DNA from: Clostridia bacterium
GTDB taxonomy: Bacteria; Bacillota; Clostridia; Christensenellales; Borkfalkiaceae
Length of the DNA stretch: 64,000 nt
NCBI GenBank assembly: GCA_017558825.1
Contig: JAFYTO010000017.1
Span: 1-64,000, forward strand
Direction: 5' to 3'
Positions 1 through 64,000 of this stretch are shown piece after piece. Each line of letters begins with the position of its first letter. Position 1 is the first letter of the stretch. The notes under the pieces were generated by a model. The model worked only from the letters and a program-made list of their open reading frames with translations, was not told the origin of the DNA and searched no databases. The position numbers and the translations under genes are program-made.

Positions 1-208
1 AAAAATTCAAAACAAACAAAAATTTAATGATTTATACTTTACTTCGTATTAACCTCTATATCTTTATATATATAGAATATTCTTCTTTGTTGCCTTCTGT
101 ACTTTATTTTACTCTCGCCAGTACATTTCTGTACTAACTTTACTATGCAGTTGTCAATCTACTAAACTTAACCACAGTTAAGTGCGCCCTTTTTACACGC
201 GCTTTCTT

Positions 209-237
209 ATAATACAATATTCAAGTTTTTAAGTCAA
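209..237 (-). promoter_or_regulatory. Promoter reading out of the left edge
   Basis: On the minus strand a -35 box TTGACT (232-237) and a -10 box TATTAT (209-214) are separated by exactly 17 bp. Transcription would begin near 202 and run leftwards out of the window. No ATG with a ribosome binding site follows in the remaining 200 nt, so the transcript has a long untranslated leader or is an RNA gene. The leader contains short inverted repeats, CTTAAC/GTTAAG at 167-182 and GTAC/GTAC at 121-134. Apart from this promoter and the terminator at 300-341, I see nothing recognisable in 1-356. Confidence 0.5.
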
Positions 238-299
238 GCATTTTTAACGGTTTTTTTGAATATTTTTAAAAATTTTTTTGGCGCTTTTTTTTGCAAAAT

Positions 300-341
300 A
301 AAAGGCATTATCTAGCTATTTTCAATAATACAGATAACGCC
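300..341 (-). terminator. Terminator of the uvrBA-pgcA operon
   Basis: On the minus strand a 10-bp stem (arms 332-341 and 304-313, one G-T wobble) is followed by a T-rich run, just after the stop codon of the phosphohexomutase gene. Confidence 0.7.
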
Positions 342-356
342 GTTTTACCATATTTT

Positions 357-2078
357 CTATTTTAATAATTTATTGAAGTTGGTAGATAAAATTTCCAAAG
401 CTTTACTAGCCAAATTATAATCTTTTCCTTTTACAGAATAATAAATTTTTACTTTTGGCTCAGTTCCACTTGGTCTTACACACACAAAACCACCAACCTC
501 TAATTCGTAATAAAGGCAATTTACGTTTGAATATTCAAGGTCGCTTTCTGCTCCGCTTGCCGCAACTCTTTTTCCTATTAAATAGTCTCTTGTTGCAATA
601 ACTTTATAGCCACCTATATCTTCAATTTTAACGCCCCTCAACTTGCCTACAGCCCCTTCCATTTGCTCCATAGCAGTTACACCGCTATAGTTAATTGAAA
701 ACGTTTTATCTAAAACGTAGCCATATTTTTCGTATAAATCGTTAAGAACACTATAAATGCTTACACCTAAATAGTCATAATAACACGCCATTTCTGCAAA
801 AAGCATACTTGCAACAACCGCATCTTTATCGCGCGAGTGAGTGCCACGAAGATAACCGCAACTTTCTTCAAAACCAAACAAGAACGTATTGGTTTTGCTT
901 TTTTCAAAATTTGCTATTTTTTCGCCAATGTATTTAAAACCAACCGGAACGTCCATTATTTTAACGCCGTAATTGTCGCACAATAATTTTGCCATATCAG
1001 TTGAAACAAAACTTTTTACAACAACGCCGTTTTGTTTAAGCTTTCTTTCTTCTTGTAAACGTCTTAAAACGTAATCAGTTAATAAAATACCAACTTGATT
1101 TCCCGTCAACGAAACAAAATCTCCACTATCATTGCGTATTACAACGCCCAACCTATCACAGTCTGGGTCTGTTCCAAAAACTAAATTGGCATTTATTTTA
1201 TTTGCAAGTTCTATGCCTAAATTAAGAGCTTCTTTATTTTCAGGGTTAGGCACTTCTACAGTGCTAAAATTAAAGTCTTTATTTGCCTGGCTTTCAACTA
1301 AAGAACAAGAAATTCCAAGTTTTTTAAGCACTGCCATAACGGGAGCGTAACCCGTACCGTGAAGCGGAGTATAAACAACCTTTATTTTTCTACCTTGTTT
1401 TCTAACCGCCTTTTTGGAAAGCGATAACTTAGATATTGTTTTTACGTATTTTTTTAAAAATGCACCTGCAATAATCTTTAAATATTTTTGATTTTTTAAC
1501 GTGCTTATAGGCACGGTATCAATATTAAACCAATCTTCTATTTGAGATATGTATTCAACAACTTTTGCCGTTGCTTCGGGCGACATTTGAGCGCCGTCTT
1601 GCCCATAAACTTTATAACCGTTATACTCTTTTGGGTTATGGCTTGCAGTTATCATAATTCCAGCAGTAGCACCGTAATATCTAATAGCGTACGAAAGCAT
1701 TGGAACTGGACTAGGCTCTTTAAAGAGCCTAACTTGTATGCCGTTTTTTATAAGAACGCCGGCGCAAGCCTTAGCAAAAACGTCACTATTTTTACGCGTG
1801 TCGTATGAAATAACCACGCCGTTTTCCATAGCCTTATAACCTAAACTTTCAATATATTCTGCAAGCCCTTTCGTTGCTCTTTTTACGGTATAAATATTCA
1901 TCATATTCTTTCCGTAACCAATTAAACCACGCATTCCCGCAGTACCAAATTCAAGCTCTTTAGAAAAACGATATTTTAACTCTTGTTCATCGTCTTTTAT
2001 AGCGCTTAATTCTTCATAACCCTCAGCGTTTAAAAGTGGATTGCATATCCAATTGTTATACTCTATTTTGTAATCCAT
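357..2078 (-). CDS. pgcA: Alpha-D-phosphohexomutase (phosphoglucomutase/phosphomannomutase)
   Basis: A cytoplasmic enzyme interconverting hexose 1- and 6-phosphates, most likely glucose, feeding glycogen, cell-wall and exopolysaccharide precursors. The 573-aa protein has all four family landmarks: the catalytic serine loop TASHNP (144-149, Ser146), the metal-binding loop DPDCDR (304-309; Cys replaces the usual Ala), the sugar-specificity loop GFEES (402-406) and the phosphate-binding loop RPSGTEPK (535-542). The length fits the long Bacillota PgcA type. It is the last gene of the uvrB-uvrA-membrane protein operon, starts 2 bp after the preceding stop codon and is followed by a terminator. Glucose versus mannose preference cannot be decided from sequence. 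Confidence 0.93.
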   Translation of the reverse strand: MDYKIEYNNWICNPLLNAEGYEELSAIKDDEQELKYRFSKELEFGTAGMRGLIGYGKNMMNIYTVKRATKGLAEYIESLGYKAMENGVVISYDTRKNSDVFAKACAGVLIKNGIQVRLFKEPSPVPMLSYAIRYYGATAGIMITASHNPKEYNGYKVYGQDGAQMSPEATAKVVEYISQIEDWFNIDTVPISTLKNQKYLKIIAGAFLKKYVKTISKLSLSKKAVRKQGRKIKVVYTPLHGTGYAPVMAVLKKLGISCSLVESQANKDFNFSTVEVPNPENKEALNLGIELANKINANLVFGTDPDCDRLGVVIRNDSGDFVSLTGNQVGILLTDYVLRRLQEERKLKQNGVVVKSFVSTDMAKLLCDNYGVKIMDVPVGFKYIGEKIANFEKSKTNTFLFGFEESCGYLRGTHSRDKDAVVASMLFAEMACYYDYLGVSIYSVLNDLYEKYGYVLDKTFSINYSGVTAMEQMEGAVGKLRGVKIEDIGGYKVIATRDYLIGKRVAASGAESDLEYSNVNCLYYELEVGGFVCVRPSGTEPKVKIYYSVKGKDYNLASKALEILSTNFNKLLK

Positions 2079-2080
2079 AA

Positions 2081-2500
2081 TTATTTTCCCACCCTATTTA
2101 ACTTATTGTAAATAGCTTGTTGTTTTTGCATTTCCAATTTAGTAATTTCTGCAATTTTAGCCCTATATCTATCGTATTTTTTAATGAGTGCTTTTTTGAT
2201 AAATAAAAACCATATTATAGCGTAAGTAAGCATTATAATAGGCGCAATAAACGATATCCACGCACCAGTGCTACCACCAATTTTTTTGAGTGATATTATA
2301 TATAAAACAGTAACAGCTCCCATAATTGCGCTTAAAATTAAGCAAGTTATAGCAAAGGCGTTAAGCCCCTTTATACTTGATACAATTTTAGGTAAATTGC
2401 TGGTATAAAACGCCCTTTCGCCAAGTTCGCGTATGCCTGAAATTTCTTTTGCAGATAATTTTTCTTCTTTTTGTATTTTTTTAAATTCATCTCTTATCAT
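2081..2500 (-). CDS. Small two-helix membrane protein of unknown function
   Basis: A 139-aa protein I do not recognise. The N-terminal 45 residues are charged and predicted helical. Two hydrophobic segments follow (about 48-70 and 80-101), then a basic and polar cytoplasmic-looking helical tail of about 38 residues ending in GK. The start ATG overlaps the uvrA stop codon by 4 bp (ATGA type), so it is translationally coupled to uvrA, and it ends 2 bp before the phosphohexomutase start. There is no signal peptide. The position in a repair-gene operon gives no firm clue to function. Confidence 0.75.
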
Positions 2501-5328
2501 AACGTGCCTTCATTATTAAAAATTTTATTTAAAAACTGCCCTGTAAAACTTTGCTCGTTCTTACTTACCTCTTCAGGCGTGCCTTGAGCAATAATTCTAC
2601 CACCACCGTCACCACCCTCAGGACCAAGGTCAATTATATGGTCGGCAATTTTAATTACGTCTAAATTGTGTTCTATAATCACCACGGTATTGCCAGCATT
2701 TCTAAGTTCGTATAATATGTTTATAAGTTTAGAAACGTCATAAGAGTGTAAGCCCGTTGTAGGCTCGTCTAAAATATATAGCGTTCTACCAGTAGAGCGT
2801 TTAGAAAGCTCTGTTGCAAGCTTAACTCTTTGCGCCTCACCACCAGAAAGCGTTGGGGCTGGCTGACCAAGTTTGATATACCCTAAGCCCACGTCTTTAA
2901 GCCTCTTTATTTTATTGTAAATGCGCGGAACGTTTTGGAAGAATTCAACAGCCTCGTCTACAGTCATATCTAAAACGTCTGAAATATCTTTACCTTTATA
3001 TTTTACGGAGAGAGTTTCCCTATTATATCTTTTTCCTTTACAAACTTCGCAAGGAACGTAAACGTCTGGCAAGAAATGCATTGAAATTGTAATAATACCG
3101 TCACCAGAACAATGTTCGCACCTGCCACCTTGAACGTTAAAACTAAAACGCCCAGCCGTGTATCCACGTTCTTTTGCATCAATTGTAGAAGCAAATATTT
3201 CACGAATAAACGTAAATACACCAGTATAGGTTGCAGGGTTAGACCTTGGCGTTCTTCCTATTGGAGATTGGTCTATTGCAATTACGTTGTCAAAATACTC
3301 TACACCCTCAATTCCATCACAGCTGCCAAGCCTCATTTTAGCTCCGTTTAGCTTGACGGCGCACTCAGGATATAAAATTTCGTTAACGAGCGAACTTTTG
3401 CCACTGCCAGAAACTCCAGTTACCGCAGTTATTAAACCAACAGGAAAAGACGCATCAATACCTTTTAAATTGTTTTGCTTAGCACCTTTAACGGTTAAAA
3501 ACCTACCGTCACTAGCAACTCTAAACGGAGGGATTTCAATTTTGCGCCTACCGCTTAAATAATCACCTGTAATAGAGTTTTTACAGTCCATAACCTGTTG
3601 TAAATTTCCAGCAACCACAACTTCGCCACCGTGAACTCCGGCACGCCTGCCTATATCTACGATATAGTCTGCCTCACGCATCATATCTTCATCGTGTTCA
3701 ACAACTATTAAAGTGTTGCCCAAATCTCTAAGCCTTTTTAACGCTGAAATAAGTTTTAAATTATCTCTTTGATGAAGCCCTATACTAGGTTCGTCTAAGA
3801 TATATAAAACCCCGGTCAACCCACTGCCTATTTGAGTAGCAAGCCTAATTCTTTGCGCCTCACCGCCAGAAAGCGAGCCTGCCATTCTAGATAAATTTAA
3901 ATACGATAAGCCAACTTCTTTTAAGAAGTTTAACCTTGCCTTAATTTCTTTTACTATGCTTTTTGCTATAATACCTTGAGTTTCCGTAAGAGTTAAATTT
4001 TCAATAAAATTATACGCATCACTAACGCTTAACGAGCAAACGTCATCAATATTTTTACCGTTAATAGTAACCGATAACGCTTCCTTTTTAAGCCTTTTTC
4101 CTCCGCACGTTTTGCAAGGCATAGTGTACATATACTTTTCAATTTCACTCTTTGTATAGTCACTTGTCGTTTCGCGATATCTTCTTTCAAGATTAGGAAT
4201 AACCCCCTCGTAAGAAGAATTAAAACTACCGCTAAAAGTGCGCGTGCTATACTGCATTTGTATCTTTTCGCCACCGTTGCCGTAAAGTATTATGTTTAAT
4301 ATGTCTTTTGATAAATCGCAAATAGGCGTATCTAAACTAAAACCATAGGTTTTAGCAAGTGAAGAAAAGTACATTTGCGTCATACGTCCACTATCCAAAT
4401 TCCAACCCGATATAGTCAGTGCGCCTTGCGATAAACTTTTAGACGTATCACCCAATATAAGTTTTTCGTCTATCGCCATCTTATGCCCCAAGCCCTTACA
4501 GTCTTCACACGCGCCGAATGGATTGTTAAATGAAAACAGCCTTGGCTCAATTTCCGGCATAGACGTTCCGCAATTTGGGCAAGAATATTTAGTTGAATAC
4601 AAATGCTCTTCGCCATCAACGGAAATTACAACCAAACCGTCCGCAAGCTTTAAAGCACTTTCTACGCTGTCAGTTAAACGCTTTTCAATACCTTGTTTAA
4701 TAATTAACCTATCAACGACTACGCTAATAGAGTGTTTAACGTTTTTATCAAGGCTAATTTGTTCAGACAAGTCTCGCACAACACCATCTATTTCAACCCT
4801 AACGTAACCAGCCTTTTTAAAGCCTAATATAAGTTTTTCAAATTCGCCTTTTTTACCGCGAACCACAGGAGCGTTTATTAGAATTTTACTATTTTCTTTA
4901 AACGATAAAACTTTATCAACAATTTCATCAATACTTTGCCTATCAATCAAATTTCCACAGTTGGGACAATGCGGAGTTCCAATTTTTGCAAATAAAAGCC
5001 TTAAATAGTCGTAAATTTCAGTAACCGTACCTACAGTAGAGCGTGGGTTGTTTGACGTTGTTTTTTGGTCTATTGAAATTGCTGGCGATAACCCCTCAAT
5101 ACTATCAACGTCAGGTTTTTCCATTTGCCCTAAGAATTGGCGCGCGTAACTAGATAAACTTTCCATATAACGCCTTTGACCTTCAGCAAAAATAGTATCG
5201 AACGCCAAAGTGGACTTTCCGCTACCAGAAAGCCCTGTAAATACCACGAGTTTATCTCTTGGAATTTCTACGTTTAAATTTTTTAAGTTGTTTTGCTTTG
5301 CGCCTTTAATAATTATTTTATCAAGCAT
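2497..5328 (-). CDS. uvrA: Excinuclease ABC subunit A
   Basis: The damage-sensing ATPase of nucleotide excision repair; as a dimer it loads UvrB at lesions. The 943-aa protein is full length. Two ABC ATPase modules are visible: Walker [10 protein letters not shown] at 32-40 and GVSGSGKSS near 638-646, each with an LSGGEAQR signature (about residues 485 and 823) and an ILDEP Walker B. Zinc-binding CPNC, CEDC, CKTC and CEHC/CEVC pairs are present, as expected of UvrA. The start overlaps the end of uvrB by 8 bp, giving a coupled uvrB-uvrA unit. The order matches many Bacillota. Confidence 0.98.
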
Positions 5329-7294
5329 TTTTTGTCCTTAATTTCTTTTTTAACGCGGTTATAGTATCTCTTAACTCAATGCATTTTTCAAAATCTAAGT
5401 TCTTTGAAGCAATTTTCATAAGAGCGTTTAACTTTTCTATTTCTTCTGGAATATCTTTGAGTTTTATATCTTTAGTCTTGTCAATTTTTTTAGTTATAAC
5501 AAGAGTGTTTTTTACTTCTTTTATGATAGTTTTTGGCACTATTCCGTGCTCTTCATTATACTGCATTTGCACGGCTCTACGGCGATTAGTTTCATCAATT
5601 GCCCTTTGCATACTGCCGGTAATTACGTCAGCATACATAATAACCCTGCCCTCTGCATTACGTGCCGTTCTACCTATGGTTTGAATAAGCGAAGTGTCAC
5701 TACGCAAAAAGCCCTCTTTGTCAGCATCAAGTATTGCAACCAACTTAACCTCTGGAATATCTAAACCCTCACGAAGAAGATTTATTCCAACCAAAACGTC
5801 AATTTCCCCTGTGCGAAGTTCTTGAATAATGTCTATTCGCTCAAGCGTGTCTATGTCACTGTGCATATAACGCACCTTAAAGCGCCTTTCTTTTAGATAT
5901 TCGGTAAGGCTTTCAGCCATTTTTTTAGTCATAGTAGTAACTAAAATTCTACCGCCATTTGAAATCACTTTAGTGATTTCGCCTTCCAAATCATCTATTT
6001 GACCATCTATTTTTCTTACCTCTACAGGCGGGTCAACAAGCCCAGTTGGTCTAATTAGTTGCTCGGCAACGTTGTCAGCCAAATTTAATTCATAATCTGC
6101 CGGAGTTGCAGAAACGCATATAATCTGGTTTATACGCTTTTCAAATTCTTCAAACTTTAACGGCCTATTATCAAAAGCCGACTTTAACCTAAAACCATAA
6201 TCTACAAGATTTGTTTTGCGCGCTTTATCTCCATTATACATAGCTCTTAATTGTGGAAGAGTCATATGACTTTCATCAACAAAAAGCAAGAAATCTTTTG
6301 GAAAGTAGTCAAGCAACGTAAATGGCGGCTCTCCGGGGCTTCTACCGTCAAAATATCTACTGTAATTTTCAACCCCACTACAATAGCCTATTTCATTCAT
6401 CATTTCAACGTCATACATAGTGCGCTGTCTAAGCCTTTGCGCTTCTAAAATTTTGCCATCGTCTTCAAACGCCTTTACCTCGTTATCAAGGTCGCAAGTA
6501 ATTGCTTTTAAAGCGTTCTGCATTTTTTCACTGCCAACCGCATAGTGGCTTGCTGGAAAAATAACGGCGTGTTTAAGAGTTGAAATAGGTTCACCTGTAA
6601 CAAAATCAACTTCCTTAACACTTTCAATTTCATCTCCAAAAAATTCAACGCGAATAACAGTTTGACTGTTTGAAATTGGAAAAATATCTAAAATATCTCC
6701 CCTAACTCTAAAACTACCACGTTGAAAATCAATATCACGCCTTTCGTAATGAATAGAAACGAGTTTGCGCATAACTTGGTCTCTTTCACAACTTTCGCCT
6801 GGGCGAAGTGAAAGGGCGAGTTTGTAATATTCTTCAGGCGCACCTAGACCGTAAATACAACTTACTGACGCAACAACCAAAACGTCTCTTCTCTCACCAA
6901 GCGCGCTTGTGGCACTGTGGCGAAGCTTGTCTATTTCATCGTTTATAGACAAATCTTTTTCAATGTAAGTATCACTTGCAGGAAGATAAGATTCCGGCTG
7001 ATAATAATCGTAATAAGAAACGAAGTATTCTACGGCGTTTTCAGGAAAAAACTCTCTAAACTCGTTGCAAAGTTGAGCTGCTAAAGTTTTATTGTGCGCT
7101 ATGACCAAAGTAGGTCTTTGAACGTTTTCAATAACGTTAGCCATAGTAAAGGTTTTACCACTGCCCGTAACGCCTACCAACACCTGCGTTTTTAATCCGT
7201 CAAAAACGCCTTCGGTAAGCGAGTTAATAGCATTAGGCTGGTCACCAGTTGGCTTATATGAACTTTTTAAAACGAATTTTTTACTAGCGCTCAA
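5321..7294 (-). CDS. uvrB: Excinuclease ABC subunit B
   Basis: The DNA-verifying helicase-like subunit of nucleotide excision repair; it receives damaged DNA from UvrA and recruits UvrC. The 657-aa protein has Walker A GVTGSGKT (41-48), the beta-hairpin motif [10 protein letters not shown], the DESH Walker B box (about 339-342) and a C-terminal UVR domain (about 620-650). The start codon is TTG, preceded by an AGGAG ribosome binding site; the family N-terminus with GDQP aligns only with this start and no in-frame ATG lies close by. It is the first gene of the uvrBA operon. I saw no LexA-like box upstream (7295-7421), so SOS control is not supported here. Confidence 0.98.
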
Positions 7295-7421
7295 TTTGCC
7301 TTCTCCTAAAAAGCGGTATATTGTTTATAATAACATAAAAATTATATAAAACAAAGCGTTTTTTTAATTTTGATTATTTTATGCTCGCTTTTTTACTAAA
7401 AAGCGCTCATTTTTACAGCGT

Positions 7422-7778
7422 TTAACTAAAAAGCAACACTAAAATTCTGCCAACTAAAAAAGAAACACAAGCAGAAAGCAGCGCAAGTAATAGTCTAAAT
7501 TTAATTACGCTTAGGCTTTTTTTGTACTCTTCTTTATAATTTCGCCCTTTATTTGTAATTGTTATGCAATACATATCACCATCTTTAGCAGTAGTTAAAA
7601 TTAGGTCTATATAACCCGCGCTCTCTAAGCCTTTTAATATTTCAAAAACGTTATTTTCACTAACCTTTTTGCTTCCTACAAACGCAACTATTTTTGACGG
7701 TAATATTAAGCAAGAATCTCTATTTTGACAGTGGTCGTTTACAACCTTTAACACTGCTTTTTGAGTAGAATTTAGCAT
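7422..7778 (-). CDS. Winged-helix-like protein with C-terminal membrane anchor (copy 1)
   Basis: A 118-aa unknown protein. The first 85 residues look like a winged-helix fold: helices, then a beta hairpin ending in a TNKGRNYKEE-type strand. One hydrophobic segment (about 95-117) follows, with almost nothing after it. The N-terminal domain should face the cytoplasm. It is clearly paralogous to the gene just upstream (7780-8157), with matching KG.NYKE motifs and the same architecture, and starts 1 bp after that gene's stop, so the two are co-translated. The flanking stretch 7379-7421 holds an imperfect inverted repeat but no convincing terminator. Function unknown; a membrane-tethered regulator is only a guess. 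Confidence 0.7.
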   Translation of the reverse strand: MLNSTQKAVLKVVNDHCQNRDSCLILPSKIVAFVGSKKVSENNVFEILKGLESAGYIDLILTTAKDGDMYCITITNKGRNYKEEYKKSLSVIKFRLLLALLSACVSFLVGRILVLLFS

Positions 7779-7779
7779 T

Positions 7780-8157
7780 TTACGCTCTCCAAATTATGCT
7801 TAAAAATATAGCAATTGCCGCTCCAACAAAACCGCCCACAAACGAAGCAAAAACGCACCAACCAACTAGCGAATTGCGCTTGACAACAACTTGAACGTCA
7901 TTAGCAAAAGTTTGCTCTTTATAATTTAACCCTTTTTCAGTTGTCGACACGCAAAAAGTTTCGCCGTCATCATATTTTAATCGAATAAACCCACTTGAAA
8001 ACAAATTGGCTACGGCTGTTTTTATTTGCACTTTGTCAACAGTTGACTGCACGCCTAAAAAAGTAAAAATTTCATCGATAGTTATAACGATAAAATTTCC
8101 GCTTTTACAATTTGAATTTATATAATTTAAAACGATTTTTTCGTATTTTTCAAGCAT
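7780..8157 (-). CDS. Winged-helix-like protein with C-terminal membrane anchor (copy 2)
   Basis: A 125-aa paralogue of the gene at 7422-7778: a winged-helix-like N-terminal domain, the TEKGLNYKEQ motif, a short polar linker and one glycine- and alanine-rich hydrophobic segment at the C-terminus. The open frame extends to 8205, but the ATG at 8155-8157 is preferred: it aligns with the paralogue's MLN start and is preceded by an AAAAGGG-type ribosome binding site. The upstream terminator at 8204-8231 implies that this pair has its own promoter, which I could not locate with confidence. No known family recognised. Confidence 0.68.
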   Translation of the reverse strand: MLEKYEKIVLNYINSNCKSGNFIVITIDEIFTFLGVQSTVDKVQIKTAVANLFSSGFIRLKYDDGETFCVSTTEKGLNYKEQTFANDVQVVVKRNSLVGWCVFASFVGGFVGAAIAIFLSIIWRA

Positions 8158-8203
8158 AAAACCCTTTTTTAGTAAGTATGCTCCATTATTAAAAAAATAA
8201 AAC

Positions 8204-8231
8204 AAAAAAAGGCGTATTTTACCACGCCTTA
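8204..8231 (-). terminator. Terminator of the polA-coaE-transglycosylase operon
   Basis: An AAGGCGT/ACGCCTT hairpin overlaps the stop codon of the transglycosylase gene and is followed on the minus strand by a T7 run. Confidence 0.75.
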
Positions 8232-8759
8232 ATTTATTAATATTTTATACAACTTTTGTCGCCTTTTAACTTTAGTTAAATACGCTTTTGTTTCTTTATA
8301 GGTTATAGTTTTAATTTCTATAACGCCATTGCTGTCAATCCATTCTTTTACTTTAGTTTCGCCAGCGTTATATGCGCAAATTACAGTGTTTTCATCACTA
8401 AATTTATTTGCTAAATACTTCAAGTATTGCACGCCTAAATATATGTTAACACGACTATCAAAAAGGTCTATTTCTTCATTAAAACCAACTAAATTTGCAA
8501 TATATTTTGCGGTTGAATTAGTTAATTGCATAAGCCCAACCGCACTTTTTTTTGATACGGCTTTTTCGTTAAAATTACTCTCGGTTTTTATTATAGCCAA
8601 TACTAAATCAGTACCAATACCAGTACCATTACACTGCTTTTTTACTTCATTTAAAACTTTGCCGTATCCGCCAACGCCATATATAAAACTACACACAAAA
8701 AATAAGGTTATATTTATGGCAACAAAAAATATAATACTACGCTTTTTTAATAATTTCAT
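8229..8759 (-). CDS. Lytic murein transglycosylase, Slt/GEWL type
   Basis: An extracytoplasmic enzyme predicted to cleave the MurNAc-GlcNAc bond of peptidoglycan with 1,6-anhydro product formation. The 176-aa protein has an uncleaved-looking N-terminal signal anchor (about 9-29) and a single SLT domain with the catalytic glutamate in KTES (Glu60), the GLMQL motif (75-79) and the AYNAG motif. This is the minimal YjbJ/SltA-like architecture without extra wall-binding domains. The start lies inside the coaE 3' end (23-bp overlap), so it is the last gene of a polA-coaE operon; no functional link is obvious. Confidence 0.88.
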   Translation of the reverse strand: MKLLKKRSIIFFVAINITLFFVCSFIYGVGGYGKVLNEVKKQCNGTGIGTDLVLAIIKTESNFNEKAVSKKSAVGLMQLTNSTAKYIANLVGFNEEIDLFDSRVNIYLGVQYLKYLANKFSDENTVICAYNAGETKVKEWIDSNGVIEIKTITYKETKAYLTKVKRRQKLYKILIN

Positions 8760-9324
8760 TTACAACTGCCTTAACTTTTTGTTCTAATTCTAAAATTGAA
8801 CTATCGTTATATATAACAGTATGCTTAAAAATTTTATTATTTTCGTAATCGAATTGATTTTTTATTCTATTTTCAATTTCTTCTTTAGTTAAATTATCTC
8901 TAATAGATACGCTTTCTACTCTTTTTTGCCTGTCTCTTAAAATAATTATAACTTTGTTATAAAAACTTTCATAACCGCCCTCAAACAAAAGAGGAACTTC
9001 GTTAAAAACAACGCCGCCTTGCCCCTTACTTAGTTCAAGCATTTTGCGCATAATTTTAGGATGAGTATATTCGTTTAACGCTTTTAACGCTTCTTTATTT
9101 GAAAAAACTATAGCCGAAACCTCTTTTAAACTCTGCTTTTTATCTCCGTTAAATTTAACGCCGACACTGCTTAATACGCCGTTAAAAAACTCGCTATCTT
9201 CAAGCAAAGTTTTATAAACTTCATCTGCACTAAATACGGCAAAACCTAGTTCTTTTATTATTTTTATAACGGTAGATTTTCCACTACCAATTCCACCCGT
9301 TACGGCAACTAAGTAATTACTCAT
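8737..9324 (-). CDS. coaE: Dephospho-CoA kinase
   Basis: Catalyses the last step of coenzyme A synthesis, ATP-dependent 3'-phosphorylation of dephospho-CoA. The 195-aa protein has the P-loop GGIGSGKS (10-17), the SADEVYK segment equivalent to the family DAD motif, and the conserved PLLFE motif of the CoA-binding domain. Length is normal. The start codon overlaps the polA stop by 4 bp; polA-coaE adjacency is common in Bacillota. Confidence 0.95.
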   Translation of the reverse strand: MSNYLVAVTGGIGSGKSTVIKIIKELGFAVFSADEVYKTLLEDSEFFNGVLSSVGVKFNGDKKQSLKEVSAIVFSNKEALKALNEYTHPKIMRKMLELSKGQGGVVFNEVPLLFEGGYESFYNKVIIILRDRQKRVESVSIRDNLTKEEIENRIKNQFDYENNKIFKHTVIYNDSSILELEQKVKAVVNEIIKKA

Positions 9325-11873
9325 TTTGTTTCAAACCAACTTTTTCCTACTTTAATATCGACAGTTAAAGGCACTTTGAGCGAAACGGCATTTTCCATTT
9401 CCTCTTTAACAATTTTAACAACTTTATCAACCTCGCTTTCAAGCGCATCAACTATAAGTTCATCGTGTACTTGAAGTATAAGTTTACTATCACTACACTC
9501 TTTTTTAAGCCTTTCACTAACCTTAACCATTGCCACTTTAATTATATCGGCACTACTGCCTTGAAGTGGCATATTTTTTGAAGCGCGCTCACCAAAACTG
9601 CGAAGATTAAAGTTTGGCGAATTTATCTCCTTTATATAGCGCCTTCTATTTAGAAGCGTTGAAACAAAGCCGTATTTTTTAGCAAACTCAACGTTACCGT
9701 CCATATACTCTTTAACACTTGGATACATTTCAAAATACTTTGAAATATATTCTCTTGCTTCTTTTGCACTAATTTTTAAGTTTTTAGAAAGCCCATACTC
9801 GCTTATACCGTAAATAATGCCAAAGTTAACGGCTTTTGCCTTACTGCGCATAGCTCCGGTAACTTCGCTAAGCGGAACGTTGAATACCTGGCTTGCAGTT
9901 AAAGCGTGAATATCTTTATCGCTGTTGTACGCATCAATTAATATTTGACACTCACTAAAATGCGCAAGTAGCCTTAACTCTATTTGCGAATAGTCCGCAT
10001 CTACTAAAACCCTATTTTCTGCACGAGGAATAAAGAGTTTTCTAAGTTCTCTTCCCTGCTCGTCTCTAACTGGAATATTTTGCAAGTTTGGCTCTTTTGA
10101 AGAAAGCCTACCCGTTTGCGTTAACGTTTGGTTGAATGACGTGTGAACAAGCCCAGTTTCTTTATCTATTAAATTGCCCATTCCTTCTAAGTATGAAGAA
10201 TATAATTTTTGCGCCGTTCTATGCTCTAAAATAAGCGGAATAATTGGATGCAAATCCGCAATTTCTTCAAGCGTTTCGGCATTAGTTGAATAGTTGCCAT
10301 TTTTATTCTTTTTGCCAGCAGTTAAATTCAACTTTCCATATATTACTTCTCCTATTTGTTTAGGAGAATTAGGGTTGAGGTTTTGCCCAGCATACTCGTT
10401 TATCTTTTTCGCCAATTCATCTAACTTTGCCTTATATTGAGCCTTGATTTCTTGAAGCGCCGTAAGGTCAACTTTAAACCCGTCACGCTCCATTTCAGTT
10501 AAAACCTTTGATAAAGGAAGTTCAACTTCTCTATACAATTTTTGAACGCCGTGCTCAACTATTTTTTTAGAAAGTTCTAAATAGATTTCATATAAGGAAT
10601 ATGCTGGAGTTTGCTTTGATTTGCCATAATAATAAATGAGTTCATCAAGGCTTTCTTCGTAACCGTTAAAGTCAACAAGATAGCGCATAATATCAACGTC
10701 TTCAACTTGCGCATTTACGTTAATTCCAAACTCAAATAACAGGTCGCTTAGCCTTTTTACACTATGGCAAATTATTTTATTTTTAGGGTTTTCTACTAGA
10801 GTTTTTAATATCTTGACAGCCTCTTCAAACTCAAAACCTTGGTCAAAAAACGTTTCTTTAACCTTTAAAACGTACTCGTTTTCTTTACCTAAATATATGT
10901 GAACATCACTTCCAATTGAAAGCGTTATTTCGTTTTCTAGCGGAATAGAAAAAAAGTCATTTTCGCTTGTAATATCTACAATTTTAATTTCTTTTTGAAC
11001 TAAATTTTCTTCACTTTCGCCGTCAAAAATATCACTGCGTTTTAAGAAAGTTCTAAAGTCTAACTCGCTAAAAAGGCGCTTAACTTCGCTTTTAAATGGA
11101 TAGCCAAAAGTAGCATCTTCAACCTTTAAAGGAATTTCAACAAAGGTGTTAATTGTTGCAAGAGTTTTTGATAAAAATGCAAGTTCTTTACCGTTTTCAA
11201 TTTTCTCTTTTAACTTGCCTTTAAAATCATCTAAATTTTGATATACGTTTTCTAAACTGCCGTACTTTGTAACAAGGTCTAACGCAGTTTTTTCGCCTAC
11301 GCCAACTATGCCGGGAATATTATCGGAACTATCGCCCATGCAAGCCTTTAAATCAATGATTTGAAGCGGTTCGATTTGCGTTTTTTCTTTAAAATTTTCA
11401 ATATTATAAATGTCGGTATCCGTTATGCCACGGCGAGTAAAATACACTGAAGTTGTTTCATCAACTAATTGAAAACTATCTTTATCGCCAGTGTAAATAA
11501 TCGTTTCGCCCTTATAGCGCTTAGCAAGCGTGCCAATTATATCATCAGCCTCTATGCCCGCCTTTTCAAAAGTTTGAATACCCATCGTATTAAGCACTTT
11601 TTTAAGGAGTGGAATTTGTGGGCGTAAATCTTCAGGCATAGGCTTTCTTGTTGCCTTATAAGCGTCATACATATTATGTCTAAAAGTTTTGGCATGCACG
11701 TCAAACGCAACTACCATATACTTTGGCTTAACGTCAGTAATTATTTTAATAAGCATATTTACAAAGCCGTAAACAGCGTTTGTTGGTGCGCCGTTTTTAT
11801 CGGTTAATGGTGGCGTTGCGTAAAACGCCCTATTTATTAAACTGTTACCGTCAATTAAAACAAGTTTTTCCAT
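9321..11873 (-). CDS. polA: DNA polymerase I
   Basis: A repair and Okazaki-fragment-processing polymerase. The 850-aa protein has an N-terminal 5'-nuclease domain (LIDGNSLINRAFYA at the start; DSSDNIPG and GVGEKTA motifs near 180-200), a middle domain in the position of the 3'-5' exonuclease, and a C-terminal family A polymerase with DYSQIELRLLAHF (about 625-638) and a QVHDEL motif C. In the middle domain the DxE catalytic pair is absent (the strand reads EITLSIGSD), so proofreading is probably lost, as in many Bacillota PolA proteins. First gene of the operon; a -10 box TATAAT lies on the minus strand at 11924-11929. Confidence 0.97.
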   Translation of the reverse strand: MEKLVLIDGNSLINRAFYATPPLTDKNGAPTNAVYGFVNMLIKIITDVKPKYMVVAFDVHAKTFRHNMYDAYKATRKPMPEDLRPQIPLLKKVLNTMGIQTFEKAGIEADDIIGTLAKRYKGETIIYTGDKDSFQLVDETTSVYFTRRGITDTDIYNIENFKEKTQIEPLQIIDLKACMGDSSDNIPGIVGVGEKTALDLVTKYGSLENVYQNLDDFKGKLKEKIENGKELAFLSKTLATINTFVEIPLKVEDATFGYPFKSEVKRLFSELDFRTFLKRSDIFDGESEENLVQKEIKIVDITSENDFFSIPLENEITLSIGSDVHIYLGKENEYVLKVKETFFDQGFEFEEAVKILKTLVENPKNKIICHSVKRLSDLLFEFGINVNAQVEDVDIMRYLVDFNGYEESLDELIYYYGKSKQTPAYSLYEIYLELSKKIVEHGVQKLYREVELPLSKVLTEMERDGFKVDLTALQEIKAQYKAKLDELAKKINEYAGQNLNPNSPKQIGEVIYGKLNLTAGKKNKNGNYSTNAETLEEIADLHPIIPLILEHRTAQKLYSSYLEGMGNLIDKETGLVHTSFNQTLTQTGRLSSKEPNLQNIPVRDEQGRELRKLFIPRAENRVLVDADYSQIELRLLAHFSECQILIDAYNSDKDIHALTASQVFNVPLSEVTGAMRSKAKAVNFGIIYGISEYGLSKNLKISAKEAREYISKYFEMYPSVKEYMDGNVEFAKKYGFVSTLLNRRRYIKEINSPNFNLRSFGERASKNMPLQGSSADIIKVAMVKVSERLKKECSDSKLILQVHDELIVDALESEVDKVVKIVKEEMENAVSLKVPLTVDIKVGKSWFETK

Positions 11874-11994
11874 AAATTCCTAAATGTAGCATAAAACGTT
11901 TGCAATTTTTTTTATGCTGTGATATTATAATTGTGCTTTACTAATATAGTATGGCACAAATCGCTTAAAAAAGCAACACAATTTTACATTTTAC

Positions 11995-12081
11995 GCCGGC
12001 GTGGTGGAATTGGCAGACGCGCGGGACTCAAAATCCCGTGGTAGCGATACCGTGTGGGTTCGACCCCCACCGCCGGCACCA
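11995..12081 (+). tRNA. tRNA-Leu (anticodon CAA)
   Basis: An 87-nt class II tRNA with a seven-base-pair acceptor stem (GCCGGCG 11995-12001 with CGCCGGC 12071-12077), a long variable arm, a T-loop GTTCGAC and encoded CCA (12079-12081). The anticodon loop CTCAAAA between CGGGA and TCCCG gives CAA, reading UUG. A rho-independent terminator follows. Confidence 0.97.
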
Positions 12082-12082
12082 T

Positions 12083-12112
12083 AAAAACAAGTGATTTTTC
12101 ACTTGTTTTTTT
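12083..12112 (+). terminator. Terminator of tRNA-Leu
   Basis: An AACAAGTGA/TCACTTGTT hairpin followed by seven T residues directly after the encoded CCA. Confidence 0.85.
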
Positions 12113-12203
12113 ACTTTGTATTAGTTTAAGTGGGGGGCGAACGGGTGGGAATTGGCAACTTATAAATATTTTTAAAAAATATATAGATTTTTTACAGTTG
12201 TTG

Positions 12204-12212
12204 TGATATAAT
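12204..12212 (+). promoter_or_regulatory. Extended -10 promoter of kdgK
   Basis: TATAAT at 12207-12212 is preceded by TGA, giving an extended -10 element; no good -35 box is seen at the right distance. The gene starts 22 bp downstream. An AAGG-type ribosome binding site lies just before its ATG. Confidence 0.4.
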
Positions 12213-12234
12213 AACAACAAGGAAAAGGTGCAAT

Positions 12235-13272
12235 ATGATTAAAGAATTTGAAAAGAAAAACTTTACCGTTTTAGGCTTGGGCGAAGTTATGCTTAGGCTC
12301 TCCCCTACTGGCAAAGAAAGAATTTCTTATAGTGAAACTTTTGAAAAGAAAGCCGGCGGCTCTGAACTCAACGTAGTTGCTGGCATATCGTCACTTGGTT
12401 TAAGAACAGGTATTATCACTAAACTTCCACAAAACGAAATTGGCAAGTATATTAAACACGAAATACGCTTTACCGGCACTAGTGATGATTATATTGTATA
12501 TGACACAAGCGAAAATAAACGCCTTGGTATTTATTATTACGAAAGTGGCGCATACCCAAGAACTCACGTTGTTTCTTACGACCGTCAAAATTCATCTTTT
12601 ACAAACTTTAAAGAAGAAGATTTGCCTGAAAGTATTTATTCTGCGGCTAACGTATTTCACACATCTGGAATAACGCTTGCACTTAACGAAAATTTAAGAA
12701 AAAACGTTATTAAAATTATTAACAAATTCCACGAAAACGGCGCGCTCGTATCGTTTGACGTAAATTACCGCTCTTCGCTTTGGAGTGAGGAACTTGCAAA
12801 AGAAACTATTGAGCAAATTTTGCCTATAATCAATATTTTATTTATAAGTGAAGAAACTTTGCGAAGAATGTTTAAAATGTCCGGTTCTTTGAAAGAAATT
12901 CACAAAGAATTTAGCAAAAAATACCCTAATTTGCAAATTATAGCAAGCACTAAACGCACTGTAATTTCGCCACAAAAGCACAACTTTACTTCCCTAGTTT
13001 ACGACTGCGTTGAAGGCGTGCATTATCAAGACGAGCCGTATTTAAACATTGACGTTATTGATAGAATAGGCTCTGGTGACGCGTACGTTGCAGGTGCATT
13101 ATACGGGCTTTGCAAATATAAAAATATAGAACAAGCCGCTAAGTATGGCGATGCTATGGCAGCACTTAAAGAAACTATACACGGCGACATGACCGAGTGC
13201 GACCTTATTGACGTTGAGCGCATTATTAAAAGCCACTCAACAACCGGTCAAAAAGACGAAATGGTTAGATAA
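12235..13272 (+). CDS. kdgK: 2-keto-3-deoxygluconate kinase (PfkB family)
   Basis: Predicted to phosphorylate 2-keto-3-deoxygluconate (KDG) to KDPG in hexuronate catabolism. The 345-aa protein is a ribokinase-fold sugar kinase: the N-terminal substrate segment contains KKAGGSELNVV and the C-terminal PfkB signature holds the catalytic aspartate in GSGD (279-282). The GEVMLRLSP start and overall layout resemble KdgK rather than fructokinase or ribokinase. It stands alone with its own promoter and terminator. The window also contains uxuA (55639-56718), whose product is KDG, so the two steps are metabolically linked although 42 kb apart. No KDPG aldolase is seen here. Confidence 0.85.
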   Translation: MIKEFEKKNFTVLGLGEVMLRLSPTGKERISYSETFEKKAGGSELNVVAGISSLGLRTGIITKLPQNEIGKYIKHEIRFTGTSDDYIVYDTSENKRLGIYYYESGAYPRTHVVSYDRQNSSFTNFKEEDLPESIYSAANVFHTSGITLALNENLRKNVIKIINKFHENGALVSFDVNYRSSLWSEELAKETIEQILPIINILFISEETLRRMFKMSGSLKEIHKEFSKKYPNLQIIASTKRTVISPQKHNFTSLVYDCVEGVHYQDEPYLNIDVIDRIGSGDAYVAGALYGLCKYKNIEQAAKYGDAMAALKETIHGDMTECDLIDVERIIKSHSTTGQKDEMVR

Positions 13273-13280
13273 CATTGTAC

Positions 13281-13308
13281 AAAAACCGCTTTTTAAGGCG
13301 GTTTTTTT
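13281..13308 (+). terminator. Terminator of kdgK
   Basis: An AAAACCGC/GCGGTTTT hairpin with an 8-nt loop and a run of T residues. Confidence 0.85.
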
Positions 13309-13370
13309 ATTTTTTAATTAAAAATTTTGCTATTTATTTTTAATTTAAATTAAAGTATGATAAAAAAGTG

Positions 13371-13399
13371 TTGATTTTTAAAAAAACGAGTGATATAAT
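13371..13399 (+). promoter_or_regulatory. Strong sigma-A promoter of the secreted/membrane protein pair
   Basis: -35 TTGATT (13371-13376), a 17-bp spacer ending in TGA, and -10 TATAAT (13394-13399). The start codon is 57 bp after the -10 box and has a strong GGAGG site (13446-13450). Confidence 0.75.
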
Positions 13400-13455
13400 A
13401 AATAAAGTTAGAATTAAAATACTTTTAATTCAATTAAAATTTTTTGGAGGAAATT

Positions 13456-14925
13456 ATGATTAAAAAGATTATTGTTTTAGCAATATCTTTCGTACTTACA
13501 CTCGGCTCTGTAGTTTATACTGAAACTTCTAATGCTGAATCTGTAACGTACGGTTCTGGTACTGGTGTATCAAGAACAATTGCGAGCGTTGACGAATTGA
13601 CCGAGCTCATCAACTCACTTCCTGACGTTACGGTTTACGATGAACACGCCAACGTAACAAGTGCCGAAGGTTATGAAAACTTTAAAGGCATAACCATTAT
13701 CGAAAACGGCGAAAACAGTAGATACTACTCTTATGAAGATAAGGTAAGGCTTGATGACAACCCTGACCTTGCTGAAGATGAAATCGAGTATTTCTATAGC
13801 CGTAAGCACGAATACTCTAACAAACGTTTAGAAATGTATTTTGATACAACTTGTATTTACTACCACTCTATCGGTACTACTTGGAACACTACTGAATACT
13901 ACAAAACAAACGTTGAAGGATTCTTAAACGGCAACCTTAGCGACCTTGAAATTGCAAAAGGCTACGCTACTGATTTTGATATTGAAGTTTTCTATTCAAA
14001 AGATAAAGTGTTAATGAAAATTAACCAAAACGAACAATATTATCAAGAAGCTGTTTGGGACGGTAAATACCGCGTATCCCAATTCCCACAATACAAAAAA
14101 GCTGAAGAACCAGCTAGTGAAGAGGACGATGAGCCAAGCGATAGCGAAATTTATGCTGAAATCGGCTTAAAAGCTCTCAATGAAAATCTTGGCGTTTGGG
14201 TAGAACTTGACTTAAACGCAACTGGTGTTGACGGCATGGAACCAGATCAAGATGCATATGAAAATATGACGGATGAAGAAAAAGAAGAATATGCAATGAA
14301 CTTTATGATTCAAGCTTTAATTTCTGAAATTTCTTACGTTCAAGTAGAAAGCATTAAACAAGCTAACGCTATTAACTACGCTTACCTTTCAAGGCTTTCT
14401 TCTTTCATAGTTGAAAATATTGAAAATAATAAATACTGGGAAGTAAGCGGCCCTAAATATAAATTAGTTCCTACTTATTCACTCGATTTTTGGAAATGTA
14501 CACAATGCTCAAAAGTGTTTGAAACGTATACTACAAATTGCCCAGACTGCGAAGATGGTGGAAACGTTAACGAAATGTCAGAATGGATTTACGATGCTAG
14601 AAATTCTTACATTAACGCTTTAAGGCCAGACTGGAATGCAAGAGTTGATAGCACTAGCAAAAATACATTTGGTGGCGAACTTGAAATTGTTGTAGGTTCT
14701 AACTCAACAATAAATCAAAAACTTAGAAGAACTTATAGTTCAGGTAAGAGCGCATTTGGTAAATTTGAAGAAGAAATTAGGTCTTACTCTACTATATTTA
14801 ATGTAGACAACACTGCCGTAAACGTTCTTAAAAACGCAAAAGTTAAAACTCTTGATGAAACTTACGGTAAATCTTTTAGAAAATCTTTTGAAGAACTTAG
14901 AGCTCAACAAGGAGGTAACAATTAA
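13456..14925 (+). CDS. Secreted zinc-ribbon protein of unknown function
   Basis: A 489-aa protein I do not recognise. The chosen ATG follows a GGAGG site by 5 nt; an in-frame TTG at 13444 is too early. The N-terminus is a typical signal peptide (basic KK, hydrophobic core to about 20, then a polar region). The mature part is rich in Asp, Glu, Tyr and Asn, has a low-complexity acidic stretch (PASEEDDEPSDSE) around 220, and carries a CxxC...CxxC zinc-ribbon motif (CTQC and CPDC) around 353-370, unusual for an exported protein. It is followed after 2 bp by a polytopic membrane protein, and together they have a strong promoter and terminator, suggesting a two-part envelope system. Codons look optimised, hinting at high expression. 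Confidence 0.75.
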   Translation: MIKKIIVLAISFVLTLGSVVYTETSNAESVTYGSGTGVSRTIASVDELTELINSLPDVTVYDEHANVTSAEGYENFKGITIIENGENSRYYSYEDKVRLDDNPDLAEDEIEYFYSRKHEYSNKRLEMYFDTTCIYYHSIGTTWNTTEYYKTNVEGFLNGNLSDLEIAKGYATDFDIEVFYSKDKVLMKINQNEQYYQEAVWDGKYRVSQFPQYKKAEEPASEEDDEPSDSEIYAEIGLKALNENLGVWVELDLNATGVDGMEPDQDAYENMTDEEKEEYAMNFMIQALISEISYVQVESIKQANAINYAYLSRLSSFIVENIENNKYWEVSGPKYKLVPTYSLDFWKCTQCSKVFETYTTNCPDCEDGGNVNEMSEWIYDARNSYINALRPDWNARVDSTSKNTFGGELEIVVGSNSTINQKLRRTYSSGKSAFGKFEEEIRSYSTIFNVDNTAVNVLKNAKVKTLDETYGKSFRKSFEELRAQQGGNN

Positions 14926-14927
14926 TT

Positions 14928-16079
14928 ATGGCTAAAAAACAAAAACGTGAAGTAGTTAGAATTAAATGGATGGGCCTTGCTTGTTTTGGCATTACCGTAG
15001 TTCTTTATGCCCTTGCAATTTGGGGTAGCAATTTAGTAGGCGCTACTACTAACAATATTTTTGGTTACACTATTGAGCACTTCTCAAATCCAGACAACAT
15101 TGCCGCTGTATTTGAAGATGCTATAATGGTAAGAATAATTTCATTCTTTGCCATTATGTTCATTTCAGTGCTTAGTTTATTAGCATCATTTAAGCTTATA
15201 TTTATGTTCTTTAACATTTTAGGCTTTATTGGTAAAAAAGACGCGTATAAAACTGCAAAGAAATTTTCTAAATTTGTAAAAAGAGCTTTTGCTGCTGTAG
15301 GTCTTGAAATTACTGCACTCATCTTCTTCTCTCTTGATGACGGTGTTTTTGCTAAAGACGTAACTACTTTCTTTACAGTAGTTGGCATTGCATTTGCGGT
15401 ATTATATTTAGGCACGCGCGCGTATAGATGGTTACTTGTTGAAAGAATGCCTCTTGCAGACATGATTTTCATTTTGATTAAAGACGTTATGTTTGTTGGT
15501 TGCCTCATATTCATGGCTTCTCTTATTGATACAAGGTTACTTACAAATATTGTTTTACTTGAAACTATGTTCAACTTGCCTCAAACGTCATCAACTCTTG
15601 CAGAAATGCCATACCTTCAATTAATGGACGTTATTATTGGCTTTATTCAATTCCTTGTTGTTACAAGCCTTATAAGAAACACTTTAAGACGCTTTACGTT
15701 AAACAACTACAAGAAACCTGCTTACAAGAAACATATTAGCGCTTATATAACCTTATTTATATTCGTTACTATATTTGCAGCATTAAAGGAAATTCTTTAC
15801 CCTATAATCGTTTCTCAAAACACTGCTGGTATTGACGTTGTAGCTACAATACTTGCCGTATTACCTACTATCATTCCATACTTTGCTGTGATTTTAGCAA
15901 TTGCATTTGCAGGCGCTGTTGAAGGCGGATACGTTAAAGAAATTCAACTTTACGTTCCTTGCGCTAAACCAGTTTATGACCCAGCTGAAGAAATTGATGA
16001 GGCTGAAAAAGAAGACGTTTCAAATGAAACTGAATCTAAAATAGAAACTGAAGAAGCAGAAGAAAATATTGCTGAATAA
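14928..16079 (+). CDS. Polytopic membrane protein of unknown function
   Basis: A 383-aa protein with a basic N-terminus (KKQKREVVRIK) and about eight hydrophobic segments spread from residue 13 to about 340, ending in a strongly acidic tail of about 35 residues (EEIDEAEKED and onward). By the positive-inside rule the N-terminus is cytoplasmic. No transporter or enzyme signature is recognised. It begins 2 bp after the secreted zinc-ribbon gene and uses a GGAGG site located in that gene's 3' end, so the two are co-translated. A scaffold or anchor for the secreted partner is plausible but unproven. Confidence 0.75.
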   Translation: MAKKQKREVVRIKWMGLACFGITVVLYALAIWGSNLVGATTNNIFGYTIEHFSNPDNIAAVFEDAIMVRIISFFAIMFISVLSLLASFKLIFMFFNILGFIGKKDAYKTAKKFSKFVKRAFAAVGLEITALIFFSLDDGVFAKDVTTFFTVVGIAFAVLYLGTRAYRWLLVERMPLADMIFILIKDVMFVGCLIFMASLIDTRLLTNIVLLETMFNLPQTSSTLAEMPYLQLMDVIIGFIQFLVVTSLIRNTLRRFTLNNYKKPAYKKHISAYITLFIFVTIFAALKEILYPIIVSQNTAGIDVVATILAVLPTIIPYFAVILAIAFAGAVEGGYVKEIQLYVPCAKPVYDPAEEIDEAEKEDVSNETESKIETEEAEENIAE

Positions 16080-16092
16080 TAATCTAAAAAAT

Positions 16093-16123
16093 AAAAATGC
16101 ACCTTGTTAGGTGCATTTTTTTT
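16093..16123 (+). terminator. Terminator of the 13456-16079 operon
   Basis: A hairpin with TGCACCT/AGGTGCA arms flanked by A and T runs. Confidence 0.85.
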
Positions 16124-16132
16124 GTGCATTAA

Positions 16133-16161
16133 AAAAGCGCTGGCTCATAGCCAACGCTTTT
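16133..16161 (-). terminator. Terminator of the first GNAT-Gfo/Idh operon
   Basis: An AAAGCG-TGGCT / AGCCA-CGCTTT stem with one internal mismatch and a T run on the minus strand, directly after the oxidoreductase stop codon. Confidence 0.75.
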
Positions 16162-16166
16162 ATTTG

Positions 16167-17411
16167 TTATTTTTTAATTGCGTTTAAGTATTCTTCAACT
16201 AATTTAGGGTCTGGCGTATAGTCAGGGTGAGAACAACAAGGTAACGTTGGTTCTTCTCCATTAGGGCCGTAGAAAGGCGTTAAATTATCGTTTTCATACT
16301 TAACTCTATCTTCTTCTTTTCTAAAGTCAGGAATATCATAAGGAACTCCGCGCTCTAATACACTTCTATGTGCAAGTATTGCAACGGAAGCCATAGTAGT
16401 TGCACGGTACACGTCAAAGAACGGAGCCTTGCCAGTTCTTATGCTTTCTAAAAACTCACGCATAACAATAAAGTCCGCCCCGCCATGCGTTGATGCTTCA
16501 ATTAAAGCACGGTCTTTATCGTTCCACTCTGGAGTATAAGTTGAAACTCTATTTGCGCCACTAGGAGTATCCCACTCATTATAAGAAAGTAAAATTCTAT
16601 TAGTGCTGTCTCTTAAATTTTCAACTTGACCTTTAACGCCGCATACGCGGAAAGAATTGCCGTGCGCGCCGTAACCAGCACAACCCGTTACGCGGTAAAC
16701 GGAATCATCATCGTTTAAACAAGTAATAACTGCCGACCTATCGCCAACGTTTAAACCCATAAGTGAATCACTTGGAGTTGGAGCAAATACAGGCATTGCA
16801 GTAACACGCTTTGGCATAGCGCCCGTAATAAGCATAAGTGGGCCAAGTGAGTGAGTTATATAGTAAGTTCTTGGTAAAAAGTTACGCCAATGTTTTGGGT
16901 TTGGCCTATACCTACGCATAACGTCGTCATCGCCGGGCATTTCAGGGTGGTTATACTCGCCTTCAGCGTAAAGCAATTTGCCTAAACTGCCGGCCTCAAA
17001 AACCCTTTTCATTTCTAAGTTGAATTTCATATAAGGCGTGTTTTCGGCAAGCATATAAGTTGCCTTGCTCTTTTCAACCGCCCTAACAAGCGCTACGCCT
17101 TCCGCCATTGTTGAGTTTGAAGCGCACTCGCTTAATACGTGAATATTTTTTTCAAGAGCCTTAATAGCATAAGGTGTGTGTTGATTAAAAAGATTTGCTA
17201 AAACAACGGCTTCTAAACCTTTGTGGTTTATAAACTCATCAAAATCAGTGTAACAAGCAACTTTTCCGCCTAAAAGTTTTTTTACTTCCTCTAATTTTGT
17301 TTCATCTCTATCACAAACAGCAACTACGTCACAGTTATTTTCAAGAATTGATTTAACGTGGGCAGAGCCTCTAAAAAGACCGAACACACCGCATTTAATT
17401 GACTTACTCAT
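16167..17411 (-). CDS. Gfo/Idh/MocA-family protein, possible NAD-dependent glycosidase (copy 1)
   Basis: A 414-aa protein with an N-terminal Rossmann dinucleotide-binding domain (GVFGLFRGSAH, 8-18, a variant of GxGxxG) and a C-terminal alpha/beta substrate domain. Classical dehydrogenases of this family carry an EKP motif; here that position reads LSECAS (93-98), without the catalytic lysine. It has an AENTPY segment (122-127) and THSLGP (186-191). From memory, GH109 alpha-N-acetylgalactosaminidases show the same departures (EVPA, LENCCYD, THGLGP), so a redox-assisted glycosidase is a reasonable alternative to a sugar dehydrogenase. It follows a GNAT gene by 3 bp. The pair is duplicated at 25608-27467 with the proteins very similar over their whole length and aligning without gaps in the N-terminal half. 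Confidence 0.85.
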   Translation of the reverse strand: MSKSIKCGVFGLFRGSAHVKSILENNCDVVAVCDRDETKLEEVKKLLGGKVACYTDFDEFINHKGLEAVVLANLFNQHTPYAIKALEKNIHVLSECASNSTMAEGVALVRAVEKSKATYMLAENTPYMKFNLEMKRVFEAGSLGKLLYAEGEYNHPEMPGDDDVMRRYRPNPKHWRNFLPRTYYITHSLGPLMLITGAMPKRVTAMPVFAPTPSDSLMGLNVGDRSAVITCLNDDDSVYRVTGCAGYGAHGNSFRVCGVKGQVENLRDSTNRILLSYNEWDTPSGANRVSTYTPEWNDKDRALIEASTHGGADFIVMREFLESIRTGKAPFFDVYRATTMASVAILAHRSVLERGVPYDIPDFRKEEDRVKYENDNLTPFYGPNGEEPTLPCCSHPDYTPDPKLVEEYLNAIKK

Positions 17412-17414
17412 ATT

Positions 17415-18026
17415 TTATTTCCTCTTTTTATATTCTTCCAACTTTTCATTAACGATTTTAATTGCTCTTTCGTTGTAAACCTTAAATTCTTCGTCACTTA
17501 AACCTTGAACAACGGACGTTTTGCCCGTGTATTCTATAAAACCAAACTTTCTATAGATGCTAATTGCAGGATAGTACCAAGTTTCCGTGCCTAAAAAGAT
17601 AAAATCTTTATAGCCAAGTTCGTTATATAAGTCTAAAAGGCGCGTCATTAACGCTTTTGCAATGCCTTTGCCTGCACACTTATCACTAACAGCCATCCAG
17701 TGAAGCCTTTGATGATATTCACCTAAAAACGTACCGTCCCACAAAGATAAAGTTGCAACGTATTCGCCATTTGGGTCAACAACGAAAACAGTTCTATCTT
17801 CAGGTTTTAAATTTTGGTTTACTAAAAAGTCGTTTCTAAAAGCTTCAACAGCCTTTTCAAGTTCCTTGAATTGACCAAGTTCCACTTCAAGTTGAGCCCA
17901 TTTATATTCATCGCCCTTTTTATAAAACGTGAACGAATACCCCTCTGGAAGGTCGCATCGTGGATAATTTTTAGTGTCTGTTTTACATAAAATTAAATTT
18001 AAATCTTCTACGCTTTTATCAATCAT
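17415..18026 (-). CDS. GNAT-family N-acetyltransferase (copy 1)
   Basis: A 203-aa acetyltransferase using acetyl-CoA; substrate unknown. The GNAT acetyl-CoA loop is CAGKGIAKAL (about 130-140), followed by a typical WYYPAISIYRKFGF motif B. The open frame reaches 18131, but the ATG at 18024-18026 is chosen: it has a GGAG site and aligns exactly with the MIDKSVED start of the paralogue at 26859-27467. It is the first gene of the operon with the Gfo/Idh protein. The promoter is at 18057-18085, and the conserved 39-bp element begins 53 bp upstream of the start. Acetylation of an amino sugar handled by its partner is an inference from context. Confidence 0.88.
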   Translation of the reverse strand: MIDKSVEDLNLILCKTDTKNYPRCDLPEGYSFTFYKKGDEYKWAQLEVELGQFKELEKAVEAFRNDFLVNQNLKPEDRTVFVVDPNGEYVATLSLWDGTFLGEYHQRLHWMAVSDKCAGKGIAKALMTRLLDLYNELGYKDFIFLGTETWYYPAISIYRKFGFIEYTGKTSVVQGLSDEEFKVYNERAIKIVNEKLEEYKKRK

Positions 18027-18056
18027 TTTAATGCTCCTTTTAAATTTATTTACTTT

Positions 18057-18085
18057 ATTATAACTAAAATAATACGCATTGTATA
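18057..18085 (-). promoter_or_regulatory. Promoter of the first GNAT-Gfo/Idh operon
   Basis: On the minus strand -35 TATACA (18080-18085), a 17-bp spacer and -10 TATAAT (18057-18062). The weak -35 lies inside the conserved 39-bp element, the layout expected of an activator-dependent promoter. The second copy of the operon has the same hexamers and spacing. Confidence 0.65.
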
Positions 18086-18117
18086 TAGATAAATTCCATT
18101 TTTTTATGTTTTTTATC
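18079..18117. promoter_or_regulatory. Conserved 39-bp element, copy 1 (candidate AraC operator)
   Basis: It starts TTGTATATAGA and contains AAATTCCATTT and TTTATGT; 36 of 39 bases match the element at 27520-27558. It lies between the divergent promoters of the GNAT operon and the AraC gene at 18160, overlapping the GNAT -35 box and ending 7 bp before the AraC -35. Binding by that AraC protein is inferred. Confidence 0.7.
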
Positions 18118-18124
18118 CTTTTAA

Positions 18125-18153
18125 TTGACAAAAATTATAGTAAAAAGTATAAT
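18125..18153 (+). promoter_or_regulatory. Consensus promoter of the AraC gene, predicting a leaderless mRNA
   Basis: -35 TTGACA (18125-18130), a 17-bp spacer and -10 TATAAT (18148-18153), a perfect sigma-A consensus. The expected start point (about 18160) coincides with the ATG, and no ribosome binding site lies between. Confidence 0.75.
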
Positions 18154-18159
18154 TATTAT

Positions 18160-18984
18160 ATGAAACAAGAATTTAAAACAAACGTAAACGATATATGTAA
18201 AATTAGCATTGTTAGGTCAAGTGATTTAGTTTGCTCTAACTTTGTTTATGAAGTTACGGACATACAGTCTAAAAACACTCGCACGGAAAATTATGTTTTT
18301 GGCTACGTTGTTGAGGGAAATGGAACTATTGTAAACTTTAACAATTCGCTACCACTTAGTGAGGGCGATGCTTTTTTTATACAAAAAAACACTACGTTTA
18401 GCATTTTACAAGACGGAAATCTTAAATATTTCTACATTTCATTTGACGGTAGGCGTGCAGACGAACTTGTTGACCGTTTAGAACTTAATAACGGCGCACA
18501 AGTTTTTAATTTTAAGTCTAATTACAAAGAAATTACATCCTTTGCATTTGACTGTTTAAAAAAGGCAACCGACCATAATACCGACCTTTTTGCCGAATCT
18601 ACGCTACTTTACTTATTTGCTCACTTAGAAAATAAAAAGACGGAATATAACGACCTCCTTTCAAAAATTATTACTATAACTAACAGCGAATTTACTAGTT
18701 TAGACTTTACTTTAGGAATGCTTGCGCAGTATTTAAACTACGACCCTAAATATATATCGTTTTTCTTTAAGAAAAGCAAAGGTATTTGTTATACCGATTA
18801 TTTAAGAGATTTGCGCATAAAACGCGCCGTATTTTTAATGGAACAAGGAATGACGAGTATTAAAAATATTGCTCTTCTTTCAGGCTTTAAAGACGCGCTT
18901 TACTTTTCAAAAATATTTAAGCAAGAAATAGGCAAAAGCCCAAAAGACTATATAAATTATTTAGAACAAACAAGTAAGGAGTAA
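18160..18984 (+). CDS. AraC-family transcriptional regulator (1)
   Basis: A 274-aa regulator: an N-terminal cupin-like sensing domain (PLSEGDAFFIQKNTTF) and a C-terminal double helix-turn-helix of AraC type (LNYDPKYISFFFKKSKG, then IALLSGFKDALYFSKIFK). The ATG at 18160 is chosen because upstream in-frame starts lie inside or before the promoter; this makes the message leaderless. It is divergent from the GNAT-Gfo/Idh operon and co-directional with the FGGY kinase and sialidase-fold gene, with 11 bp to the kinase. It probably senses the sugar handled by these genes and may also control the second copy of the operon at 27.5 kb, which carries the same 39-bp element. Confidence 0.88.
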   Translation: MKQEFKTNVNDICKISIVRSSDLVCSNFVYEVTDIQSKNTRTENYVFGYVVEGNGTIVNFNNSLPLSEGDAFFIQKNTTFSILQDGNLKYFYISFDGRRADELVDRLELNNGAQVFNFKSNYKEITSFAFDCLKKATDHNTDLFAESTLLYLFAHLENKKTEYNDLLSKIITITNSEFTSLDFTLGMLAQYLNYDPKYISFFFKKSKGICYTDYLRDLRIKRAVFLMEQGMTSIKNIALLSGFKDALYFSKIFKQEIGKSPKDYINYLEQTSKE

Positions 18985-18995
18985 AAACTACATAT

Positions 18996-20453
18996 ATGTA
19001 CTTATTAGGCGTTGACATTGGCAGTAGTTCATTAAAATGCGTAGTATTTGATGAACTTGGCAATTTGATTACCAGTATAAAAACTAATTACAACATAATT
19101 GAAAACGGCGATTTTGTTGAGCAAAACCCGCACGATTACTATAACGCGTTTATTAAAAACCTTAAACAGATAGATAAAGAAACTCTTTCAAAAATAGAAG
19201 TGCTTTGTGTTTGTGGACAAGCGCCTACGGACATTTTTGTTGATAAAAACGGTATTGTTTTACGCAACGCTATTATGTGGAAAGATAGGCGTGCTAAAAA
19301 ACAATTGGAGCGTCAAAAGAAAGCATACACTTTTACTCAACTTGAAAATTTTGCAGGTTGCCCTATTTCAAAAACGGAAAATTGGACGCCTTTACGTATG
19401 GCTTGGATTAAAGATAACGAGCCAGAAATTGCAAATAACATTTATAAAGTGTTGCAACCAAAGGACTATTTAATTTATAGGCTTTCAAACAAATTTGTTA
19501 CAGACTTGTGGAGTGCGCGTGCATTTGTAAACATTAACACGGGCGTTATAAATGAAGAATTACTTTCTTTTTACGGCTATAACAAAAACGTTTTGCCTAA
19601 AATTTTTAAACCTACTGACGTTTGCGCTACCCTTAACAACGAAGAAGTTGTAAGTTTAGGTTTAGGTAACAACTTAAAAATAGTATGCGGTTGTAGCGAC
19701 GGGTTTGCATCAGTTTTATCTGCAGGCGTATTTTCAAAAGGCAATGTGGCGTTTAATAGCACGGGGACTTCCGAAATAGCGGGCGTTGTTAAGCAAAACG
19801 ATAAAAGTTTTGAAGGCTTGCATATATTCCCAAAATCGCTTACCAATGAAAAAGGCGTTATTTTTGGGCCAACGCAAAGTGGCGGGTCATCACTTATTTG
19901 GCTTGCAAAAAACTTGTTAAACGTATCGTTTGACGAAATGATTTCTCTTGCAAGCAACTCCCCTGCGGGTAGCAACGGGCTTGTATTTTTGCCATATATT
20001 AGCGGAGAGCGTGCGCCTATTTGGGATAGCAATGCAAAAGGTTCGTTTTTTGGTGTAAAAAGTTCACATACTGCAAGCGATTTTGCAAGGAGCGTTTTAG
20101 AAGGCGTTGCTTTTTCTATAAGAAATATTATGGAAAGTTCTAATCAAGACATAGACGAATTAAGGATACTTGGCGGTGGCAGTAAAATACCGCTTTGGTG
20201 CCAAATTAGAGCCGACGTACTTAATGCTAACGTGAACGTTATTGACTGCGACGAAGCTTGCGCACAAGGCGCAACAATACTTGCAGGCGTGGGTATAGGG
20301 CTTTATAAATCATTTGCCGACGCAACCGAAAAAGTTTGCAAAATAAGCAAAACTTACAATCCTAATAAGGAAACTGAAAGCGTTTACAACAAAAACTATT
20401 ACGTTTATAAAACGTTATATAAAAACACAAAAGACTTAATGAAACAAATGTAG
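18996..20453 (+). CDS. FGGY-family carbohydrate kinase, xylulokinase-like
   Basis: An ATP-dependent sugar kinase of 485 aa. The N-terminal phosphate-binding loop is DIGSSSLKCVVFD (7-19), the catalytic aspartate lies in GCSDG (232-236, Asp235), and the C-terminal domain has the GGGSK adenosine-binding motif. Overall it resembles xylulokinase more than glycerol kinase or rhamnulokinase, but substrate assignment in this family from sequence is unreliable. It follows the AraC gene, whose 3' end contains its AAGGAG site (about 14 nt from the ATG, slightly long). The sialidase-fold gene follows 16 bp later. Likely one operon. Confidence 0.88.
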   Translation: MYLLGVDIGSSSLKCVVFDELGNLITSIKTNYNIIENGDFVEQNPHDYYNAFIKNLKQIDKETLSKIEVLCVCGQAPTDIFVDKNGIVLRNAIMWKDRRAKKQLERQKKAYTFTQLENFAGCPISKTENWTPLRMAWIKDNEPEIANNIYKVLQPKDYLIYRLSNKFVTDLWSARAFVNINTGVINEELLSFYGYNKNVLPKIFKPTDVCATLNNEEVVSLGLGNNLKIVCGCSDGFASVLSAGVFSKGNVAFNSTGTSEIAGVVKQNDKSFEGLHIFPKSLTNEKGVIFGPTQSGGSSLIWLAKNLLNVSFDEMISLASNSPAGSNGLVFLPYISGERAPIWDSNAKGSFFGVKSSHTASDFARSVLEGVAFSIRNIMESSNQDIDELRILGGGSKIPLWCQIRADVLNANVNVIDCDEACAQGATILAGVGIGLYKSFADATEKVCKISKTYNPNKETESVYNKNYYVYKTLYKNTKDLMKQM

Positions 20454-20469
20454 TTTAAAGGAGTAACTT

Positions 20470-21582
20470 ATGAAACAATCTGAAATTTTAAATTATTCCG
20501 TTCAAATTAACAACGGCTTAAAAGAAACGAGTGGCGATGGCGCATCACTTGTATTTGACTCAAAATACGGAATAACTTTTTGCGCATATATGCCTGGGCA
20601 TCAAGGTTGCTACGGCGAATCAAGGGGTAGAATTAGCCTTTCATACTTCCCTGCTTCTCAACCAACAAATATTAAATTTGTGGAAGTTTCAACCGACCAC
20701 GACGTTTATTGCCAAAACGCTTTTGGGCTTGGCGACGGAAAAATTAGAGTTATTTATGAAAAAGATAGCCGTAAAGACGGCGACCACGATATGTGCTATA
20801 AAGATTTTGACTTTTTAACGGAAACGCTTTCCGAAGAAAAAGTAATGATGCTTAAAAAAGATAACGGCGATATAGTAAAACTTACAACGTCCGAACAATT
20901 TAAGTATCTTGAAGAGCGTGGATTTAACAATCATACGTTTTTAAAAACGGAACAAATTTCATTTGGTAGCCACACTATTTTCCGCGCGGAAGACGGTTAC
21001 GTTTACGGTGTTATAACAAGTTACCTTGCAGAGCCTATTTTATATAGGTCAAGCGATAACCTTGCAACGTTAGAATTTTTTGCAGTTTGCCCATACACCG
21101 CTCAATATGAAATGGACTACAAGTTCTTAAACGGCAAAATTTACGCAATTTTTAGAACCCCACCAGAAAGAAATTCTATTTTTTACACAACGTCAAACGA
21201 TATGGGCAAAACTTGGAGTGAACCGCAAGTTATTGAAGATAGCGTTTCTTGTAGGTCACGTGTTATAAACTACGGCGAACATATTTTAATGGTAGTAAAC
21301 CACTATAACGAAGATACTGGTAACCGCCCAGACATTCAACAAGGAAGAACAAGTTTAAGGTTTTATTTTGCCGAAAACGGCACACCTTGCAAAGAAAATA
21401 TGGTTTTAGAACTTTACTCAAAATGCGGTATGGTAAACGCTTGTGCTTTAAATATTTTAGGCGACGTGTATATTGCATACAGCACGTCTGAACTTGCATT
21501 AGAGTATCACAACGGCAATCCAAAAGTTCGCGGAAAAGACGCCGTTAGATTTGTTAAGATAGGCGATTTAGAACAAAAATAA
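20470..21582 (+). CDS. Sialidase-fold (BNR) protein, putative cytoplasmic glycosidase
   Basis: A 370-aa beta-propeller protein with one clear Asp-box, SNDMGKTW (242-249), and weaker repeats, as in sialidases. There is no signal peptide, so it acts inside the cell or is exported by another route. The FRIP arginine motif of true exo-sialidases is not obvious, so sialic acid specificity is not supported. It has an AAAGGAG site and lies downstream of an FGGY kinase under an AraC regulator. A role in cleaving or isomerising an imported glycan fragment is plausible. Confidence 0.7.
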   Translation: MKQSEILNYSVQINNGLKETSGDGASLVFDSKYGITFCAYMPGHQGCYGESRGRISLSYFPASQPTNIKFVEVSTDHDVYCQNAFGLGDGKIRVIYEKDSRKDGDHDMCYKDFDFLTETLSEEKVMMLKKDNGDIVKLTTSEQFKYLEERGFNNHTFLKTEQISFGSHTIFRAEDGYVYGVITSYLAEPILYRSSDNLATLEFFAVCPYTAQYEMDYKFLNGKIYAIFRTPPERNSIFYTTSNDMGKTWSEPQVIEDSVSCRSRVINYGEHILMVVNHYNEDTGNRPDIQQGRTSLRFYFAENGTPCKENMVLELYSKCGMVNACALNILGDVYIAYSTSELALEYHNGNPKVRGKDAVRFVKIGDLEQK

Positions 21583-21596
21583 AATATAAAATATAT

Positions 21597-21627
21597 AAAA
21601 AACCACTTGTATTCAAGTGGTTTTTTT
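21597..21627. terminator. Bidirectional terminator between convergent genes
   Basis: An AAAAAACCACTTG/CAAGTGGTTTTTT hairpin with a TATT loop; serves the sialidase-fold gene (plus) and the GH38 gene (minus). Confidence 0.85.
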
Positions 21628-21630
21628 GAG

Positions 21631-24006
21631 TTAATTATCTTCCGTAATTAAAACTTCTTCAAGTTTGCCGTTTGCAATTTTAACCGTTTTAATTTCAAAT
21701 GGTTTAATTGTAAAGTTAAATTCATTATCGAACACTTTTAAGTTTACGGCTTCTTCATTTGTTGAAAGGCTATTAAGCCTTACAATAACGTCATTATTAA
21801 ACTCACACTTTTTAACTGCCGCAATTTGTACGCCTGCGCCTTTAACGCTAATAAAGCCGTAAGTGCTTGGCAATTTGCCGTTATGGTTAGGCTCGCAAAC
21901 TGTGAACGGTGGATTGTTTAATTCCCTTGCCTTTTTAGGAATTTCATTTTCAATAAAGTTGCCAACGTATGGAATTATTGAAAGTTTACCGCTTGTAACA
22001 CCTTGTTCCATAATAGGATAATCTCTACCGTCGTTTTCGCTATCGTCACGCATATCGGCGTAAATTGGTGCGCGAAGTATCGTTAATCCTAAGTCGCAAC
22101 CCGTTTTATTGTAACCAAAAATTGAGTTTGCTATATAGCCAATACCTTCGGTATTGTTATGTAAACATATCCACTCGCCCATAGGCATATCGGTTACGCT
22201 ATCAACCCTATTTTCATAAGCAAATGGAGAAGATGCGCTAACGGTTGAATAGCCCGCGTTTGTCATAAATTTTAAAACAACGTGCTCTTCGTGCCAATTT
22301 ATGCTGTAGTCAATTTCTAAATGGTCGGCTTCGTTATAGAACCTATAGTAAACCGTTAAGAAAGACGTGCGGAATTTATAGGTTACTTTAATAACTTTTC
22401 TAATTTCGTTATCTTCAACAACTTTAAACTCGTTAAGAGTAAAATCTTCAAGCATTTCACCGTATTCAGTAAAGTTAAAGCACTCGCTATCCGCCATATC
22501 TTTAAAGCATTTTGGCGTAAATATATTAGTGTAGTTTTTGTTTGTTACGGCTGAATATAAGTTCTTAATTAAGCCTGTTTTAGCGTCAAATTCGCAAGTT
22601 AAGCCTTTTGTTTTAACTACGTTAAAGTTAGTAAGTTTTGGAAGTTCTTTTTCCGTTTTAACAACCTTAAATACTTTATAACCAACTGCAGGAATTTTTG
22701 CCTTAAACACTACCCTTGACCTAAAGCCAGGAATTGAGGAACACTCTAAAATTACACCGCACTCGTAAAGGTTGCCGTCCTCATCTTGAAGAGCAACGCC
22801 CTTTTGATATTTAGGGAATTCGTGTTGCCATTGCATTTCCGCTTCAACGTAGCCATCATAATCGGTTTCATTAAAATTGAATACAAAAATATTCCAAGGG
22901 TCAGGGTTAACGCCAACCGTTTTAATATTTTTAACAAGTGAAATAAGGTTAAGCCTTAAACTCTCTTCACTATTTGCTATGGCACGCTTATATTGCCTAT
23001 AAGCATCTCTATAAACGTCAACGGAACTTGCACCGCCTAAAATATCGTGGAAAGTGTTAAATAAAAGGTCTTTCCAGCAATTTTCAAACTTTTCCGCATC
23101 GTATTCGTGGCCTAAAACCTGCTTTGTTATAAGGTTTAATTTTTCAGCGTTTAATACGGAATATTCGCCTACTCTATTAAGCGTTTTTGTTTTTCTATCG
23201 TTAACGTATGGGCCAAAGTTTTTAGTAAGCATTTCGCCTTCGTGAGTAATAGGCGCTTCGTCTTGCGCTTCAAAATAACCCTCAACAGAAGAACATTTTA
23301 CGGTGTACGGCTTTTTCTCACTCATCATTTTAATTTCTTCAATGGCTTGTTTTGTAGGTGCGCCACCGTGGTTTGAAACGCCGTAAATAATCATTTCATC
23401 ACTAACCGCGTCTTGCATTTTTGCTTCGGCCCTTTCAATGTTTGCGCCTACGTCACGTGCAAAAAAGTCACCATAATGGCCAAATCTAAAGGCTCTTACC
23501 TTTGTTCCGTCCTTACCTTTCCAAGTAAAATAAGGGTTTTTAAGTTCAAAAAACCATTTTTCAGGGCGATAGAAGCAGTAATATTTCATACGGCTTTTTT
23601 CAAGTATTTGCGGAGTTTGAGAATTGTGACCAAAAGAGTCTATATTAAACAAACATTTAGAATATTTGTTAAAGTTTTGCTTTAAATATTTTTGTCCGTA
23701 AAGTGATTGACGTGCGTAACTTTCGCCACTTGCACTAAAAGTGTCTGGCTGAACCCACCAACCTTCGTTTAAATCCCATCTTCCTTCTTCAATGCGTTTA
23801 GAAATTTCGCTAAACATTTGAGGGTCAATTTTCTTAATCCATTCAAAAATTTGCGGATTAGAAAACGAATAAATAAAGTCAGGCGATTCGTTCATTCTAT
23901 CAAGCGCACTTCTAAACGTTGAGTGAATAGAAGTTAAGCCTTCGTCCCAAGTCCAAGTCCAAACGGGGTCGTAGTGAGTGTTGCCTATCATATAAATGTT
24001 TTTCAT
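21631..24006 (-). CDS. GH38 alpha-mannosidase
   Basis: A 791-aa glycoside hydrolase removing alpha-linked mannose from glycans by a zinc-dependent retaining mechanism. Zinc ligands and the active site are visible: NTHYDPVW at 9-16 (His11, Asp13) and the nucleophile aspartate in NIDSFGHN (Asp123). The family middle and C-terminal beta domains follow (the VDSVTDMPMGEW segment lies around 620). There is no signal peptide, so imported oligosaccharides are the probable substrate. The ATG at 24004-24006 is chosen over an upstream one because of an AAGGAG site. It is transcribed divergently from an AraC gene at 24105, its likely regulator. The length matches bacterial GH38. Confidence 0.93.
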   Translation of the reverse strand: MKNIYMIGNTHYDPVWTWTWDEGLTSIHSTFRSALDRMNESPDFIYSFSNPQIFEWIKKIDPQMFSEISKRIEEGRWDLNEGWWVQPDTFSASGESYARQSLYGQKYLKQNFNKYSKCLFNIDSFGHNSQTPQILEKSRMKYYCFYRPEKWFFELKNPYFTWKGKDGTKVRAFRFGHYGDFFARDVGANIERAEAKMQDAVSDEMIIYGVSNHGGAPTKQAIEEIKMMSEKKPYTVKCSSVEGYFEAQDEAPITHEGEMLTKNFGPYVNDRKTKTLNRVGEYSVLNAEKLNLITKQVLGHEYDAEKFENCWKDLLFNTFHDILGGASSVDVYRDAYRQYKRAIANSEESLRLNLISLVKNIKTVGVNPDPWNIFVFNFNETDYDGYVEAEMQWQHEFPKYQKGVALQDEDGNLYECGVILECSSIPGFRSRVVFKAKIPAVGYKVFKVVKTEKELPKLTNFNVVKTKGLTCEFDAKTGLIKNLYSAVTNKNYTNIFTPKCFKDMADSECFNFTEYGEMLEDFTLNEFKVVEDNEIRKVIKVTYKFRTSFLTVYYRFYNEADHLEIDYSINWHEEHVVLKFMTNAGYSTVSASSPFAYENRVDSVTDMPMGEWICLHNNTEGIGYIANSIFGYNKTGCDLGLTILRAPIYADMRDDSENDGRDYPIMEQGVTSGKLSIIPYVGNFIENEIPKKARELNNPPFTVCEPNHNGKLPSTYGFISVKGAGVQIAAVKKCEFNNDVIVRLNSLSTNEEAVNLKVFDNEFNFTIKPFEIKTVKIANGKLEEVLITEDN

Positions 24007-24044
24007 AATAATTTCTCCTTGTTTTAATTTTAACATTAAACCAT

Positions 24045-24073
24045 TTGATTTTCTACTTTTAAAGTGATATAAT
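24045..24073 (+). promoter_or_regulatory. Promoter of the second AraC gene
   Basis: -35 TTGATT (24045-24050), 17 bp, and -10 TATAAT (24068-24073) with an extended TGA. The start codon is 31 bp downstream of the -10 box. Confidence 0.7.
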
Positions 24074-24104
24074 TAATATACTATTGTGATATTTAGGTGT
24101 TTTT

Positions 24105-24962
24105 ATGAATGATTTTATTATTGCAAAAGAAAAAAATAACGTTGATAAAGATAGGGGATATCTTTTAAGTTTCGTTTACGGCAAAAGCAAAGGCTGTAAA
24201 CTTCATTTGCACGAATATTACGAGTTGTTTTTAATTTTAAAAGGCTGTATAACGCACTACGTTAACGAAGAAAAACAAACTTTAAGCGAGGGGGCTTTAG
24301 CTCTTATTAGACCTAAAGATATTCACACCCAAATTTGTAAAAACGAGAACACGTCTTTTGTAAACCTTGCCTTTACCAAGCAAATTGCACTATCTGCCTT
24401 TGATTATTTATTTAATACTAGCGTTCAACAAAAGTTACTTGACAGTAAAATGCCAACGGTAGTTTATTTAAGTGCAGCAAATAAGCAACGCATTTTAGAT
24501 AGGCTTAATGAATTAAATGCGTTAAAGCGTGATGATATAGCTACCTCAAACGTATTAATTAGGTCTATTCTTGCAGAAATTTTACCAATACTCACAACTA
24601 ATTTAAGCGAATATGAAAATAACAGTATTCCATTATGGCTTAAAGAATTAACGTATAAAATGTCATTGCCTGAAAATTTTACGCTAGGTATAGACAGAAT
24701 GGTAGAACTTTCTAAAAAAACGCGCGAACATCTATCTCGCTTAGTTAAAAAGCATTACAACGTAACTTTAAGTGATTTTATTAACGATTTAAAAATTAAC
24801 TACGCAACAAACCTATTAATAACTACTAATATGCCTATAATTGACGTATGTTTTACTTGCGGTTTTCAAAACGTAAGCCATTTTTACAGCGTGTTTAAAC
24901 AAAAAAATAAACTTACCCCAAAAGAGTTTAGAAACGAACATTTAATGCAAATCAATATATAA
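24105..24962 (+). CDS. AraC-family transcriptional regulator (2)
   Basis: A 285-aa protein with an N-terminal cupin domain (KLHLHEYYELFLILKG, the metal or ligand pocket type, then EGALALIRPKDIHTQ) and a C-terminal AraC HTH pair ending in CGFQNVSHFYSVFK and LTPKEFRN. It is divergent from the GH38 alpha-mannosidase with 98 bp between start codons, which suggests it regulates that gene in response to a mannoside. It is monocistronic with its own promoter and terminator. The recognition helices differ from those of the other three AraC proteins in this window, so it should have a separate operator. Confidence 0.9.
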   Translation: MNDFIIAKEKNNVDKDRGYLLSFVYGKSKGCKLHLHEYYELFLILKGCITHYVNEEKQTLSEGALALIRPKDIHTQICKNENTSFVNLAFTKQIALSAFDYLFNTSVQQKLLDSKMPTVVYLSAANKQRILDRLNELNALKRDDIATSNVLIRSILAEILPILTTNLSEYENNSIPLWLKELTYKMSLPENFTLGIDRMVELSKKTREHLSRLVKKHYNVTLSDFINDLKINYATNLLITTNMPIIDVCFTCGFQNVSHFYSVFKQKNKLTPKEFRNEHLMQINI

Positions 24963-24992
24963 AAAAGCGTTAGCAATGCTAACGCTTTTTTT
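24961..24992. terminator. Bidirectional terminator after AraC (2)
   Basis: A GCGTTAGC/GCTAACGC hairpin flanked by A6 and T7. Confidence 0.85.
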
Positions 24993-24998
24993 ACGCAT

Positions 24999-25598
24999 TT
25001 ATTTAATTGCGTATTCCTTACAATATTCTAAACATTTTTCTACCTCTTCTCTACCAATCGCAACGTCTGAATTCCAAGGCTCGTACGAGTGAGAAAATAA
25101 AATATTTTTTATTCGTTTATTTTTACTGATTTTTTCTATGGTTTTTAGATACTCTTGTTTGTTTTCAATACAGCAACGATATTTCCCCACACCCGCGCCT
25201 TGCAAAGCATCTGCCGAAATTAAAGTTCCACTGCGCTCATCAAACACTCCAATACAGTCTATTGTATGCCCCTTCAGCTCGCAAACAGTTAAACAATTAA
25301 AAATATTATCAATACTTTTATCTATAATTTTTACGTTAGGCGCAATCTCTAATATTCTATTTTTTCCACCAGCGTGGTCGCAATGGCTATGCGTAACGAC
25401 TAAATATTCAACGCCTGTTAAGCATAACCCCAAGTTTTGCAGTGCAGGAACTAAATACTTATCTATGTCGCTATCGTAAGTGGCGCAATCTACAAGCATA
25501 TTGCCATAATCAGTTTTCAGTAAAAATATTGAAGTATATAAATCTTCAAATGGAACTTTTAAGCGATATATACCTTCTACTTGTTTGGCGAAGTTCAT
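24999..25598 (-). CDS. Metallo-beta-lactamase-fold hydrolase
   Basis: A 199-aa protein with the metal-binding motif THSHCDHAGG (HxHxDH at 70-75), a downstream ligand histidine in LKGHTIDCIG and a FSHSYEPW segment that could supply the last ligand. It resembles small glyoxalase II or lactonase-like members. It is cytoplasmic, with no signal peptide. It lies 9 bp downstream of the second Gfo/Idh gene and is co-directional with it, so it probably belongs to the GNAT-Gfo/Idh-MBL operon; the first copy of that operon has no such gene. Lactone hydrolysis after sugar oxidation by the neighbour would fit, but this is inference. Confidence 0.82.
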   Translation of the reverse strand: MNFAKQVEGIYRLKVPFEDLYTSIFLLKTDYGNMLVDCATYDSDIDKYLVPALQNLGLCLTGVEYLVVTHSHCDHAGGKNRILEIAPNVKIIDKSIDNIFNCLTVCELKGHTIDCIGVFDERSGTLISADALQGAGVGKYRCCIENKQEYLKTIEKISKNKRIKNILFSHSYEPWNSDVAIGREEVEKCLEYCKEYAIK

Positions 25599-25607
25599 AT
25601 TTTAACC

Positions 25608-26855
25608 TTACTTTTTTGTTACCACGTTTAAGTATTCTTCAACTAATTTAGGGTCCGGTTTATAATCTGGGCGAGAGCAACAAGGAAGTGTTGGCTCTTT
25701 GCCGTCTGGACCGTAGAAAGGTGTTAAATAATCGTTTTCATACTTAATTTTGTCTTCTTCTTTTCTAAAATCAGGAACTTCGTAAGGCTTGCTTCCATTT
25801 AATATACTTCTCCAAGCAAGTATGCCTACGGAAGCCATAGTAGTGGCAAGGTAAACGTTTAATACAGGCTCTTTATTTTCTCTAATGCAAGTTAAAAATT
25901 CTCTTGCTACTAAGAAGTCTCCGCCACCGTGGCCGGACGCTTCAATAAGCGCACTGTCTTTATCATTCCACTCTGGAACGTAACAACTTTGCCTATTAAC
26001 ACCTTGTGGAGTATCCCACTCGTTATAAGAAAGTAAAATTCTATCCGTTCCATCTCTTAAATTTTCAACTTGACCTTTTACACCGCAAATACGATATGAT
26101 TGACCGTGTGCGCCAAACGCTGCACAGCCCGTAAGTTTAAATACGCTATCATCATCATTTAAAGTAGTTATAATGGCTGCCCTATCGCCAACGTCAAGCC
26201 CCATAAGAGAATCGCTAGGATTTGGCGCAAATACAGGCATAGCAGTTACTCTAATAGGTTTAGCACCAGTAATATACATAAGTGGTCCAAGTGAGTGCGT
26301 AATGTAATACGACCTTGGCAAATAATTGCGCCAATGTTTAGGGAAAGGTCTATACCTACGCATAACGTCATCATCGCCAGGCATTTCAGGGTGATTATAT
26401 TCGCCCTCTGCGTACAATAATTTACCTAACGTTCCACCTTGATAAACTTTTTTAATTTCCCAATTGAATTTCATAAAGGCAAAATTTTCATCAACCATAT
26501 AAATTGCCTTGCTCTTTTCAACTGCTCTAACAAGCGCCACGCCTTCAGCCATTGTTCCGTTAGAAATACACTCGCTTAAAACGTGAATGTCTTTTTCAAG
26601 TGCTTTAATAGCAAAAGGAACGTGCCCGTCAAAAGCGTTTGCTAAAACCACCGCTTCTAAACCAGGGTGATTTATAAACTCATCAAAATCTTTATAGCAT
26701 GCTACTTTATCGCCTAAAAGTTTTCTGGCATTTTCAAGCTTTTCTTCATCTCTATCGCAAACGGCAACCACGTCACCGTCATTTTGAAGTATAGAGGTTA
26801 TGTGTGCAGCACCTCTAAAAAGACCAAATACACCACATTTAATAGCTTTTTTCAT
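25608..26855 (-). CDS. Gfo/Idh/MocA-family protein, possible NAD-dependent glycosidase (copy 2)
   Basis: A 415-aa paralogue of the gene at 16167-17411, very similar across its whole length. It keeps GVFGLFRGAAH, the lysine-less LSECIS in place of EKP, and THSLGP. One active-site-region difference is visible: AENTPY of copy 1 reads DENFAF here, so the aromatic Tyr is replaced by Phe and the substrates may differ. It has an AAAGGAG site and lies 3 bp after its GNAT partner, with an MBL-fold gene downstream. As for copy 1, a sugar dehydrogenase or a GH109-like hydrolase are the two main readings. Confidence 0.85.
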   Translation of the reverse strand: MKKAIKCGVFGLFRGAAHITSILQNDGDVVAVCDRDEEKLENARKLLGDKVACYKDFDEFINHPGLEAVVLANAFDGHVPFAIKALEKDIHVLSECISNGTMAEGVALVRAVEKSKAIYMVDENFAFMKFNWEIKKVYQGGTLGKLLYAEGEYNHPEMPGDDDVMRRYRPFPKHWRNYLPRSYYITHSLGPLMYITGAKPIRVTAMPVFAPNPSDSLMGLDVGDRAAIITTLNDDDSVFKLTGCAAFGAHGQSYRICGVKGQVENLRDGTDRILLSYNEWDTPQGVNRQSCYVPEWNDKDSALIEASGHGGGDFLVAREFLTCIRENKEPVLNVYLATTMASVGILAWRSILNGSKPYEVPDFRKEEDKIKYENDYLTPFYGPDGKEPTLPCCSRPDYKPDPKLVEEYLNVVTKK

Positions 26856-26858
26856 AAT

Positions 26859-27467
26859 TTATCTCCTTTTATATTGCTCTAATTTTTCATTTACTATTTT
26901 AATTGCTTTTTGGTTATATTCTTTAAAATCGCTATCACTCATACCTTTAACTGATGAACGCTCACCACAATATTCCGTAAAACCAAATTTTTTATAAATG
27001 TTTATTGCAGGATAATACCAAGTACCTGTGTATAAGAATAGGTAATTAGAATAGCCAAGTTCGTTATAAAGGTCAAGCAAACGTGTAATTAACGCCTTTG
27101 CAATACCTTTGCCAGCGCACCTATCGCTTACCGCTATCCAATGCAAATTTTGCTCAATTTTGCCTAAAAATTCAAAATTCCACAGCGTACCTGTTGCCAC
27201 GTAATTGCCGCTTGGGTCTATAACAAACAACATTCTATCTTCAGGTTTTAAAATAGGGTCTTTTAAAAAATCTTTTGTAAAATGCTCCACGCCCTTTTCA
27301 ACACTTTCAAATTGACCAAGCTCAACCTCTAATTCTGCCCACTTTACTTCATCGCCTTTTTTATAAAACGAAAAAGAATAGCCACTAGGCAAAGCGTATT
27401 TAGGATAATTATTTGTGTCAAATTTTTCGTACGCTAGGCACATATCTTCTACACTTTTATCTATCAT
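26859..27467 (-). CDS. GNAT-family N-acetyltransferase (copy 2)
   Basis: A 202-aa paralogue of the gene at 17415-18026. It shares the MIDKSVED start, the FYKKGDE segment, the acetyl-CoA loop CAGKGIAKAL and the C-terminal YYPAINIYKKFGF motif. It has a GGGAG site before the ATG. First gene of an operon with the second Gfo/Idh gene and the MBL-fold hydrolase. Upstream are a promoter with the same -35 and -10 hexamers and spacing as copy 1, and the second 39-bp element at the same 53-bp distance from the start codon. The substrate is unknown. Confidence 0.88.
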   Translation of the reverse strand: MIDKSVEDMCLAYEKFDTNNYPKYALPSGYSFSFYKKGDEVKWAELEVELGQFESVEKGVEHFTKDFLKDPILKPEDRMLFVIDPSGNYVATGTLWNFEFLGKIEQNLHWIAVSDRCAGKGIAKALITRLLDLYNELGYSNYLFLYTGTWYYPAINIYKKFGFTEYCGERSSVKGMSDSDFKEYNQKAIKIVNEKLEQYKRR

Positions 27468-27497
27468 CGTTTTCTCCCATTTTGTTTTGTCAACTAC

Positions 27498-27526
27498 ATT
27501 ATATCAAATAATATTTATGTTGTATA
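27498..27526 (-). promoter_or_regulatory. Promoter of the second GNAT-Gfo/Idh operon
   Basis: Minus strand -35 TATACA (27521-27526), 17 bp, -10 TATAAT (27498-27503); identical hexamers and spacing to the copy at 18057-18085, while the intervening sequence is different. Confidence 0.65.
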
Positions 27527-27558
27527 TAGAAAAATTCCATTTATTTATGTGTTTTATC
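27520..27558. promoter_or_regulatory. Conserved 39-bp element, copy 2
   Basis: It differs from the element at 18079-18117 at only three positions although flanking non-coding sequence has diverged. It lies upstream of the GNAT gene and, on the other side, 114 bp before the start of a DMT transporter gene, which it could also influence. Confidence 0.7.
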
Positions 27559-27618
27559 TATTTATACATTTTATAAAAACTAAATTTTTAATATGGTTTT
27601 ATCTTTTTGCTAATTTGA

Positions 27619-27647
27619 TTGACAATAATTAAATACATATATATAAT
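27619..27647 (+). promoter_or_regulatory. Consensus promoter of the DMT transporter gene
   Basis: -35 TTGACA (27619-27624), 17 bp, -10 TATAAT (27642-27647). An AGAGG ribosome binding site follows before the ATG at 27672. Confidence 0.8.
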
Positions 27648-27671
27648 TCTTTTTATAAAGAGGTAAATTAT

Positions 27672-28571
27672 ATGACAGTTGACGTTTTACTTTTATTTAT
27701 TTTTAATATAATAGCAATATCTCTTACGTTTGTTTTTGTTAAAGAGTATAAAAAGGACGCTCCAATATTCTACTCTGCCGTAAGAATGCTTTTTACTAGT
27801 ATTGTTTTTGTGATAGCCTTTTTCTTGCTAGGCGGAGCGCAAAAAGGTATTCACTTTACAAAATTTTGGCTACTAATTTTACTTGTTATTTTATTTGTTC
27901 TTTGCTATTTCTTTACGGTGCTGGCACTTAAAGAAGGCCCAATGTCTATATCAAGCCTAATCTTTGCATTTGCCTTACTTATTCCTGCCGTTTATGGAAT
28001 AATATTCCAAAATAATTCCGTAGGTTTATTCTTTTATATAGGCATTGCCCTATTTGTTCTTTCTATAATATTTATTAACGTAGAACCAAAAAAGAAAGGC
28101 GAGCAAAAAACCAAAATTACGTTAAAATGGTTAATTTACGTTTTAATTGCCGCTATAACAGACGGGGTTGCATCAATTATAATATCAATTGCAGGTCAAG
28201 ATGCAGTGGGTAGCCAAGAAAACGTTATTTATGAAGGCGTTTCATTTTTAATGCTTGGCTTTTTAGTAACAACGGTTGTTTTGTTTATAATTTCATTTAT
28301 AATGGAAAAATCAAAATTAAAGCCAAACCTTAAAAGCGTTACGGTTTGGGGTGGATTGTGCGGTATATTTACAGGCATTGCCTTTGTTTTAATGATGTAC
28401 TTTACTAACCTTGGTCTTATTTCTAACGCTATTTACTTTCCAGTTTACTCTGGCGGGCAACTAATACTTTGCTCACTAATTGGCATACTTTGGTACAAGG
28501 AAAAGTTTATGCCGATACAATATGTTGGAATTATTATAGGCATAGCCTCGGTAATATTTTTAAACTTATAA
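27672..28571 (+). CDS. DMT-superfamily transporter, EamA-like (1)
   Basis: A 299-aa inner-membrane protein with about ten hydrophobic helices in two five-helix halves, separated by a basic cytoplasmic linker (EPKKKGEQKTK, about 138-150), as in the drug/metabolite transporter superfamily. The substrate is unknown. It is monocistronic with a consensus promoter and a terminator and is divergent from the second GNAT-Gfo/Idh operon, so uptake or export of the same metabolite is plausible. It is related in layout to the transporter at 31473-32447. Confidence 0.83.
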   Translation: MTVDVLLLFIFNIIAISLTFVFVKEYKKDAPIFYSAVRMLFTSIVFVIAFFLLGGAQKGIHFTKFWLLILLVILFVLCYFFTVLALKEGPMSISSLIFAFALLIPAVYGIIFQNNSVGLFFYIGIALFVLSIIFINVEPKKKGEQKTKITLKWLIYVLIAAITDGVASIIISIAGQDAVGSQENVIYEGVSFLMLGFLVTTVVLFIISFIMEKSKLKPNLKSVTVWGGLCGIFTGIAFVLMMYFTNLGLISNAIYFPVYSGGQLILCSLIGILWYKEKFMPIQYVGIIIGIASVIFLNL

Positions 28572-28574
28572 AAG

Positions 28575-28605
28575 AAAGTGCAAGCTGTAGTAGCTTGCAC
28601 TTTTT
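28575..28605. terminator. Bidirectional terminator between DMT (1) and AraC (3)
   Basis: An AAAGTGCAAGCT/AGCTTGCACTTT hairpin with a 5-nt loop. Confidence 0.85.
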
Positions 28606-28610
28606 AATTT

Positions 28611-29348
28611 TTATACCTTTTTAACTTCGGAAGGGGAATATCCGTATTTTTGCTTAAATATACGTGAAAAGAACTTTTCATCGCTAAATCCACATAAAAA
28701 CGCTATTTCTTTAACGCTTTTTGCACATTGCATTAGTAGCTCAAACGCCTTGTTTAATCTTACTTTAATTAAATACGCCTTTGGCGATACCCCTAAATAA
28801 TTATTGAACGCACGCTGAAGCGTTGATTTACTCATATAGCCAACGTTAGCAATTTCTTGAACGTCAAGCATAGCATTTTGATAATTATTTTCTAAATAAT
28901 TTAAACATTTTTGAAACGCTGAATTTTGATACGTTCTTTTTTGCTCCTCTTCAATTCTATCTAAAATTTCGTAAACAATAGCCTTTACTTTATTAACCGA
29001 GCCGTATTGGCTGTAAGTTTCAACAGCTTTTAAAAATAGACTTTTTAAAACCGCGGTATTTTCTATTGAAAAATTTTCAGGTTCATCATAATTGCAGTTA
29101 TGTAAATGTATAACAATTATAATACTGCCTTTAGAATTTAACTTATAGCCTAAATTTGCTGGAATAAATGAAACGTTATTAGCCATTGCAGTAATAGTTT
29201 TGTTTGAAAACGTAAAAACGCTTTCGCCTTCTAATCTAAAAGCCAACGCTCCATAAGGGCGCGGTTGCACGTTAAAAACACCGTCTTTATGCCGTGAACG
29301 GAATACTGAAACCGAAGAAAAACTTAAATTTTCAAAATTGTAAACCAT
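28611..29348 (-). CDS. AraC-family transcriptional regulator (3)
   Basis: A 245-aa protein with a cupin-type N-terminal domain (RLEGESVFTFSNKTI, SFIPANLGYKL) and a well-conserved AraC HTH pair (IANVGYMSKSTLQRAFNNYLG and IAFLCGFSDEKFFSRIFK, ending YSPSEVKK). It lies downstream of the 671-aa hydrolase gene on the same strand but is separated from it by a terminator and has its own promoter, so it is independently transcribed. It probably regulates the hydrolase/transporter operon, or the GH89-like gene at 33501 that carries the same palindromic motif. Confidence 0.9.
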   Translation of the reverse strand: MVYNFENLSFSSVSVFRSRHKDGVFNVQPRPYGALAFRLEGESVFTFSNKTITAMANNVSFIPANLGYKLNSKGSIIIVIHLHNCNYDEPENFSIENTAVLKSLFLKAVETYSQYGSVNKVKAIVYEILDRIEEEQKRTYQNSAFQKCLNYLENNYQNAMLDVQEIANVGYMSKSTLQRAFNNYLGVSPKAYLIKVRLNKAFELLMQCAKSVKEIAFLCGFSDEKFFSRIFKQKYGYSPSEVKKV

Positions 29349-29369
29349 AAATTTTAACCCCTTGTTTCA

Positions 29370-29399
29370 ATTTTAACACATAAAGACTAAAAAGTCCAC
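29370..29399 (-). promoter_or_regulatory. Promoter of AraC (3) overlapped by a palindromic motif
   Basis: Minus strand -35 TGGACT (29393-29398), 17 bp, -10 TAAAAT (29370-29375). The motif GACTAAAAAGTCCAC (29385-29399), with palindromic core GACT-AAAA-AGTC, covers the -35 box. The identical 15-mer occurs at 33409-33423 upstream of the GH89-like gene. Confidence 0.5.
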
Positions 29400-29408
29400 T
29401 ATTATATA

Positions 29409-29438
29409 AAAAATGCACGCAATTTTAAGCGTGCATTT
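29409..29438 (-). terminator. Terminator of the DMT-hydrolase operon
   Basis: An AAATGCACGC/GCGTGCATTT hairpin followed on the minus strand by six T residues. Confidence 0.8.
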
Positions 29439-29441
29439 ATA

Positions 29442-31457
29442 TTAATCTAAAAATACTGTTATTACTTCGTAAGGGTGAATAGGCTCAATATTAACTGTAA
29501 TTTCTCTTTCGTTACCGCTATAACTAAACTTATAAGCATCGTGCCTTGTTCCCATAACCGTAACGTTTTTACCGCGAGGATTACGCACCTTTAAGGTGAT
29601 TTCATTAGTACCGCTTTGTGAAGCGCTATGAATAGTAACTGCAGTAGTTTTACCATTTTTATCTACTGACGGAATAACAACAGCAATATCGTCACTTAAA
29701 AGCCTTGCAGGCATAGAAGCAATTTCATCAAGAATAGCAAGAATTTGATTTCTTTTAGCGGAACTTGTAATGTCTGACCAAATACTATATCCAAAAATTG
29801 CCCATTTTGCGTTAGAGCCGTTAATTTTTGTGGCAATAGTTGTTGCACCAAGGCGTTTATTGTCGCCAAGGTGGTATCCGTTATGCGCATATCCGTAAAT
29901 AGTTGAATTATCTTCGTTAGCGCCTTCAAACACGTAGCGGTTCATAAACTTATGCGCGTAAGGGTTTTCTCTAAGGAAAGCGCCGTCGTGCTCTTTGCCG
30001 TAAACGCCCGTAAAGTATTCCATAGTGTTAAGCCCAATTTGTTTAGGCGTAAAGTTAAACCTATTTGCAAAGCCCCTTTCACAAAGTTTTTTAATACACT
30101 CGCCGTCAGTTATAACAGGTTTTGCAAGTAAAAACTCAATATCGTTATCCGTCATACCGTCTATCATTTTAGTATGAAGCAAATATGCCGTATCACTGCG
30201 AGCATCGTAACTTAATGGAACGCCTAAACGCATTAAGTTCACGTCAGCCTCGTTCATAACGTAGTCCCAACTAAAAGGCTTATCTTCCCTTTTAAGCGGT
30301 TTAAGGTGCGGAGCCTCGCCCCAATAAATTGCAACTGTTCCGCGATAGTCGTTTCGGCTTATTTTTGACAAGCGCTCCCAGTAAGGACGCATTTTAGCAA
30401 GCCCTGCAAAAATCTTTTCATAATAAGTAATTGGCTCGTGGCAAGACTGAACGTCTGTGAACGATAAGCCTGTGCAACCAATGGCAAGGTCTAAAGTTCC
30501 TTCATTTAAAATACCTCCAATACTTTTACCAAAAGCAACGCCTGGCAAGTTTTCAAGTTCAGCAACCGTATTTTTAACGTAGCTTGGAATTATTGAGTTA
30601 GGCGAAGAAAGCGTTAAAAGTTTATAAACTTGGCTATAAGGGTCTTTATCGTTATAGTTGCCGCCACCCGGCCTTGTTTCAATTTCACAACCGCTAGCAT
30701 CGTAAAGCGCACCTAAAATATGGTCGTCATTAGGTCCTAAATAGTTGTGTTGATGCTCGTATTCAAGCGCAAAAGTAGTTTCAGGCGAAACTTTAATAGC
30801 CTCTTTTGTAACGTAGTAAACAAAATCGTAAACGCCTTTTCTAATAAAATCAATATACGCTTTTCTTAAATTAGTATCTTCATAGTTGATTTTATCAACT
30901 AACTCCTCACGAGTGTAGTTTGTACCTTGCTCTTTATTAAACGTAGAAACACACCTTTCACAAAAACAAGGGAATTTGTTAGGACTATGGCTATGCGCAC
31001 GAAGGTCGTCATCATACCAAATGGTAGCAGGCTTTAAAATTTTAGCATAAGTTTGAACCATTTTAGCAATATAATTTTTAAATTTTTCACCACGCCAACA
31101 AAAACAACCGTAGTTCTTAGTTCCGTCATGCCCAACTAAATAAGGGTCTTCTTCGCCATCTTTTGGAAGCATTCCTAAACAAAATTCGCCCTTGTCTTCA
31201 GGTTTTAAAATCGGAGTATCACAATGCCCAATAGTGTTATTTATTTGAAGTGAAACTTTAATTCCAGCATCTTTAAAAATTTTAGCTGAAGTAACCCACT
31301 CGCTCGCGTATTGAACGTGCTTTTCAATGGTAGGATAATAGCCCATAGTGCAAAGCCAAACAGTATCACACGAGCCGGGATTACGCTTAATTGCGTCAAC
31401 AAGCTCACGCGCGTATTTTTCTTCTTTTTGATATAAACCAAGTCTATACGTTAACAT
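29442..31457 (-). CDS. Uncharacterised TIM-barrel glycoside hydrolase-like protein
   Basis: A 671-aa protein that I cannot place in a known family. Features: no signal peptide; an N-terminal half with barrel-like segments (ATIWYDDDLRAHSH near 150, TFALEYEHQHNYLG near 240) with several acidic residues at strand ends; a CFCERC cysteine cluster near 170, seen in many GH42-like and uncharacterised clostridial hydrolases; and a C-terminal beta-sandwich (from about 590: VTIHSASQSGTNEITLKV). It resembles beta-galactosidase-type (GH42) architecture but lacks motifs I would need to call it. It follows a DMT transporter gene by 15 bp with an AAAGGAG site, so transport and hydrolysis are probably coupled. 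Confidence 0.65.
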   Translation of the reverse strand: MLTYRLGLYQKEEKYARELVDAIKRNPGSCDTVWLCTMGYYPTIEKHVQYASEWVTSAKIFKDAGIKVSLQINNTIGHCDTPILKPEDKGEFCLGMLPKDGEEDPYLVGHDGTKNYGCFCWRGEKFKNYIAKMVQTYAKILKPATIWYDDDLRAHSHSPNKFPCFCERCVSTFNKEQGTNYTREELVDKINYEDTNLRKAYIDFIRKGVYDFVYYVTKEAIKVSPETTFALEYEHQHNYLGPNDDHILGALYDASGCEIETRPGGGNYNDKDPYSQVYKLLTLSSPNSIIPSYVKNTVAELENLPGVAFGKSIGGILNEGTLDLAIGCTGLSFTDVQSCHEPITYYEKIFAGLAKMRPYWERLSKISRNDYRGTVAIYWGEAPHLKPLKREDKPFSWDYVMNEADVNLMRLGVPLSYDARSDTAYLLHTKMIDGMTDNDIEFLLAKPVITDGECIKKLCERGFANRFNFTPKQIGLNTMEYFTGVYGKEHDGAFLRENPYAHKFMNRYVFEGANEDNSTIYGYAHNGYHLGDNKRLGATTIATKINGSNAKWAIFGYSIWSDITSSAKRNQILAILDEIASMPARLLSDDIAVVIPSVDKNGKTTAVTIHSASQSGTNEITLKVRNPRGKNVTVMGTRHDAYKFSYSGNEREITVNIEPIHPYEVITVFLD

Positions 31458-31472
31458 AAATTTCTCCTTTCA

Positions 31473-32447
31473 TTATAAGAATAAGCAAGTACCTATTATG
31501 CAAAGAACAATGCCAAACCACTCTATTTTAGTAGGCTTTTCTCTAAAAAATATAAATGCAAATATGCCTGTGAGTGCAATAGTACCACCTGTTATTATAG
31601 GATAAAGTACGCTTGCAGGCAAGTTTTTTGCGCCTTCAAGTTGAAGCACGTTAGAAATTGTTCCTATAAAACTATATAAAATAACTAAAAGTATTGGGAA
31701 TATTTTAACAAATTTATTTGTTTTAGGTTTAAATGTAACTTCGCCTACTTCTTGCTCTATGTTAGTAGTTTCAACAGCAACTTCTTGTTTAGTAGCGTTA
31801 AGTATTGCCAAGCGCTTGTTTTTAAGCGATATAAAGAGTTTAAGTGCAAAATTCAAACCAAAAGAACAATAGCAACCAATCAATGCGTAACTAATCGTGT
31901 CAACAGCGTTAGCTTCCGGCCCTGCTACTTGGTGAAGTTTTGTAAATACACTTAAAAAACCATTGAGCATAAATACCGCCACGCACATTACAATTAACGT
32001 TTTATCAAGTTTTTTAACGTTTGAATTTGAAAGGAATATTGCAATTATCATAACAATTATACCTAAAATTCTTAAAACGGTAGCAGGCTCGCCTAAAAAT
32101 ACCCAACCCCAAACGGCAGGCACAATCATACCGCCGCTCATTAAAAATAGCATATAGGTAGCAACGTTTGCACGCTTTAAAATTTTAAAGCCGATAATCG
32201 TGTATAAAAAGCCGCATATACCTTTTAATAGTGAGTTGAAAAACGAGTACCAAGAAAATTCAATATGTAAGCCTTCCGCCGTAGTATTTCTTAAAATTAA
32301 AATTACTATTGAGCATATAGAAGACACCATACTGAATATAGTGCTACTTACTGTTGTACCGCCCGTACACTTATGATAAAATTTTTGTACCGTAAATGCC
32401 GCCGCTAAAAGCACTACGGATAAAAATACTAATAAATAATCTATCAT
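31473..32447 (-). CDS. DMT-superfamily transporter (2)
   Basis: A 324-aa membrane protein of about ten helices. The first half runs to about 155; a central cytoplasmic loop of about 45 residues (KNKRLAILNATKQE to KPKTNKFVK) precedes the last helices. The C-terminus is hydrophobic (GIVLCIIGTCLFL), as in EamA-type carriers. An AAGGGG site precedes the ATG. It is the first gene of an operon with the 671-aa hydrolase and is divergent from AraC (4), with overlapping -10 boxes (32487-32492 minus, 32483-32488 plus). Likely imports the hydrolase substrate or exports a product. Confidence 0.82.
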   Translation of the reverse strand: MIDYLLVFLSVVLLAAAFTVQKFYHKCTGGTTVSSTIFSMVSSICSIVILILRNTTAEGLHIEFSWYSFFNSLLKGICGFLYTIIGFKILKRANVATYMLFLMSGGMIVPAVWGWVFLGEPATVLRILGIIVMIIAIFLSNSNVKKLDKTLIVMCVAVFMLNGFLSVFTKLHQVAGPEANAVDTISYALIGCYCSFGLNFALKLFISLKNKRLAILNATKQEVAVETTNIEQEVGEVTFKPKTNKFVKIFPILLVILYSFIGTISNVLQLEGAKNLPASVLYPIITGGTIALTGIFAFIFFREKPTKIEWFGIVLCIIGTCLFL

Positions 32448-32459
32448 ACTTTCCCCTTG

Positions 32460-32488
32460 TTGACAAGTTTATTTTGTTATGTTACAAT
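32460..32488 (+). promoter_or_regulatory. Promoter of AraC (4)
   Basis: -35 TTGACA (32460-32465), 17 bp, -10 TACAAT (32483-32488). It overlaps a minus-strand TATAAT (32487-32492) that would serve the divergent DMT gene. Confidence 0.7.
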
Positions 32489-32490
32489 TA

Positions 32491-32544
32491 TAGCACTTTA
32501 ATTTTCATAAAAATATGTATTTTAGTGCTAATAATATGAAAATT
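32491..32544. promoter_or_regulatory. Interleaved inverted repeats in the AraC (4) leader
   Basis: TAGCACT (32491-32497) pairs with AGTGCTA (32524-32530), and AATTTTCATA (32500-32509) pairs with TATGAAAATT (32535-32544). The two pairs are interleaved (A B A' B'). They could be two operators or a pseudoknot in the leader. Confidence 0.45.
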
Positions 32545-32561
32545 CGCTCATAAGGAGTTTT

Positions 32562-33386
32562 ATGGCTATTCAACCCACGCTTGACGTTTTATTTCCCAAT
32601 TTAAACGATATTCAGTTTAAAATTGCGCACGGCGCGAACTATTATGACGTGCTTTCTAATACTGCAGACGATGCTCATATTCACAGCGTTTTTGAAATTT
32701 ACATAAACGTTTCTGGAAACGTTTCATTTTTGCATGGAAGTAACGTTACTCCAATTACTAATGGTGACGTGGTTGTTTCCTACCCGTCTGACGTACACCA
32801 CTGCATTTACCACACCTCTTGCGTACACGAACATTTTTGCATTTGGCTAATTGGTGACGTCGTTGGCAATTTTTTATATTCACGCGGGGTGCGTGGCAGA
32901 ATTAGGTTAAATGAAGATTGCAAAAAGAAGATTATAACGCTTGCAACAAAACTTGCAAATACTAATAATGATAATTTTGTTAAAACAACTTGTCTATTTG
33001 AACTAATTTCTATGCTTGCAAGCGAAAATTATGAAGAAGATAACAGTTTAGAAATACAATCTTTGCCAGATAAACTGCGTGAAATTCTTGCGTATATTGA
33101 CACAGCCTACTTAACTATAACTTGCAGTGAAGATATTGCCAAACGCTTTTATATTTCTCAAGCAACGCTAAACAGGCTATTTAAAAATCACGTTGGTATT
33201 TCAGTTGGGCGTTTAATTGAGGCTAAAAAACTTTCCCACGCTGAAAGAATGCTTAGAGGCAATGCAAGTGTTACAGATGCGTGTTACGGCTCTGGTTTTA
33301 ACGATTGCTCTCGATTTATAGAGCGTTTTAAAAACAAGTTTGGCGCAACGCCTTTAAAATATAAACAACGTTTATTTAACACATAA
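32562..33386 (+). CDS. AraC-family transcriptional regulator (4)
   Basis: A 274-aa protein: a cupin sensor (DAHIHSVFEIYINVSGNVSF, then VVVSYPSDVHHC) and a C-terminal AraC HTH pair (AKRFYISQATLNRLFKNHVG and CYGSGFNDCSRFIERFKNKFG). A GGAG site precedes the ATG. It is divergent from the DMT-hydrolase operon and lies just upstream of the GH89-like gene, so both are candidate targets. A hairpin terminator with a long loop follows. Confidence 0.9.
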   Translation: MAIQPTLDVLFPNLNDIQFKIAHGANYYDVLSNTADDAHIHSVFEIYINVSGNVSFLHGSNVTPITNGDVVVSYPSDVHHCIYHTSCVHEHFCIWLIGDVVGNFLYSRGVRGRIRLNEDCKKKIITLATKLANTNNDNFVKTTCLFELISMLASENYEEDNSLEIQSLPDKLREILAYIDTAYLTITCSEDIAKRFYISQATLNRLFKNHVGISVGRLIEAKKLSHAERMLRGNASVTDACYGSGFNDCSRFIERFKNKFGATPLKYKQRLFNT

Positions 33387-33395
33387 TAATTAACT

Positions 33396-33450
33396 AACCA
33401 CTTTCATTGACTAAAAAGTCCACCTTTATGAATAAAAAAGTGGTTTTTTT
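33396..33450 (+). terminator. Long-loop terminator after AraC (4)
   Basis: AACCACTTT (33396-33404) pairs with AAAGTGGTT (33437-33445), followed by T residues. The 32-nt loop contains the GACT-AAAA-AGTC motif and a second CCAC sequence (33420-33423) that could compete for pairing, so conditional termination is possible. Confidence 0.5.
33409..33423. repeat. GACTAAAAAGTCCAC motif, second copy
   Basis: Identical 15-mer to 29385-29399. Here it lies 78 bp before the start codon of the GH89-like gene and directly follows TT, giving a TTGACT -35-like hexamer without a good -10 at 17 bp. Confidence 0.45.
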
Positions 33451-33500
33451 ATTGGTTTATAAGTTGTAAAATAAAATTACAAACTAAGGTGGTAAGAAAA

Positions 33501-35777
33501 ATGAATTTAACAGTTGTATATCCAAAAAATGCTCACAGCGCTTATGAAATTTCAGCAAACGAGTTTATTAAATTATATTCTAAAATCACACAAAATTCCG
33601 CTTTAAAATTAACCGACCAAGACTTTTGCGCTTTGTCTAACAAGCCTGCATGCGTAGTGTTAATTGGCAACGATAGCGTTAATAATATTGTTGGAAAGTT
33701 TTATTTAGAAGGTAAAATTGCTCCGTTCAATTTTAGTTACGGCACAGACGCTTACGTTATAAGAACTGTACAAATAGACGGTACAAATTATCTTATTTTA
33801 GCAGGTGCACGCCCACGCGCAACGCTTTACGCTGTTTATTTATATTTTGAAAAGTTTTGTAACTGCCATTATTTTTGGGACGGAGATAGAATTCCACAAC
33901 GTACCACAATTGTATTAGATGGAATTGACGTTTGTGAAAACCCACGTTTTGAATACCGTGGCATTAGATATTTTGCTCATAGAAGTTTACACCGCTTTCA
34001 AGCCGAGCATTGGGGCTATGAAGATTGGAAAAATGAAATTGATTGGCTTATAAAGTCAAGGCTTAATTTATTTATGCTTAGAACAGGCATGGATGACGTA
34101 TGGCAAAAAGCCTTTCCAAACATAGTTCCATACCCTTCTTTAACTGATAAAGCAGAGAACTCTGGTTACGGCTACGATGATAGAAGTTTATTTTGGCCAC
34201 TTGAATACAAAGGCGAACTTAGAAAAAAAATTCTTTCTTACGCCTTCGAGCGTGACCTTATTCACCCTGAAGATACAGGCACAATGACGCATTGGTATTC
34301 TCGCACGCCTAAAGAGTTTATTGAAAACGTTAAGCCTACTTTTTTAAGCCAAAGCACGCATAGTTACGCCGAGCAAACAGGGCTAGTTTTTGACGTGAGA
34401 GATAATAAAAATATGGAATATTACGCTCACCTAACCGACACTCACGTTAAAGAATACGGTCAAGGTCAAATATTCCATACCATAGGGCTTGCCGAGCGCA
34501 AATTTTCACAAGATAAAGAAGAGAACGCGCGTTTAAAACTTTATACTTACCGTAAAATTAGTGAAAATATTAAAGAAAAGTATCCAAACGCCCCACTTTT
34601 AATTGCAAGTTGGGATTTATGGATGTATTACACGCCTCAAGAAGTTGAAGCATTACTTAACGAGCTAGATAAAAACCAAGCAATTTTATTTGACTACACA
34701 AGCGAAGTTCAAGATAAAAACAACTTTACTAATTGGAACGTGGTAGGAAAATTTCCTTGGATTTTCGGCATATTTGGCGGTCTTGAAAAACACCATGACG
34801 TAAGGGGCAATTTTAGTTTAATGAACGAAAGACTTAAAATTGCTAAGAGAGATAATATGTGTAAAGGTATGGTATTTTGGCCCGAATTTTCACACGGGAG
34901 CGCGCTATACTTACACTACTTAACAAAAAACGCGTGGGAAGAAGAAGTTTTAAGCGTTGAAGATTTTATTAATAATTTTTGTTCCGCTCGCTATAGTGAA
35001 AGCAACTTTAACGTAATGGCTACGGCGTGGAAAAATTTAATGCCGGTATCAAAACTTATGACTTGGGGCACTTATGACGATGACGAAGTTATTTTATTTG
35101 ACGACCTTTATGAAAATATTAAAGCGCGTGCTTGTTTTAACGAAAGTGAACTTGAGCGCAACATTACCCTTTTAAAACCTTTTAACAATGCTAAAAACAG
35201 CGCAATTACAGTGTTAAAAACACTTAAAAACTTAAGCGGGTACGACAGCCAACTTGAGCGTGACTTATACGATATTATTCGCACTATTATTGGTCGCTAT
35301 ATAAACGCATGTATTTTAAAAGCTCAAATTGCCTATGCTAAAAAAGATTTAAACGAAGTAAAACACGCATCAAATTCGGCTATTAAATTGCTTAAAAACC
35401 TTGCACTTTTGCTTGGCGGACACAACGACTATTCTCTTTATAACTCGCTTAAAAAACTTGAAGAAGAAACAACTTTTAATCCTAACTTTGAACAAACGCT
35501 TAAAAACAATTCGGAATGCCAATATTGTAGAGCGCATATTTATGAAAACGCAGAATACTTATATCTTCCTGAAGTTGAAATTTGGCTTAATGAAGCGGTT
35601 AATTCACTGTGCGAAAATAGGGATTTTAATAAGGAAAACGCCCTTGAAAAAATTAACGAAAATAGAGAGGTTTACTTTAAAACTCCGCTTAAAGATTTAG
35701 AGGTTAAAAATTTAGAAGTTTTAAAAATTATTGACAACTGCTTAGATATTTTAAATAATATAAACTTAAACGTATAA
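33501..35777 (+). CDS. GH89-like alpha-N-acetylglucosaminidase family protein
   Basis: A 758-aa protein resembling the NAGLU family, which removes terminal alpha-linked GlcNAc, for example from mucin. Layout: an N-terminal alpha/beta domain (to about 140), a TIM barrel beginning with the family-like segment HWGYEDWKNEIDWLIKSRLN near 180, and a helical C-terminal domain. A candidate nucleophile glutamate lies in FWPEFSHGS near 460. There is no signal peptide, so the substrate is intracellular. The ATG at 33501 is used (AAGGTGG site) rather than an upstream GTG. The similarity is distant, so another exo-acting hexosaminidase or glucuronidase specificity is possible. It lies next to AraC (4) and ends at a bidirectional terminator. 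Confidence 0.65.
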   Translation: MNLTVVYPKNAHSAYEISANEFIKLYSKITQNSALKLTDQDFCALSNKPACVVLIGNDSVNNIVGKFYLEGKIAPFNFSYGTDAYVIRTVQIDGTNYLILAGARPRATLYAVYLYFEKFCNCHYFWDGDRIPQRTTIVLDGIDVCENPRFEYRGIRYFAHRSLHRFQAEHWGYEDWKNEIDWLIKSRLNLFMLRTGMDDVWQKAFPNIVPYPSLTDKAENSGYGYDDRSLFWPLEYKGELRKKILSYAFERDLIHPEDTGTMTHWYSRTPKEFIENVKPTFLSQSTHSYAEQTGLVFDVRDNKNMEYYAHLTDTHVKEYGQGQIFHTIGLAERKFSQDKEENARLKLYTYRKISENIKEKYPNAPLLIASWDLWMYYTPQEVEALLNELDKNQAILFDYTSEVQDKNNFTNWNVVGKFPWIFGIFGGLEKHHDVRGNFSLMNERLKIAKRDNMCKGMVFWPEFSHGSALYLHYLTKNAWEEEVLSVEDFINNFCSARYSESNFNVMATAWKNLMPVSKLMTWGTYDDDEVILFDDLYENIKARACFNESELERNITLLKPFNNAKNSAITVLKTLKNLSGYDSQLERDLYDIIRTIIGRYINACILKAQIAYAKKDLNEVKHASNSAIKLLKNLALLLGGHNDYSLYNSLKKLEEETTFNPNFEQTLKNNSECQYCRAHIYENAEYLYLPEVEIWLNEAVNSLCENRDFNKENALEKINENREVYFKTPLKDLEVKNLEVLKIIDNCLDILNNINLNV

Positions 35778-35783
35778 AATAAA

Positions 35784-35808
35784 AAAAGACGCCTTGAAGG
35801 CGTCTTTT
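35784..35808. terminator. Bidirectional terminator between GH89-like and TetR genes
   Basis: An AAAGACGCC/GGCGTCTTT hairpin with a TTGAA-type loop. Confidence 0.85.
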
Positions 35809-36352
35809 AAATTAGTTCTAAAAAATAGTTATAGATAACTTCCGGCGTTTGTTTCATTTTTGTTTCTATCCACCACCTTAAAGTTTCAATAAAGGTTGAA
35901 GTTATATGATTAAGCCAAAATTCTTGAGGAATTGAAGCGGGCTTTTTATCTATAAAATCAAGTAAACGCTCTTTAAAAAGTTTGGTTACCTCGCCCTTAA
36001 AATACTCTACAAATAATTCATTATTTTTAGAAGTTAATAACTTTCTTATATTATTGTCGTTTTCCTTAACGTGCTTAAATAAGTGCAAAAATACGTTGCC
36101 GTGAATATCACAGTTAAAAATACCGTCATTATCACCATCGTTTTCAGCGTTAAATAGGTGCGAAAAGAGTTCAATACACAATTCTTTAAGCAAAAAATCT
36201 TTTGTTTCAAAGTGAGAGTAAAAAGTAGCCCTGCCAACGTTAGCTAGTTCTATAATTTCGCCAACGGTTATAGCGTTATAATGCTTTTTTGAAAGTAATA
36301 AAATAAAAGCGTTAAATATAAGTTCCCTTGTTTTTCTTTGACGCCTATCCAT
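35807..36352 (-). CDS. TetR-family transcriptional regulator
   Basis: A 181-aa repressor with an N-terminal HTH (TVGEIIELANVGRATFYSHF, about 25-44) and a C-terminal ligand and dimerisation domain. It is divergent from a CDF metal-cation exporter, with two operator-like repeats between them (36368-36381 and 36436-36458); one covers its own leader. It therefore most likely represses both itself and the exporter and is released by a metal or other inducer. An AAGGAG site precedes the start codon. Confidence 0.88.
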   Translation of the reverse strand: MDRRQRKTRELIFNAFILLLSKKHYNAITVGEIIELANVGRATFYSHFETKDFLLKELCIELFSHLFNAENDGDNDGIFNCDIHGNVFLHLFKHVKENDNNIRKLLTSKNNELFVEYFKGEVTKLFKERLLDFIDKKPASIPQEFWLNHITSTFIETLRWWIETKMKQTPEVIYNYFLELI

Positions 36353-36367
36353 ACAAATTCTCCTTTT

Positions 36368-36381
36368 TGTTCAGTATTGAA
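36368..36381. promoter_or_regulatory. TetR operator candidate 1
   Basis: TGTTCAGTATTGAA, matching the second site at 13 of 14 positions; contains TTCA-GTAT-TGAA dyad symmetry. It lies 15 bp upstream of the TetR start codon. Confidence 0.5.
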
Positions 36382-36435
36382 TTTTTACAGCATATTGTAT
36401 AGCACAAAACTTTATATAATATGGTAAAATATTAT

Positions 36436-36458
36436 TGAACAAAGTGTTCAGTATTAAA
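36436..36458. promoter_or_regulatory. TetR operator candidate 2
   Basis: A perfect palindrome TGAACA-AAG-TGTTCA (36436-36450), followed by sequence that extends the match with site 1 (TGTTCAGTATTAAA, 36445-36458). It lies 42 bp before the CDF start codon. Confidence 0.6.
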
Positions 36459-36500
36459 CTTATTATACGATATTTTCTAAAATTTGTCAATGGAGAAAAA

Positions 36501-37394
36501 ATGAGAACAAAGCAAAAAATTTTTATAGCGTTTATATTAAACTTCTTCTTTTCAATATTTGAAATGATTGGAGGATTTATAACAGGTAGCGTTGCAATAA
36601 CTAGCGATGCCGTGCACGATTTTGGAGATGCGTTAAGCATTGGCATTTCTTACTTTTTAGAAAAGTTTTCTAATAAAAAGCCTAACAAAAAGTATAATTA
36701 CGGTTATTTAAGGTTTTCCGTTTTAGGCGGACTTATTACTACCGTTATTTTACTTATAAGCTCTATAATAGTTATTTACAGCGCAATTTTAAAATTTATT
36801 AATCCTGCAACGGTAAACTATAACGGTATGCTCATATTTGCAATTATTGGTTTTACCGTAAACGTTATAGCCACGTATTTCACTCACGGCGGAAGTTCAA
36901 TTAATCAAAAGGCCGTTAACTTGCATATGATTGAAGATGCGCTTGGCTGGCTTATAGTTTTAATTGGAGCAATTGTTATTAAGTTTACAAAATTTTATAT
37001 AATAGACCCAATATTATCAATTATTCTTGCCCTGGTCATTATTATTAACGCCGTTAAAAATTTAAAAGAAATTACCAATATTTTCCTTGTAAAAACACCT
37101 AAAAGCGTTAAAATTGATGAAATTCTAGAGCATTTAAAGCATATTGACGGGGTTGTTAACGCGCATCATTTACACGTTTTTACGCTTGACGGCGAAGTTA
37201 ACGCTGGCAGTGTTTGCATTACTGTAAACGAGTATTGTAGTCATATAAAAGAAAACGTTAAAGAAGAACTTTACGAACACGGAATAAAACACGCAACAGT
37301 TGAGTTAGAACTTAGTAGCGAGCAAATAAAGGAGTGTAACTTAATAGATGAAAAAGGCGCACGTTCGTGTTGCCACCGCCATCATCACCATTAA
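36501..37394 (+). CDS. Cation diffusion facilitator (Zn/Co-type efflux)
   Basis: A 297-aa CDF exporter, probably a zinc/proton antiporter. It has six membrane helices with the two metal-site motifs HDFGD (helix II) and HMIED (helix V), then a cytoplasmic ferredoxin-like domain (ILEHLKHIDGVVNAHHLHV). The C-terminus ends in a His-rich tail (CCHRHHHH) that can bind metal. The ATG at 36501 has a GGAG site; an upstream in-frame ATG lies before the operator and is rejected. Divergent TetR control is indicated by the palindromes in the shared intergenic region. Confidence 0.92.
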   Translation: MRTKQKIFIAFILNFFFSIFEMIGGFITGSVAITSDAVHDFGDALSIGISYFLEKFSNKKPNKKYNYGYLRFSVLGGLITTVILLISSIIVIYSAILKFINPATVNYNGMLIFAIIGFTVNVIATYFTHGGSSINQKAVNLHMIEDALGWLIVLIGAIVIKFTKFYIIDPILSIILALVIIINAVKNLKEITNIFLVKTPKSVKIDEILEHLKHIDGVVNAHHLHVFTLDGEVNAGSVCITVNEYCSHIKENVKEELYEHGIKHATVELELSSEQIKECNLIDEKGARSCCHRHHHH

Positions 37395-37396
37395 AA

Positions 37397-37430
37397 AAAA
37401 AGGAGCAAACTTGATTGTTTGCTCCTTTAT
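37397..37430. terminator. Bidirectional terminator between CDF and permease genes
   Basis: An AAAGGAGCAAAC/GTTTGCTCCTTT hairpin with a 6-nt loop. Confidence 0.88.
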
Positions 37431-37431
37431 A

Positions 37432-38583
37432 TTAAACTAAAAACAGCATTGATACTGTAGTTAATACTATTAAAAATCCAAAATTAAAAAGCGAGAATAA
37501 AAGTAAGTAACTTTTAGTTTTGCCGGGATTTTTAGTAGTATATTCTCTAAAAGTAATTAAACTTGCAAGTGATGAAATTAGCGTTCCGCAACCGCCTATA
37601 TTTACGCCTATTAAAAGCGGAACGTAGTTGGTTGTAAATTGTGAAAGTAGTATTGCAGACGGAACGTTGCTTATTACTTGACAACTTAAAACTGAAACAA
37701 GTAAAGGACTTTGCTCCATTAAAAAGCCAAAAACCGTTTTTACTACACTAATTCTTGCCATATTGCCTGCAAAAATAAAGAACGCAACAAAGGTAAAAAG
37801 CAAGCCGTAATCAACTTGTTTAAGAGCCTTTCTATCCATAAAAAGTAATACAAGAGGAATAACAACAAGACCTATTTGATATGGAATTACCCTAAACACA
37901 ATAATAATAGAAAGCGCAAACAGAATTAAATAAATTATCGTTTTTAATATTGGCAAGCGTTGTAATGAGCTTTCTACTAAAAGTTCTTCTTTTTTAATAA
38001 ATAAACAGCAAATTGTTATTAATGAAACTGCTAGTAAAAACGGCGGTAACATAATTAAAGTAAATTCGCCAGTTGGAATATTAAATTTTGAATATAAATA
38101 AAGGTTTTGCGGATTGCCAAAAGGCGTAAGCATACCGCCTAAATTTGCTGCTATATTTTGCATAATAAAGGTAAAAGCCATTAACTTTTGCTTATTTGTA
38201 CTTGTTAAAATTATGTAGCCAAGCGGTAAGAAAGTTAAAAGCGCCATATCGTTAGCAATAAACATTGAGCCTATAAAAGTTATATAAACAAGCGCTAAAA
38301 TCGTTGAGCGTGTATTTTTAAACACTTTTACAATTTGAGTTGCTAAAACTGTAAAAAAGCGTACGTTTTTAAGCGCACACACAACCGCCAAAACACAAAA
38401 CAAACAAGTTAGGGTTTTAAAATCAAAATAGCCTAAATACTCTTTATCTATTGGAACAAAAAACGAAGTAATTACAGCGCAAATAACAGCAATGCAAAGC
38501 ACGGCGTTTGCCTTAACAAATGCCGAAATTGCGTGCATAACATGCAAAATATTAAAATGATGTTTTTTTGCTATAGTGCTCAT
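37432..38583 (-). CDS. ArsB/NhaD-type (ion transporter superfamily) permease
   Basis: A 383-aa membrane protein with about eleven helices in two halves. The half-helix signatures TPFGNPQNLYLYSKF (about 155-170) and SNVPSAILLSQF (about 308-320) are typical of ArsB, NhaD and SLC13-like permeases. The substrate could be arsenite, Na+/H+ or a dicarboxylate; no arsR, arsA or arsC gene is nearby, so arsenite is not supported by context. An ATG at 38581-38583 is chosen because the longer frame would begin with TTG. It is monocistronic and converges with the CDF gene. Confidence 0.82.
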   Translation of the reverse strand: MSTIAKKHHFNILHVMHAISAFVKANAVLCIAVICAVITSFFVPIDKEYLGYFDFKTLTCLFCVLAVVCALKNVRFFTVLATQIVKVFKNTRSTILALVYITFIGSMFIANDMALLTFLPLGYIILTSTNKQKLMAFTFIMQNIAANLGGMLTPFGNPQNLYLYSKFNIPTGEFTLIMLPPFLLAVSLITICCLFIKKEELLVESSLQRLPILKTIIYLILFALSIIIVFRVIPYQIGLVVIPLVLLFMDRKALKQVDYGLLFTFVAFFIFAGNMARISVVKTVFGFLMEQSPLLVSVLSCQVISNVPSAILLSQFTTNYVPLLIGVNIGGCGTLISSLASLITFREYTTKNPGKTKSYLLLFSLFNFGFLIVLTTVSMLFLV

Positions 38584-38688
38584 AATATTTACCAACTTTT
38601 ATAAAACCGAAAAAAATTATATCACTAATGCCTAAAAAAATAAAGCAAAAAATTGCAAAATTATAATTTTTTTTATTCAAATAGCGCA

Positions 38689-38717
38689 TTGAAAATTATT
38701 AAATTTTATGTTACAAT
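38689..38717 (+). promoter_or_regulatory. Promoter of the GPH symporter-esterase operon
   Basis: -35 TTGAAA (38689-38694), 17 bp, -10 TACAAT (38712-38717); an AAGGAG site precedes the ATG at 38758. Confidence 0.7.
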
Positions 38718-38757
38718 TAAACTATATAAATTTTACTTTAAAATTTAAGGAGTAATA

Positions 38758-40185
38758 ATGACTACTACTAATGAAAATAAGCGTGGTGGCCTTACGCTTA
38801 AACATTGGACGGGTTATATGTTTGGCGACTTTGGCGGCTGTATGACCTTTGCGCTTATGTCAAGCATTTTTTCTATTTACTGCACCAACGTTTTAAAAAT
38901 AGATTTAACCGTAATGGGTATTTTAACCATTATTTGGACTATTTGGGACGCTGTTAACGACCCTTTAATGGGCGCGCTTATGGACAAGGCGTTTGCAAAA
39001 AGCAAAAGTAAAAGGGGCAAATTCCGCCCTTGGCTTTTACGCGCAACTCCATTACTTGCAATAAGCGCTATTGCTATGTGGACTGTGCCAACTTTTCTTG
39101 AAGGAATTCCGCTTTTAGTTTGCCTTTTCTCTTTTAAGATATTATACGAAGGCTTTTATACAATGTTTAATATTCCAATGGGCTCGCTACTTTCTGCAAT
39201 GTCAACAAACGATATTGAACGTGCTTCGCTTTCTTCTGCACGTGGCGTAGGCTCTATGTTTGGCAATATGTTACCTGGCATGATTGGCCCTGCCATTATT
39301 GGCTTATACGGCGAAAACACTTCAACTGGCTATATGATAGTTGGTAGTGCGTGCGCTATTGTTGGCTTTGCGCTATGCCTTGTGCATTATTTCTTAACCG
39401 AAGAACGCAGAGTTGTTTTAGAAAAAAGCAATGCAGACGAAATTAAACTTGCAGATATTGTTAACGTATTTAAAAAGAATCGTGCGTTCGTTGCACTTTG
39501 CTTGCACGGCGTTTGCATTTGCACTATGCAATACCTTACTGAAAATATTAGTATGTATATGTACTCCGCAGTATATAATAACGTTACTTACAAAACGCTT
39601 GCCTCAATGATATCAATGCCGTTTATAGGCGTTGCTATGGCTGCAGTGCCTTTCCTTTGTAAGAAGTTCGACCTTGAAAAAGTTATTAGATGGTGTTTGC
39701 TTATTGGCGGTCTTGTTTGCACGGCGTTATTTGTAATGCACTTATTATTTAACGTTCACCCACTTTTACACGGCGCAATTTTGGGCGTAGGCTCTGGCAT
39801 GGCAATGGTTTCCATACAAATGCAATGGGGATTAGTTGGCGAGGCTATAGACTATAACGAATACGTTACAAACAAGCGTACGGAAGGCTCTATTTACGGC
39901 ACGTTTAACCTTGCACGCCGTATAGGTCAAACAGTTGGACTTGGCTTTAGCTTTTTTGCACTTGACTGGATTAATTACAATCCAGACTTATTAGTACAAT
40001 CCAGCTCAACAATTTTTGGTTTTAAAATACTTTGCGTGCTTATTCCTGCCCTATTTATTCTTGGCTCATGGGCGGCGTTTAAGTTCATTTGGAATATCAC
40101 TCCAAAAATTCGTAAAGAAATGGCTGCTTCAAAACAGAAACTTGAAAATTGCGAAGAAACCAACACTACAGAAATTATATTGTAA
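38758..40185 (+). CDS. GPH-family sugar:cation symporter (MFS)
   Basis: A 475-aa twelve-helix secondary transporter of the glycoside-pentoside-hexuronide family (MelB, XynP, UidB). Landmarks: an N-terminal WDAVNDPLMGALMDK motif between helices II and III, then RPWLLRATP, and the VGEAIDYNEYVTNKR segment typical of the family in the second half. It probably imports an oligosaccharide or glycoside with Na+ or H+. It is followed 15 bp later by a type B carboxylesterase, a pairing that suggests uptake and intracellular de-esterification of an acylated saccharide. It is the only classical sugar importer in the window. Confidence 0.92.
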   Translation: MTTTNENKRGGLTLKHWTGYMFGDFGGCMTFALMSSIFSIYCTNVLKIDLTVMGILTIIWTIWDAVNDPLMGALMDKAFAKSKSKRGKFRPWLLRATPLLAISAIAMWTVPTFLEGIPLLVCLFSFKILYEGFYTMFNIPMGSLLSAMSTNDIERASLSSARGVGSMFGNMLPGMIGPAIIGLYGENTSTGYMIVGSACAIVGFALCLVHYFLTEERRVVLEKSNADEIKLADIVNVFKKNRAFVALCLHGVCICTMQYLTENISMYMYSAVYNNVTYKTLASMISMPFIGVAMAAVPFLCKKFDLEKVIRWCLLIGGLVCTALFVMHLLFNVHPLLHGAILGVGSGMAMVSIQMQWGLVGEAIDYNEYVTNKRTEGSIYGTFNLARRIGQTVGLGFSFFALDWINYNPDLLVQSSSTIFGFKILCVLIPALFILGSWAAFKFIWNITPKIRKEMAASKQKLENCEETNTTEIIL

Positions 40186-40200
40186 TATAAAGGAATAAAT

Positions 40201-41529
40201 ATGAGTTATATAATTGAAACAAATTGCGGTAAAATTCAAGGCGCTTTACTTGAAAACGGCACTATAGCCTATAAAGGCATAAGGTACGCAACGGCAAACC
40301 GCTTTGAATACCCCGTAGAAGTTACTAAATTTGACGGCGTTTATGACGCTACTAATTACGGCGCGTGCGCTTATCAACCACGCTCTTTTATAGACGAAGA
40401 GCATAGCAAGGAAAAGGCTTTTTACTATAATGAATTTAGGCGTGGTGGAAAGTACACTTATAGTGAAGACTGTTTATTTTTAAATATATTTACGCCCGAA
40501 GTTAAAGGCGAAAATTTGCCCGTTTTACTCTATATTCACGGCGGCGGCTATACTGGAGGATGTGGGCACGAAAAGCACTTTGACGGCCCAATTTGGGCTA
40601 CTAAAGGCGTTGTTGCGGTTACAATAAACTACCGCTTAGGCCCACTTGGCTTTGCCGTTATTGAAGAATTAAAAAATACGGTTGGGCACACGGGCAACTA
40701 CGGGCTTTACGACCAACTTACCGCTATAAATTGGGTTAAACACAATATTAGCGCATTTGGTGGCAACCCGCAAAATATTACTATAATGGGTCAAAGCGCG
40801 GGTGCAATGAGCGTTCAACATCTTTCACTTTGCCCGCTTGCAAAAGGCGCGTTTCAAAAGGCGGTTATGTGTAGCGGTGGTGGCGTAAGTTCACTTATGC
40901 AACCTGCTAAACAAAATAAGCAGTACGCATATTGGAATATGATTATGGAAAAATGCGGGGCTAAAAACGTAGAAGAGTTTAAAAAAGTTCCCGTAGAAAC
41001 GCTTTTTAGGGTTTGGAAAGAGAATAAAAAATATTCGCTTGGCGGTGGCTGCGCTCCGTCTATTGACGGCAAATTCATATTAGACGCTTCACACAAACTT
41101 GTAAAACAAGGCAAGCAACATAATATTCCTTACCTTATAGGCACAACCAGCCACGACGTTGTTCCGCCTATTTTATACTCTATGGCAGTTGATTGGTGCA
41201 AGAAAAACAAGAATTCTTACGCGTGGTTTTTTGAGCGCAACTTACCTGGCGATAATCACGGCGCTTGGCACTCTAGTGACCTTTGGTATTGGTTTGGCAC
41301 ACTTAAAAACTGTTGGCGCCCTTTTACTAAAAAGGACTATGACTTATCAAATGAAATGAGCGATAGGCTTGTTAATTTTGCAAAAAATGGCAACCCTAAT
41401 ATTGAAAACGGAGTTTTATGGGAAAAAGGTAGCGTTATAACCTTTGGAGATAACGAAACTAAAATTAAAAAACCTAACCGTTTAAAACTTTGGAAAACAA
41501 TGTTTACAAACAAAGCCCCTGGCGAATAA
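40201..41529 (+). CDS. Type B carboxylesterase
   Basis: A 442-aa alpha/beta-hydrolase resembling para-nitrobenzyl esterases. The oxyanion-hole motif is HGGGYTGG, the nucleophile Ser199 lies in GQSAG (197-201), the ENTVGHTGNYGLYDQ-type segment precedes it and a candidate catalytic His lies in GAWHSSDLWYWFG near the C-terminus. It has no signal peptide, so it is cytoplasmic. It is shorter than the usual 490-550 aa but seems complete. An AAAGGAAT site precedes the ATG. It lies in one operon with the GPH symporter; acetyl- or feruloyl-type sugar esters are possible substrates. Confidence 0.88.
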   Translation: MSYIIETNCGKIQGALLENGTIAYKGIRYATANRFEYPVEVTKFDGVYDATNYGACAYQPRSFIDEEHSKEKAFYYNEFRRGGKYTYSEDCLFLNIFTPEVKGENLPVLLYIHGGGYTGGCGHEKHFDGPIWATKGVVAVTINYRLGPLGFAVIEELKNTVGHTGNYGLYDQLTAINWVKHNISAFGGNPQNITIMGQSAGAMSVQHLSLCPLAKGAFQKAVMCSGGGVSSLMQPAKQNKQYAYWNMIMEKCGAKNVEEFKKVPVETLFRVWKENKKYSLGGGCAPSIDGKFILDASHKLVKQGKQHNIPYLIGTTSHDVVPPILYSMAVDWCKKNKNSYAWFFERNLPGDNHGAWHSSDLWYWFGTLKNCWRPFTKKDYDLSNEMSDRLVNFAKNGNPNIENGVLWEKGSVITFGDNETKIKKPNRLKLWKTMFTNKAPGE

Positions 41530-41535
41530 AAAAAT

Positions 41536-41566
41536 AAAGACTAACGATAGTTCGTTAGTCTTTTTT
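41536..41566. terminator. Terminator after the carboxylesterase gene
   Basis: An AAAGACTAACG/CGTTAGTCTTT hairpin with T6; overlaps the end of the convergent gene at 41555. Confidence 0.85.
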
Positions 41567-41845
41567 AATGTTTTTAAAGTTATTAAACCATTTTTCAAAA
41601 CGCCATTTATTAAATATAATAAATTTATAAATTTCGCCGTTTTCCATTGTAAGCGTTGCTATTGGTAAAATAAACCATTTCCAAGTAAGGCTTGCAACTT
41701 TATTAAGAGGCAATTCAAGGTTCCTAATTTTTCTATCAACAGTGAGCTTGTTTGTTTTGTAGGTAATTAAATTTTCTTGCATAAAAATTGCACCGCCAAC
41801 TACGCCACAGTCACAAATTATACTACATATAAAAAACTTTTTCAT
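41555..41845 (-). CDS. Small protein with PH-like domain, unknown function
   Basis: A 96-aa protein. The N-terminus is a short hydrophobic or helical segment; residues 25-90 have alternating strands (NLITYKTNKLTV, RNLELPLNKVASLTW, IATLTMENGEIYKFIIF) and a final helix, the pattern of a bacterial PH-like domain. It begins 1 bp after the EamA transporter stop codon with an AAGGGG site, so it is co-translated with that transporter. No firm function can be given. Confidence 0.65.
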   Translation of the reverse strand: MKKFFICSIICDCGVVGGAIFMQENLITYKTNKLTVDRKIRNLELPLNKVASLTWKWFILPIATLTMENGEIYKFIIFNKWRFEKWFNNFKNIKKD

Positions 41846-41846
41846 T

Positions 41847-42785
41847 TTAATTCCCCTTTTGCTCTTTTTTCTTTTTAGGTATAGGTATTTCTACTTGCGC
41901 AAGTATTACGGCAATAAATACAAGTAAGCAACCAAAAAGCTCTTTGAGTGATAAAGTTTCGCCTAAAACTATCCAACCGGAAAGCACGGCAAAAACAGAT
42001 TCTAAACTCATTAAAAGCGTTGCGCTTGTTGGGTCTGCGTCCTTTTGAGCTATTATTTGTAAAGTGTACGCTATACCGCTTGATAAAAAGCCTGCGTACA
42101 TAATTTCTAACTTAGCGTTCCAAATATTTGTAAAGTCAGGTTTTTCAAAAATAAACGCTAAAATAAGTGAAAGTATGCCAACCACTAAAAATTGAATACA
42201 AGAAGTTTTAACCGGGTCTGCGCCCTTTTCCATAAAATAGTCAATAACTAAAATGTGGAAAGAAAAGAATATTGCGCAAAGCAACGTTAAAAGGTCGCCA
42301 ATTTCTACGGTAAAATCACTCTTAATGCAAAGAAGATAAAAACCAATCGTTGCAATTGGCACGCAAAGCGCAATAATTTTTGGAACTTTTCTTTTTAAAA
42401 TTATGCCAAAAATTGGCGTAAAAACTATGTATAAAGCGGTTATAAAGCCGGCTTTGCCGGAAGCATTGTCCGTCATAAGGGAAATGCCAATTTGTTGTGA
42501 ATAACTTGCAATAGTAAGAGCCACACCACAAACAATGCCCGCAATTAGCGTTATTTTGTTTGGTTTTAAGGTGGCTTTTTGCTGGTCTATTGACAAATTT
42601 TTGTTAGCATTTAAATTGAATATACAAATAATTGGTATTAAAAATAAAAAGCCTAAAAAACTGCGTGAAAATAAAAAGGTAAACGGCTCAACCGTATCAC
42701 TTGCAGTGGTTTGAGCAACAAAAGTGCTACCCCAAATAAGCGCAGCAAGCAAAAGCATTAAGTTGGCTCTAATTTTTTTTGACAT
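41847..42785 (-). CDS. DMT-superfamily transporter, EamA-like (3)
   Basis: A 312-aa ten-helix transporter with the EamA hallmark LAALIWGSTFVAQ in helix I and the repeated LLMSLESVFAVLSGWIVLGE in the second half, the classic EamA 'sensor' segment. Substrate unknown; this subgroup often exports amino acids or metabolites. The ATG at 42783-42785 is used because of its GGAAAGG site; the frame extends further upstream. A consensus promoter lies upstream, overlapped by a long palindrome (42806-42826). Operon with the small PH-like protein. Confidence 0.88.
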   Translation of the reverse strand: MSKKIRANLMLLLAALIWGSTFVAQTTASDTVEPFTFLFSRSFLGFLFLIPIICIFNLNANKNLSIDQQKATLKPNKITLIAGIVCGVALTIASYSQQIGISLMTDNASGKAGFITALYIVFTPIFGIILKRKVPKIIALCVPIATIGFYLLCIKSDFTVEIGDLLTLLCAIFFSFHILVIDYFMEKGADPVKTSCIQFLVVGILSLILAFIFEKPDFTNIWNAKLEIMYAGFLSSGIAYTLQIIAQKDADPTSATLLMSLESVFAVLSGWIVLGETLSLKELFGCLLVFIAVILAQVEIPIPKKKKEQKGN

Positions 42786-42805
42786 AACTAACCTTTCCTT
42801 TATAA

Positions 42806-42842
42806 CTAAAAGTATTATACTTTTAGCACCGCCTTTTGTCAA
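42806..42842 (-). promoter_or_regulatory. Consensus promoter with palindromic operator, EamA (3)
   Basis: Minus strand -35 TTGACA (42837-42842), 17 bp, -10 TATAAT (42814-42819). A perfect palindrome with 9-bp arms (CTAAAAGTA / TACTTTTAG, 42806-42826) covers the -10 box, a repressor-type arrangement. Confidence 0.7.
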
Positions 42843-42915
42843 GAAAAAAAGCACCGCCGTGAGTTTATATAGTTTTTAATTTATATGTAGGGGGCCAATA
42901 CGCCAAAAATAGCAT

Positions 42916-42942
42916 AAAAAAAGGTGCTAAAAGCACCTTTTT
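42916..42942 (-). terminator. Terminator of the SDR gene
   Basis: An AAAAAGGTGCT/AGCACCTTTTT hairpin just after the SDR stop codon. Confidence 0.85.
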
Positions 42943-42948
42943 GCATAA

Positions 42949-43779
42949 TTATTTTTTCTTTTTAAATTCCTTCATACCATAAGTTGAGCCACCGTCACAA
43001 AGCACGTCAACACCTGCTAAATAGCCGTTTCTTTCATCGGCAACAGTTGCTAAAGCGTAGCCAAGTTCTTCAGGCGTACCCATACGTTCTTCACAAGAGA
43101 AAGGTATAAGCATACCGCCGTCTTTCTTTTCAAGGTTGCCCATTTCAGTAGCAATAAGACCTGGGCTTAACGATACTACACGAATACCTTTTAAGCCATA
43201 TTCAAAAGCACACTTTTTAGCATACCATACTACGAAATTTTTAGAAAGTGAGTAAGCAAAACCTTTTTGTTGATATTCGCCTTTTGCTAATTTAGCCCTT
43301 TTAACAAGAGCGGAAACAAACTTTTCTTCATTAGTTTCAGCAAGTGGGTAAACCTTTTTAGGAATAATAAAACTAGGTAAAATATAAGCGGAATTTGAAG
43401 ATACGTCAACAATAACGCTACCTGGCTTCATAACTTTTGAAAATTCTTGGTTGATATAAACAGTGCCAAGTGCATTGATTTTTAAGATACCTTCAGGAGT
43501 TCCCTTCATTGCAGGAGAAACACCCGCTGAATTTATAACGTTTTTAACTTCGCCAAGTGAAAGAGCAAAGTTAACAAGTTCTTTAACGCTTTCTCTTGAA
43601 GACGTGTCACACGCCTTTGCATAAGCATTATATCCAAGTTCTTTAAGTTCGTTAACAGCACCTTCAAGTTTTGATAAAGTTCTGCCTGAAATTACAATAA
43701 TTTTGTCTTTTGGCATAAACTTTGCAGCAGCAAGACCCATACCGCTACCGCCACCTGTAATTACACATACATTTGCCAT
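42949..43779 (-). CDS. Short-chain dehydrogenase/reductase
   Basis: A 276-aa NAD(P)-dependent oxidoreductase. The cofactor motif is TGGGSGMG (8-15), with SGR after beta-2, which favours NADP; the NSAG motif is at the usual place, and the catalytic YSLSK lies near 175. Between the NAG motif and the active site there is an insertion of about 30 residues, as in 3-alpha-hydroxysteroid dehydrogenase/carbonyl reductase-like SDRs. The substrate cannot be deduced. Monocistronic, with an AAGGAG site and a terminator. Confidence 0.88.
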   Translation of the reverse strand: MANVCVITGGGSGMGLAAAKFMPKDKIIVISGRTLSKLEGAVNELKELGYNAYAKACDTSSRESVKELVNFALSLGEVKNVINSAGVSPAMKGTPEGILKINALGTVYINQEFSKVMKPGSVIVDVSSNSAYILPSFIIPKKVYPLAETNEEKFVSALVKRAKLAKGEYQQKGFAYSLSKNFVVWYAKKCAFEYGLKGIRVVSLSPGLIATEMGNLEKKDGGMLIPFSCEERMGTPEELGYALATVADERNGYLAGVDVLCDGGSTYGMKEFKKKK

Positions 43780-43885
43780 AAAAAAATCTCCTTTTTTTGT
43801 TGATTTTATTATAAAATAAAAGTCGTAAATTGTGAAGTTTTAAGGAATATTTTACACCTCAAACGCCTTAAAATTGTAAATATGA

Positions 43886-43909
43886 AGCACCCTTTAATTA
43901 GGGTGCTTT
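43886..43909. repeat. 24-bp hairpin repeat, copy 1
   Basis: An AGCACCC/GGGTGCT hairpin with TTTAATTA-type centre; the same 24 bp recur at 44490-44513. The two copies bracket the divergent HTH gene pair. Confidence 0.7.
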
Positions 43910-43929
43910 GGTATTATAAAGCGAACGCA

Positions 43930-44136
43930 TCACTCATCTTCTAAACCAATTAAATAATCTGCTGAACAAGAAAAGAAATTGCAAAGAATAATTATACTAT
44001 CAATATTTGGCACTCTTAAATTCTTTTCCCAACGATTAATACAAGCAGTGCTTATATTAAGTATTTTAGATAATTCATATTGTGTAAGATTTTTTTCTTC
44101 CCTTAATTCTTTTAATCTTTCTGCAAACTTATTCAT
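43930..44136 (-). CDS. XRE-family (Cro/CI-like) regulator
   Basis: A 68-aa single-domain HTH_3 protein: LKELREEKNLTQYELSKIL, then ISTACINRWEKNLRVPN, and a C-terminal CNFFSCSADYLIGLED typical of phage or element-type repressors. An AAGGAG site precedes the start codon. It is divergent from the small HTH gene at 44245, and three TACCA/TGGTA palindromes fill the space between them. It probably represses both genes. Confidence 0.88.
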   Translation of the reverse strand: MNKFAERLKELREEKNLTQYELSKILNISTACINRWEKNLRVPNIDSIIILCNFFSCSADYLIGLEDE

Positions 44137-44157
44137 ATTAACTCCTTATTTTTAATA

Positions 44158-44163
44158 ATTATA
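44158..44163 (-). promoter_or_regulatory. -10 box of the XRE gene
   Basis: A TATAAT on the minus strand, directly next to operator 1 (44164-44175). No good -35 was found. Confidence 0.4.
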
Positions 44164-44229
44164 TACCAATTGGTAATAAAATGCTTGACATTTACCAAAT
44201 GGTAAATATATAATATATACCAAATGGTA
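44164..44229. promoter_or_regulatory. Three operator palindromes of the divergent HTH pair
   Basis: TACCAATTGGTA (44164-44175, perfect), TACCAAATGGTA (44193-44204) and TACCAAATGGTA (44218-44229), with centres 29 and 25 bp apart. Operator 1 abuts the XRE -10 box; operators 2 and 3 lie in the spacer of, and just after, the plus-strand promoter. Confidence 0.8.
44185..44214 (+). promoter_or_regulatory. Promoter of the plus-strand HTH gene
   Basis: -35 TTGACA (44185-44190), an 18-bp spacer containing operator 2, and -10 TATAAT (44209-44214). Confidence 0.75.
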
Positions 44230-44244
44230 ATTGGGGGAATGAAT

Positions 44245-44445
44245 ATGAAAAACACTATAAAAATTGAAATTATTGAAAAGTATATGTTAAAAAATAATAT
44301 AAGTAAAACAAAATTTTGTAAAATATGCAAAATAAGTCCTAACACCTTAAACAAAATTATGGCTAATGATTTCAACTTTGAAATAGTAGCACTTTTTAAA
44401 ATAGCAAGAATAATTAAAATTGAAGTTTACCAAATGTTTAATTAA
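44245..44445 (+). CDS. Small HTH protein (XRE-like)
   Basis: A 66-aa helix-turn-helix protein (EKYMLKNNISKTKFCKIC, then ISPNTLNKIMANDFNFE) resembling short XRE/Cro-type proteins. Of three in-frame ATGs (44224, 44239, 44245), the last is chosen because GGGGGA lies 7 nt upstream. It is controlled by a TTGACA promoter embedded in the three operators shared with the divergent XRE repressor. The arrangement is that of a miniature CI/Cro switch, but no phage or integrase genes are attached. Confidence 0.78.
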   Translation: MKNTIKIEIIEKYMLKNNISKTKFCKICKISPNTLNKIMANDFNFEIVALFKIARIIKIEVYQMFN

Positions 44446-44489
44446 AGGGTAGCCCTAAGGGCAAATGCCCCGAACGAAGCCACGCAAAA

Positions 44490-44513
44490 AGCACCCTTTA
44501 ATTAGGGTGCTTT
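44490..44513. repeat. 24-bp hairpin repeat, copy 2
   Basis: Identical to 43886-43909. On the minus strand it is followed by five T residues, so it can act as a terminator for transcripts coming from the structured element. Confidence 0.7.
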
Positions 44514-44517
44514 AGCG

Positions 44518-44538
44518 TGGCGGAGAGAGGGGGATTTG
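44518..44538. repeat. Duplicate of the tRNA-Ser 3' end
   Basis: These 21 bp are identical to 44743-44763, the 3' end of tRNA-Ser including its CCA. Copies lie 225 bp apart in direct orientation, the layout left by insertion at a tRNA 3' end. Confidence 0.75.
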
Positions 44539-44684
44539 CTCCGCAATTTTGCTAAAAGCAAAACTTACGCACCTTACGGTGTTGCTATCACGCCTGGGCA
44601 ACAAACGATTATCAATCGTTTGCCCGCAAGCAAAAATAATAACTTAAACTGTATGCTTGCGGTACTTGCCCGTTCAAATCCCCC
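44529..44684. other. Highly structured 156-nt element (candidate ncRNA or tRNA-derived insertion)
   Basis: A 10-bp closing stem (GGGGGATTTG 44529-44538 with CAAATCCCCC 44675-44684) encloses four hairpins: 44547-44553 with 44557-44563 (7 bp), 44570-44573 with 44578-44581 (4 bp), 44603-44610 with 44614-44621 plus GGGC/GCCC (12 bp in all) and 44626-44632 with 44654-44660 (7 bp). The strand is unknown. Terminator-like hairpins lie on both sides (44490-44513 and 44700-44740). A 65-codon open frame crosses it, but its composition is dictated by the stems. This and the repeats account for 44446-44742, where no gene is seen. Confidence 0.55.
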
Positions 44685-44699
44685 AACCTACAACATGTT

Positions 44700-44740
44700 A
44701 AAAGCCCTACTTGAACCACGTGGGTTCAAATAGGGCTTTT
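44700..44740. terminator. Terminator-like hairpin downstream of tRNA-Ser
   Basis: AAAAGCCCTA/TAGGGCTTTT with an inner TTGAACC/GGTTCAA extension. Symmetric, so it can stop tRNA-Ser transcription (minus) and transcripts crossing the structured element (plus). Confidence 0.75.
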
Positions 44741-44742
44741 AA

Positions 44743-44833
44743 TGGCGGAGAGAGGGGGATTTGAACCCCCGATACGCTTATGGCGTATACACGATTTCCA
44801 ATCGTGCTCGTTCGACCACTCCGACATCTCTCC
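44743..44833 (-). tRNA. tRNA-Ser (anticodon GGA)
   Basis: A 91-nt class II tRNA. The acceptor stem is GGAGAGA with TCTCTCC, the anticodon loop TTGGAAA gives GGA (reads UCC/UCU), and it has a long variable arm, a T-loop GTTCAAATC and encoded CCA. Promoter at 44845-44873. The last 21 nt are duplicated at 44518-44538. Confidence 0.97.
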
Positions 44834-44844
44834 AAACAAATCAC

Positions 44845-44873
44845 ATTATACATAATATTTTTAAATTTGGCAA
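44845..44873 (-). promoter_or_regulatory. Promoter of tRNA-Ser
   Basis: Minus strand -35 TTGCCA (44868-44873), 17 bp, -10 TATAAT (44845-44850), ending 12 bp before the tRNA. Confidence 0.75.
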
Positions 44874-44900
44874 CAGTTTAACAAACATATAATAAAATGT

Positions 44901-44932
44901 TAGACAAATTTAATTTTATATGTTATTATAAT
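44901..44932 (+). promoter_or_regulatory. Promoter of tRNA-Thr
   Basis: -35 TAGACA (44901-44906), 17 bp, -10 TATTAT (44924-44929); an overlapping TATAAT is at 44927-44932. Confidence 0.5.
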
Positions 44933-44942
44933 TAAGCAAAAC

Positions 44943-45018
44943 GCTTCTATGGCTCAGTAGGTAGAGCGCATCCATGGTAAGGATGAGGTCACCGGTTCGA
45001 TTCCGGTTAGAAGCTCCA
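44943..45018 (+). tRNA. tRNA-Thr (anticodon GGT)
   Basis: A 76-nt tRNA with acceptor GCTTCTA/TAGAAGC, anticodon loop ATGGTAA (GGT, reads ACC/ACU), T-loop TTCGATT and encoded CCA (45016-45018). Confidence 0.97.
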
Positions 45019-45115
45019 TTTTTTAGCAGTTGCATTTTGTCAACTGCTTTTTATATATTGAAAAGTATTGTTTTATACCTATAATAATTATACACTAAGT
45101 TTAGAGGGGTTAATT

Positions 45116-45424
45116 ATGAGTAAACCATTAAAAGTTTTTAAAATTTTAACAAATGCGCTTTTTGTAATTTGTGCAGTTATATTTACTTATCTTATAGTTG
45201 ACGTTACTAGCGGTATTTTAAATAACCCTAGTAATGAGTGGGGCATAGTTGCATTACTTCTATTTTTTATTTTCGCAATTCCCGTTACCATTTACCTTGC
45301 AATTTACAGCATAATTATGATTGTTAAAAAAAGATATAGATTATACGACCTAATTTTTGGTTTGATTTATATAATATGCTACGCATCACTAATTTTAGTG
45401 CCTTTAATTTTAAATTTAATATAA
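45116..45424 (+). CDS. Small polytopic membrane protein, unknown
   Basis: A 102-aa protein with three hydrophobic segments (about 13-33, 43-70 and 78-102) and a basic loop (KKRYRLYD) between the second and third. The frame opens at 45068, but the ATG at 45116 has a GAGGGG site 6 nt upstream. A possible -10 TATAAT is at about 45080. Monocistronic; ends at a bidirectional terminator. No family recognised. Confidence 0.65.
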   Translation: MSKPLKVFKILTNALFVICAVIFTYLIVDVTSGILNNPSNEWGIVALLLFFIFAIPVTIYLAIYSIIMIVKKRYRLYDLIFGLIYIICYASLILVPLILNLI

Positions 45425-45456
45425 AAGGGCTTAACCACAATGGTTAAGCCTTTTTT
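45424..45456. terminator. Bidirectional terminator between the small membrane gene and ftsY
   Basis: A GGCTTAACCA/TGGTTAAGCC hairpin (10 bp) with a CAA loop and T6; works for both converging genes. Confidence 0.9.
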
Positions 45457-45461
45457 AATTG

Positions 45462-46358
45462 TTAAAACAATCCGTCAACAAAATCTTCGGCATTAAATTC
45501 AACTAGGTCGTCAAGTTTTTCGCCAACACCGGCAAACACAATAGGCAAACCTTTATCTTCACAAAGCGAAACAACAAAGCCACCTTTTGCAGTTCCATCT
45601 AGCTTTGTTAAAACTACACCGTCAAGAGAAATTGCCTCATCAAACGCGTCAACTTGTGAAATAGCGTTTTGACCAGTAGTTGCATCTAACACTATGAGTT
45701 TATAGAAATTAGCATTGCCGTATTCCCTTTCTACAACCCTAGTCATTTTTTTAAGTTCTTCCATTAAATTACTCTTAACGTGAAGCCTACCAGCGGTATC
45801 AATAATTAAAACGTCAGTATTCTTTGCCTTTGCAGAAGCTATGGCATCATAAACAACTGCTGACGGGTCTGCGCCTTCATTATGCTTAATAACCCTAACG
45901 TTAGCCCTTTCAGCCCAAACGGTTAATTGGTCACTTGCGGCTGCTCTAAACGTATCGCCAGCAACTATTGTTACGCTCTTTTTTTGTGAAGTAAAATACG
46001 CGGAAAGTTTACCAATACTTGTTGTTTTACCAACGCCGTTTACACCAACAACCATTATAACACAAGGATATTCAAATTCTACGTTATCAACCTCTAACAA
46101 CTTATTAGTAATAACGTTTTTTAACGCAGTTATAACCTCGTTTTTATCTTTTACGCTACCCTCAATCATTTCATCACGCAAGTTTTCAACAATGTCACTT
46201 GCAACAGAATACGATATATCGGAAGCAACTAACGCATCGGTCAATTCATCGTAAAACTCTTCGCCAATTCTATCAATAGAAAAAACTCTAGCAAACGTAT
46301 CGGCAATTCTATTTTTGGTTTTTTGTAGCGACTTGGCTATTTTAGAAAAAATACTCAT
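45462..46358 (-). CDS. ftsY: Signal recognition particle receptor FtsY
   Basis: The GTPase that docks the SRP-ribosome complex at the membrane for co-translational targeting. The 298-aa protein contains the N-domain helices followed by the G domain: G1 GVNGVGKTTSIGKLS (about 110-124), DTAGR (G3) and TKLDGTAKGG (G4 region). It lacks the long acidic A-domain, as usual for Bacillota. It begins 8 bp after the smc stop, as the last gene of the plsX-rnc-smc-ftsY run. Confidence 0.97.
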   Translation of the reverse strand: MSIFSKIAKSLQKTKNRIADTFARVFSIDRIGEEFYDELTDALVASDISYSVASDIVENLRDEMIEGSVKDKNEVITALKNVITNKLLEVDNVEFEYPCVIMVVGVNGVGKTTSIGKLSAYFTSQKKSVTIVAGDTFRAAASDQLTVWAERANVRVIKHNEGADPSAVVYDAIASAKAKNTDVLIIDTAGRLHVKSNLMEELKKMTRVVEREYGNANFYKLIVLDATTGQNAISQVDAFDEAISLDGVVLTKLDGTAKGGFVVSLCEDKGLPIVFAGVGEKLDDLVEFNAEDFVDGLF

Positions 46359-46366
46359 TTTTCACC

Positions 46367-49300
46367 TTAACTTTGTTCAATATCTTTAATATCGCTAAGC
46401 TTTACTGATACGATGCTTGAAACGCCCTTTTCTGGCATTGTTACACCGAATAAGCCGTCAGCATTTTCCATAGTAACTTTTTTGTGCGTAATACAAATAA
46501 ATTGCGTTTCTTTAGAGAAGTTGCGTAAGTATTTAGCAAATCTTTCAACGTTGGCATCGTCAAGAGCGGCTTCAATTTCGTCAAGCACGCAGAATGGCAT
46601 TGGTCTAAGCTTAAGTATTGCAAATAAAATTGCAATTGCAGTAAGAGCCATTTCACCACCGGATAAAAGCGATATTTTTTGAAGTTTCTTTCCAGGTGGC
46701 TCGGCAACAATTTCTATGCCTGCATCTAACGGGTCCCCTGTTTCACTTTCTTCAACAACTAAATCGGCTGTACCGCCGCCAAACAACTCTTTAAATATTT
46801 TAGTAAAGTTGCTTCTAATAGTTTTAAAGCCCTCGTTAAAGGTTAAAGTCATTTCCTTAGTTAAATCATCAATAACCTTTTGCAAGTCTTCTTGCGCCTT
46901 ATACAAATCATCACGTTGAACTAAAAGTTCATTGTAAGCAACGCTTAATTCATTATACTCATCAATAGCGTTAGGGTTAATGCTACCAAGGCTAGAGATT
47001 TTGCGCTTTAACGTTGCAATGTCTTGATAGCTCATAGAAACGTCATAGTTCTCATCTCTAAATTCTTGGCAAGTTTCATAAGTAAGTTGATATTCGTTAA
47101 ATAAGTTTTGGCTCATAAACGAAAGTTCAGTATCAACCTTAGCAAAGTTAATTTCTTCTTGCTCTCTCTTTTGTGAGTTTTTATTGATATCTGCTTGTAA
47201 AACGTCACGCTTCAAGTTGTCTTGAACAATCATTTCATTGAGCTTAAGCTTTTTATCGTCAAACTCTTGAAGTTTTAAGCGGAGTGCTTTAAGTTTTAAT
47301 TGTTCATCTTCAGTTAAAGCAACTTTTTCAGCTTGAAGTTTTAACTCTTTAATAATATTTGCGTCACTATTTATAGTTTGCTCGCCCTTAACAGCACTTT
47401 CATTAATTTGAGTAATTTCACCGTTAATTCTTTCAATATCACTTTCAGAGGCACTAATTTCAGCTCGCAAATATGAAAGTTTAGCTTGCACTTCCGTATT
47501 TTCTTTTAAAACCTCATCACGAGTTTGCCTTAATTTTATAAACTTCTCACGCCTTACAGACTGTTCTTTTGACGCATCTTCTTTTTCTTTATTTATCTTT
47601 TCGTTACCAATAGAAATGTCTGTAAATTCGGTTTTAATTTGTTCAAGTCTTGCGCCAATAATTGCGATTTCATCTTTATTTTTATCAATTTCGGCTTGAA
47701 TATTTGAAAGCGCGTTTTCGTTTGCATTTTTCTTTTCACGAAGAAGAACAACGCTTTGTTTTGCTTCAACCAAATTAGTTTTTAACGCATCAAGTTCTGT
47801 AACTTCTTGATTAACTTGCTTTAATAAATTTTGCTTGTTTTGCTCAAGTCTAACAAGTTCGTTTTTGTCGTTATTTACGGCAGTTTGATACTCGTTAACC
47901 GACCTGTCAATAGAAAGCAAGTTGACGTCATTAGCCTTTTTAGAGCCACCAGTCATAGAACCGTTTTGCGCTAAAATATCGCCGTCAAGCGTAACTATTT
48001 TAAAGTTAAATTTGTACTTTTTAGCAATTTCCGTTGCACACTTTAAATCCTTGCAAATAAGCGTTCCGCCAAGCAAGAAAGATACAACGTTTTCATAGTA
48101 AGCGTCATATTTAACAATGTCAGTTGCTAAGCCTATAGCACCACTTTCTTTTAAAGCGGAAACAATATCACTGTCGTTATACCTAGGTTTAACTGACGTA
48201 ACAGGCAAGAAAGTAACTCTACCGCCGTCACATTTTTTAAGATAGTTAATTAAATATTCAGCATCACTAGGGTTATCAGTAACAACGTTTTGCATTGCAC
48301 CGCCAATAGCCGTTTGTATAGCCGTTTCATAATCTTTTTCAGTAGTAATTATGCTTGCAACTACGCCTTTAATTTTAGAATTTAATTCAGCATTGTCCTT
48401 AGCGTCAACCATAAGGCGTTTAACAGCAGAATTATACCCGTCAAAAGAGTCTTTTAACCCCAAATAGAATTTAAGGCTGGTTTCTAAACTTGCGAGCCTA
48501 TTTTTAACGGCGTATGCCTTATTATCAATTTTACTAATAAATTCGTTCGTTGAAGAAACAGAACTAGACTTATCTTTAATTTCTTCGTTAAATTTAACTA
48601 TATTTTTTTCAGTTTCCTCAAGCTTAACTTTTATATCTTCAGTTTCGCCGTAAATATTAGTGTATCTATCTACAAGAGCGTTAACTTTATCTACTATGCC
48701 TTTTTGGTTTTGAGTAATAACGCTTTCTTCTTGTGAAAGAGCACCTAAATTTTTGTTGATATCTGCAAGAGATTCAACACTTTTTAAAACCTTAGATTGA
48801 ATAGATTGCTCTATATCTTCATCACGGTTAATTTCTTCAGTTAATTCGTTAATTTTTGTTGCAATTTCTTGAGCTTTTTTTGTTAAAGCATCAATTTCTA
48901 TATTGCATTTTTTGCCGTATTCACGCTTAAATTTAAGAGTGTTTTCATACTCTTTAATCTTTTCCTTGCCGCTTTCAATTTCAGCTTTAATACGCTCAAT
49001 TTCACTGTTAAAATACGAGATTTTTTCAGCGTAAAGCTTAGATTCGCCCGTTTGCTTTTCAATGCCAACGGCGTGTTCGGTAATTTCAGCGTTTAACGAA
49101 CGTATGTACTCGTCTGCCGAATTAATTTCGGCTTGATGCTCGTTATAAACTCTTATTGTTTCTTCAAGTTCTACTTGACGTGCTTCAATTTCTTCGCTCA
49201 AGCCCTTAATTCTATCGCCAATTTTTGTTTTTGTTTCATTAGCGTGGTCGTATTTATATAAATAAGCGTTAATTTCGTGGTGTTTTAACTCGCCTGAAAG

Positions 49301-49957
49301 AGACCTATACGCACGCGTTTTTTCCGCTTGCTTTGCAAGTGGTTCCAATTGGCGTTCTCTTTCAGTTAAAATATCGCTAACACGAGTAATATTATCGTTA
49401 GTGCGGGCAAGTTTATTTATACTTTCCTTTCTATCACGCTTAGTTTTAGCAATACCAACCGCTTCTTCAAAAATAGCGCGTCTATCCTCTGGCTTAGATG
49501 AAAGAATTTCACTAACTTTACCTTGTCCTATAATAGTGTAGCCGTCCTTACTAACGCCACATTCGTGAAGCGCGTCAACAATGTCTTTCATTCTGCAAGG
49601 TTGACGGTTAATAAAGTATTCGCTTTCACCGCTTCTATACAATTTTCTAGTAAATACAACTTCGCTGTATTCAAGGTTAGAAAAGAGTTTTTCGGTATTG
49701 TTAAAGTATAACGATACTTCACAATAAGAAAGAGACTTTCTTGCTTGTGTACCGTTAAAGATAACGTCTTGCATAGACGTACCACGCATTGTTTTTGCCG
49801 ATTGTTCGCCAAGAACCCATTTAACCGCATCCGCTACGTTTGACTTTCCGCAACCGTTAGGACCAACGATAGCAGTAATACCGTCTAAAAGGTCTATTTT
49901 AACTTTGTCTGCAAAGGATTTAAAACCTAGCAGTTCAATTCTTTCAAAATTTAACAT
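46367..49957 (-). CDS. smc: Chromosome segregation protein SMC
   Basis: The condensin ATPase that compacts and segregates the chromosome. The 1196-aa protein has the N-terminal Walker A GPNGCGKSN (32-40), about 900 residues of antiparallel coiled coil interrupted by the hinge domain (about 510-670, with a GGRVTFLP-type core), and the C-terminal LSGGE signature plus Walker B (VLDEIEAALDDANV). Length is standard. It starts 1 bp after the rnc stop. In Bacillota this order with rnc and ftsY is conserved. Confidence 0.98.
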   Translation of the reverse strand: MLNFERIELLGFKSFADKVKIDLLDGITAIVGPNGCGKSNVADAVKWVLGEQSAKTMRGTSMQDVIFNGTQARKSLSYCEVSLYFNNTEKLFSNLEYSEVVFTRKLYRSGESEYFINRQPCRMKDIVDALHECGVSKDGYTIIGQGKVSEILSSKPEDRRAIFEEAVGIAKTKRDRKESINKLARTNDNITRVSDILTERERQLEPLAKQAEKTRAYRSLSGELKHHEINAYLYKYDHANETKTKIGDRIKGLSEEIEARQVELEETIRVYNEHQAEINSADEYIRSLNAEITEHAVGIEKQTGESKLYAEKISYFNSEIERIKAEIESGKEKIKEYENTLKFKREYGKKCNIEIDALTKKAQEIATKINELTEEINRDEDIEQSIQSKVLKSVESLADINKNLGALSQEESVITQNQKGIVDKVNALVDRYTNIYGETEDIKVKLEETEKNIVKFNEEIKDKSSSVSSTNEFISKIDNKAYAVKNRLASLETSLKFYLGLKDSFDGYNSAVKRLMVDAKDNAELNSKIKGVVASIITTEKDYETAIQTAIGGAMQNVVTDNPSDAEYLINYLKKCDGGRVTFLPVTSVKPRYNDSDIVSALKESGAIGLATDIVKYDAYYENVVSFLLGGTLICKDLKCATEIAKKYKFNFKIVTLDGDILAQNGSMTGGSKKANDVNLLSIDRSVNEYQTAVNNDKNELVRLEQNKQNLLKQVNQEVTELDALKTNLVEAKQSVVLLREKKNANENALSNIQAEIDKNKDEIAIIGARLEQIKTEFTDISIGNEKINKEKEDASKEQSVRREKFIKLRQTRDEVLKENTEVQAKLSYLRAEISASESDIERINGEITQINESAVKGEQTINSDANIIKELKLQAEKVALTEDEQLKLKALRLKLQEFDDKKLKLNEMIVQDNLKRDVLQADINKNSQKREQEEINFAKVDTELSFMSQNLFNEYQLTYETCQEFRDENYDVSMSYQDIATLKRKISSLGSINPNAIDEYNELSVAYNELLVQRDDLYKAQEDLQKVIDDLTKEMTLTFNEGFKTIRSNFTKIFKELFGGGTADLVVEESETGDPLDAGIEIVAEPPGKKLQKISLLSGGEMALTAIAILFAILKLRPMPFCVLDEIEAALDDANVERFAKYLRNFSKETQFICITHKKVTMENADGLFGVTMPEKGVSSIVSVKLSDIKDIEQS

Positions 49958-49958
49958 A

Positions 49959-50654
49959 TTACTTTCCGCTTTTTGTAATTTTTTTATTTTTCAATTTATC
50001 AAGTGCTTTTTTAGCGCAAGCCTGTTCAGCCTTTTTTTTGCTTTTTCCACTTGCAGTTACAAGTTTTTCGCCGTTTAGTAAAACTTGCATTTTAAACTGA
50101 GGATTGTGGTCTTGACCAATTTTTGAAACTTCTTGATATTCAATTTGACCAAGCTTCTTTTTTGCAATGTATTCGTTAAGCTTACCCTTATAATTTACGT
50201 CACTTTTACTTTCTAAAATAATTTTTGTTTTAGTAAGCAAGTTTTGATATATAAAGGCGCGCGCTTTTTCTAAACCGCCGTCTAAATAAATTCCGCCAAC
50301 AATAGACTCGAATAAATTTTCACGAATATTGTCTGAAACTTCGTTCATGCTACTATTTTTTAGCATATATTCTTCTATTTTAAGTTTCTTTATAGCGTTT
50401 GCAAGCGGTTTACACGAAACAAACTGTTGTTTTAAATTAGTCATACTGCCTTCGTTTTGCTTACTACTTTTATACAAATACTCAGTAACTACTAACCCTA
50501 AAACACTGTCGCCTAAAAACTCAAGACGTTCGTTATTTAATTCGCCTTTAGCCTCGTCAGAATAAGACTTATGCGTAAAGCATTGGCGCAAAAGTTCGGC
50601 ATCTTTAAAAGAATAACCCAACTTTTTTTGCACTTCATCTAAATAAAATATCAT
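49959..50654 (-). CDS. rnc: Ribonuclease III
   Basis: A double-strand-specific endoribonuclease for rRNA processing and mRNA turnover. The 231-aa protein has the signature NERLEFLGDSVLGLVVTEYL (about 40-60) with catalytic acidic residues, a second acid cluster (ESIVGGIYLD) and a C-terminal dsRNA-binding domain ending in GKSKKKAEQACAKKAL. It lies between plsX (1 bp upstream) and smc (1 bp downstream). Confidence 0.97.
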   Translation of the reverse strand: MIFYLDEVQKKLGYSFKDAELLRQCFTHKSYSDEAKGELNNERLEFLGDSVLGLVVTEYLYKSSKQNEGSMTNLKQQFVSCKPLANAIKKLKIEEYMLKNSSMNEVSDNIRENLFESIVGGIYLDGGLEKARAFIYQNLLTKTKIILESKSDVNYKGKLNEYIAKKKLGQIEYQEVSKIGQDHNPQFKMQVLLNGEKLVTASGKSKKKAEQACAKKALDKLKNKKITKSGK

Positions 50655-50655
50655 A

Positions 50656-51678
50656 TTATTCTAAAACTAAATTTTTAACTTCATCAGCTTGAAGTCTTTC
50701 AAAAATTTCTTCGTTTACATTGCGTGAAACTGCTTCTTCAGCTTGGAAAAGCGTTGCCTTAAACGAAGTTGCTTTAGACGCCCCGTGAGATTTTGCCACA
50801 ATGCCGTTTACGCCTAAGAATACCGCACCACCGCGCTTAGTGTAATCAAGTTTTGCCATAGTCTTTTTAAACGCTTTTTTCATAAATAAGAAACCAAATT
50901 TAGCAGAATTTGATTCCATAATATTCTCTTTTAAAGTGCCAAGCATAACGTTTACCGCACCTTCGATAGCCTTTAACGAACAGTTACCACTAAACCCGTC
51001 TGCCACAACAACGTCACACACGCCAGATAAAATATCGCGACCTTCAACGTTGCCAACGAAGTTAAGGCTTGGAATTTGTTTTAAAAGAGCGAATACCGCG
51101 TGAGTTAACTCGTTGCCCTTTTTATCTTCCGTGCCGTTGCAAAGCAAACCTATTTTAGGTCTTTTAATGCCAAAAATTTTCTTCATATACACATCTGCCA
51201 TAATAGCAAAGTGCACAAGTTGAATAGGCTTACAGTCTGCATTAGCGCCACAGTCTAAAAACATACAAAGCCCGCCGTCTGGCTTAGGCATAAGAGTAGA
51301 AAGTGCTGGGCGAGAAACGCCTTTAATTCTACCTAATTTTAAAACGCAAGCCGTTAAAAGCGCACCCGTTGAGCCCGCGGAAACAAAAGCATCGTATTCC
51401 TTTGCCTTTAAAGCGTTTAATGCAACGGTTATAGTTGAGTCAGGCTTTCTTTTAAACGCGTCGGTAGGAGATTCTTCGTTAGTGATAACCTCTGTAGCGT
51501 TCATAAAAGAAATGTTTTTATCACTAAACTTATTATCAGCCATTATTTGCTTAATTTCATCAACCTTACCAACAAGGCAAATTTCGCTTTGACCGCCGTC
51601 AGCAACGTATTCAACAGCACCTTTTATAGCCTCAAGTGGAGCGTGGTCTCCACCGTAAGCGTCCATTAAAATTTTCAT
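50656..51678 (-). CDS. plsX: Phosphate acyltransferase PlsX
   Basis: Converts acyl-ACP to acyl-phosphate for membrane phospholipid synthesis. The 340-aa protein starts with the family motif MDAYGGDHAP and has AFVSAGSTGALL, DCGANADCKP and VVADGFSGN. In many Bacillota acpP stands between plsX and rnc; here the two are directly adjacent and acpP is absent from the window. It has a GGAG site; the run continues into rnc, smc and ftsY. Confidence 0.96.
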   Translation of the reverse strand: MKILMDAYGGDHAPLEAIKGAVEYVADGGQSEICLVGKVDEIKQIMADNKFSDKNISFMNATEVITNEESPTDAFKRKPDSTITVALNALKAKEYDAFVSAGSTGALLTACVLKLGRIKGVSRPALSTLMPKPDGGLCMFLDCGANADCKPIQLVHFAIMADVYMKKIFGIKRPKIGLLCNGTEDKKGNELTHAVFALLKQIPSLNFVGNVEGRDILSGVCDVVVADGFSGNCSLKAIEGAVNVMLGTLKENIMESNSAKFGFLFMKKAFKKTMAKLDYTKRGGAVFLGVNGIVAKSHGASKATSFKATLFQAEEAVSRNVNEEIFERLQADEVKNLVLE

Positions 51679-51699
51679 AATTTTCTCCTTTGTAAAAAA

Positions 51700-53097
51700 T
51701 TAGTATTCAAGGTTAGAAACTGTTCTTGGGAATGGTATTACGTCTCTAATATTAGAAATGCCAGTTAAGTACATTATCATTCTTTCAAAGCCCAAACCAA
51801 ATCCCGCGTGCTTTGTGCCACCGTATTTTCTTAAATTGATATACCAATCGTAATCGCTTTCTTTAAGACCAAAGTCAGCCATACGCGCCTTTAATATGTC
51901 TTCTCTTTCTTCTCTTTGAGAACCGCCAACAAGTTCGCCAATGCCTGGAACTAAAAGGTCGGCAGCGGCAACGGTTTTACCGTCATCGTTTAAGCGCATA
52001 TAGAACGCTTTAATTTCCTTTGGATAGTCGGTTAAAAATACCGGTTTTTTGTAAACGACTTCAGTAATATATCTTTCGTGTTCAGACTGAAGGTCGCAAC
52101 CCCAATAAATTGGGAATTCAAATTTGTCTTTTATAGGTTCTAAAATTTTAATTGCTTCCGTATAAGTAAGCCTTACAAACTCGTTATTTACAACGTTGTT
52201 AAGCCTATCTTTTAAGCCGTTATCTACAAAGTTATTTAAGAACTCAATTTCTTCCTTGCAAGTTTCTAAAACGTGGCTAATAACAGCTTTAACCATACCT
52301 TCGGCACAGTCCATATCATCGCTCAAATCAGCAAAAGCCATTTCAGGCTCAATCATCCAAAATTCAGCGGCGTGACGAACTGTATTAGATTTTTCTGCTC
52401 TAAAAGTAGGTCCAAAAGTATAAACCTTTGAAAACGCCATAGCGTATGCCTCTGCAGAAAGTTGACCGGAAACCGTTAAACTTGCAGGCTTTTCAAAAAA
52501 GTCTTGCTTGTAATCAACTTCGCCGTTTTCAGTTTTAGGAACGTTATTTAAGTCAAGCGTGGTTACTTGGAACATTGCGCCCGCACCCTCACAGTCAGAA
52601 CCAGTAATGAGTGGAGTGTTAACGTAAACAAAACCGTTTTTATTAAAGTATTGGTGAATTGCAAAAGCCGCTTCGCTTCTAATTCTAAACACTGCGTTAA
52701 AAGTGTTAGTGCGTGGTCTTAAATATGCAATTTCTCTCAAATATTCAAAAGAGTGCCTTTTCTTTTGAAGTGGATAATCTGGCGTAGAAGCGCCTTCTAC
52801 TTCAATTTTTGTAGCCTTAATTTCAAAAGGTTGTTTTGCGTTTGGCGTTAAAACGAGTTTACCCTCAACTACGAGAGCAGCGCCAACGTTTTGTTTAGCA
52901 ATTTCATCATAGTTAGAAATAATATCTCTTTCAAAAACTACTTGTACACTTTTAAAATAAGTGCCGTCATTAAGTTCAATAAAGCCAAAAGCCTTACTGT
53001 CTCTTATAGTTTTTGCCCAACCTTTAACAACCACGATTTTGTCGCTAAAGTCGCTTGTAAATTTAAATAAACTTTTTACTTCTGTTTTAGTACACAT
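51700..53097 (-). CDS. asnS: Asparaginyl-tRNA synthetase
   Basis: Charges tRNA-Asn with asparagine. The 465-aa class IIb synthetase has an N-terminal OB-fold anticodon-binding domain (about 15-100) and a catalytic core with [21 protein letters not shown] (motif 2, written here only to 20 residues: [20 protein letters not shown]) and the motif 3 [13 protein letters not shown] near the C-terminus. Asparagine- rather than aspartate-type motifs support AsnRS. No T-box leader is seen; instead a perfect 21-bp palindrome lies at 53143-53163. It ends 21 bp before plsX and may be co-transcribed with it. Confidence 0.96.
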
Positions 53098-53142
53098 AAA
53101 ATCTCCAAATTAACTAAGTTTTACTTAGCATATAATACTGCA

Positions 53143-53163
53143 TTATGTTATAGTATAACATAA
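53143..53163. promoter_or_regulatory. Perfect palindrome upstream of asnS
   Basis: Arms TTATGTTATA and TATAACATAA around a single G. It lies 46 bp upstream of the asnS start, near possible -10 boxes, and could be an operator. CTAAG/CTTAG inverted repeats flank it. Confidence 0.5.
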
Positions 53164-53234
53164 CTAAGAATTTTTTGCTACAAATTTTTTATTTTTTTTA
53201 ATGTTTTTACGTTATTTTTTTAAAAAAGCAACAA

Positions 53235-53270
53235 AAAAACCGCAATTTTACGTTTGTAGTTGCGGTTTTT
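53235..53270 (-). terminator. Terminator of the rubrerythrin operon
   Basis: An AAAAACCGCAA/TTGCGGTTTTT hairpin with a 14-nt loop; T-rich on the minus strand. Confidence 0.75.
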
Positions 53271-53304
53271 AATATTTTTATATTTTAAAATATAAAAAAT
53301 CTAA

Positions 53305-53424
53305 TTAATCTTTTTTAATTTCAGCAATTTCAGGCACGTTTGCCGTTTCGCCGTTCGTTATACTTTTAATGTATTCTTCATACTCTTTTTCGTTGAGTTT
53401 TGTTACTTTGTTTTTGTTTTTCAT
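53305..53424 (-). CDS. 39-residue small protein downstream of rubrerythrin
   Basis: A 39-aa open frame with ATG, an AAAGGA ribosome binding site and a stop before the operon terminator. It is highly charged (begins MKNKNKVTKLNEKEYEEY, ends EIAEIKKD), hydrophilic, and has a central NGETANVPE turn. It starts 16 bp after the rubrerythrin stop, so it is probably co-transcribed. No family recognised. It is the only candidate gene in the 53098-53440 gap. Confidence 0.55.
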   Translation of the reverse strand: MKNKNKVTKLNEKEYEEYIKSITNGETANVPEIAEIKKD

Positions 53425-53440
53425 AATCCTTTACCAAACC

Positions 53441-54037
53441 TTAAAGCATAAGTTCTCTTGGAAGCGGAATTTCTAAAGTTTCCATTTTAGCTTGACAAAG
53501 CGGACAAATTTCAAATGCTTCTTTATCCATGCTTTCATAACCGCAAGACGGACATGTCCAACGCTTAGAAGTTTGGCTTTTAAAGAGTGTGCCGTCCTTT
53601 AATTTTTCGTATAAATAATTAAATATTTTTTGATGTTTAAGTTCTACTTGCCTAATCATTTTAAATAAATTTGCTATATCTAAAAAACCCTCTTCTTCCG
53701 CCGTTTTTTGTGCTTCTAAATAAAATACTGCCTCATCGCCCTCATCACTTGCGGAAAGGCGTAAATTTTCTTCCATATTCCATCTTTGTCTAAACGGAAG
53801 CGATACGCAAACCTCTTCATTATTGATAGTTTTTTCCGTAACTTTTTCAATATGAGTGTAAAGCATACGAGCGTGATTAAACTCTTGGTACGCAATTTCA
53901 TCTGTAATTTTTGCTAAACTTTCATAACCTTTTGCCCTTTGACCATACTCAACAAATTCGTAACGTGTACGCGCACTACACTCGGCTATAAATGCCTTTT
54001 TTAAATTTTCAAACGTCTTACTATTTCTTAATTCCAT
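53441..54037 (-). CDS. rbr: Rubrerythrin
   Basis: A peroxide-reducing non-haem iron protein protecting anaerobes. The 198-aa protein has an N-terminal four-helix diiron domain with the expected Glu/His ligands (ECSARTRYEF, EIAYQEFNHA, EAQKTAEEEGF, RQVELKHQ) and a C-terminal rubredoxin-like FeS4 site (CPSCGY and CPLC, about 161-179). An AGGAGG site precedes the ATG. It supports an anaerobic lifestyle. Confidence 0.96.
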   Translation of the reverse strand: MELRNSKTFENLKKAFIAECSARTRYEFVEYGQRAKGYESLAKITDEIAYQEFNHARMLYTHIEKVTEKTINNEEVCVSLPFRQRWNMEENLRLSASDEGDEAVFYLEAQKTAEEEGFLDIANLFKMIRQVELKHQKIFNYLYEKLKDGTLFKSQTSKRWTCPSCGYESMDKEAFEICPLCQAKMETLEIPLPRELML

Positions 54038-54083
54038 ATTAAGCCTCCTGCATATATTATTGACGGTTTTAAAAATTTAAAAC

Positions 54084-54115
54084 AAAAAAAATAAAGCCTT
54101 GCTAAAAAGCAAGGC
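54084..54115 (-). terminator. Terminator of the mannonate operon
   Basis: A GCCTTGCT/AGCAAGGC hairpin followed on the minus strand by T-rich sequence. Confidence 0.8.
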
Positions 54116-54138
54116 AATATATGAGTTTTTAATTGTGG

Positions 54139-54969
54139 TTACACGCCACTGTATGCAGAGAAACCGCCGTCAACAGGAATAACCGTGCCTGTTACAAAGC
54201 CACTTGCGCTATCGTCAGCGAGCCATAAAAGCGCACCAATAAGGTCGGAAATTTCGCCAAACTTCTTCATAGGAGTTGCGTTTAAAATTTTGCCTGTTCT
54301 TGCTGTTGGAGTGCCGTCTTCATTATAAAGTAATGCCCTATTTTGATTAGTTACAAAGAAGCCAGGAGCAATTGCGTTACAACGAATATTGCAAGGCGCA
54401 AAGTGAACTGCAAGCCATTGTGTAAAGTTAGAAATACCTGCTTTTGCTGAAGAGTATGCAGGAATTTTAGTAAGCGGTCTATAAGCGTTCATTGAAGAAA
54501 CGTTAATAATGTTACCACCCGTTTTAACCATATCAGTTGCAAAAACTTGAGTTACTAAGAAAGCAGAAGTAATGTTTAAATCAAATACGAATTTAAATCC
54601 TTGCTCGTCAATGTCAAAGAAAGTTTTTACACCTTCTACGTCTGGCGTCATAGTTTCAATATCAGTGCTAGCTTTAGGGCTGTTACCACCAGCACCGTTA
54701 ATTAAGAAGTTTACAGCACCAAAACTTTCGTTTACAGTTCTTTTTGCTTCTTCAATACTAGCTTTGTCTAAGCAGTTACATCTTACTGCAACGGCATTAT
54801 CACCAATTTCGTCTGCCATTTTTTTAGCAGCGTCATAGTTAATATCTAAGAGAGCAACTTTTGCTCCGCATTCTGCAAGCGCTTTTGCAAATTCGCCACA
54901 AATAATACCGCCTGCACCAGTAATAGCAACAACTTTATTAGTTAAATCTACGTTAAAAGGTAATTTCAT
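54139..54969 (-). CDS. SDR-family D-mannonate (fructuronate) oxidoreductase
   Basis: Predicted to interconvert fructuronate and mannonate with NAD(P)H, functionally replacing the unrelated UxuB. The 276-aa SDR has the cofactor motif TGAGGIICGEF (17-27), NGAGG, the catalytic YSSAK (about 175-179) and DGG near the end. The segment after NGAGGNSP is about 30 residues longer than in classical SDRs, as in mannonate-type SDRs. It is the third gene of uxuA-SGNH-SDR and starts 12 bp after the SGNH stop. Assignment rests mainly on proximity to uxuA. Confidence 0.85.
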   Translation of the reverse strand: MKLPFNVDLTNKVVAITGAGGIICGEFAKALAECGAKVALLDINYDAAKKMADEIGDNAVAVRCNCLDKASIEEAKRTVNESFGAVNFLINGAGGNSPKASTDIETMTPDVEGVKTFFDIDEQGFKFVFDLNITSAFLVTQVFATDMVKTGGNIINVSSMNAYRPLTKIPAYSSAKAGISNFTQWLAVHFAPCNIRCNAIAPGFFVTNQNRALLYNEDGTPTARTGKILNATPMKKFGEISDLIGALLWLADDSASGFVTGTVIPVDGGFSAYSGV

Positions 54970-54981
54970 TTTTAATTCTCC

Positions 54982-55620
54982 TTATTTTTCTATATCTTTT
55001 TTAAATGCTTTTATCCACTCTTTTGCTATAACAGTTGCGCCCGAAAGTGTTGGGTGCACACCGTCAACCGAATAGTATTTAGCATCGTATTTCTTTATTT
55101 TTTCATTAAATACACTTTGAAGCGGAACAAAGGTTAAGTTAAACTCATTTGCCACTTCTTTTGCTACGCTAGCATACTTATAAACGTCTTCAAAAATCCA
55201 GTCTTTTTTAGTAATGGTTTCCGTGCCTTCTAATATAAACGGTTCTAAAATCATTATTTTTGCGTTAGGAAGATTTTTAATAGTATCTTCAATAAGCATT
55301 TTGTATATTTGCCTATATCTTTCTATTTCAATACCATTGCCGCTTTGCTTATGCCACACGTCGTTTACGCCAACTAAAATTGAAACAACGTCAGGTTCGT
55401 AAGCCCACACGTCACGGCTTACGCGTGCGTAAAGGTCAACACTCCTATTACCGCTTATACCAAGATTAAAAACTTCGTATTTAGTTGGGTCTTCAAATAG
55501 CAATTCACTTGCAACTTGATTTACGTAACCGCTACCAAGCTTAGCGTAATAGTGGTAAACTTGATGATCTCTATTCCTAAACGCGTCCGTAATACTGTCG
55601 CCAAAAAATAGTATTTTCAT
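54982..55620 (-). CDS. SGNH/GDSL-family hydrolase
   Basis: A 212-aa esterase-like enzyme. Block I is FFGDSITD (5-12, nucleophile Ser9), block II GISGNRS, block III GVNDVWH and block V DGVHPT (Asp and His of the triad). No signal peptide, so cytoplasmic; this type often deacetylates sugars (for example xylooligosaccharide or rhamnogalacturonan acetyl groups). It is placed between uxuA and the mannonate oxidoreductase, implying a de-esterification step in uronate-containing glycan use. Confidence 0.9.
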   Translation of the reverse strand: MKILFFGDSITDAFRNRDHQVYHYYAKLGSGYVNQVASELLFEDPTKYEVFNLGISGNRSVDLYARVSRDVWAYEPDVVSILVGVNDVWHKQSGNGIEIERYRQIYKMLIEDTIKNLPNAKIMILEPFILEGTETITKKDWIFEDVYKYASVAKEVANEFNLTFVPLQSVFNEKIKKYDAKYYSVDGVHPTLSGATVIAKEWIKAFKKDIEK

Positions 55621-55638
55621 AACTACTCCTTAAACTTT

Positions 55639-56718
55639 TTATTTAGAAAACCTATCAAGCATATCCCAAACGCCAAGCATATACATAATGCCAAGCGCTC
55701 TATCGTACAAACCGTAACCAGGTCTAACCGTGCCTGCCTTTTCGCCCCATAAATGTCTGCCGTGGTCTGGGCGGATATAGCCATCAAAACCGCAGTCGTG
55801 ATAAGCTTTTAAAATATTTAAAATGCCGGTATCACCATCGCAATCTCTATGGCTTGCTTCAGAGAAATCTCCATTTTCAAAGTGTTTAACGTTTCTAATG
55901 TGAGCAAATGCAATTCTATCACAATGCTTTCTAACAATTTCAGCAACGTTATTTTCAGGGTTAGCGTTTAAACTACCTGAGCAAAGCGTTAAGCAGTTGT
56001 ACGGATTATCTACCATTTTTAAGAACCTATCAATGCTCTTTTCGTCCACTAAAAGCCTTGGTAAACCAAAAATATCCCAAGGTGGATCGTCCATATGTAT
56101 AGCCATTTTAATGCCGGTTTCTTCACATACAGGCATTAACTTTTCTAAGAAATATTTAAGGTTTGCCCATAATTTTTCGTGGTCAACGCCCTCGTAAGCT
56201 TTAAAGAGCTCATCTAACTTAGCCATTCTTTCAGGTTCCCAACCAGGGAAAGACATATTATACTTTTCAGTAAAATCTAAAATGTATTTTGCCATTTGGT
56301 TGTAGTCGTCTTGAATCATATTCTTTTCGTAGAAAAGCGCAGTAGAACCATCGCCAACTTCGTGGAATAAGTTACTTCTTGTCCAGTCAAAGATAGGCAT
56401 AAAGTTATAACAAATTACTTTAACGCCAAACTTAGATAAATTGCGGATTGTTTGAATATAATTTTCAATATACTTGTCCCTTGTAGGAAGACCGATTTTA
56501 ATATCGTCATGAACGTTAACAGACTCAACAACGTCAATATTAAAGCCGTACTTATCACATTGAGCTTTAACCTTTGCAATTTCTTCTTCTTGCCAAATTT
56601 CGCCCGGCATTTTATCGTGAAGTGCCCAAACAATGCCTTCAACGCCAGGTATTTGTTTAATATCTTGAAGGCTTATTTTATCGTTGCCCTCGCCATACCA
56701 ACGAAAAGTCATTTTCAT
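55639..56718 (-). CDS. uxuA: Mannonate dehydratase
   Basis: Dehydrates D-mannonate to 2-keto-3-deoxygluconate, the substrate of the kinase at 12235-13272. The 359-aa protein has the UxuA start MTFRWYGEGND, then VEGIVWALHD, the metal-binding and catalytic HMDDPPWDIFG (about 209-219), HIRNVK and RPDHGR motifs. First gene of its operon, with an AAGGAG site. A promoter with a palindrome over the start point (56746-56791) suggests repression by an unidentified regulator (GntR- or LacI-type would be typical). Confidence 0.96.
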   Translation of the reverse strand: MKMTFRWYGEGNDKISLQDIKQIPGVEGIVWALHDKMPGEIWQEEEIAKVKAQCDKYGFNIDVVESVNVHDDIKIGLPTRDKYIENYIQTIRNLSKFGVKVICYNFMPIFDWTRSNLFHEVGDGSTALFYEKNMIQDDYNQMAKYILDFTEKYNMSFPGWEPERMAKLDELFKAYEGVDHEKLWANLKYFLEKLMPVCEETGIKMAIHMDDPPWDIFGLPRLLVDEKSIDRFLKMVDNPYNCLTLCSGSLNANPENNVAEIVRKHCDRIAFAHIRNVKHFENGDFSEASHRDCDGDTGILNILKAYHDCGFDGYIRPDHGRHLWGEKAGTVRPGYGLYDRALGIMYMLGVWDMLDRFSK

Positions 56719-56745
56719 AGTAAAAATCTCCTTAGCATACTTTAT

Positions 56746-56791
56746 TTAGTATTATATACTAACATTATAACACAATTTTTAGTAAAAGCAA
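56746..56791 (-). promoter_or_regulatory. uxuA promoter and palindromic operator
   Basis: Minus strand -35 TTGCTT (56786-56791), 16 bp, -10 TATAAT (56764-56769). The perfect palindrome TTAGTAT-TAT-ATACTAA (56746-56762) immediately follows the -10 and covers the start point. Confidence 0.7.
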
Positions 56792-56835
56792 TATTTTTTT
56801 GAATAATACTTATAATATTTTGTGCAAAAGAGCAA

Positions 56836-56870
56836 ACAAAAAGAGCAAGCATTGCTATAATACTTGCTCT
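56836..56870 (-). terminator. Terminator of aspS
   Basis: An AGAGCAAG/CTTGCTCT hairpin followed by T-rich sequence on the minus strand. Confidence 0.75.
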
Positions 56871-56878
56871 CGTTTTAT

Positions 56879-58678
56879 TTAGTTTTTATATGCCTTAACG
56901 TGCAATTCGTTTAATTGCTTTTCATCAACTAAGTCAGGTGCACCAGTCATTAAGCAAGACGCCGTTTGCACTTTAGGAAAAGCAATAACGTCTTTAATAG
57001 AATCACTCTTTGTTATAAGCATTACCAATCTATCAAGACCAAGTGCCAAACCGCCGTGTGGAGGAGCACCGTATTTAAATGCGTCAACAAAGAAGCCGAA
57101 TTTATTTTGAATATCTTCAGGAGTAAATCCTAAAATTTCAAACATTTTTTGCTGAATATCACGCCTATGAATTCTTATTGAACCACCGCCTGCTTCTTGA
57201 CCGTTAATAACAATGTCATAAGCCTTTGCCCTTGCCTTTTGTGGAGCAGTTTGGCAAAGCTCTAAATCTTCATCCATTGGTGCAGTAAACGGATGGTGTA
57301 CGGCAACAAACCTATCTTCTTCTTCGCTATATTCAAACATAGGGAATTCAGTTACCCATAAAATATCGTAGCTATTTTTATCAATTAAGCCGTACTTTTC
57401 GCCAAGGTAAAGCCTTAAACCGCCAAGAGTGTTGTAAACAACAGTGTCTTTGTCAGCGGCAAAAAACAACACGTCACCCTCTTCAAAGTTAAGTCTTTCT
57501 TTAATGTCTTGAATATTTTGTTCAGTTAAGAACTTAACGATAGAACCTTTAATTTCACCGCCTTGTGGGTAAGAAAGCCAAGCAAGACCTTTTGCACCAA
57601 GAGTTTTAACGTATTCAACTAATCCGTCAATGTCCTTTCTTGAAAGTTTTGAAGCAAAGCCCTTTGCGTTAATAGCGCGTACGCTACCCTTAATTACACC
57701 GTCTATTTGAAGTGCGCTTTGGAATACTTGGAAATCAATATTTTTAGCAATGTCGGAAACGTCACAAAGTTCTAAGCCAAACCTAGTGTCAGGCTTATCT
57801 GAACCATAGCGAGACATAGCTTCTTTATAACTTAAACGCTTAAAGTGCTCAGCACCCAAATCAATGCCAGCAGCTTCTTTAAAAATATTTTTAATAAGAC
57901 CTTCAACAGGATATAACACGTCTTCCACTTGTTCAACAAAACTCATTTCAAGGTCTATTTGCGTAAATTCTGGTTGACGGTTTGCACGCAAGTCTTCATC
58001 TCTAAAACATTTTGTAATTTGATAGTACCTGTCAAAGCCGGAAATCATTAAGAGTTGTTTAAAGAGTTGTGGAGATTGTGGCAACGCATAAAAACAAGTA
58101 GGATGCACGCGTGATGGAACTAAATATTCCCTTGCGCCTTCTGGCGAAGATTTGCCAAGCATAGGCGTTTCAATTTCCATAAAGCCGTTACCGTCAAGAT
58201 AATGGCGAGCGGCGCTAGAAATTTTAAAGCGAGTATATAAATTGTTTTGAAGTGTAGGACGCCTTAAATCTAAATACCTATATTTAAGCCTTAGGTTTTC
58301 ATTTACTGAAGTTTCATCTACAATTTCAAAAGGTGTAACGTCTGACTCAGATAAAACGTTTAACTTGTCCGCAACAATTTCAACGGCACCCGTTGCAATT
58401 TTGTCAGTTTTACTTTGACGTTCTCTAACCGTACCGCTTACCGCAAGCACGAATTCCGAACGCACGCTTTCCGCCTTACTAAACAAGTCAGGTGTAACGG
58501 ACTGGTCTAAAACTATTTGAACCAAACCCGTTCTATCACGCAAGTCAATAAACATTAAACTGCCTAAATTTCTCTTTTTTTGAACCCAACCCATTACGGT
58601 AACGACACTACCAGCATCTGCAATTCTAAATGCGCCACAGTAATGCGTTCTTTTAAGTCCACCCATATTTTCTAGCAT
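56879..58678 (-). CDS. aspS: Aspartyl-tRNA synthetase (bacterial type)
   Basis: Charges tRNA-Asp. The 599-aa class IIb enzyme has an N-terminal OB-fold (about 10-105), the catalytic core with FRDEDLRANRQPEFTQID (motif 2), the bacterial GAD insertion domain and the motif 3 GLALGLDRLVMLI. The ATG at 58676-58678 is chosen because a GGAGAG site precedes it; the open frame extends 6 codons further. With both AsnRS and AspRS in the window, this AspRS is probably discriminating. Confidence 0.97.
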   Translation of the reverse strand: MLENMGGLKRTHYCGAFRIADAGSVVTVMGWVQKKRNLGSLMFIDLRDRTGLVQIVLDQSVTPDLFSKAESVRSEFVLAVSGTVRERQSKTDKIATGAVEIVADKLNVLSESDVTPFEIVDETSVNENLRLKYRYLDLRRPTLQNNLYTRFKISSAARHYLDGNGFMEIETPMLGKSSPEGAREYLVPSRVHPTCFYALPQSPQLFKQLLMISGFDRYYQITKCFRDEDLRANRQPEFTQIDLEMSFVEQVEDVLYPVEGLIKNIFKEAAGIDLGAEHFKRLSYKEAMSRYGSDKPDTRFGLELCDVSDIAKNIDFQVFQSALQIDGVIKGSVRAINAKGFASKLSRKDIDGLVEYVKTLGAKGLAWLSYPQGGEIKGSIVKFLTEQNIQDIKERLNFEEGDVLFFAADKDTVVYNTLGGLRLYLGEKYGLIDKNSYDILWVTEFPMFEYSEEEDRFVAVHHPFTAPMDEDLELCQTAPQKARAKAYDIVINGQEAGGGSIRIHRRDIQQKMFEILGFTPEDIQNKFGFFVDAFKYGAPPHGGLALGLDRLVMLITKSDSIKDVIAFPKVQTASCLMTGAPDLVDEKQLNELHVKAYKN

Positions 58679-58709
58679 AAAAAACTCTCCAACCAAAAGT
58701 AATAAGTAT

Positions 58710-58738
58710 ATTTTATACTTTTAGTTAAAAAAAGTCAA
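58710..58738 (-). promoter_or_regulatory. Promoter of aspS
   Basis: Minus strand -35 TTGACT (58733-58738), 17 bp, -10 TAAAAT (58710-58715), 31 bp before the start codon. No T-box leader fits in this short space. Confidence 0.65.
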
Positions 58739-58748
58739 TGTTTTAACG

Positions 58749-61550
58749 CTACTTTTTTATATTAGGAACGCTTCCGCCTGATGGTTTTTCGCCACCTTCT
58801 ATATTAAACGTTGTCTCGCCTTCAAACACTTTAATTATTGGACATAAAGGCAAGCGTATTTGCTTATACGCCGTTGGATAAACTATTACGATAGGAAACG
58901 CACCTTCGTCAAAAGCCCTGTAAGTGCCAAAATAGTCTCTTTTAAACTCTAAATACTTTGCGTTGTTTATATTTAAGCACTCTAAACTTTCCGCTTCAGT
59001 TCTTCCGTGAATCCACACTTTTCTAAAGTGTGAAGCAATTGCAGGAAAGTTTTCATTGTACCTTATAATTGCAGTTGCGTCATCGCTATCATTTAAAGGT
59101 TCAAGTTGGCTTTTATCATGAATTACCCTTGCCGCCACGCCTTTTGAAATATAGCCTTCTTTCAAATAAAATTTATCACAATTGCCTCCGTATAAAAGCA
59201 AAGGCTCGTCTATTACAACGCTAGATACGGAAACTATAGACGGCTCATATTCTAACATTGGCTCGTTTTTTGAAACAGTTACACCTATTAAAGTGTCAAA
59301 TTGCGTTTCTATAGCCCTTTCTAAAACTTTAATTTTTAAATATTTTATATCTTCCGTAATATAGCCACTGCTTGAATAGCCTTCTACCGCACAAGGATTG
59401 CCCATATAGTCAATACCCAATTTTAAAATATCGGCAGTATCGCTTGAAAGCGTAAACTCAAGTAATCGTCCGTTTGTTAAAGAAGTGCTAGTATAGTTTA
59501 AAAAACTAAACGCGTTTAAACAAATAGTTGTGTTTTTTTCAATAACAGCGTTTAATGGAAAAATGGTTTCGTATTCCATATAGGTCATTCCGTAAAAGCG
59601 GAATTTATTTTCATACTCATCATAAGCAACGGAATAACTATCAACGCCGTCACTAAAAAACGGCACGTCAAGTAAATTGGCGTTACGCGTTACAATGTCA
59701 ATTTTGTATTTTTGATTGCCATTTTCATCTATAAACGGCTCGCCAACACCGCTCACAGGGTAAGCAACTGTATTAACCCCGTTTACCACTTCTGTTTTTA
59801 AAGCGCCGTTAATAGTAACGTTGTTAACGTAATCTACGCCACTTTCGTAATTAACAACGGCAGGAAAACCTTGAACTAAACTATAGTTCCAAGTTTTATT
59901 TTCCAACTTTTTAACTTCAACGTGAATCTTGCTATTTTTTTCAATTGAATAAAAACGCAAGTAGTAATTGCCCATAACCGGCTTAAACATTCCCATATAG
60001 CAACTGTCGCCGTAAAAATAAAATTTTGAACTTACGCTAATGAGAGGCTCGCTATTAATTGTGAAATATATTTCACAAAAACATCCGTCTAAACCTTCAA
60101 GTTTATCGCTATACAAACTTAACTTTTCTACGTTTTTAATGAACACGCAACTTTGATTTTCTAAATGCAATTCATAATCTTGCGCTGAAATAACTTGATA
60201 ATTTTTACTATCATTAACGTTAATATTAACTTGGCTTGAGCCATCGTAAGTAACCCCGTTAATTATTAACGGCTCAAGAGAAACTGATTCAAGCCCTTCA
60301 ATATCGCTAGCATGCAATACAACGTCTCCCCTTTTATTGTTAATGGAAGTAACGTAACTACCTTGAACAACATTGTCATAAAAATTAATGGCGCTTTGGC
60401 AAGCATCTTGTGACTGCACAGCATAGCTATATGCATCGTCTCTTAAAATTGCTGTATTATCTCTGACGTTAAATACTTCGCTTTTTATAGATAGACAATC
60501 ATCCTTTATGGCTTCAACAGCTGCTTTATAGCTAGACACTTGAGATGCTACTGCTTCAACTCCTCCTATTGCGCCTTGAACACTTGAAACAGCATCTTCT
60601 TTAGATACTTGAATAGCCCCTATAGCATCGGTTGCTGCTCCTTGAACTGCCCCTGTAGCATCGGTTGCTGCTCCTTGAACTGCACCTATAGCACCGGTTG
60701 CCGCTCCTTGAATTTCGCCAACCACTTCTTCTTTAACAATTTGTAAATCTTCAACTGCTTTAGTAGCCAACTTTGCACTTTCCACAGCTTCATTTTTAGC
60801 CTCAATAACGCCGTCTTTTTCTTGTAAAACTTGTGCTTTAAAAGCTTCGTTGTTAGCCTCTAAATTTTCAGCCTGACTTTTCACTTGTGCCAAATCGGTG
60901 CTTAAAGATAAAACTTCCCCCTTTAAATTTTCAACTTCAACCTCAATTTTGTCATCAGCACTTTCAAGTTCATTAATTTTTCCTTGTAAAAAGCCTATGC
61001 TACTGTCTAGCACTACAGTGTTATTTAGCGCAAGGGTAGCATCACTTTTAAACTCCTCTAAGCCAACAAGCGCTTCAAACACTTCGCTTTTATAAGCACT
61101 AGTTTCATCTCTTAAGTCGTTACAAGCAACAAGCGCCTGCTCCATTCTTTCCTCTAGTTCGTTTACTACAGACGGAACAAGATTTTCAAACGCTAAATTA
61201 CCGTCTATAGACTCGCAAACAACATAGTAAAAAATGCAGGTTTTGTAGATGATAGTTAAATCGTCTTTTTCAAACGATAGTTGAATTCTATGCCTACCCT
61301 CTTCGCCTGTTATTGCCTTAGTTATTGGAAGTTCGTAAATGATATATTCACCGTCAACAGTTTTGTTAAGTAGAGCCCTGTCAGTTTTGCCACTTTCAAA
61401 ATCTATATGAGCATAACCGTCTATCTCTTCAAAATTAATGCCATCATTTAATTTATTAACGCTAAACTTTATACTGTTTGTACCAACGTCTTTTTCGTAA
61501 ACCTCAAAAACGTCTGGCACTACGCGTTTTCCAATTATTTTGCCTGTCAT
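58749..61550 (-). CDS. Orphan phage-tail/baseplate-like protein
   Basis: A 933-aa protein without signal peptide. The N-terminal 120 residues resemble a BppU-type baseplate domain. Residues about 135-400 are a long alpha-helical coiled coil with alanine- and glutamate-rich heptads and three GAATxAxGAxQ repeats (about 280-315). Next comes the tail-fibre hallmark INNKRGDVVLHASDIEGLE, followed by a beta-rich receptor-binding-like C-terminal half ending in a Gly-Ser-Pro-rich tail. No other phage gene is within reach on either side (aspS and a repair operon). It has an AAAGGAG site. It may be a domesticated adhesin or the remnant of a tail module. Confidence 0.7.
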   Translation of the reverse strand: MTGKIIGKRVVPDVFEVYEKDVGTNSIKFSVNKLNDGINFEEIDGYAHIDFESGKTDRALLNKTVDGEYIIYELPITKAITGEEGRHRIQLSFEKDDLTIIYKTCIFYYVVCESIDGNLAFENLVPSVVNELEERMEQALVACNDLRDETSAYKSEVFEALVGLEEFKSDATLALNNTVVLDSSIGFLQGKINELESADDKIEVEVENLKGEVLSLSTDLAQVKSQAENLEANNEAFKAQVLQEKDGVIEAKNEAVESAKLATKAVEDLQIVKEEVVGEIQGAATGAIGAVQGAATDATGAVQGAATDAIGAIQVSKEDAVSSVQGAIGGVEAVASQVSSYKAAVEAIKDDCLSIKSEVFNVRDNTAILRDDAYSYAVQSQDACQSAINFYDNVVQGSYVTSINNKRGDVVLHASDIEGLESVSLEPLIINGVTYDGSSQVNINVNDSKNYQVISAQDYELHLENQSCVFIKNVEKLSLYSDKLEGLDGCFCEIYFTINSEPLISVSSKFYFYGDSCYMGMFKPVMGNYYLRFYSIEKNSKIHVEVKKLENKTWNYSLVQGFPAVVNYESGVDYVNNVTINGALKTEVVNGVNTVAYPVSGVGEPFIDENGNQKYKIDIVTRNANLLDVPFFSDGVDSYSVAYDEYENKFRFYGMTYMEYETIFPLNAVIEKNTTICLNAFSFLNYTSTSLTNGRLLEFTLSSDTADILKLGIDYMGNPCAVEGYSSSGYITEDIKYLKIKVLERAIETQFDTLIGVTVSKNEPMLEYEPSIVSVSSVVIDEPLLLYGGNCDKFYLKEGYISKGVAARVIHDKSQLEPLNDSDDATAIIRYNENFPAIASHFRKVWIHGRTEAESLECLNINNAKYLEFKRDYFGTYRAFDEGAFPIVIVYPTAYKQIRLPLCPIIKVFEGETTFNIEGGEKPSGGSVPNIKK
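60611..60709. repeat. Three tandem 33-bp repeats
   Basis: Units 60611-60643, 60644-60676 and 60677-60709 differ at a few positions and encode 11-residue GAATxAxGAxQ units in the coiled coil of the tail-like protein. A likely site of copy-number variation. Confidence 0.85.
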
Positions 61551-61637
61551 TTATTCTCCTTTAACCGCTATTTCCCCTAACGCTATTATAACCCTAAACC
61601 CTGCTATAAAAAAGTTTTTGTGACATTACTTTTTTAT

Positions 61638-61691
61638 GAACAAATGTTTGACTTTTACATTTATCCGTGTTAAAATATAAACAAATGTTCG
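61638..61691 (+). promoter_or_regulatory. Promoter with two LexA-like boxes
   Basis: -35 TTGACT (61648-61653), 17 bp, -10 TAAAAT (61671-61676). Box 1 TGAACAAATGTTTG (61637-61650) overlaps the -35 and matches the Bacillus LexA consensus CGAACRNRYGTTYG at 13 of 14 positions; box 2, read on the minus strand, is CGAACATTTGTTTA (61678-61691) with 12 of 14, just after the -10. Confidence 0.65.
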
Positions 61692-61709
61692 TATATGAGG
61701 TTTGAAAGT

Positions 61710-62957
61710 ATGGAACTAGAAGAGAAGTTAAAAATTTTAACCGAAAGTGCAAAGTATGACGTTTCTTGCTCGTCATCTGGAAGCAATAGAAAAAACAGGC
61801 AAGGAATTGGAAGCGGTGCGCATGGCGGTATATGCCACTCTTTTACAAAGGACGGACGTTGCGTTTCTCTTTTGAAAATTTTAATGACTAACGTTTGCTG
61901 TTTCGACTGTTTATACTGCCAAAGTAGGCGGAGTAACGATATTCCACGCGCTATAATGACGCCTACTGAAATTTGCGAAATAACTATGGAATTTTATAAA
62001 AGAAATTACATTGAGGGGCTATTTTTATCTTCCGCCGTATATAAAAATGCAAACTACACTATGGAACTATTACTAGACACTGTTGTTCGGCTTAGAAAAT
62101 TATACAATTTTAACGGTTATATTCACCTTAAAGGCATACCGGGAGCAGACAACCTTTTAATTATGCGCGCCGGCGAATACGCAGACCGTATGAGTTTTAA
62201 CTTGGAACTTCCAAGTGAGCAAAGTTTGCGCCTGCTTGCACCGCAAAAGTCAAAAAAGAGTATTTTGTCTCCAATTACAATGATAAGCGGAGAAAAACAA
62301 GCCGATAAATCTATAAAAAGCAAGTTTTTGCCAGCTGGTCAAACTACGCAAATTATAGTTGGGGCAAGCCCAGAGCGTGACGGAAAAATTTTAAGGCTGA
62401 CTAGTGCGCTATACAACAAATACGAGTTAAAGCGCGTTTATTACTCTTCGTACGCACCGCTAAATTTAAATGAAGATTTATTGCCAAAAACTCCTGCGGG
62501 GCTGCTTAGAGAACATAGGCTATATCAAGCAGATTGGCTACTTAGGTTTTATGGGTTTAGTGTTGAAGAACTAGTTGACGAAAACGAAAACTTGCTTATG
62601 GAATACGACCCTAAGTGTGCTTGGGCACTTAAGCATCAAGAACTGTTTCCAATAGAGATAAACACAGCCCCGGTTGAAATGCTTGTAAAAGTTCCGGGCA
62701 TAGGCTTAAAAGGCGCATATAAAATAATAAGCGCAAGGCGTTTTGGCGCGTTGAGTTTTGAAGATTTAAAAAATATGAAAATTAGTTTAAAGCGTGCGCG
62801 TCACTTTATAACGGCAAACGGATTTTATAGCGGTTTAAAAAAAGAAATAGAAATTAAAAATTCATTACTGCAAATTGAAAACGAAAGTCAAATTGAGCAG
62901 TTAAGTATGTTTTCAAATTTAGAAAATTCGCTTGCAGTAATAACTGGAGAACTATGA
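61710..62957 (+). CDS. Radical SAM protein, putative DNA modification/repair
   Basis: A 415-aa radical SAM enzyme of the group often named 'putative DNA modification/repair radical SAM protein' (TIGR03916 in my recollection). The iron-sulfur cluster cysteines are in CCFDCLYC (Cys63, Cys67, Cys70). The C-terminal part holds a helix-hairpin-helix DNA-binding motif (KVPGIGLKGAYKI). The start at 61710 follows a TGAGG site by 9 nt; the frame opens five codons earlier. The stop overlaps the start of the DUF4130 gene (ATGA). The chemistry is not established. Confidence 0.88.
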   Translation: MELEEKLKILTESAKYDVSCSSSGSNRKNRQGIGSGAHGGICHSFTKDGRCVSLLKILMTNVCCFDCLYCQSRRSNDIPRAIMTPTEICEITMEFYKRNYIEGLFLSSAVYKNANYTMELLLDTVVRLRKLYNFNGYIHLKGIPGADNLLIMRAGEYADRMSFNLELPSEQSLRLLAPQKSKKSILSPITMISGEKQADKSIKSKFLPAGQTTQIIVGASPERDGKILRLTSALYNKYELKRVYYSSYAPLNLNEDLLPKTPAGLLREHRLYQADWLLRFYGFSVEELVDENENLLMEYDPKCAWALKHQELFPIEINTAPVEMLVKVPGIGLKGAYKIISARRFGALSFEDLKNMKISLKRARHFITANGFYSGLKKEIEIKNSLLQIENESQIEQLSMFSNLENSLAVITGEL

Positions 62958-63682
62958 AATGTTACTTATATGACGGCAGTTTTGAGGGTATTTTTTGCGT
63001 AGCTTATCACGCTTTAAAAAACAAAGAAACGCCAAAAATTTATAGCAAAACAAACTATCAGCCATCGTTTTTGTTGGAACATACTGAGATAGATAGCAAT
63101 GAGCAAATTTTTAAAAAAGTAAAAAATGCACTTATTAAAATAAGTGCAAAAACTTATAATTATTTAGAAATTGCTTTTAAAAGTAGCAATATTGAAAAAG
63201 ATGAGGTTATTTTTAACTGTATTATAAAAACAATTTTATCTAAACAAAACGAGCTAGAAAATTTTAGTAACGAGCATTTTTTTAACCTTAATAAAATAGT
63301 AGAAGCCGTAAAATACGAGGCCCATAGATTTTTAGGTTTTATAAGATTTTCCAAAAGTGAAAAAGGCGTTTTTTACGCTTGTTTTGAACCAGACGGAGAC
63401 ATAATAGACCTTATACTTAATCACTTTTTAAAGCGTTTTTACGCTATTCCTTTTGTTTTGCACGACATAAATCACGGCAAACTATACGCATGTTATAAAG
63501 GAAAAACACAAAAGTTTTTTAATATTTATAAAAAAGTAAAAATTAGCGATAATTACGCCAAATTATTTAAAACTTATTACGACACTATTTTTATAAAAAG
63601 TAGAAAAAACGAAAGGCAAATGCTTAATTATATGCCTAAACGCTACCATAAAAATATGCCTGAAAAAAACGAACTTTTATAA
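62954..63682 (+). CDS. DUF4130 protein, partner of the radical SAM repair protein
   Basis: A 242-aa protein of the family that accompanies the radical SAM DNA-repair candidate (TIGR03915 in my recollection) and is linked with uracil-DNA glycosylase-like genes. Motifs: YDGSFEGIFCVAYHAL at the start, LGFIRFSK, and the C-terminal LILNHFLKRF with a VLHDINHGKLYACY segment. It overlaps the radical SAM gene by 4 bp. Residues after 215 are basic (KSRKNERQ). It should act with its partner on DNA; activity unknown. Confidence 0.88.
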   Translation: MKCYLYDGSFEGIFCVAYHALKNKETPKIYSKTNYQPSFLLEHTEIDSNEQIFKKVKNALIKISAKTYNYLEIAFKSSNIEKDEVIFNCIIKTILSKQNELENFSNEHFFNLNKIVEAVKYEAHRFLGFIRFSKSEKGVFYACFEPDGDIIDLILNHFLKRFYAIPFVLHDINHGKLYACYKGKTQKFFNIYKKVKISDNYAKLFKTYYDTIFIKSRKNERQMLNYMPKRYHKNMPEKNELL

Positions 63683-63686
63683 AAAA

Positions 63687-63718
63687 ATGCGTCTTGCAAA
63701 ATTTGCAAAGCGCTTTTT
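63687..63718. terminator. Terminator-like hairpin between convergent genes
   Basis: A TTGCAAA/TTTGCAA stem inside GCG/CGC arms, followed by T5. Confidence 0.55.
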
Positions 63719-63721
63719 AAA

Positions 63722-64000
63722 TTAAATAAATTTATACTTAGACGCATCTCCCTTTTCGCTTGTATAATTTTCAATATAGTCAAGCGCATCGTTTACGCTA
63801 GTAGTAACGTAAAAGAGGTCGTAAACAGTTTCTTTTACCGCTTTATCTTTAATAAATCCGTCTAAAAGAGCTATTAACTTATCGTAAAAACCATCAATGT
63901 TTAAAATAACCATAGCTTTATCTGTTCTGCCAAGTTGTTTAAGAGTTAAAACTTCAAAAAATTCATCCATAGTACCTATACCACCTGGCGTTACAATATA
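63722..64000 (-). CDS. LOG-family (TIGR00730) protein, partial at the right edge
   Basis: The C-terminal 92 residues of a Rossmann-fold nucleotide-binding protein of the LOG/lysine-decarboxylase-like family (cytokinin riboside 5'-monophosphate phosphoribohydrolase type). The catalytic motif PGGIGTMDE is present across the frame's start at 63968, followed by VLTLKQLGR and NIDGFYD. The coding frame is open to the edge at 64000, so the N-terminus lies outside the window and the internal ATG at 63968-63970 is not the start. Confidence 0.9.
   Translation of the reverse strand, partial: YIVTPGGIGTMDEFFEVLTLKQLGRTDKAMVILNIDGFYDKLIALLDGFIKDKAVKETVYDLFYVTTSVNDALDYIENYTSEKGDASKYKFI

Follow-up and report, generated by a model that had tools for sequence, protein, structure and literature searches.

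The 64,000-nt stretch of DNA analysed here (the window), from a gut Clostridia bacterium of the family Borkfalkiaceae, carries a structured module on its minus strand (44518-44694), in the sense of the tRNA-Ser(GGA) gene and 3' of both that gene and a terminator-like hairpin. The module is probably one of a new Clostridia family of RtT-type cassettes that are transcribed with the tRNA and disperse among tRNA and tmRNA genes, with uptake of the stretch from T-loop to CCA. Read-through transcription, processing and the act of insertion are parts of this reading that we infer, and expression, a mobility enzyme and a function are putative. A preliminary description of the locus had offered either an undescribed structured RNA or a tRNA-targeting insertion, and the two hold together, the module being an undescribed structured element and also an insertion targeted to a tRNA, part of which it carries.

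The host tRNA gene was located with ARAGORN and Rfam RF00005 (44743-44833, minus strand, as are all features of the locus that follow), with tRNA positions 56-76 at 44743-44763. A promoter-like site, TTGCCA-17-TATAAT, precedes it (44845-44873; 11/12, a consensus match only), and a consensus scan found no minus-strand promoter-like site between this and the module. Following the CCA end there is a proximal palindromic hairpin, terminator-like in sequence (44700-44741), and then the 5' arm of P1, GGGGGATTTG (44675-44684), which is the reverse complement of tRNA positions 56-65. The 5' strand of P2, GGGCAA (44666-44671), pairs with TTGCCC (44596-44601) and encloses the P3 hairpin CCGCAAGCA...TGCTTGCGG (44624-44662), with a 9-bp stem that has other letters in relatives and is still paired, and the P4 hairpin CAAACGATTGATAATCGTTTG (44602-44622), paired in 99% of cells over 81 sequences. 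The junction motif CCCAGGCGTGATAG (44585-44598) forms a run of conserved alignment columns, and is followed by the variable P5 region (44547-44581), which folds into two small hairpins in the window copy and differs in length among relatives, and by the conserved CGGAGC (44538-44543) immediately 5' of the tRNA copy. The tail, CAAATCCCCCTCTCTCCGCCA (44518-44538), repeats tRNA-Ser(GGA) positions 56-76 exactly over 21 nt, CCA included. P1 takes its 3' arm from the first 10 nt of this tail (44529-44538), which pair with 44675-44684 as a 10-bp closing stem. Both the stem around the hairpins and the adjoining copy had been described before, and their positions proved correct.

Beyond the module lies a distal terminator-like hairpin (44488-44513), homologous to sequence immediately 3' of the tRNA in a relative (G054). 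The claim that terminators flank the module on both sides stood in part: both palindromic hairpins are clear, but a simple terminator scan called neither of them, probably because their T-runs lie within the stems. Further out there is the remnant of an older and different module (type E, GCGTGGCTTCG.TCGGGGCATTTGCCC; 44446-44485), homologous to a complete module of G054 (L166) that ends in CCCCCTCTCTCCGCCA. Elsewhere in the window the truncated 5' end of another module of the type-A family, to which the serine module belongs, was found on the plus strand 3' of tRNA-Leu(CAA) (12131-12168), with GAACGGGTGGGAATTGGCAACTTA at 12139-12162 (chance expectation 0). The distal hairpin is one of two occurrences in the window of a 26-bp terminator-like hairpin, AAAGCACCCTTTAATTAGGGTGCTTT (43884-43909 and 44488-44513, one mismatch), which bracket 0.6 kb of DNA containing a divergent pair of small HTH genes (43930-44136, minus; 44224-44445, plus) and, between these, palindromes of the ACCAAATGGTAA type; the HTH pair may be a separately acquired pair of regulators. 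An Rfam search of the window returned only tRNAs above gathering score, the other matches being weak, below gathering score and taken as chance.

The stability of the module's fold exceeded that of dinucleotide shuffles by 5 SD on both strands (z = -5.1 and -5.2), with none of 200 shuffles as stable, which bears out the earlier impression that pairing exceeds that of ordinary intergenic DNA. A covariance model separated the strands, scoring 129.5 bits on the minus strand against 14.5 bits on the plus strand, and the modelled orientation is therefore that of the tRNA. Among 81 distinct sequences 92.8% of cells were paired and changes on both sides were found at 30 of the 33 pairs. Double-change cells numbered 477, compared with 128 +/- 13 after shuffling and at most 85 with slid partners; fitting the alignments to the model biases the result in its favour, yet both controls remained far lower. 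RNAalifold gave the same fold from 32 sequences. The letters of P3 and P4 are almost wholly rewritten among relatives with pairing kept, and the best-conserved letters are those around the junction (AACGGG, GGCGTGATAG and CGGAGC). The excess of G-U over A-C pairs (58:23) mildly favours the tRNA-sense strand as the one that folds, though P4 shows no such bias. Chance structure and ordinary intergenic DNA are both ruled out by the shuffles and the covariation. With dozens of homologues and very strong covariation, the element also withstood the refutation that had been proposed for it, an absence of both. The resemblance of the hairpin at 44602-44622 to the tRNA-Ser anticodon arm, which had also been put forward, turned out to be coincidental; the same hairpin in relatives reads AAACAGTGGACACCCACTGTTT or other unrelated sequences.

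All Clostridia genomes mentioned in this text were assembled from metagenomes. The window's own genome has homologous modules 3' of tRNA-Ser(TGA), where one intact and one degenerate copy (C12:194197-194340) stand in tandem, and 3' of tRNA-Glu(CTC), and the intact copies at both loci carry the tail of their own tRNA. Model R1, a covariance model built from the three intact copies of this genome, matched 35 of the 121 genomes scanned in the taxonomic family, in 8 of 18 genera and with at most five copies per genome, so that most of these genomes lack the type-A core. A second model, R2, matched 11 of 391 sampled genomes from two further families of the class, bringing the range to three Clostridia families overall. 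The modules are hosted by at least 15 tRNA species and by tmRNA, which has three copies 3' of it, and they are often in tandem. Three loci have copies between co-directional tRNA genes (L196, L199 and L201), and in a distant family (f25) several modules occupy the spacer between two co-directional tRNA-Ser genes. One orphan module (L109 920-1040, G081) has a tRNA-Leu(UAG)-like tail, but the 920 bp upstream of it hold no tRNA. When GTDB species genomes were searched for the DNA pattern GAACGGGYRGGN{60,90}GGCGTGATAG, 54 stretches were returned, and those confirmed by the model all came from uncultured Clostridia/Firmicutes of gut samples, mostly ruminant. Matches in Dryocola, Acinetobacter, Rhizobium, Acidobacteria and others were rejected as chance for want of a model match; only one of this kind had a tRNA within 1.5 kb, and that at an unusual distance. 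A phage origin found no support, as the DNA pattern had no match in IMG/VR.

With these copies a common plan became apparent. A typical locus runs from the host tRNA through some 45-60 nt, usually a terminator hairpin, to an inverted copy of the T-arm, the core (P2, P3, P4, the GGCGTGATAG motif, P5 and CGGAGC) and a direct copy of tRNA positions 56/57-76, the cassette measuring ~110-230 nt and the two tRNA-derived arms pairing to close the fold. Over 56 copies, covering 15 tRNA species, the tail agreed with its own tRNA at 17.4/20 positions, 31 copies being perfect, against 11.4/20 when the tRNA assignment was shuffled (maximum 12.5 in 5000 shuffles). The 5' arm likewise paired with its own tRNA at 8.1/9 compared with 7.0 after shuffling (maximum 7.4). 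Of 45 clean copies, 44 start at position 56/57; past the CCA, homology ends at once in 20 of the 45, and its longest stretches are what tandem units would be expected to give. The own tail was found downstream of 63 of 102 tRNAs, a proportion that belongs to a set of loci enriched for modules and is not a genome-wide rate, and a control tail from a randomly chosen other isotype was found in no case. Decayed tails keep positions 57-65 (85% identity) and have lost 66-76 (49%), which suggests that the closing stem matters after arrival and that the rest is a by-product. At one tmRNA (L108) the T-loop has G for T at position 55 and the arm of the module mirrors this G, a position outside the tail; this single case argues that the local T-arm itself is the source of the arm, or the template for its correction, and that the arm is not merely selected for pairing with the tail.

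Comparisons within and between genomes indicate that such cores have dispersed with a change of tail and that the units are dynamic. One genome (G063) has cores that are 93% identical 3' of tRNA-Leu(UAG) and tRNA-Ser(UGA), with tails alike at only 10/20 positions and each matching its own tRNA at 20/20. Another (G068) has near-alike cores with local tails at Gln and Ser tRNAs, and further cases were found. In G054 the tRNA-Ser(GGA) gene is directly adjoined by sequence that in the window (G000) comes only after the module, and a unit with another core is precisely present or absent between G083 and G026. The inserted unit is flanked by a direct repeat of the tRNA 3' end, and presence and absence are precise between relatives. 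A caveat that must be applied here is that a unit flanked by 21-bp repeats is lost by repeat recombination as easily as it is gained; the unit is dynamic, and change in either direction would fit. No genes were seen inside the modules, and no transposase, integrase or reverse transcriptase was linked to them. The genome-wide search for mobility enzymes covered the reverse transcriptase domain RVT_1 (PF00078), which had no hits in the 90%-complete genome, and this speaks against a retroelement.

Modules with other cores are found behind tRNA genes of the same genome. Those at Leu(UAG), Leu(UAA) and Ser(CGA) have quite different cores and similar logic (tRNA, terminator, an arm related to the inverted end, core and direct copy of the end), and the core in the tRNA-Tyr flank resembles that at Ser(CGA). 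Module types with unrelated cores were recorded 3' of Leu(UAG), Leu(UAA), Tyr, Ser(CGA) and Ser(GCU) (L016, L018, L020, L021 and L009), the tails of the Leu(UAG), Leu(UAA) and Ser(CGA) types being 19/20 identical to the tRNA. Separately, a hairpin repeat of the GGATGAAATC type (AAATCCGCC...GGCGGATTTAATTTCATC...) occurs at L014 (1190-1400 and 1590-1770) and at L016, L020, L029 and L030, at tRNA-Leu(UAG), Tyr, Gly(CCC) and Cys; it lies 3' of several tRNA terminators of this genome, has no tRNA tail and at Glu(CTC) sits before the type-A module. At a contig end, tRNA-Arg(ACG) is followed by short tandem units of a terminator and GTGCGCACCGTAAGTATCTCGCAACAAGCGCCA (L027 170-358) with an inverted tRNA end and a direct copy of just 6 nt, perhaps a minimal or collapsed module. 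In a genome of the same order a longer 3' part of tRNA-Thr(CGU) is copied, apparently from the anticodon arm on, with the 5' half replaced by other structured sequence (L192 1283-1450). Rfam gave no match above gathering score for the type-A module or for the other module types.

The closest known system is the RtT RNA of E. coli tyrT (Rfam RF00391), also present in other Enterobacteriaceae, which shares the plan of a tRNA, an arm complementary to the T-arm, a structured core and a copy of the tRNA 3' end with CCA. The Clostridia module has the same features, lying on the same strand directly 3' of a tRNA, with a copy of the tRNA 3' end including CCA and a closing stem made from that copy. At tyrT the E. 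coli RtT sequences are tandem 178-bp repeats. Copies in Dryocola boscaweniae lie 3' of tRNA-Lys, -Pro, -Ser and -Tyr loci, and the Lys, Pro and Ser copies examined carry the local tail. Nine RtT matches were listed there at several tRNA loci (L183-L191), three in tandem 3' of tRNA-Ser(GGA), and the Dryocola core seems to hold a copy of the 5' half of the T-arm, e.g. GCAGGTTCGA at tRNA-Lys. The two families differ in core sequence and helices and in where the tail starts (~58/59 in RtT, 56/57 in Clostridia). RF00391 (gathering score 45 bits) had no match in the window or in 61 genomes of the window's family and R2 none at the RtT loci, so that the module works like RtT and membership of RF00391 is ruled out by models that miss each other in both directions. 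The dual-terminator sRNAs of the E. coli rRNA operons rrA, rrB and rrF (PMC8144298) differ in loci and sequence, and no copy of a host RNA end is reported for them. The literature on RtT, the tyrT repeats and structured RNAs downstream of tRNAs is thin, with little beyond PMC7657543 and PMC2658671, and no paper with a general tail rule was found, though one may exist beyond the scope of the search.

The likeness to RtT also admits an explanation with no dedicated mobility, in which an RNA released from the tRNA precursor serves the cell and has spread by ordinary duplication and gene conversion. Such a host-useful family, as RtT is commonly described, is suggested by the compensatory evolution, by the survival of P1 when the remainder of the tail decays, by the copies found, which share the strand of the tRNA and occur in tRNA operons, and by the RefSeq annotation of RtT RNA as processed from the tyrT transcript. 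It is nevertheless rather unlikely given the patchiness of the module within its taxonomic family, the persistence of degenerate copies such as that at tRNA-Ser(TGA), the lack of any fixed tRNA or neighbour, tmRNA being used too, and the several unrelated cores that occupy the same niche.

Genes for tRNA and tmRNA are classic integration sites for integrases, and a repeat that starts in the T-loop and runs to the CCA could be read as attL and attR of larger integrative elements, the core then being a recombination site, possibly of folded single-stranded DNA, and not an RNA. The choice of hosts fits this reading, as do the tandem stacking with the newest unit nearest the tRNA, which suits the G054/G000 and G083/G026 comparisons, and the scarcity of G-U pairs with no strand bias in P4. 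Elements that integrate at T-loop attachment sites share with the module the direct repeat from T-loop to 3' end, the tRNA and tmRNA targets and the stacked units; the module, in contrast, has a covarying fold as its core, with neither an element body nor a recombinase found. No larger element was seen, IMG/VR has no match to the pattern, the units measure 200-300 bp, and exact tails of 15 different tRNAs are incompatible with a fixed attP. No integrase was tied to a copy, the dedicated enzyme search having covered RVT_1. Attachment-site scars are improbable.

Very improbable is an origin by snap-back, in which a tRNA precursor or replication intermediate uses its own terminator hairpin as the primer for backward copying of the tRNA 3' end, which gives the inverted arm, and then switches template to the core: in types B and E a long palindrome runs from the 3' end of the tRNA across the terminator, the arm is symmetric about the hairpin centre within 5 nt in all 39 proximal modules and the L108 arm mirrors a base that the tail lacks, but the type-A linker matches the acceptor-strand complement no better with the true tRNA assignment than with a shuffled one (4.26 and 4.33), leaving a palindrome into the acceptor stem unsupported on 39 type-A modules, and the reverse transcriptase search was negative.

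Under the favoured reading of a dispersing RtT-type cassette, the module would have no promoter of its own and would be transcribed by read-through of the tRNA terminator, as is suggested by the promoter-like site that precedes the tRNA and the lack of one before the module. A terminator-like hairpin precedes the module, and transcription at the tRNA-Ser(GGA) locus is not assured; modules between tRNA genes, as in f25, would be transcribed directly. The transcript would fold as the tRNA-sense RNA, and its CCA end would be matured as a tRNA end is. Copies would spread among loci by inserting into tRNA-type genes at the T-loop/3' end, with duplication of target positions 56-76, so that the tRNA would stay intact and the newcomer would gain the tail of its new tRNA. 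Later the 66-76 part would decay and P1 be kept. The match of arm and tail could in part be upheld after insertion by template switching or gene conversion.

Until now RtT was a curiosity whose role was unclear. A second family, unrelated in sequence and with the same plan and tail rule, turns it into a class with rules that can be tested, namely the boundary in the T-loop, the local tail and the inverted arm. It is possible, and we propose it only tentatively, that tiny, structured and mobile elements form a general class in bacteria. Such elements would home on the T-loop in any gene of the tRNA type and keep that gene working, gaining the 3' end of the target both as a direct tail and as an inverted arm and so rebuilding the closing helix at each target, with E. 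coli RtT as one known example. With this second family tRNA genes also gain a new kind of resident, one that leaves the gene undisrupted and carries no genes, and how a piece of DNA adopts the sequence of its target at both ends becomes directly testable.
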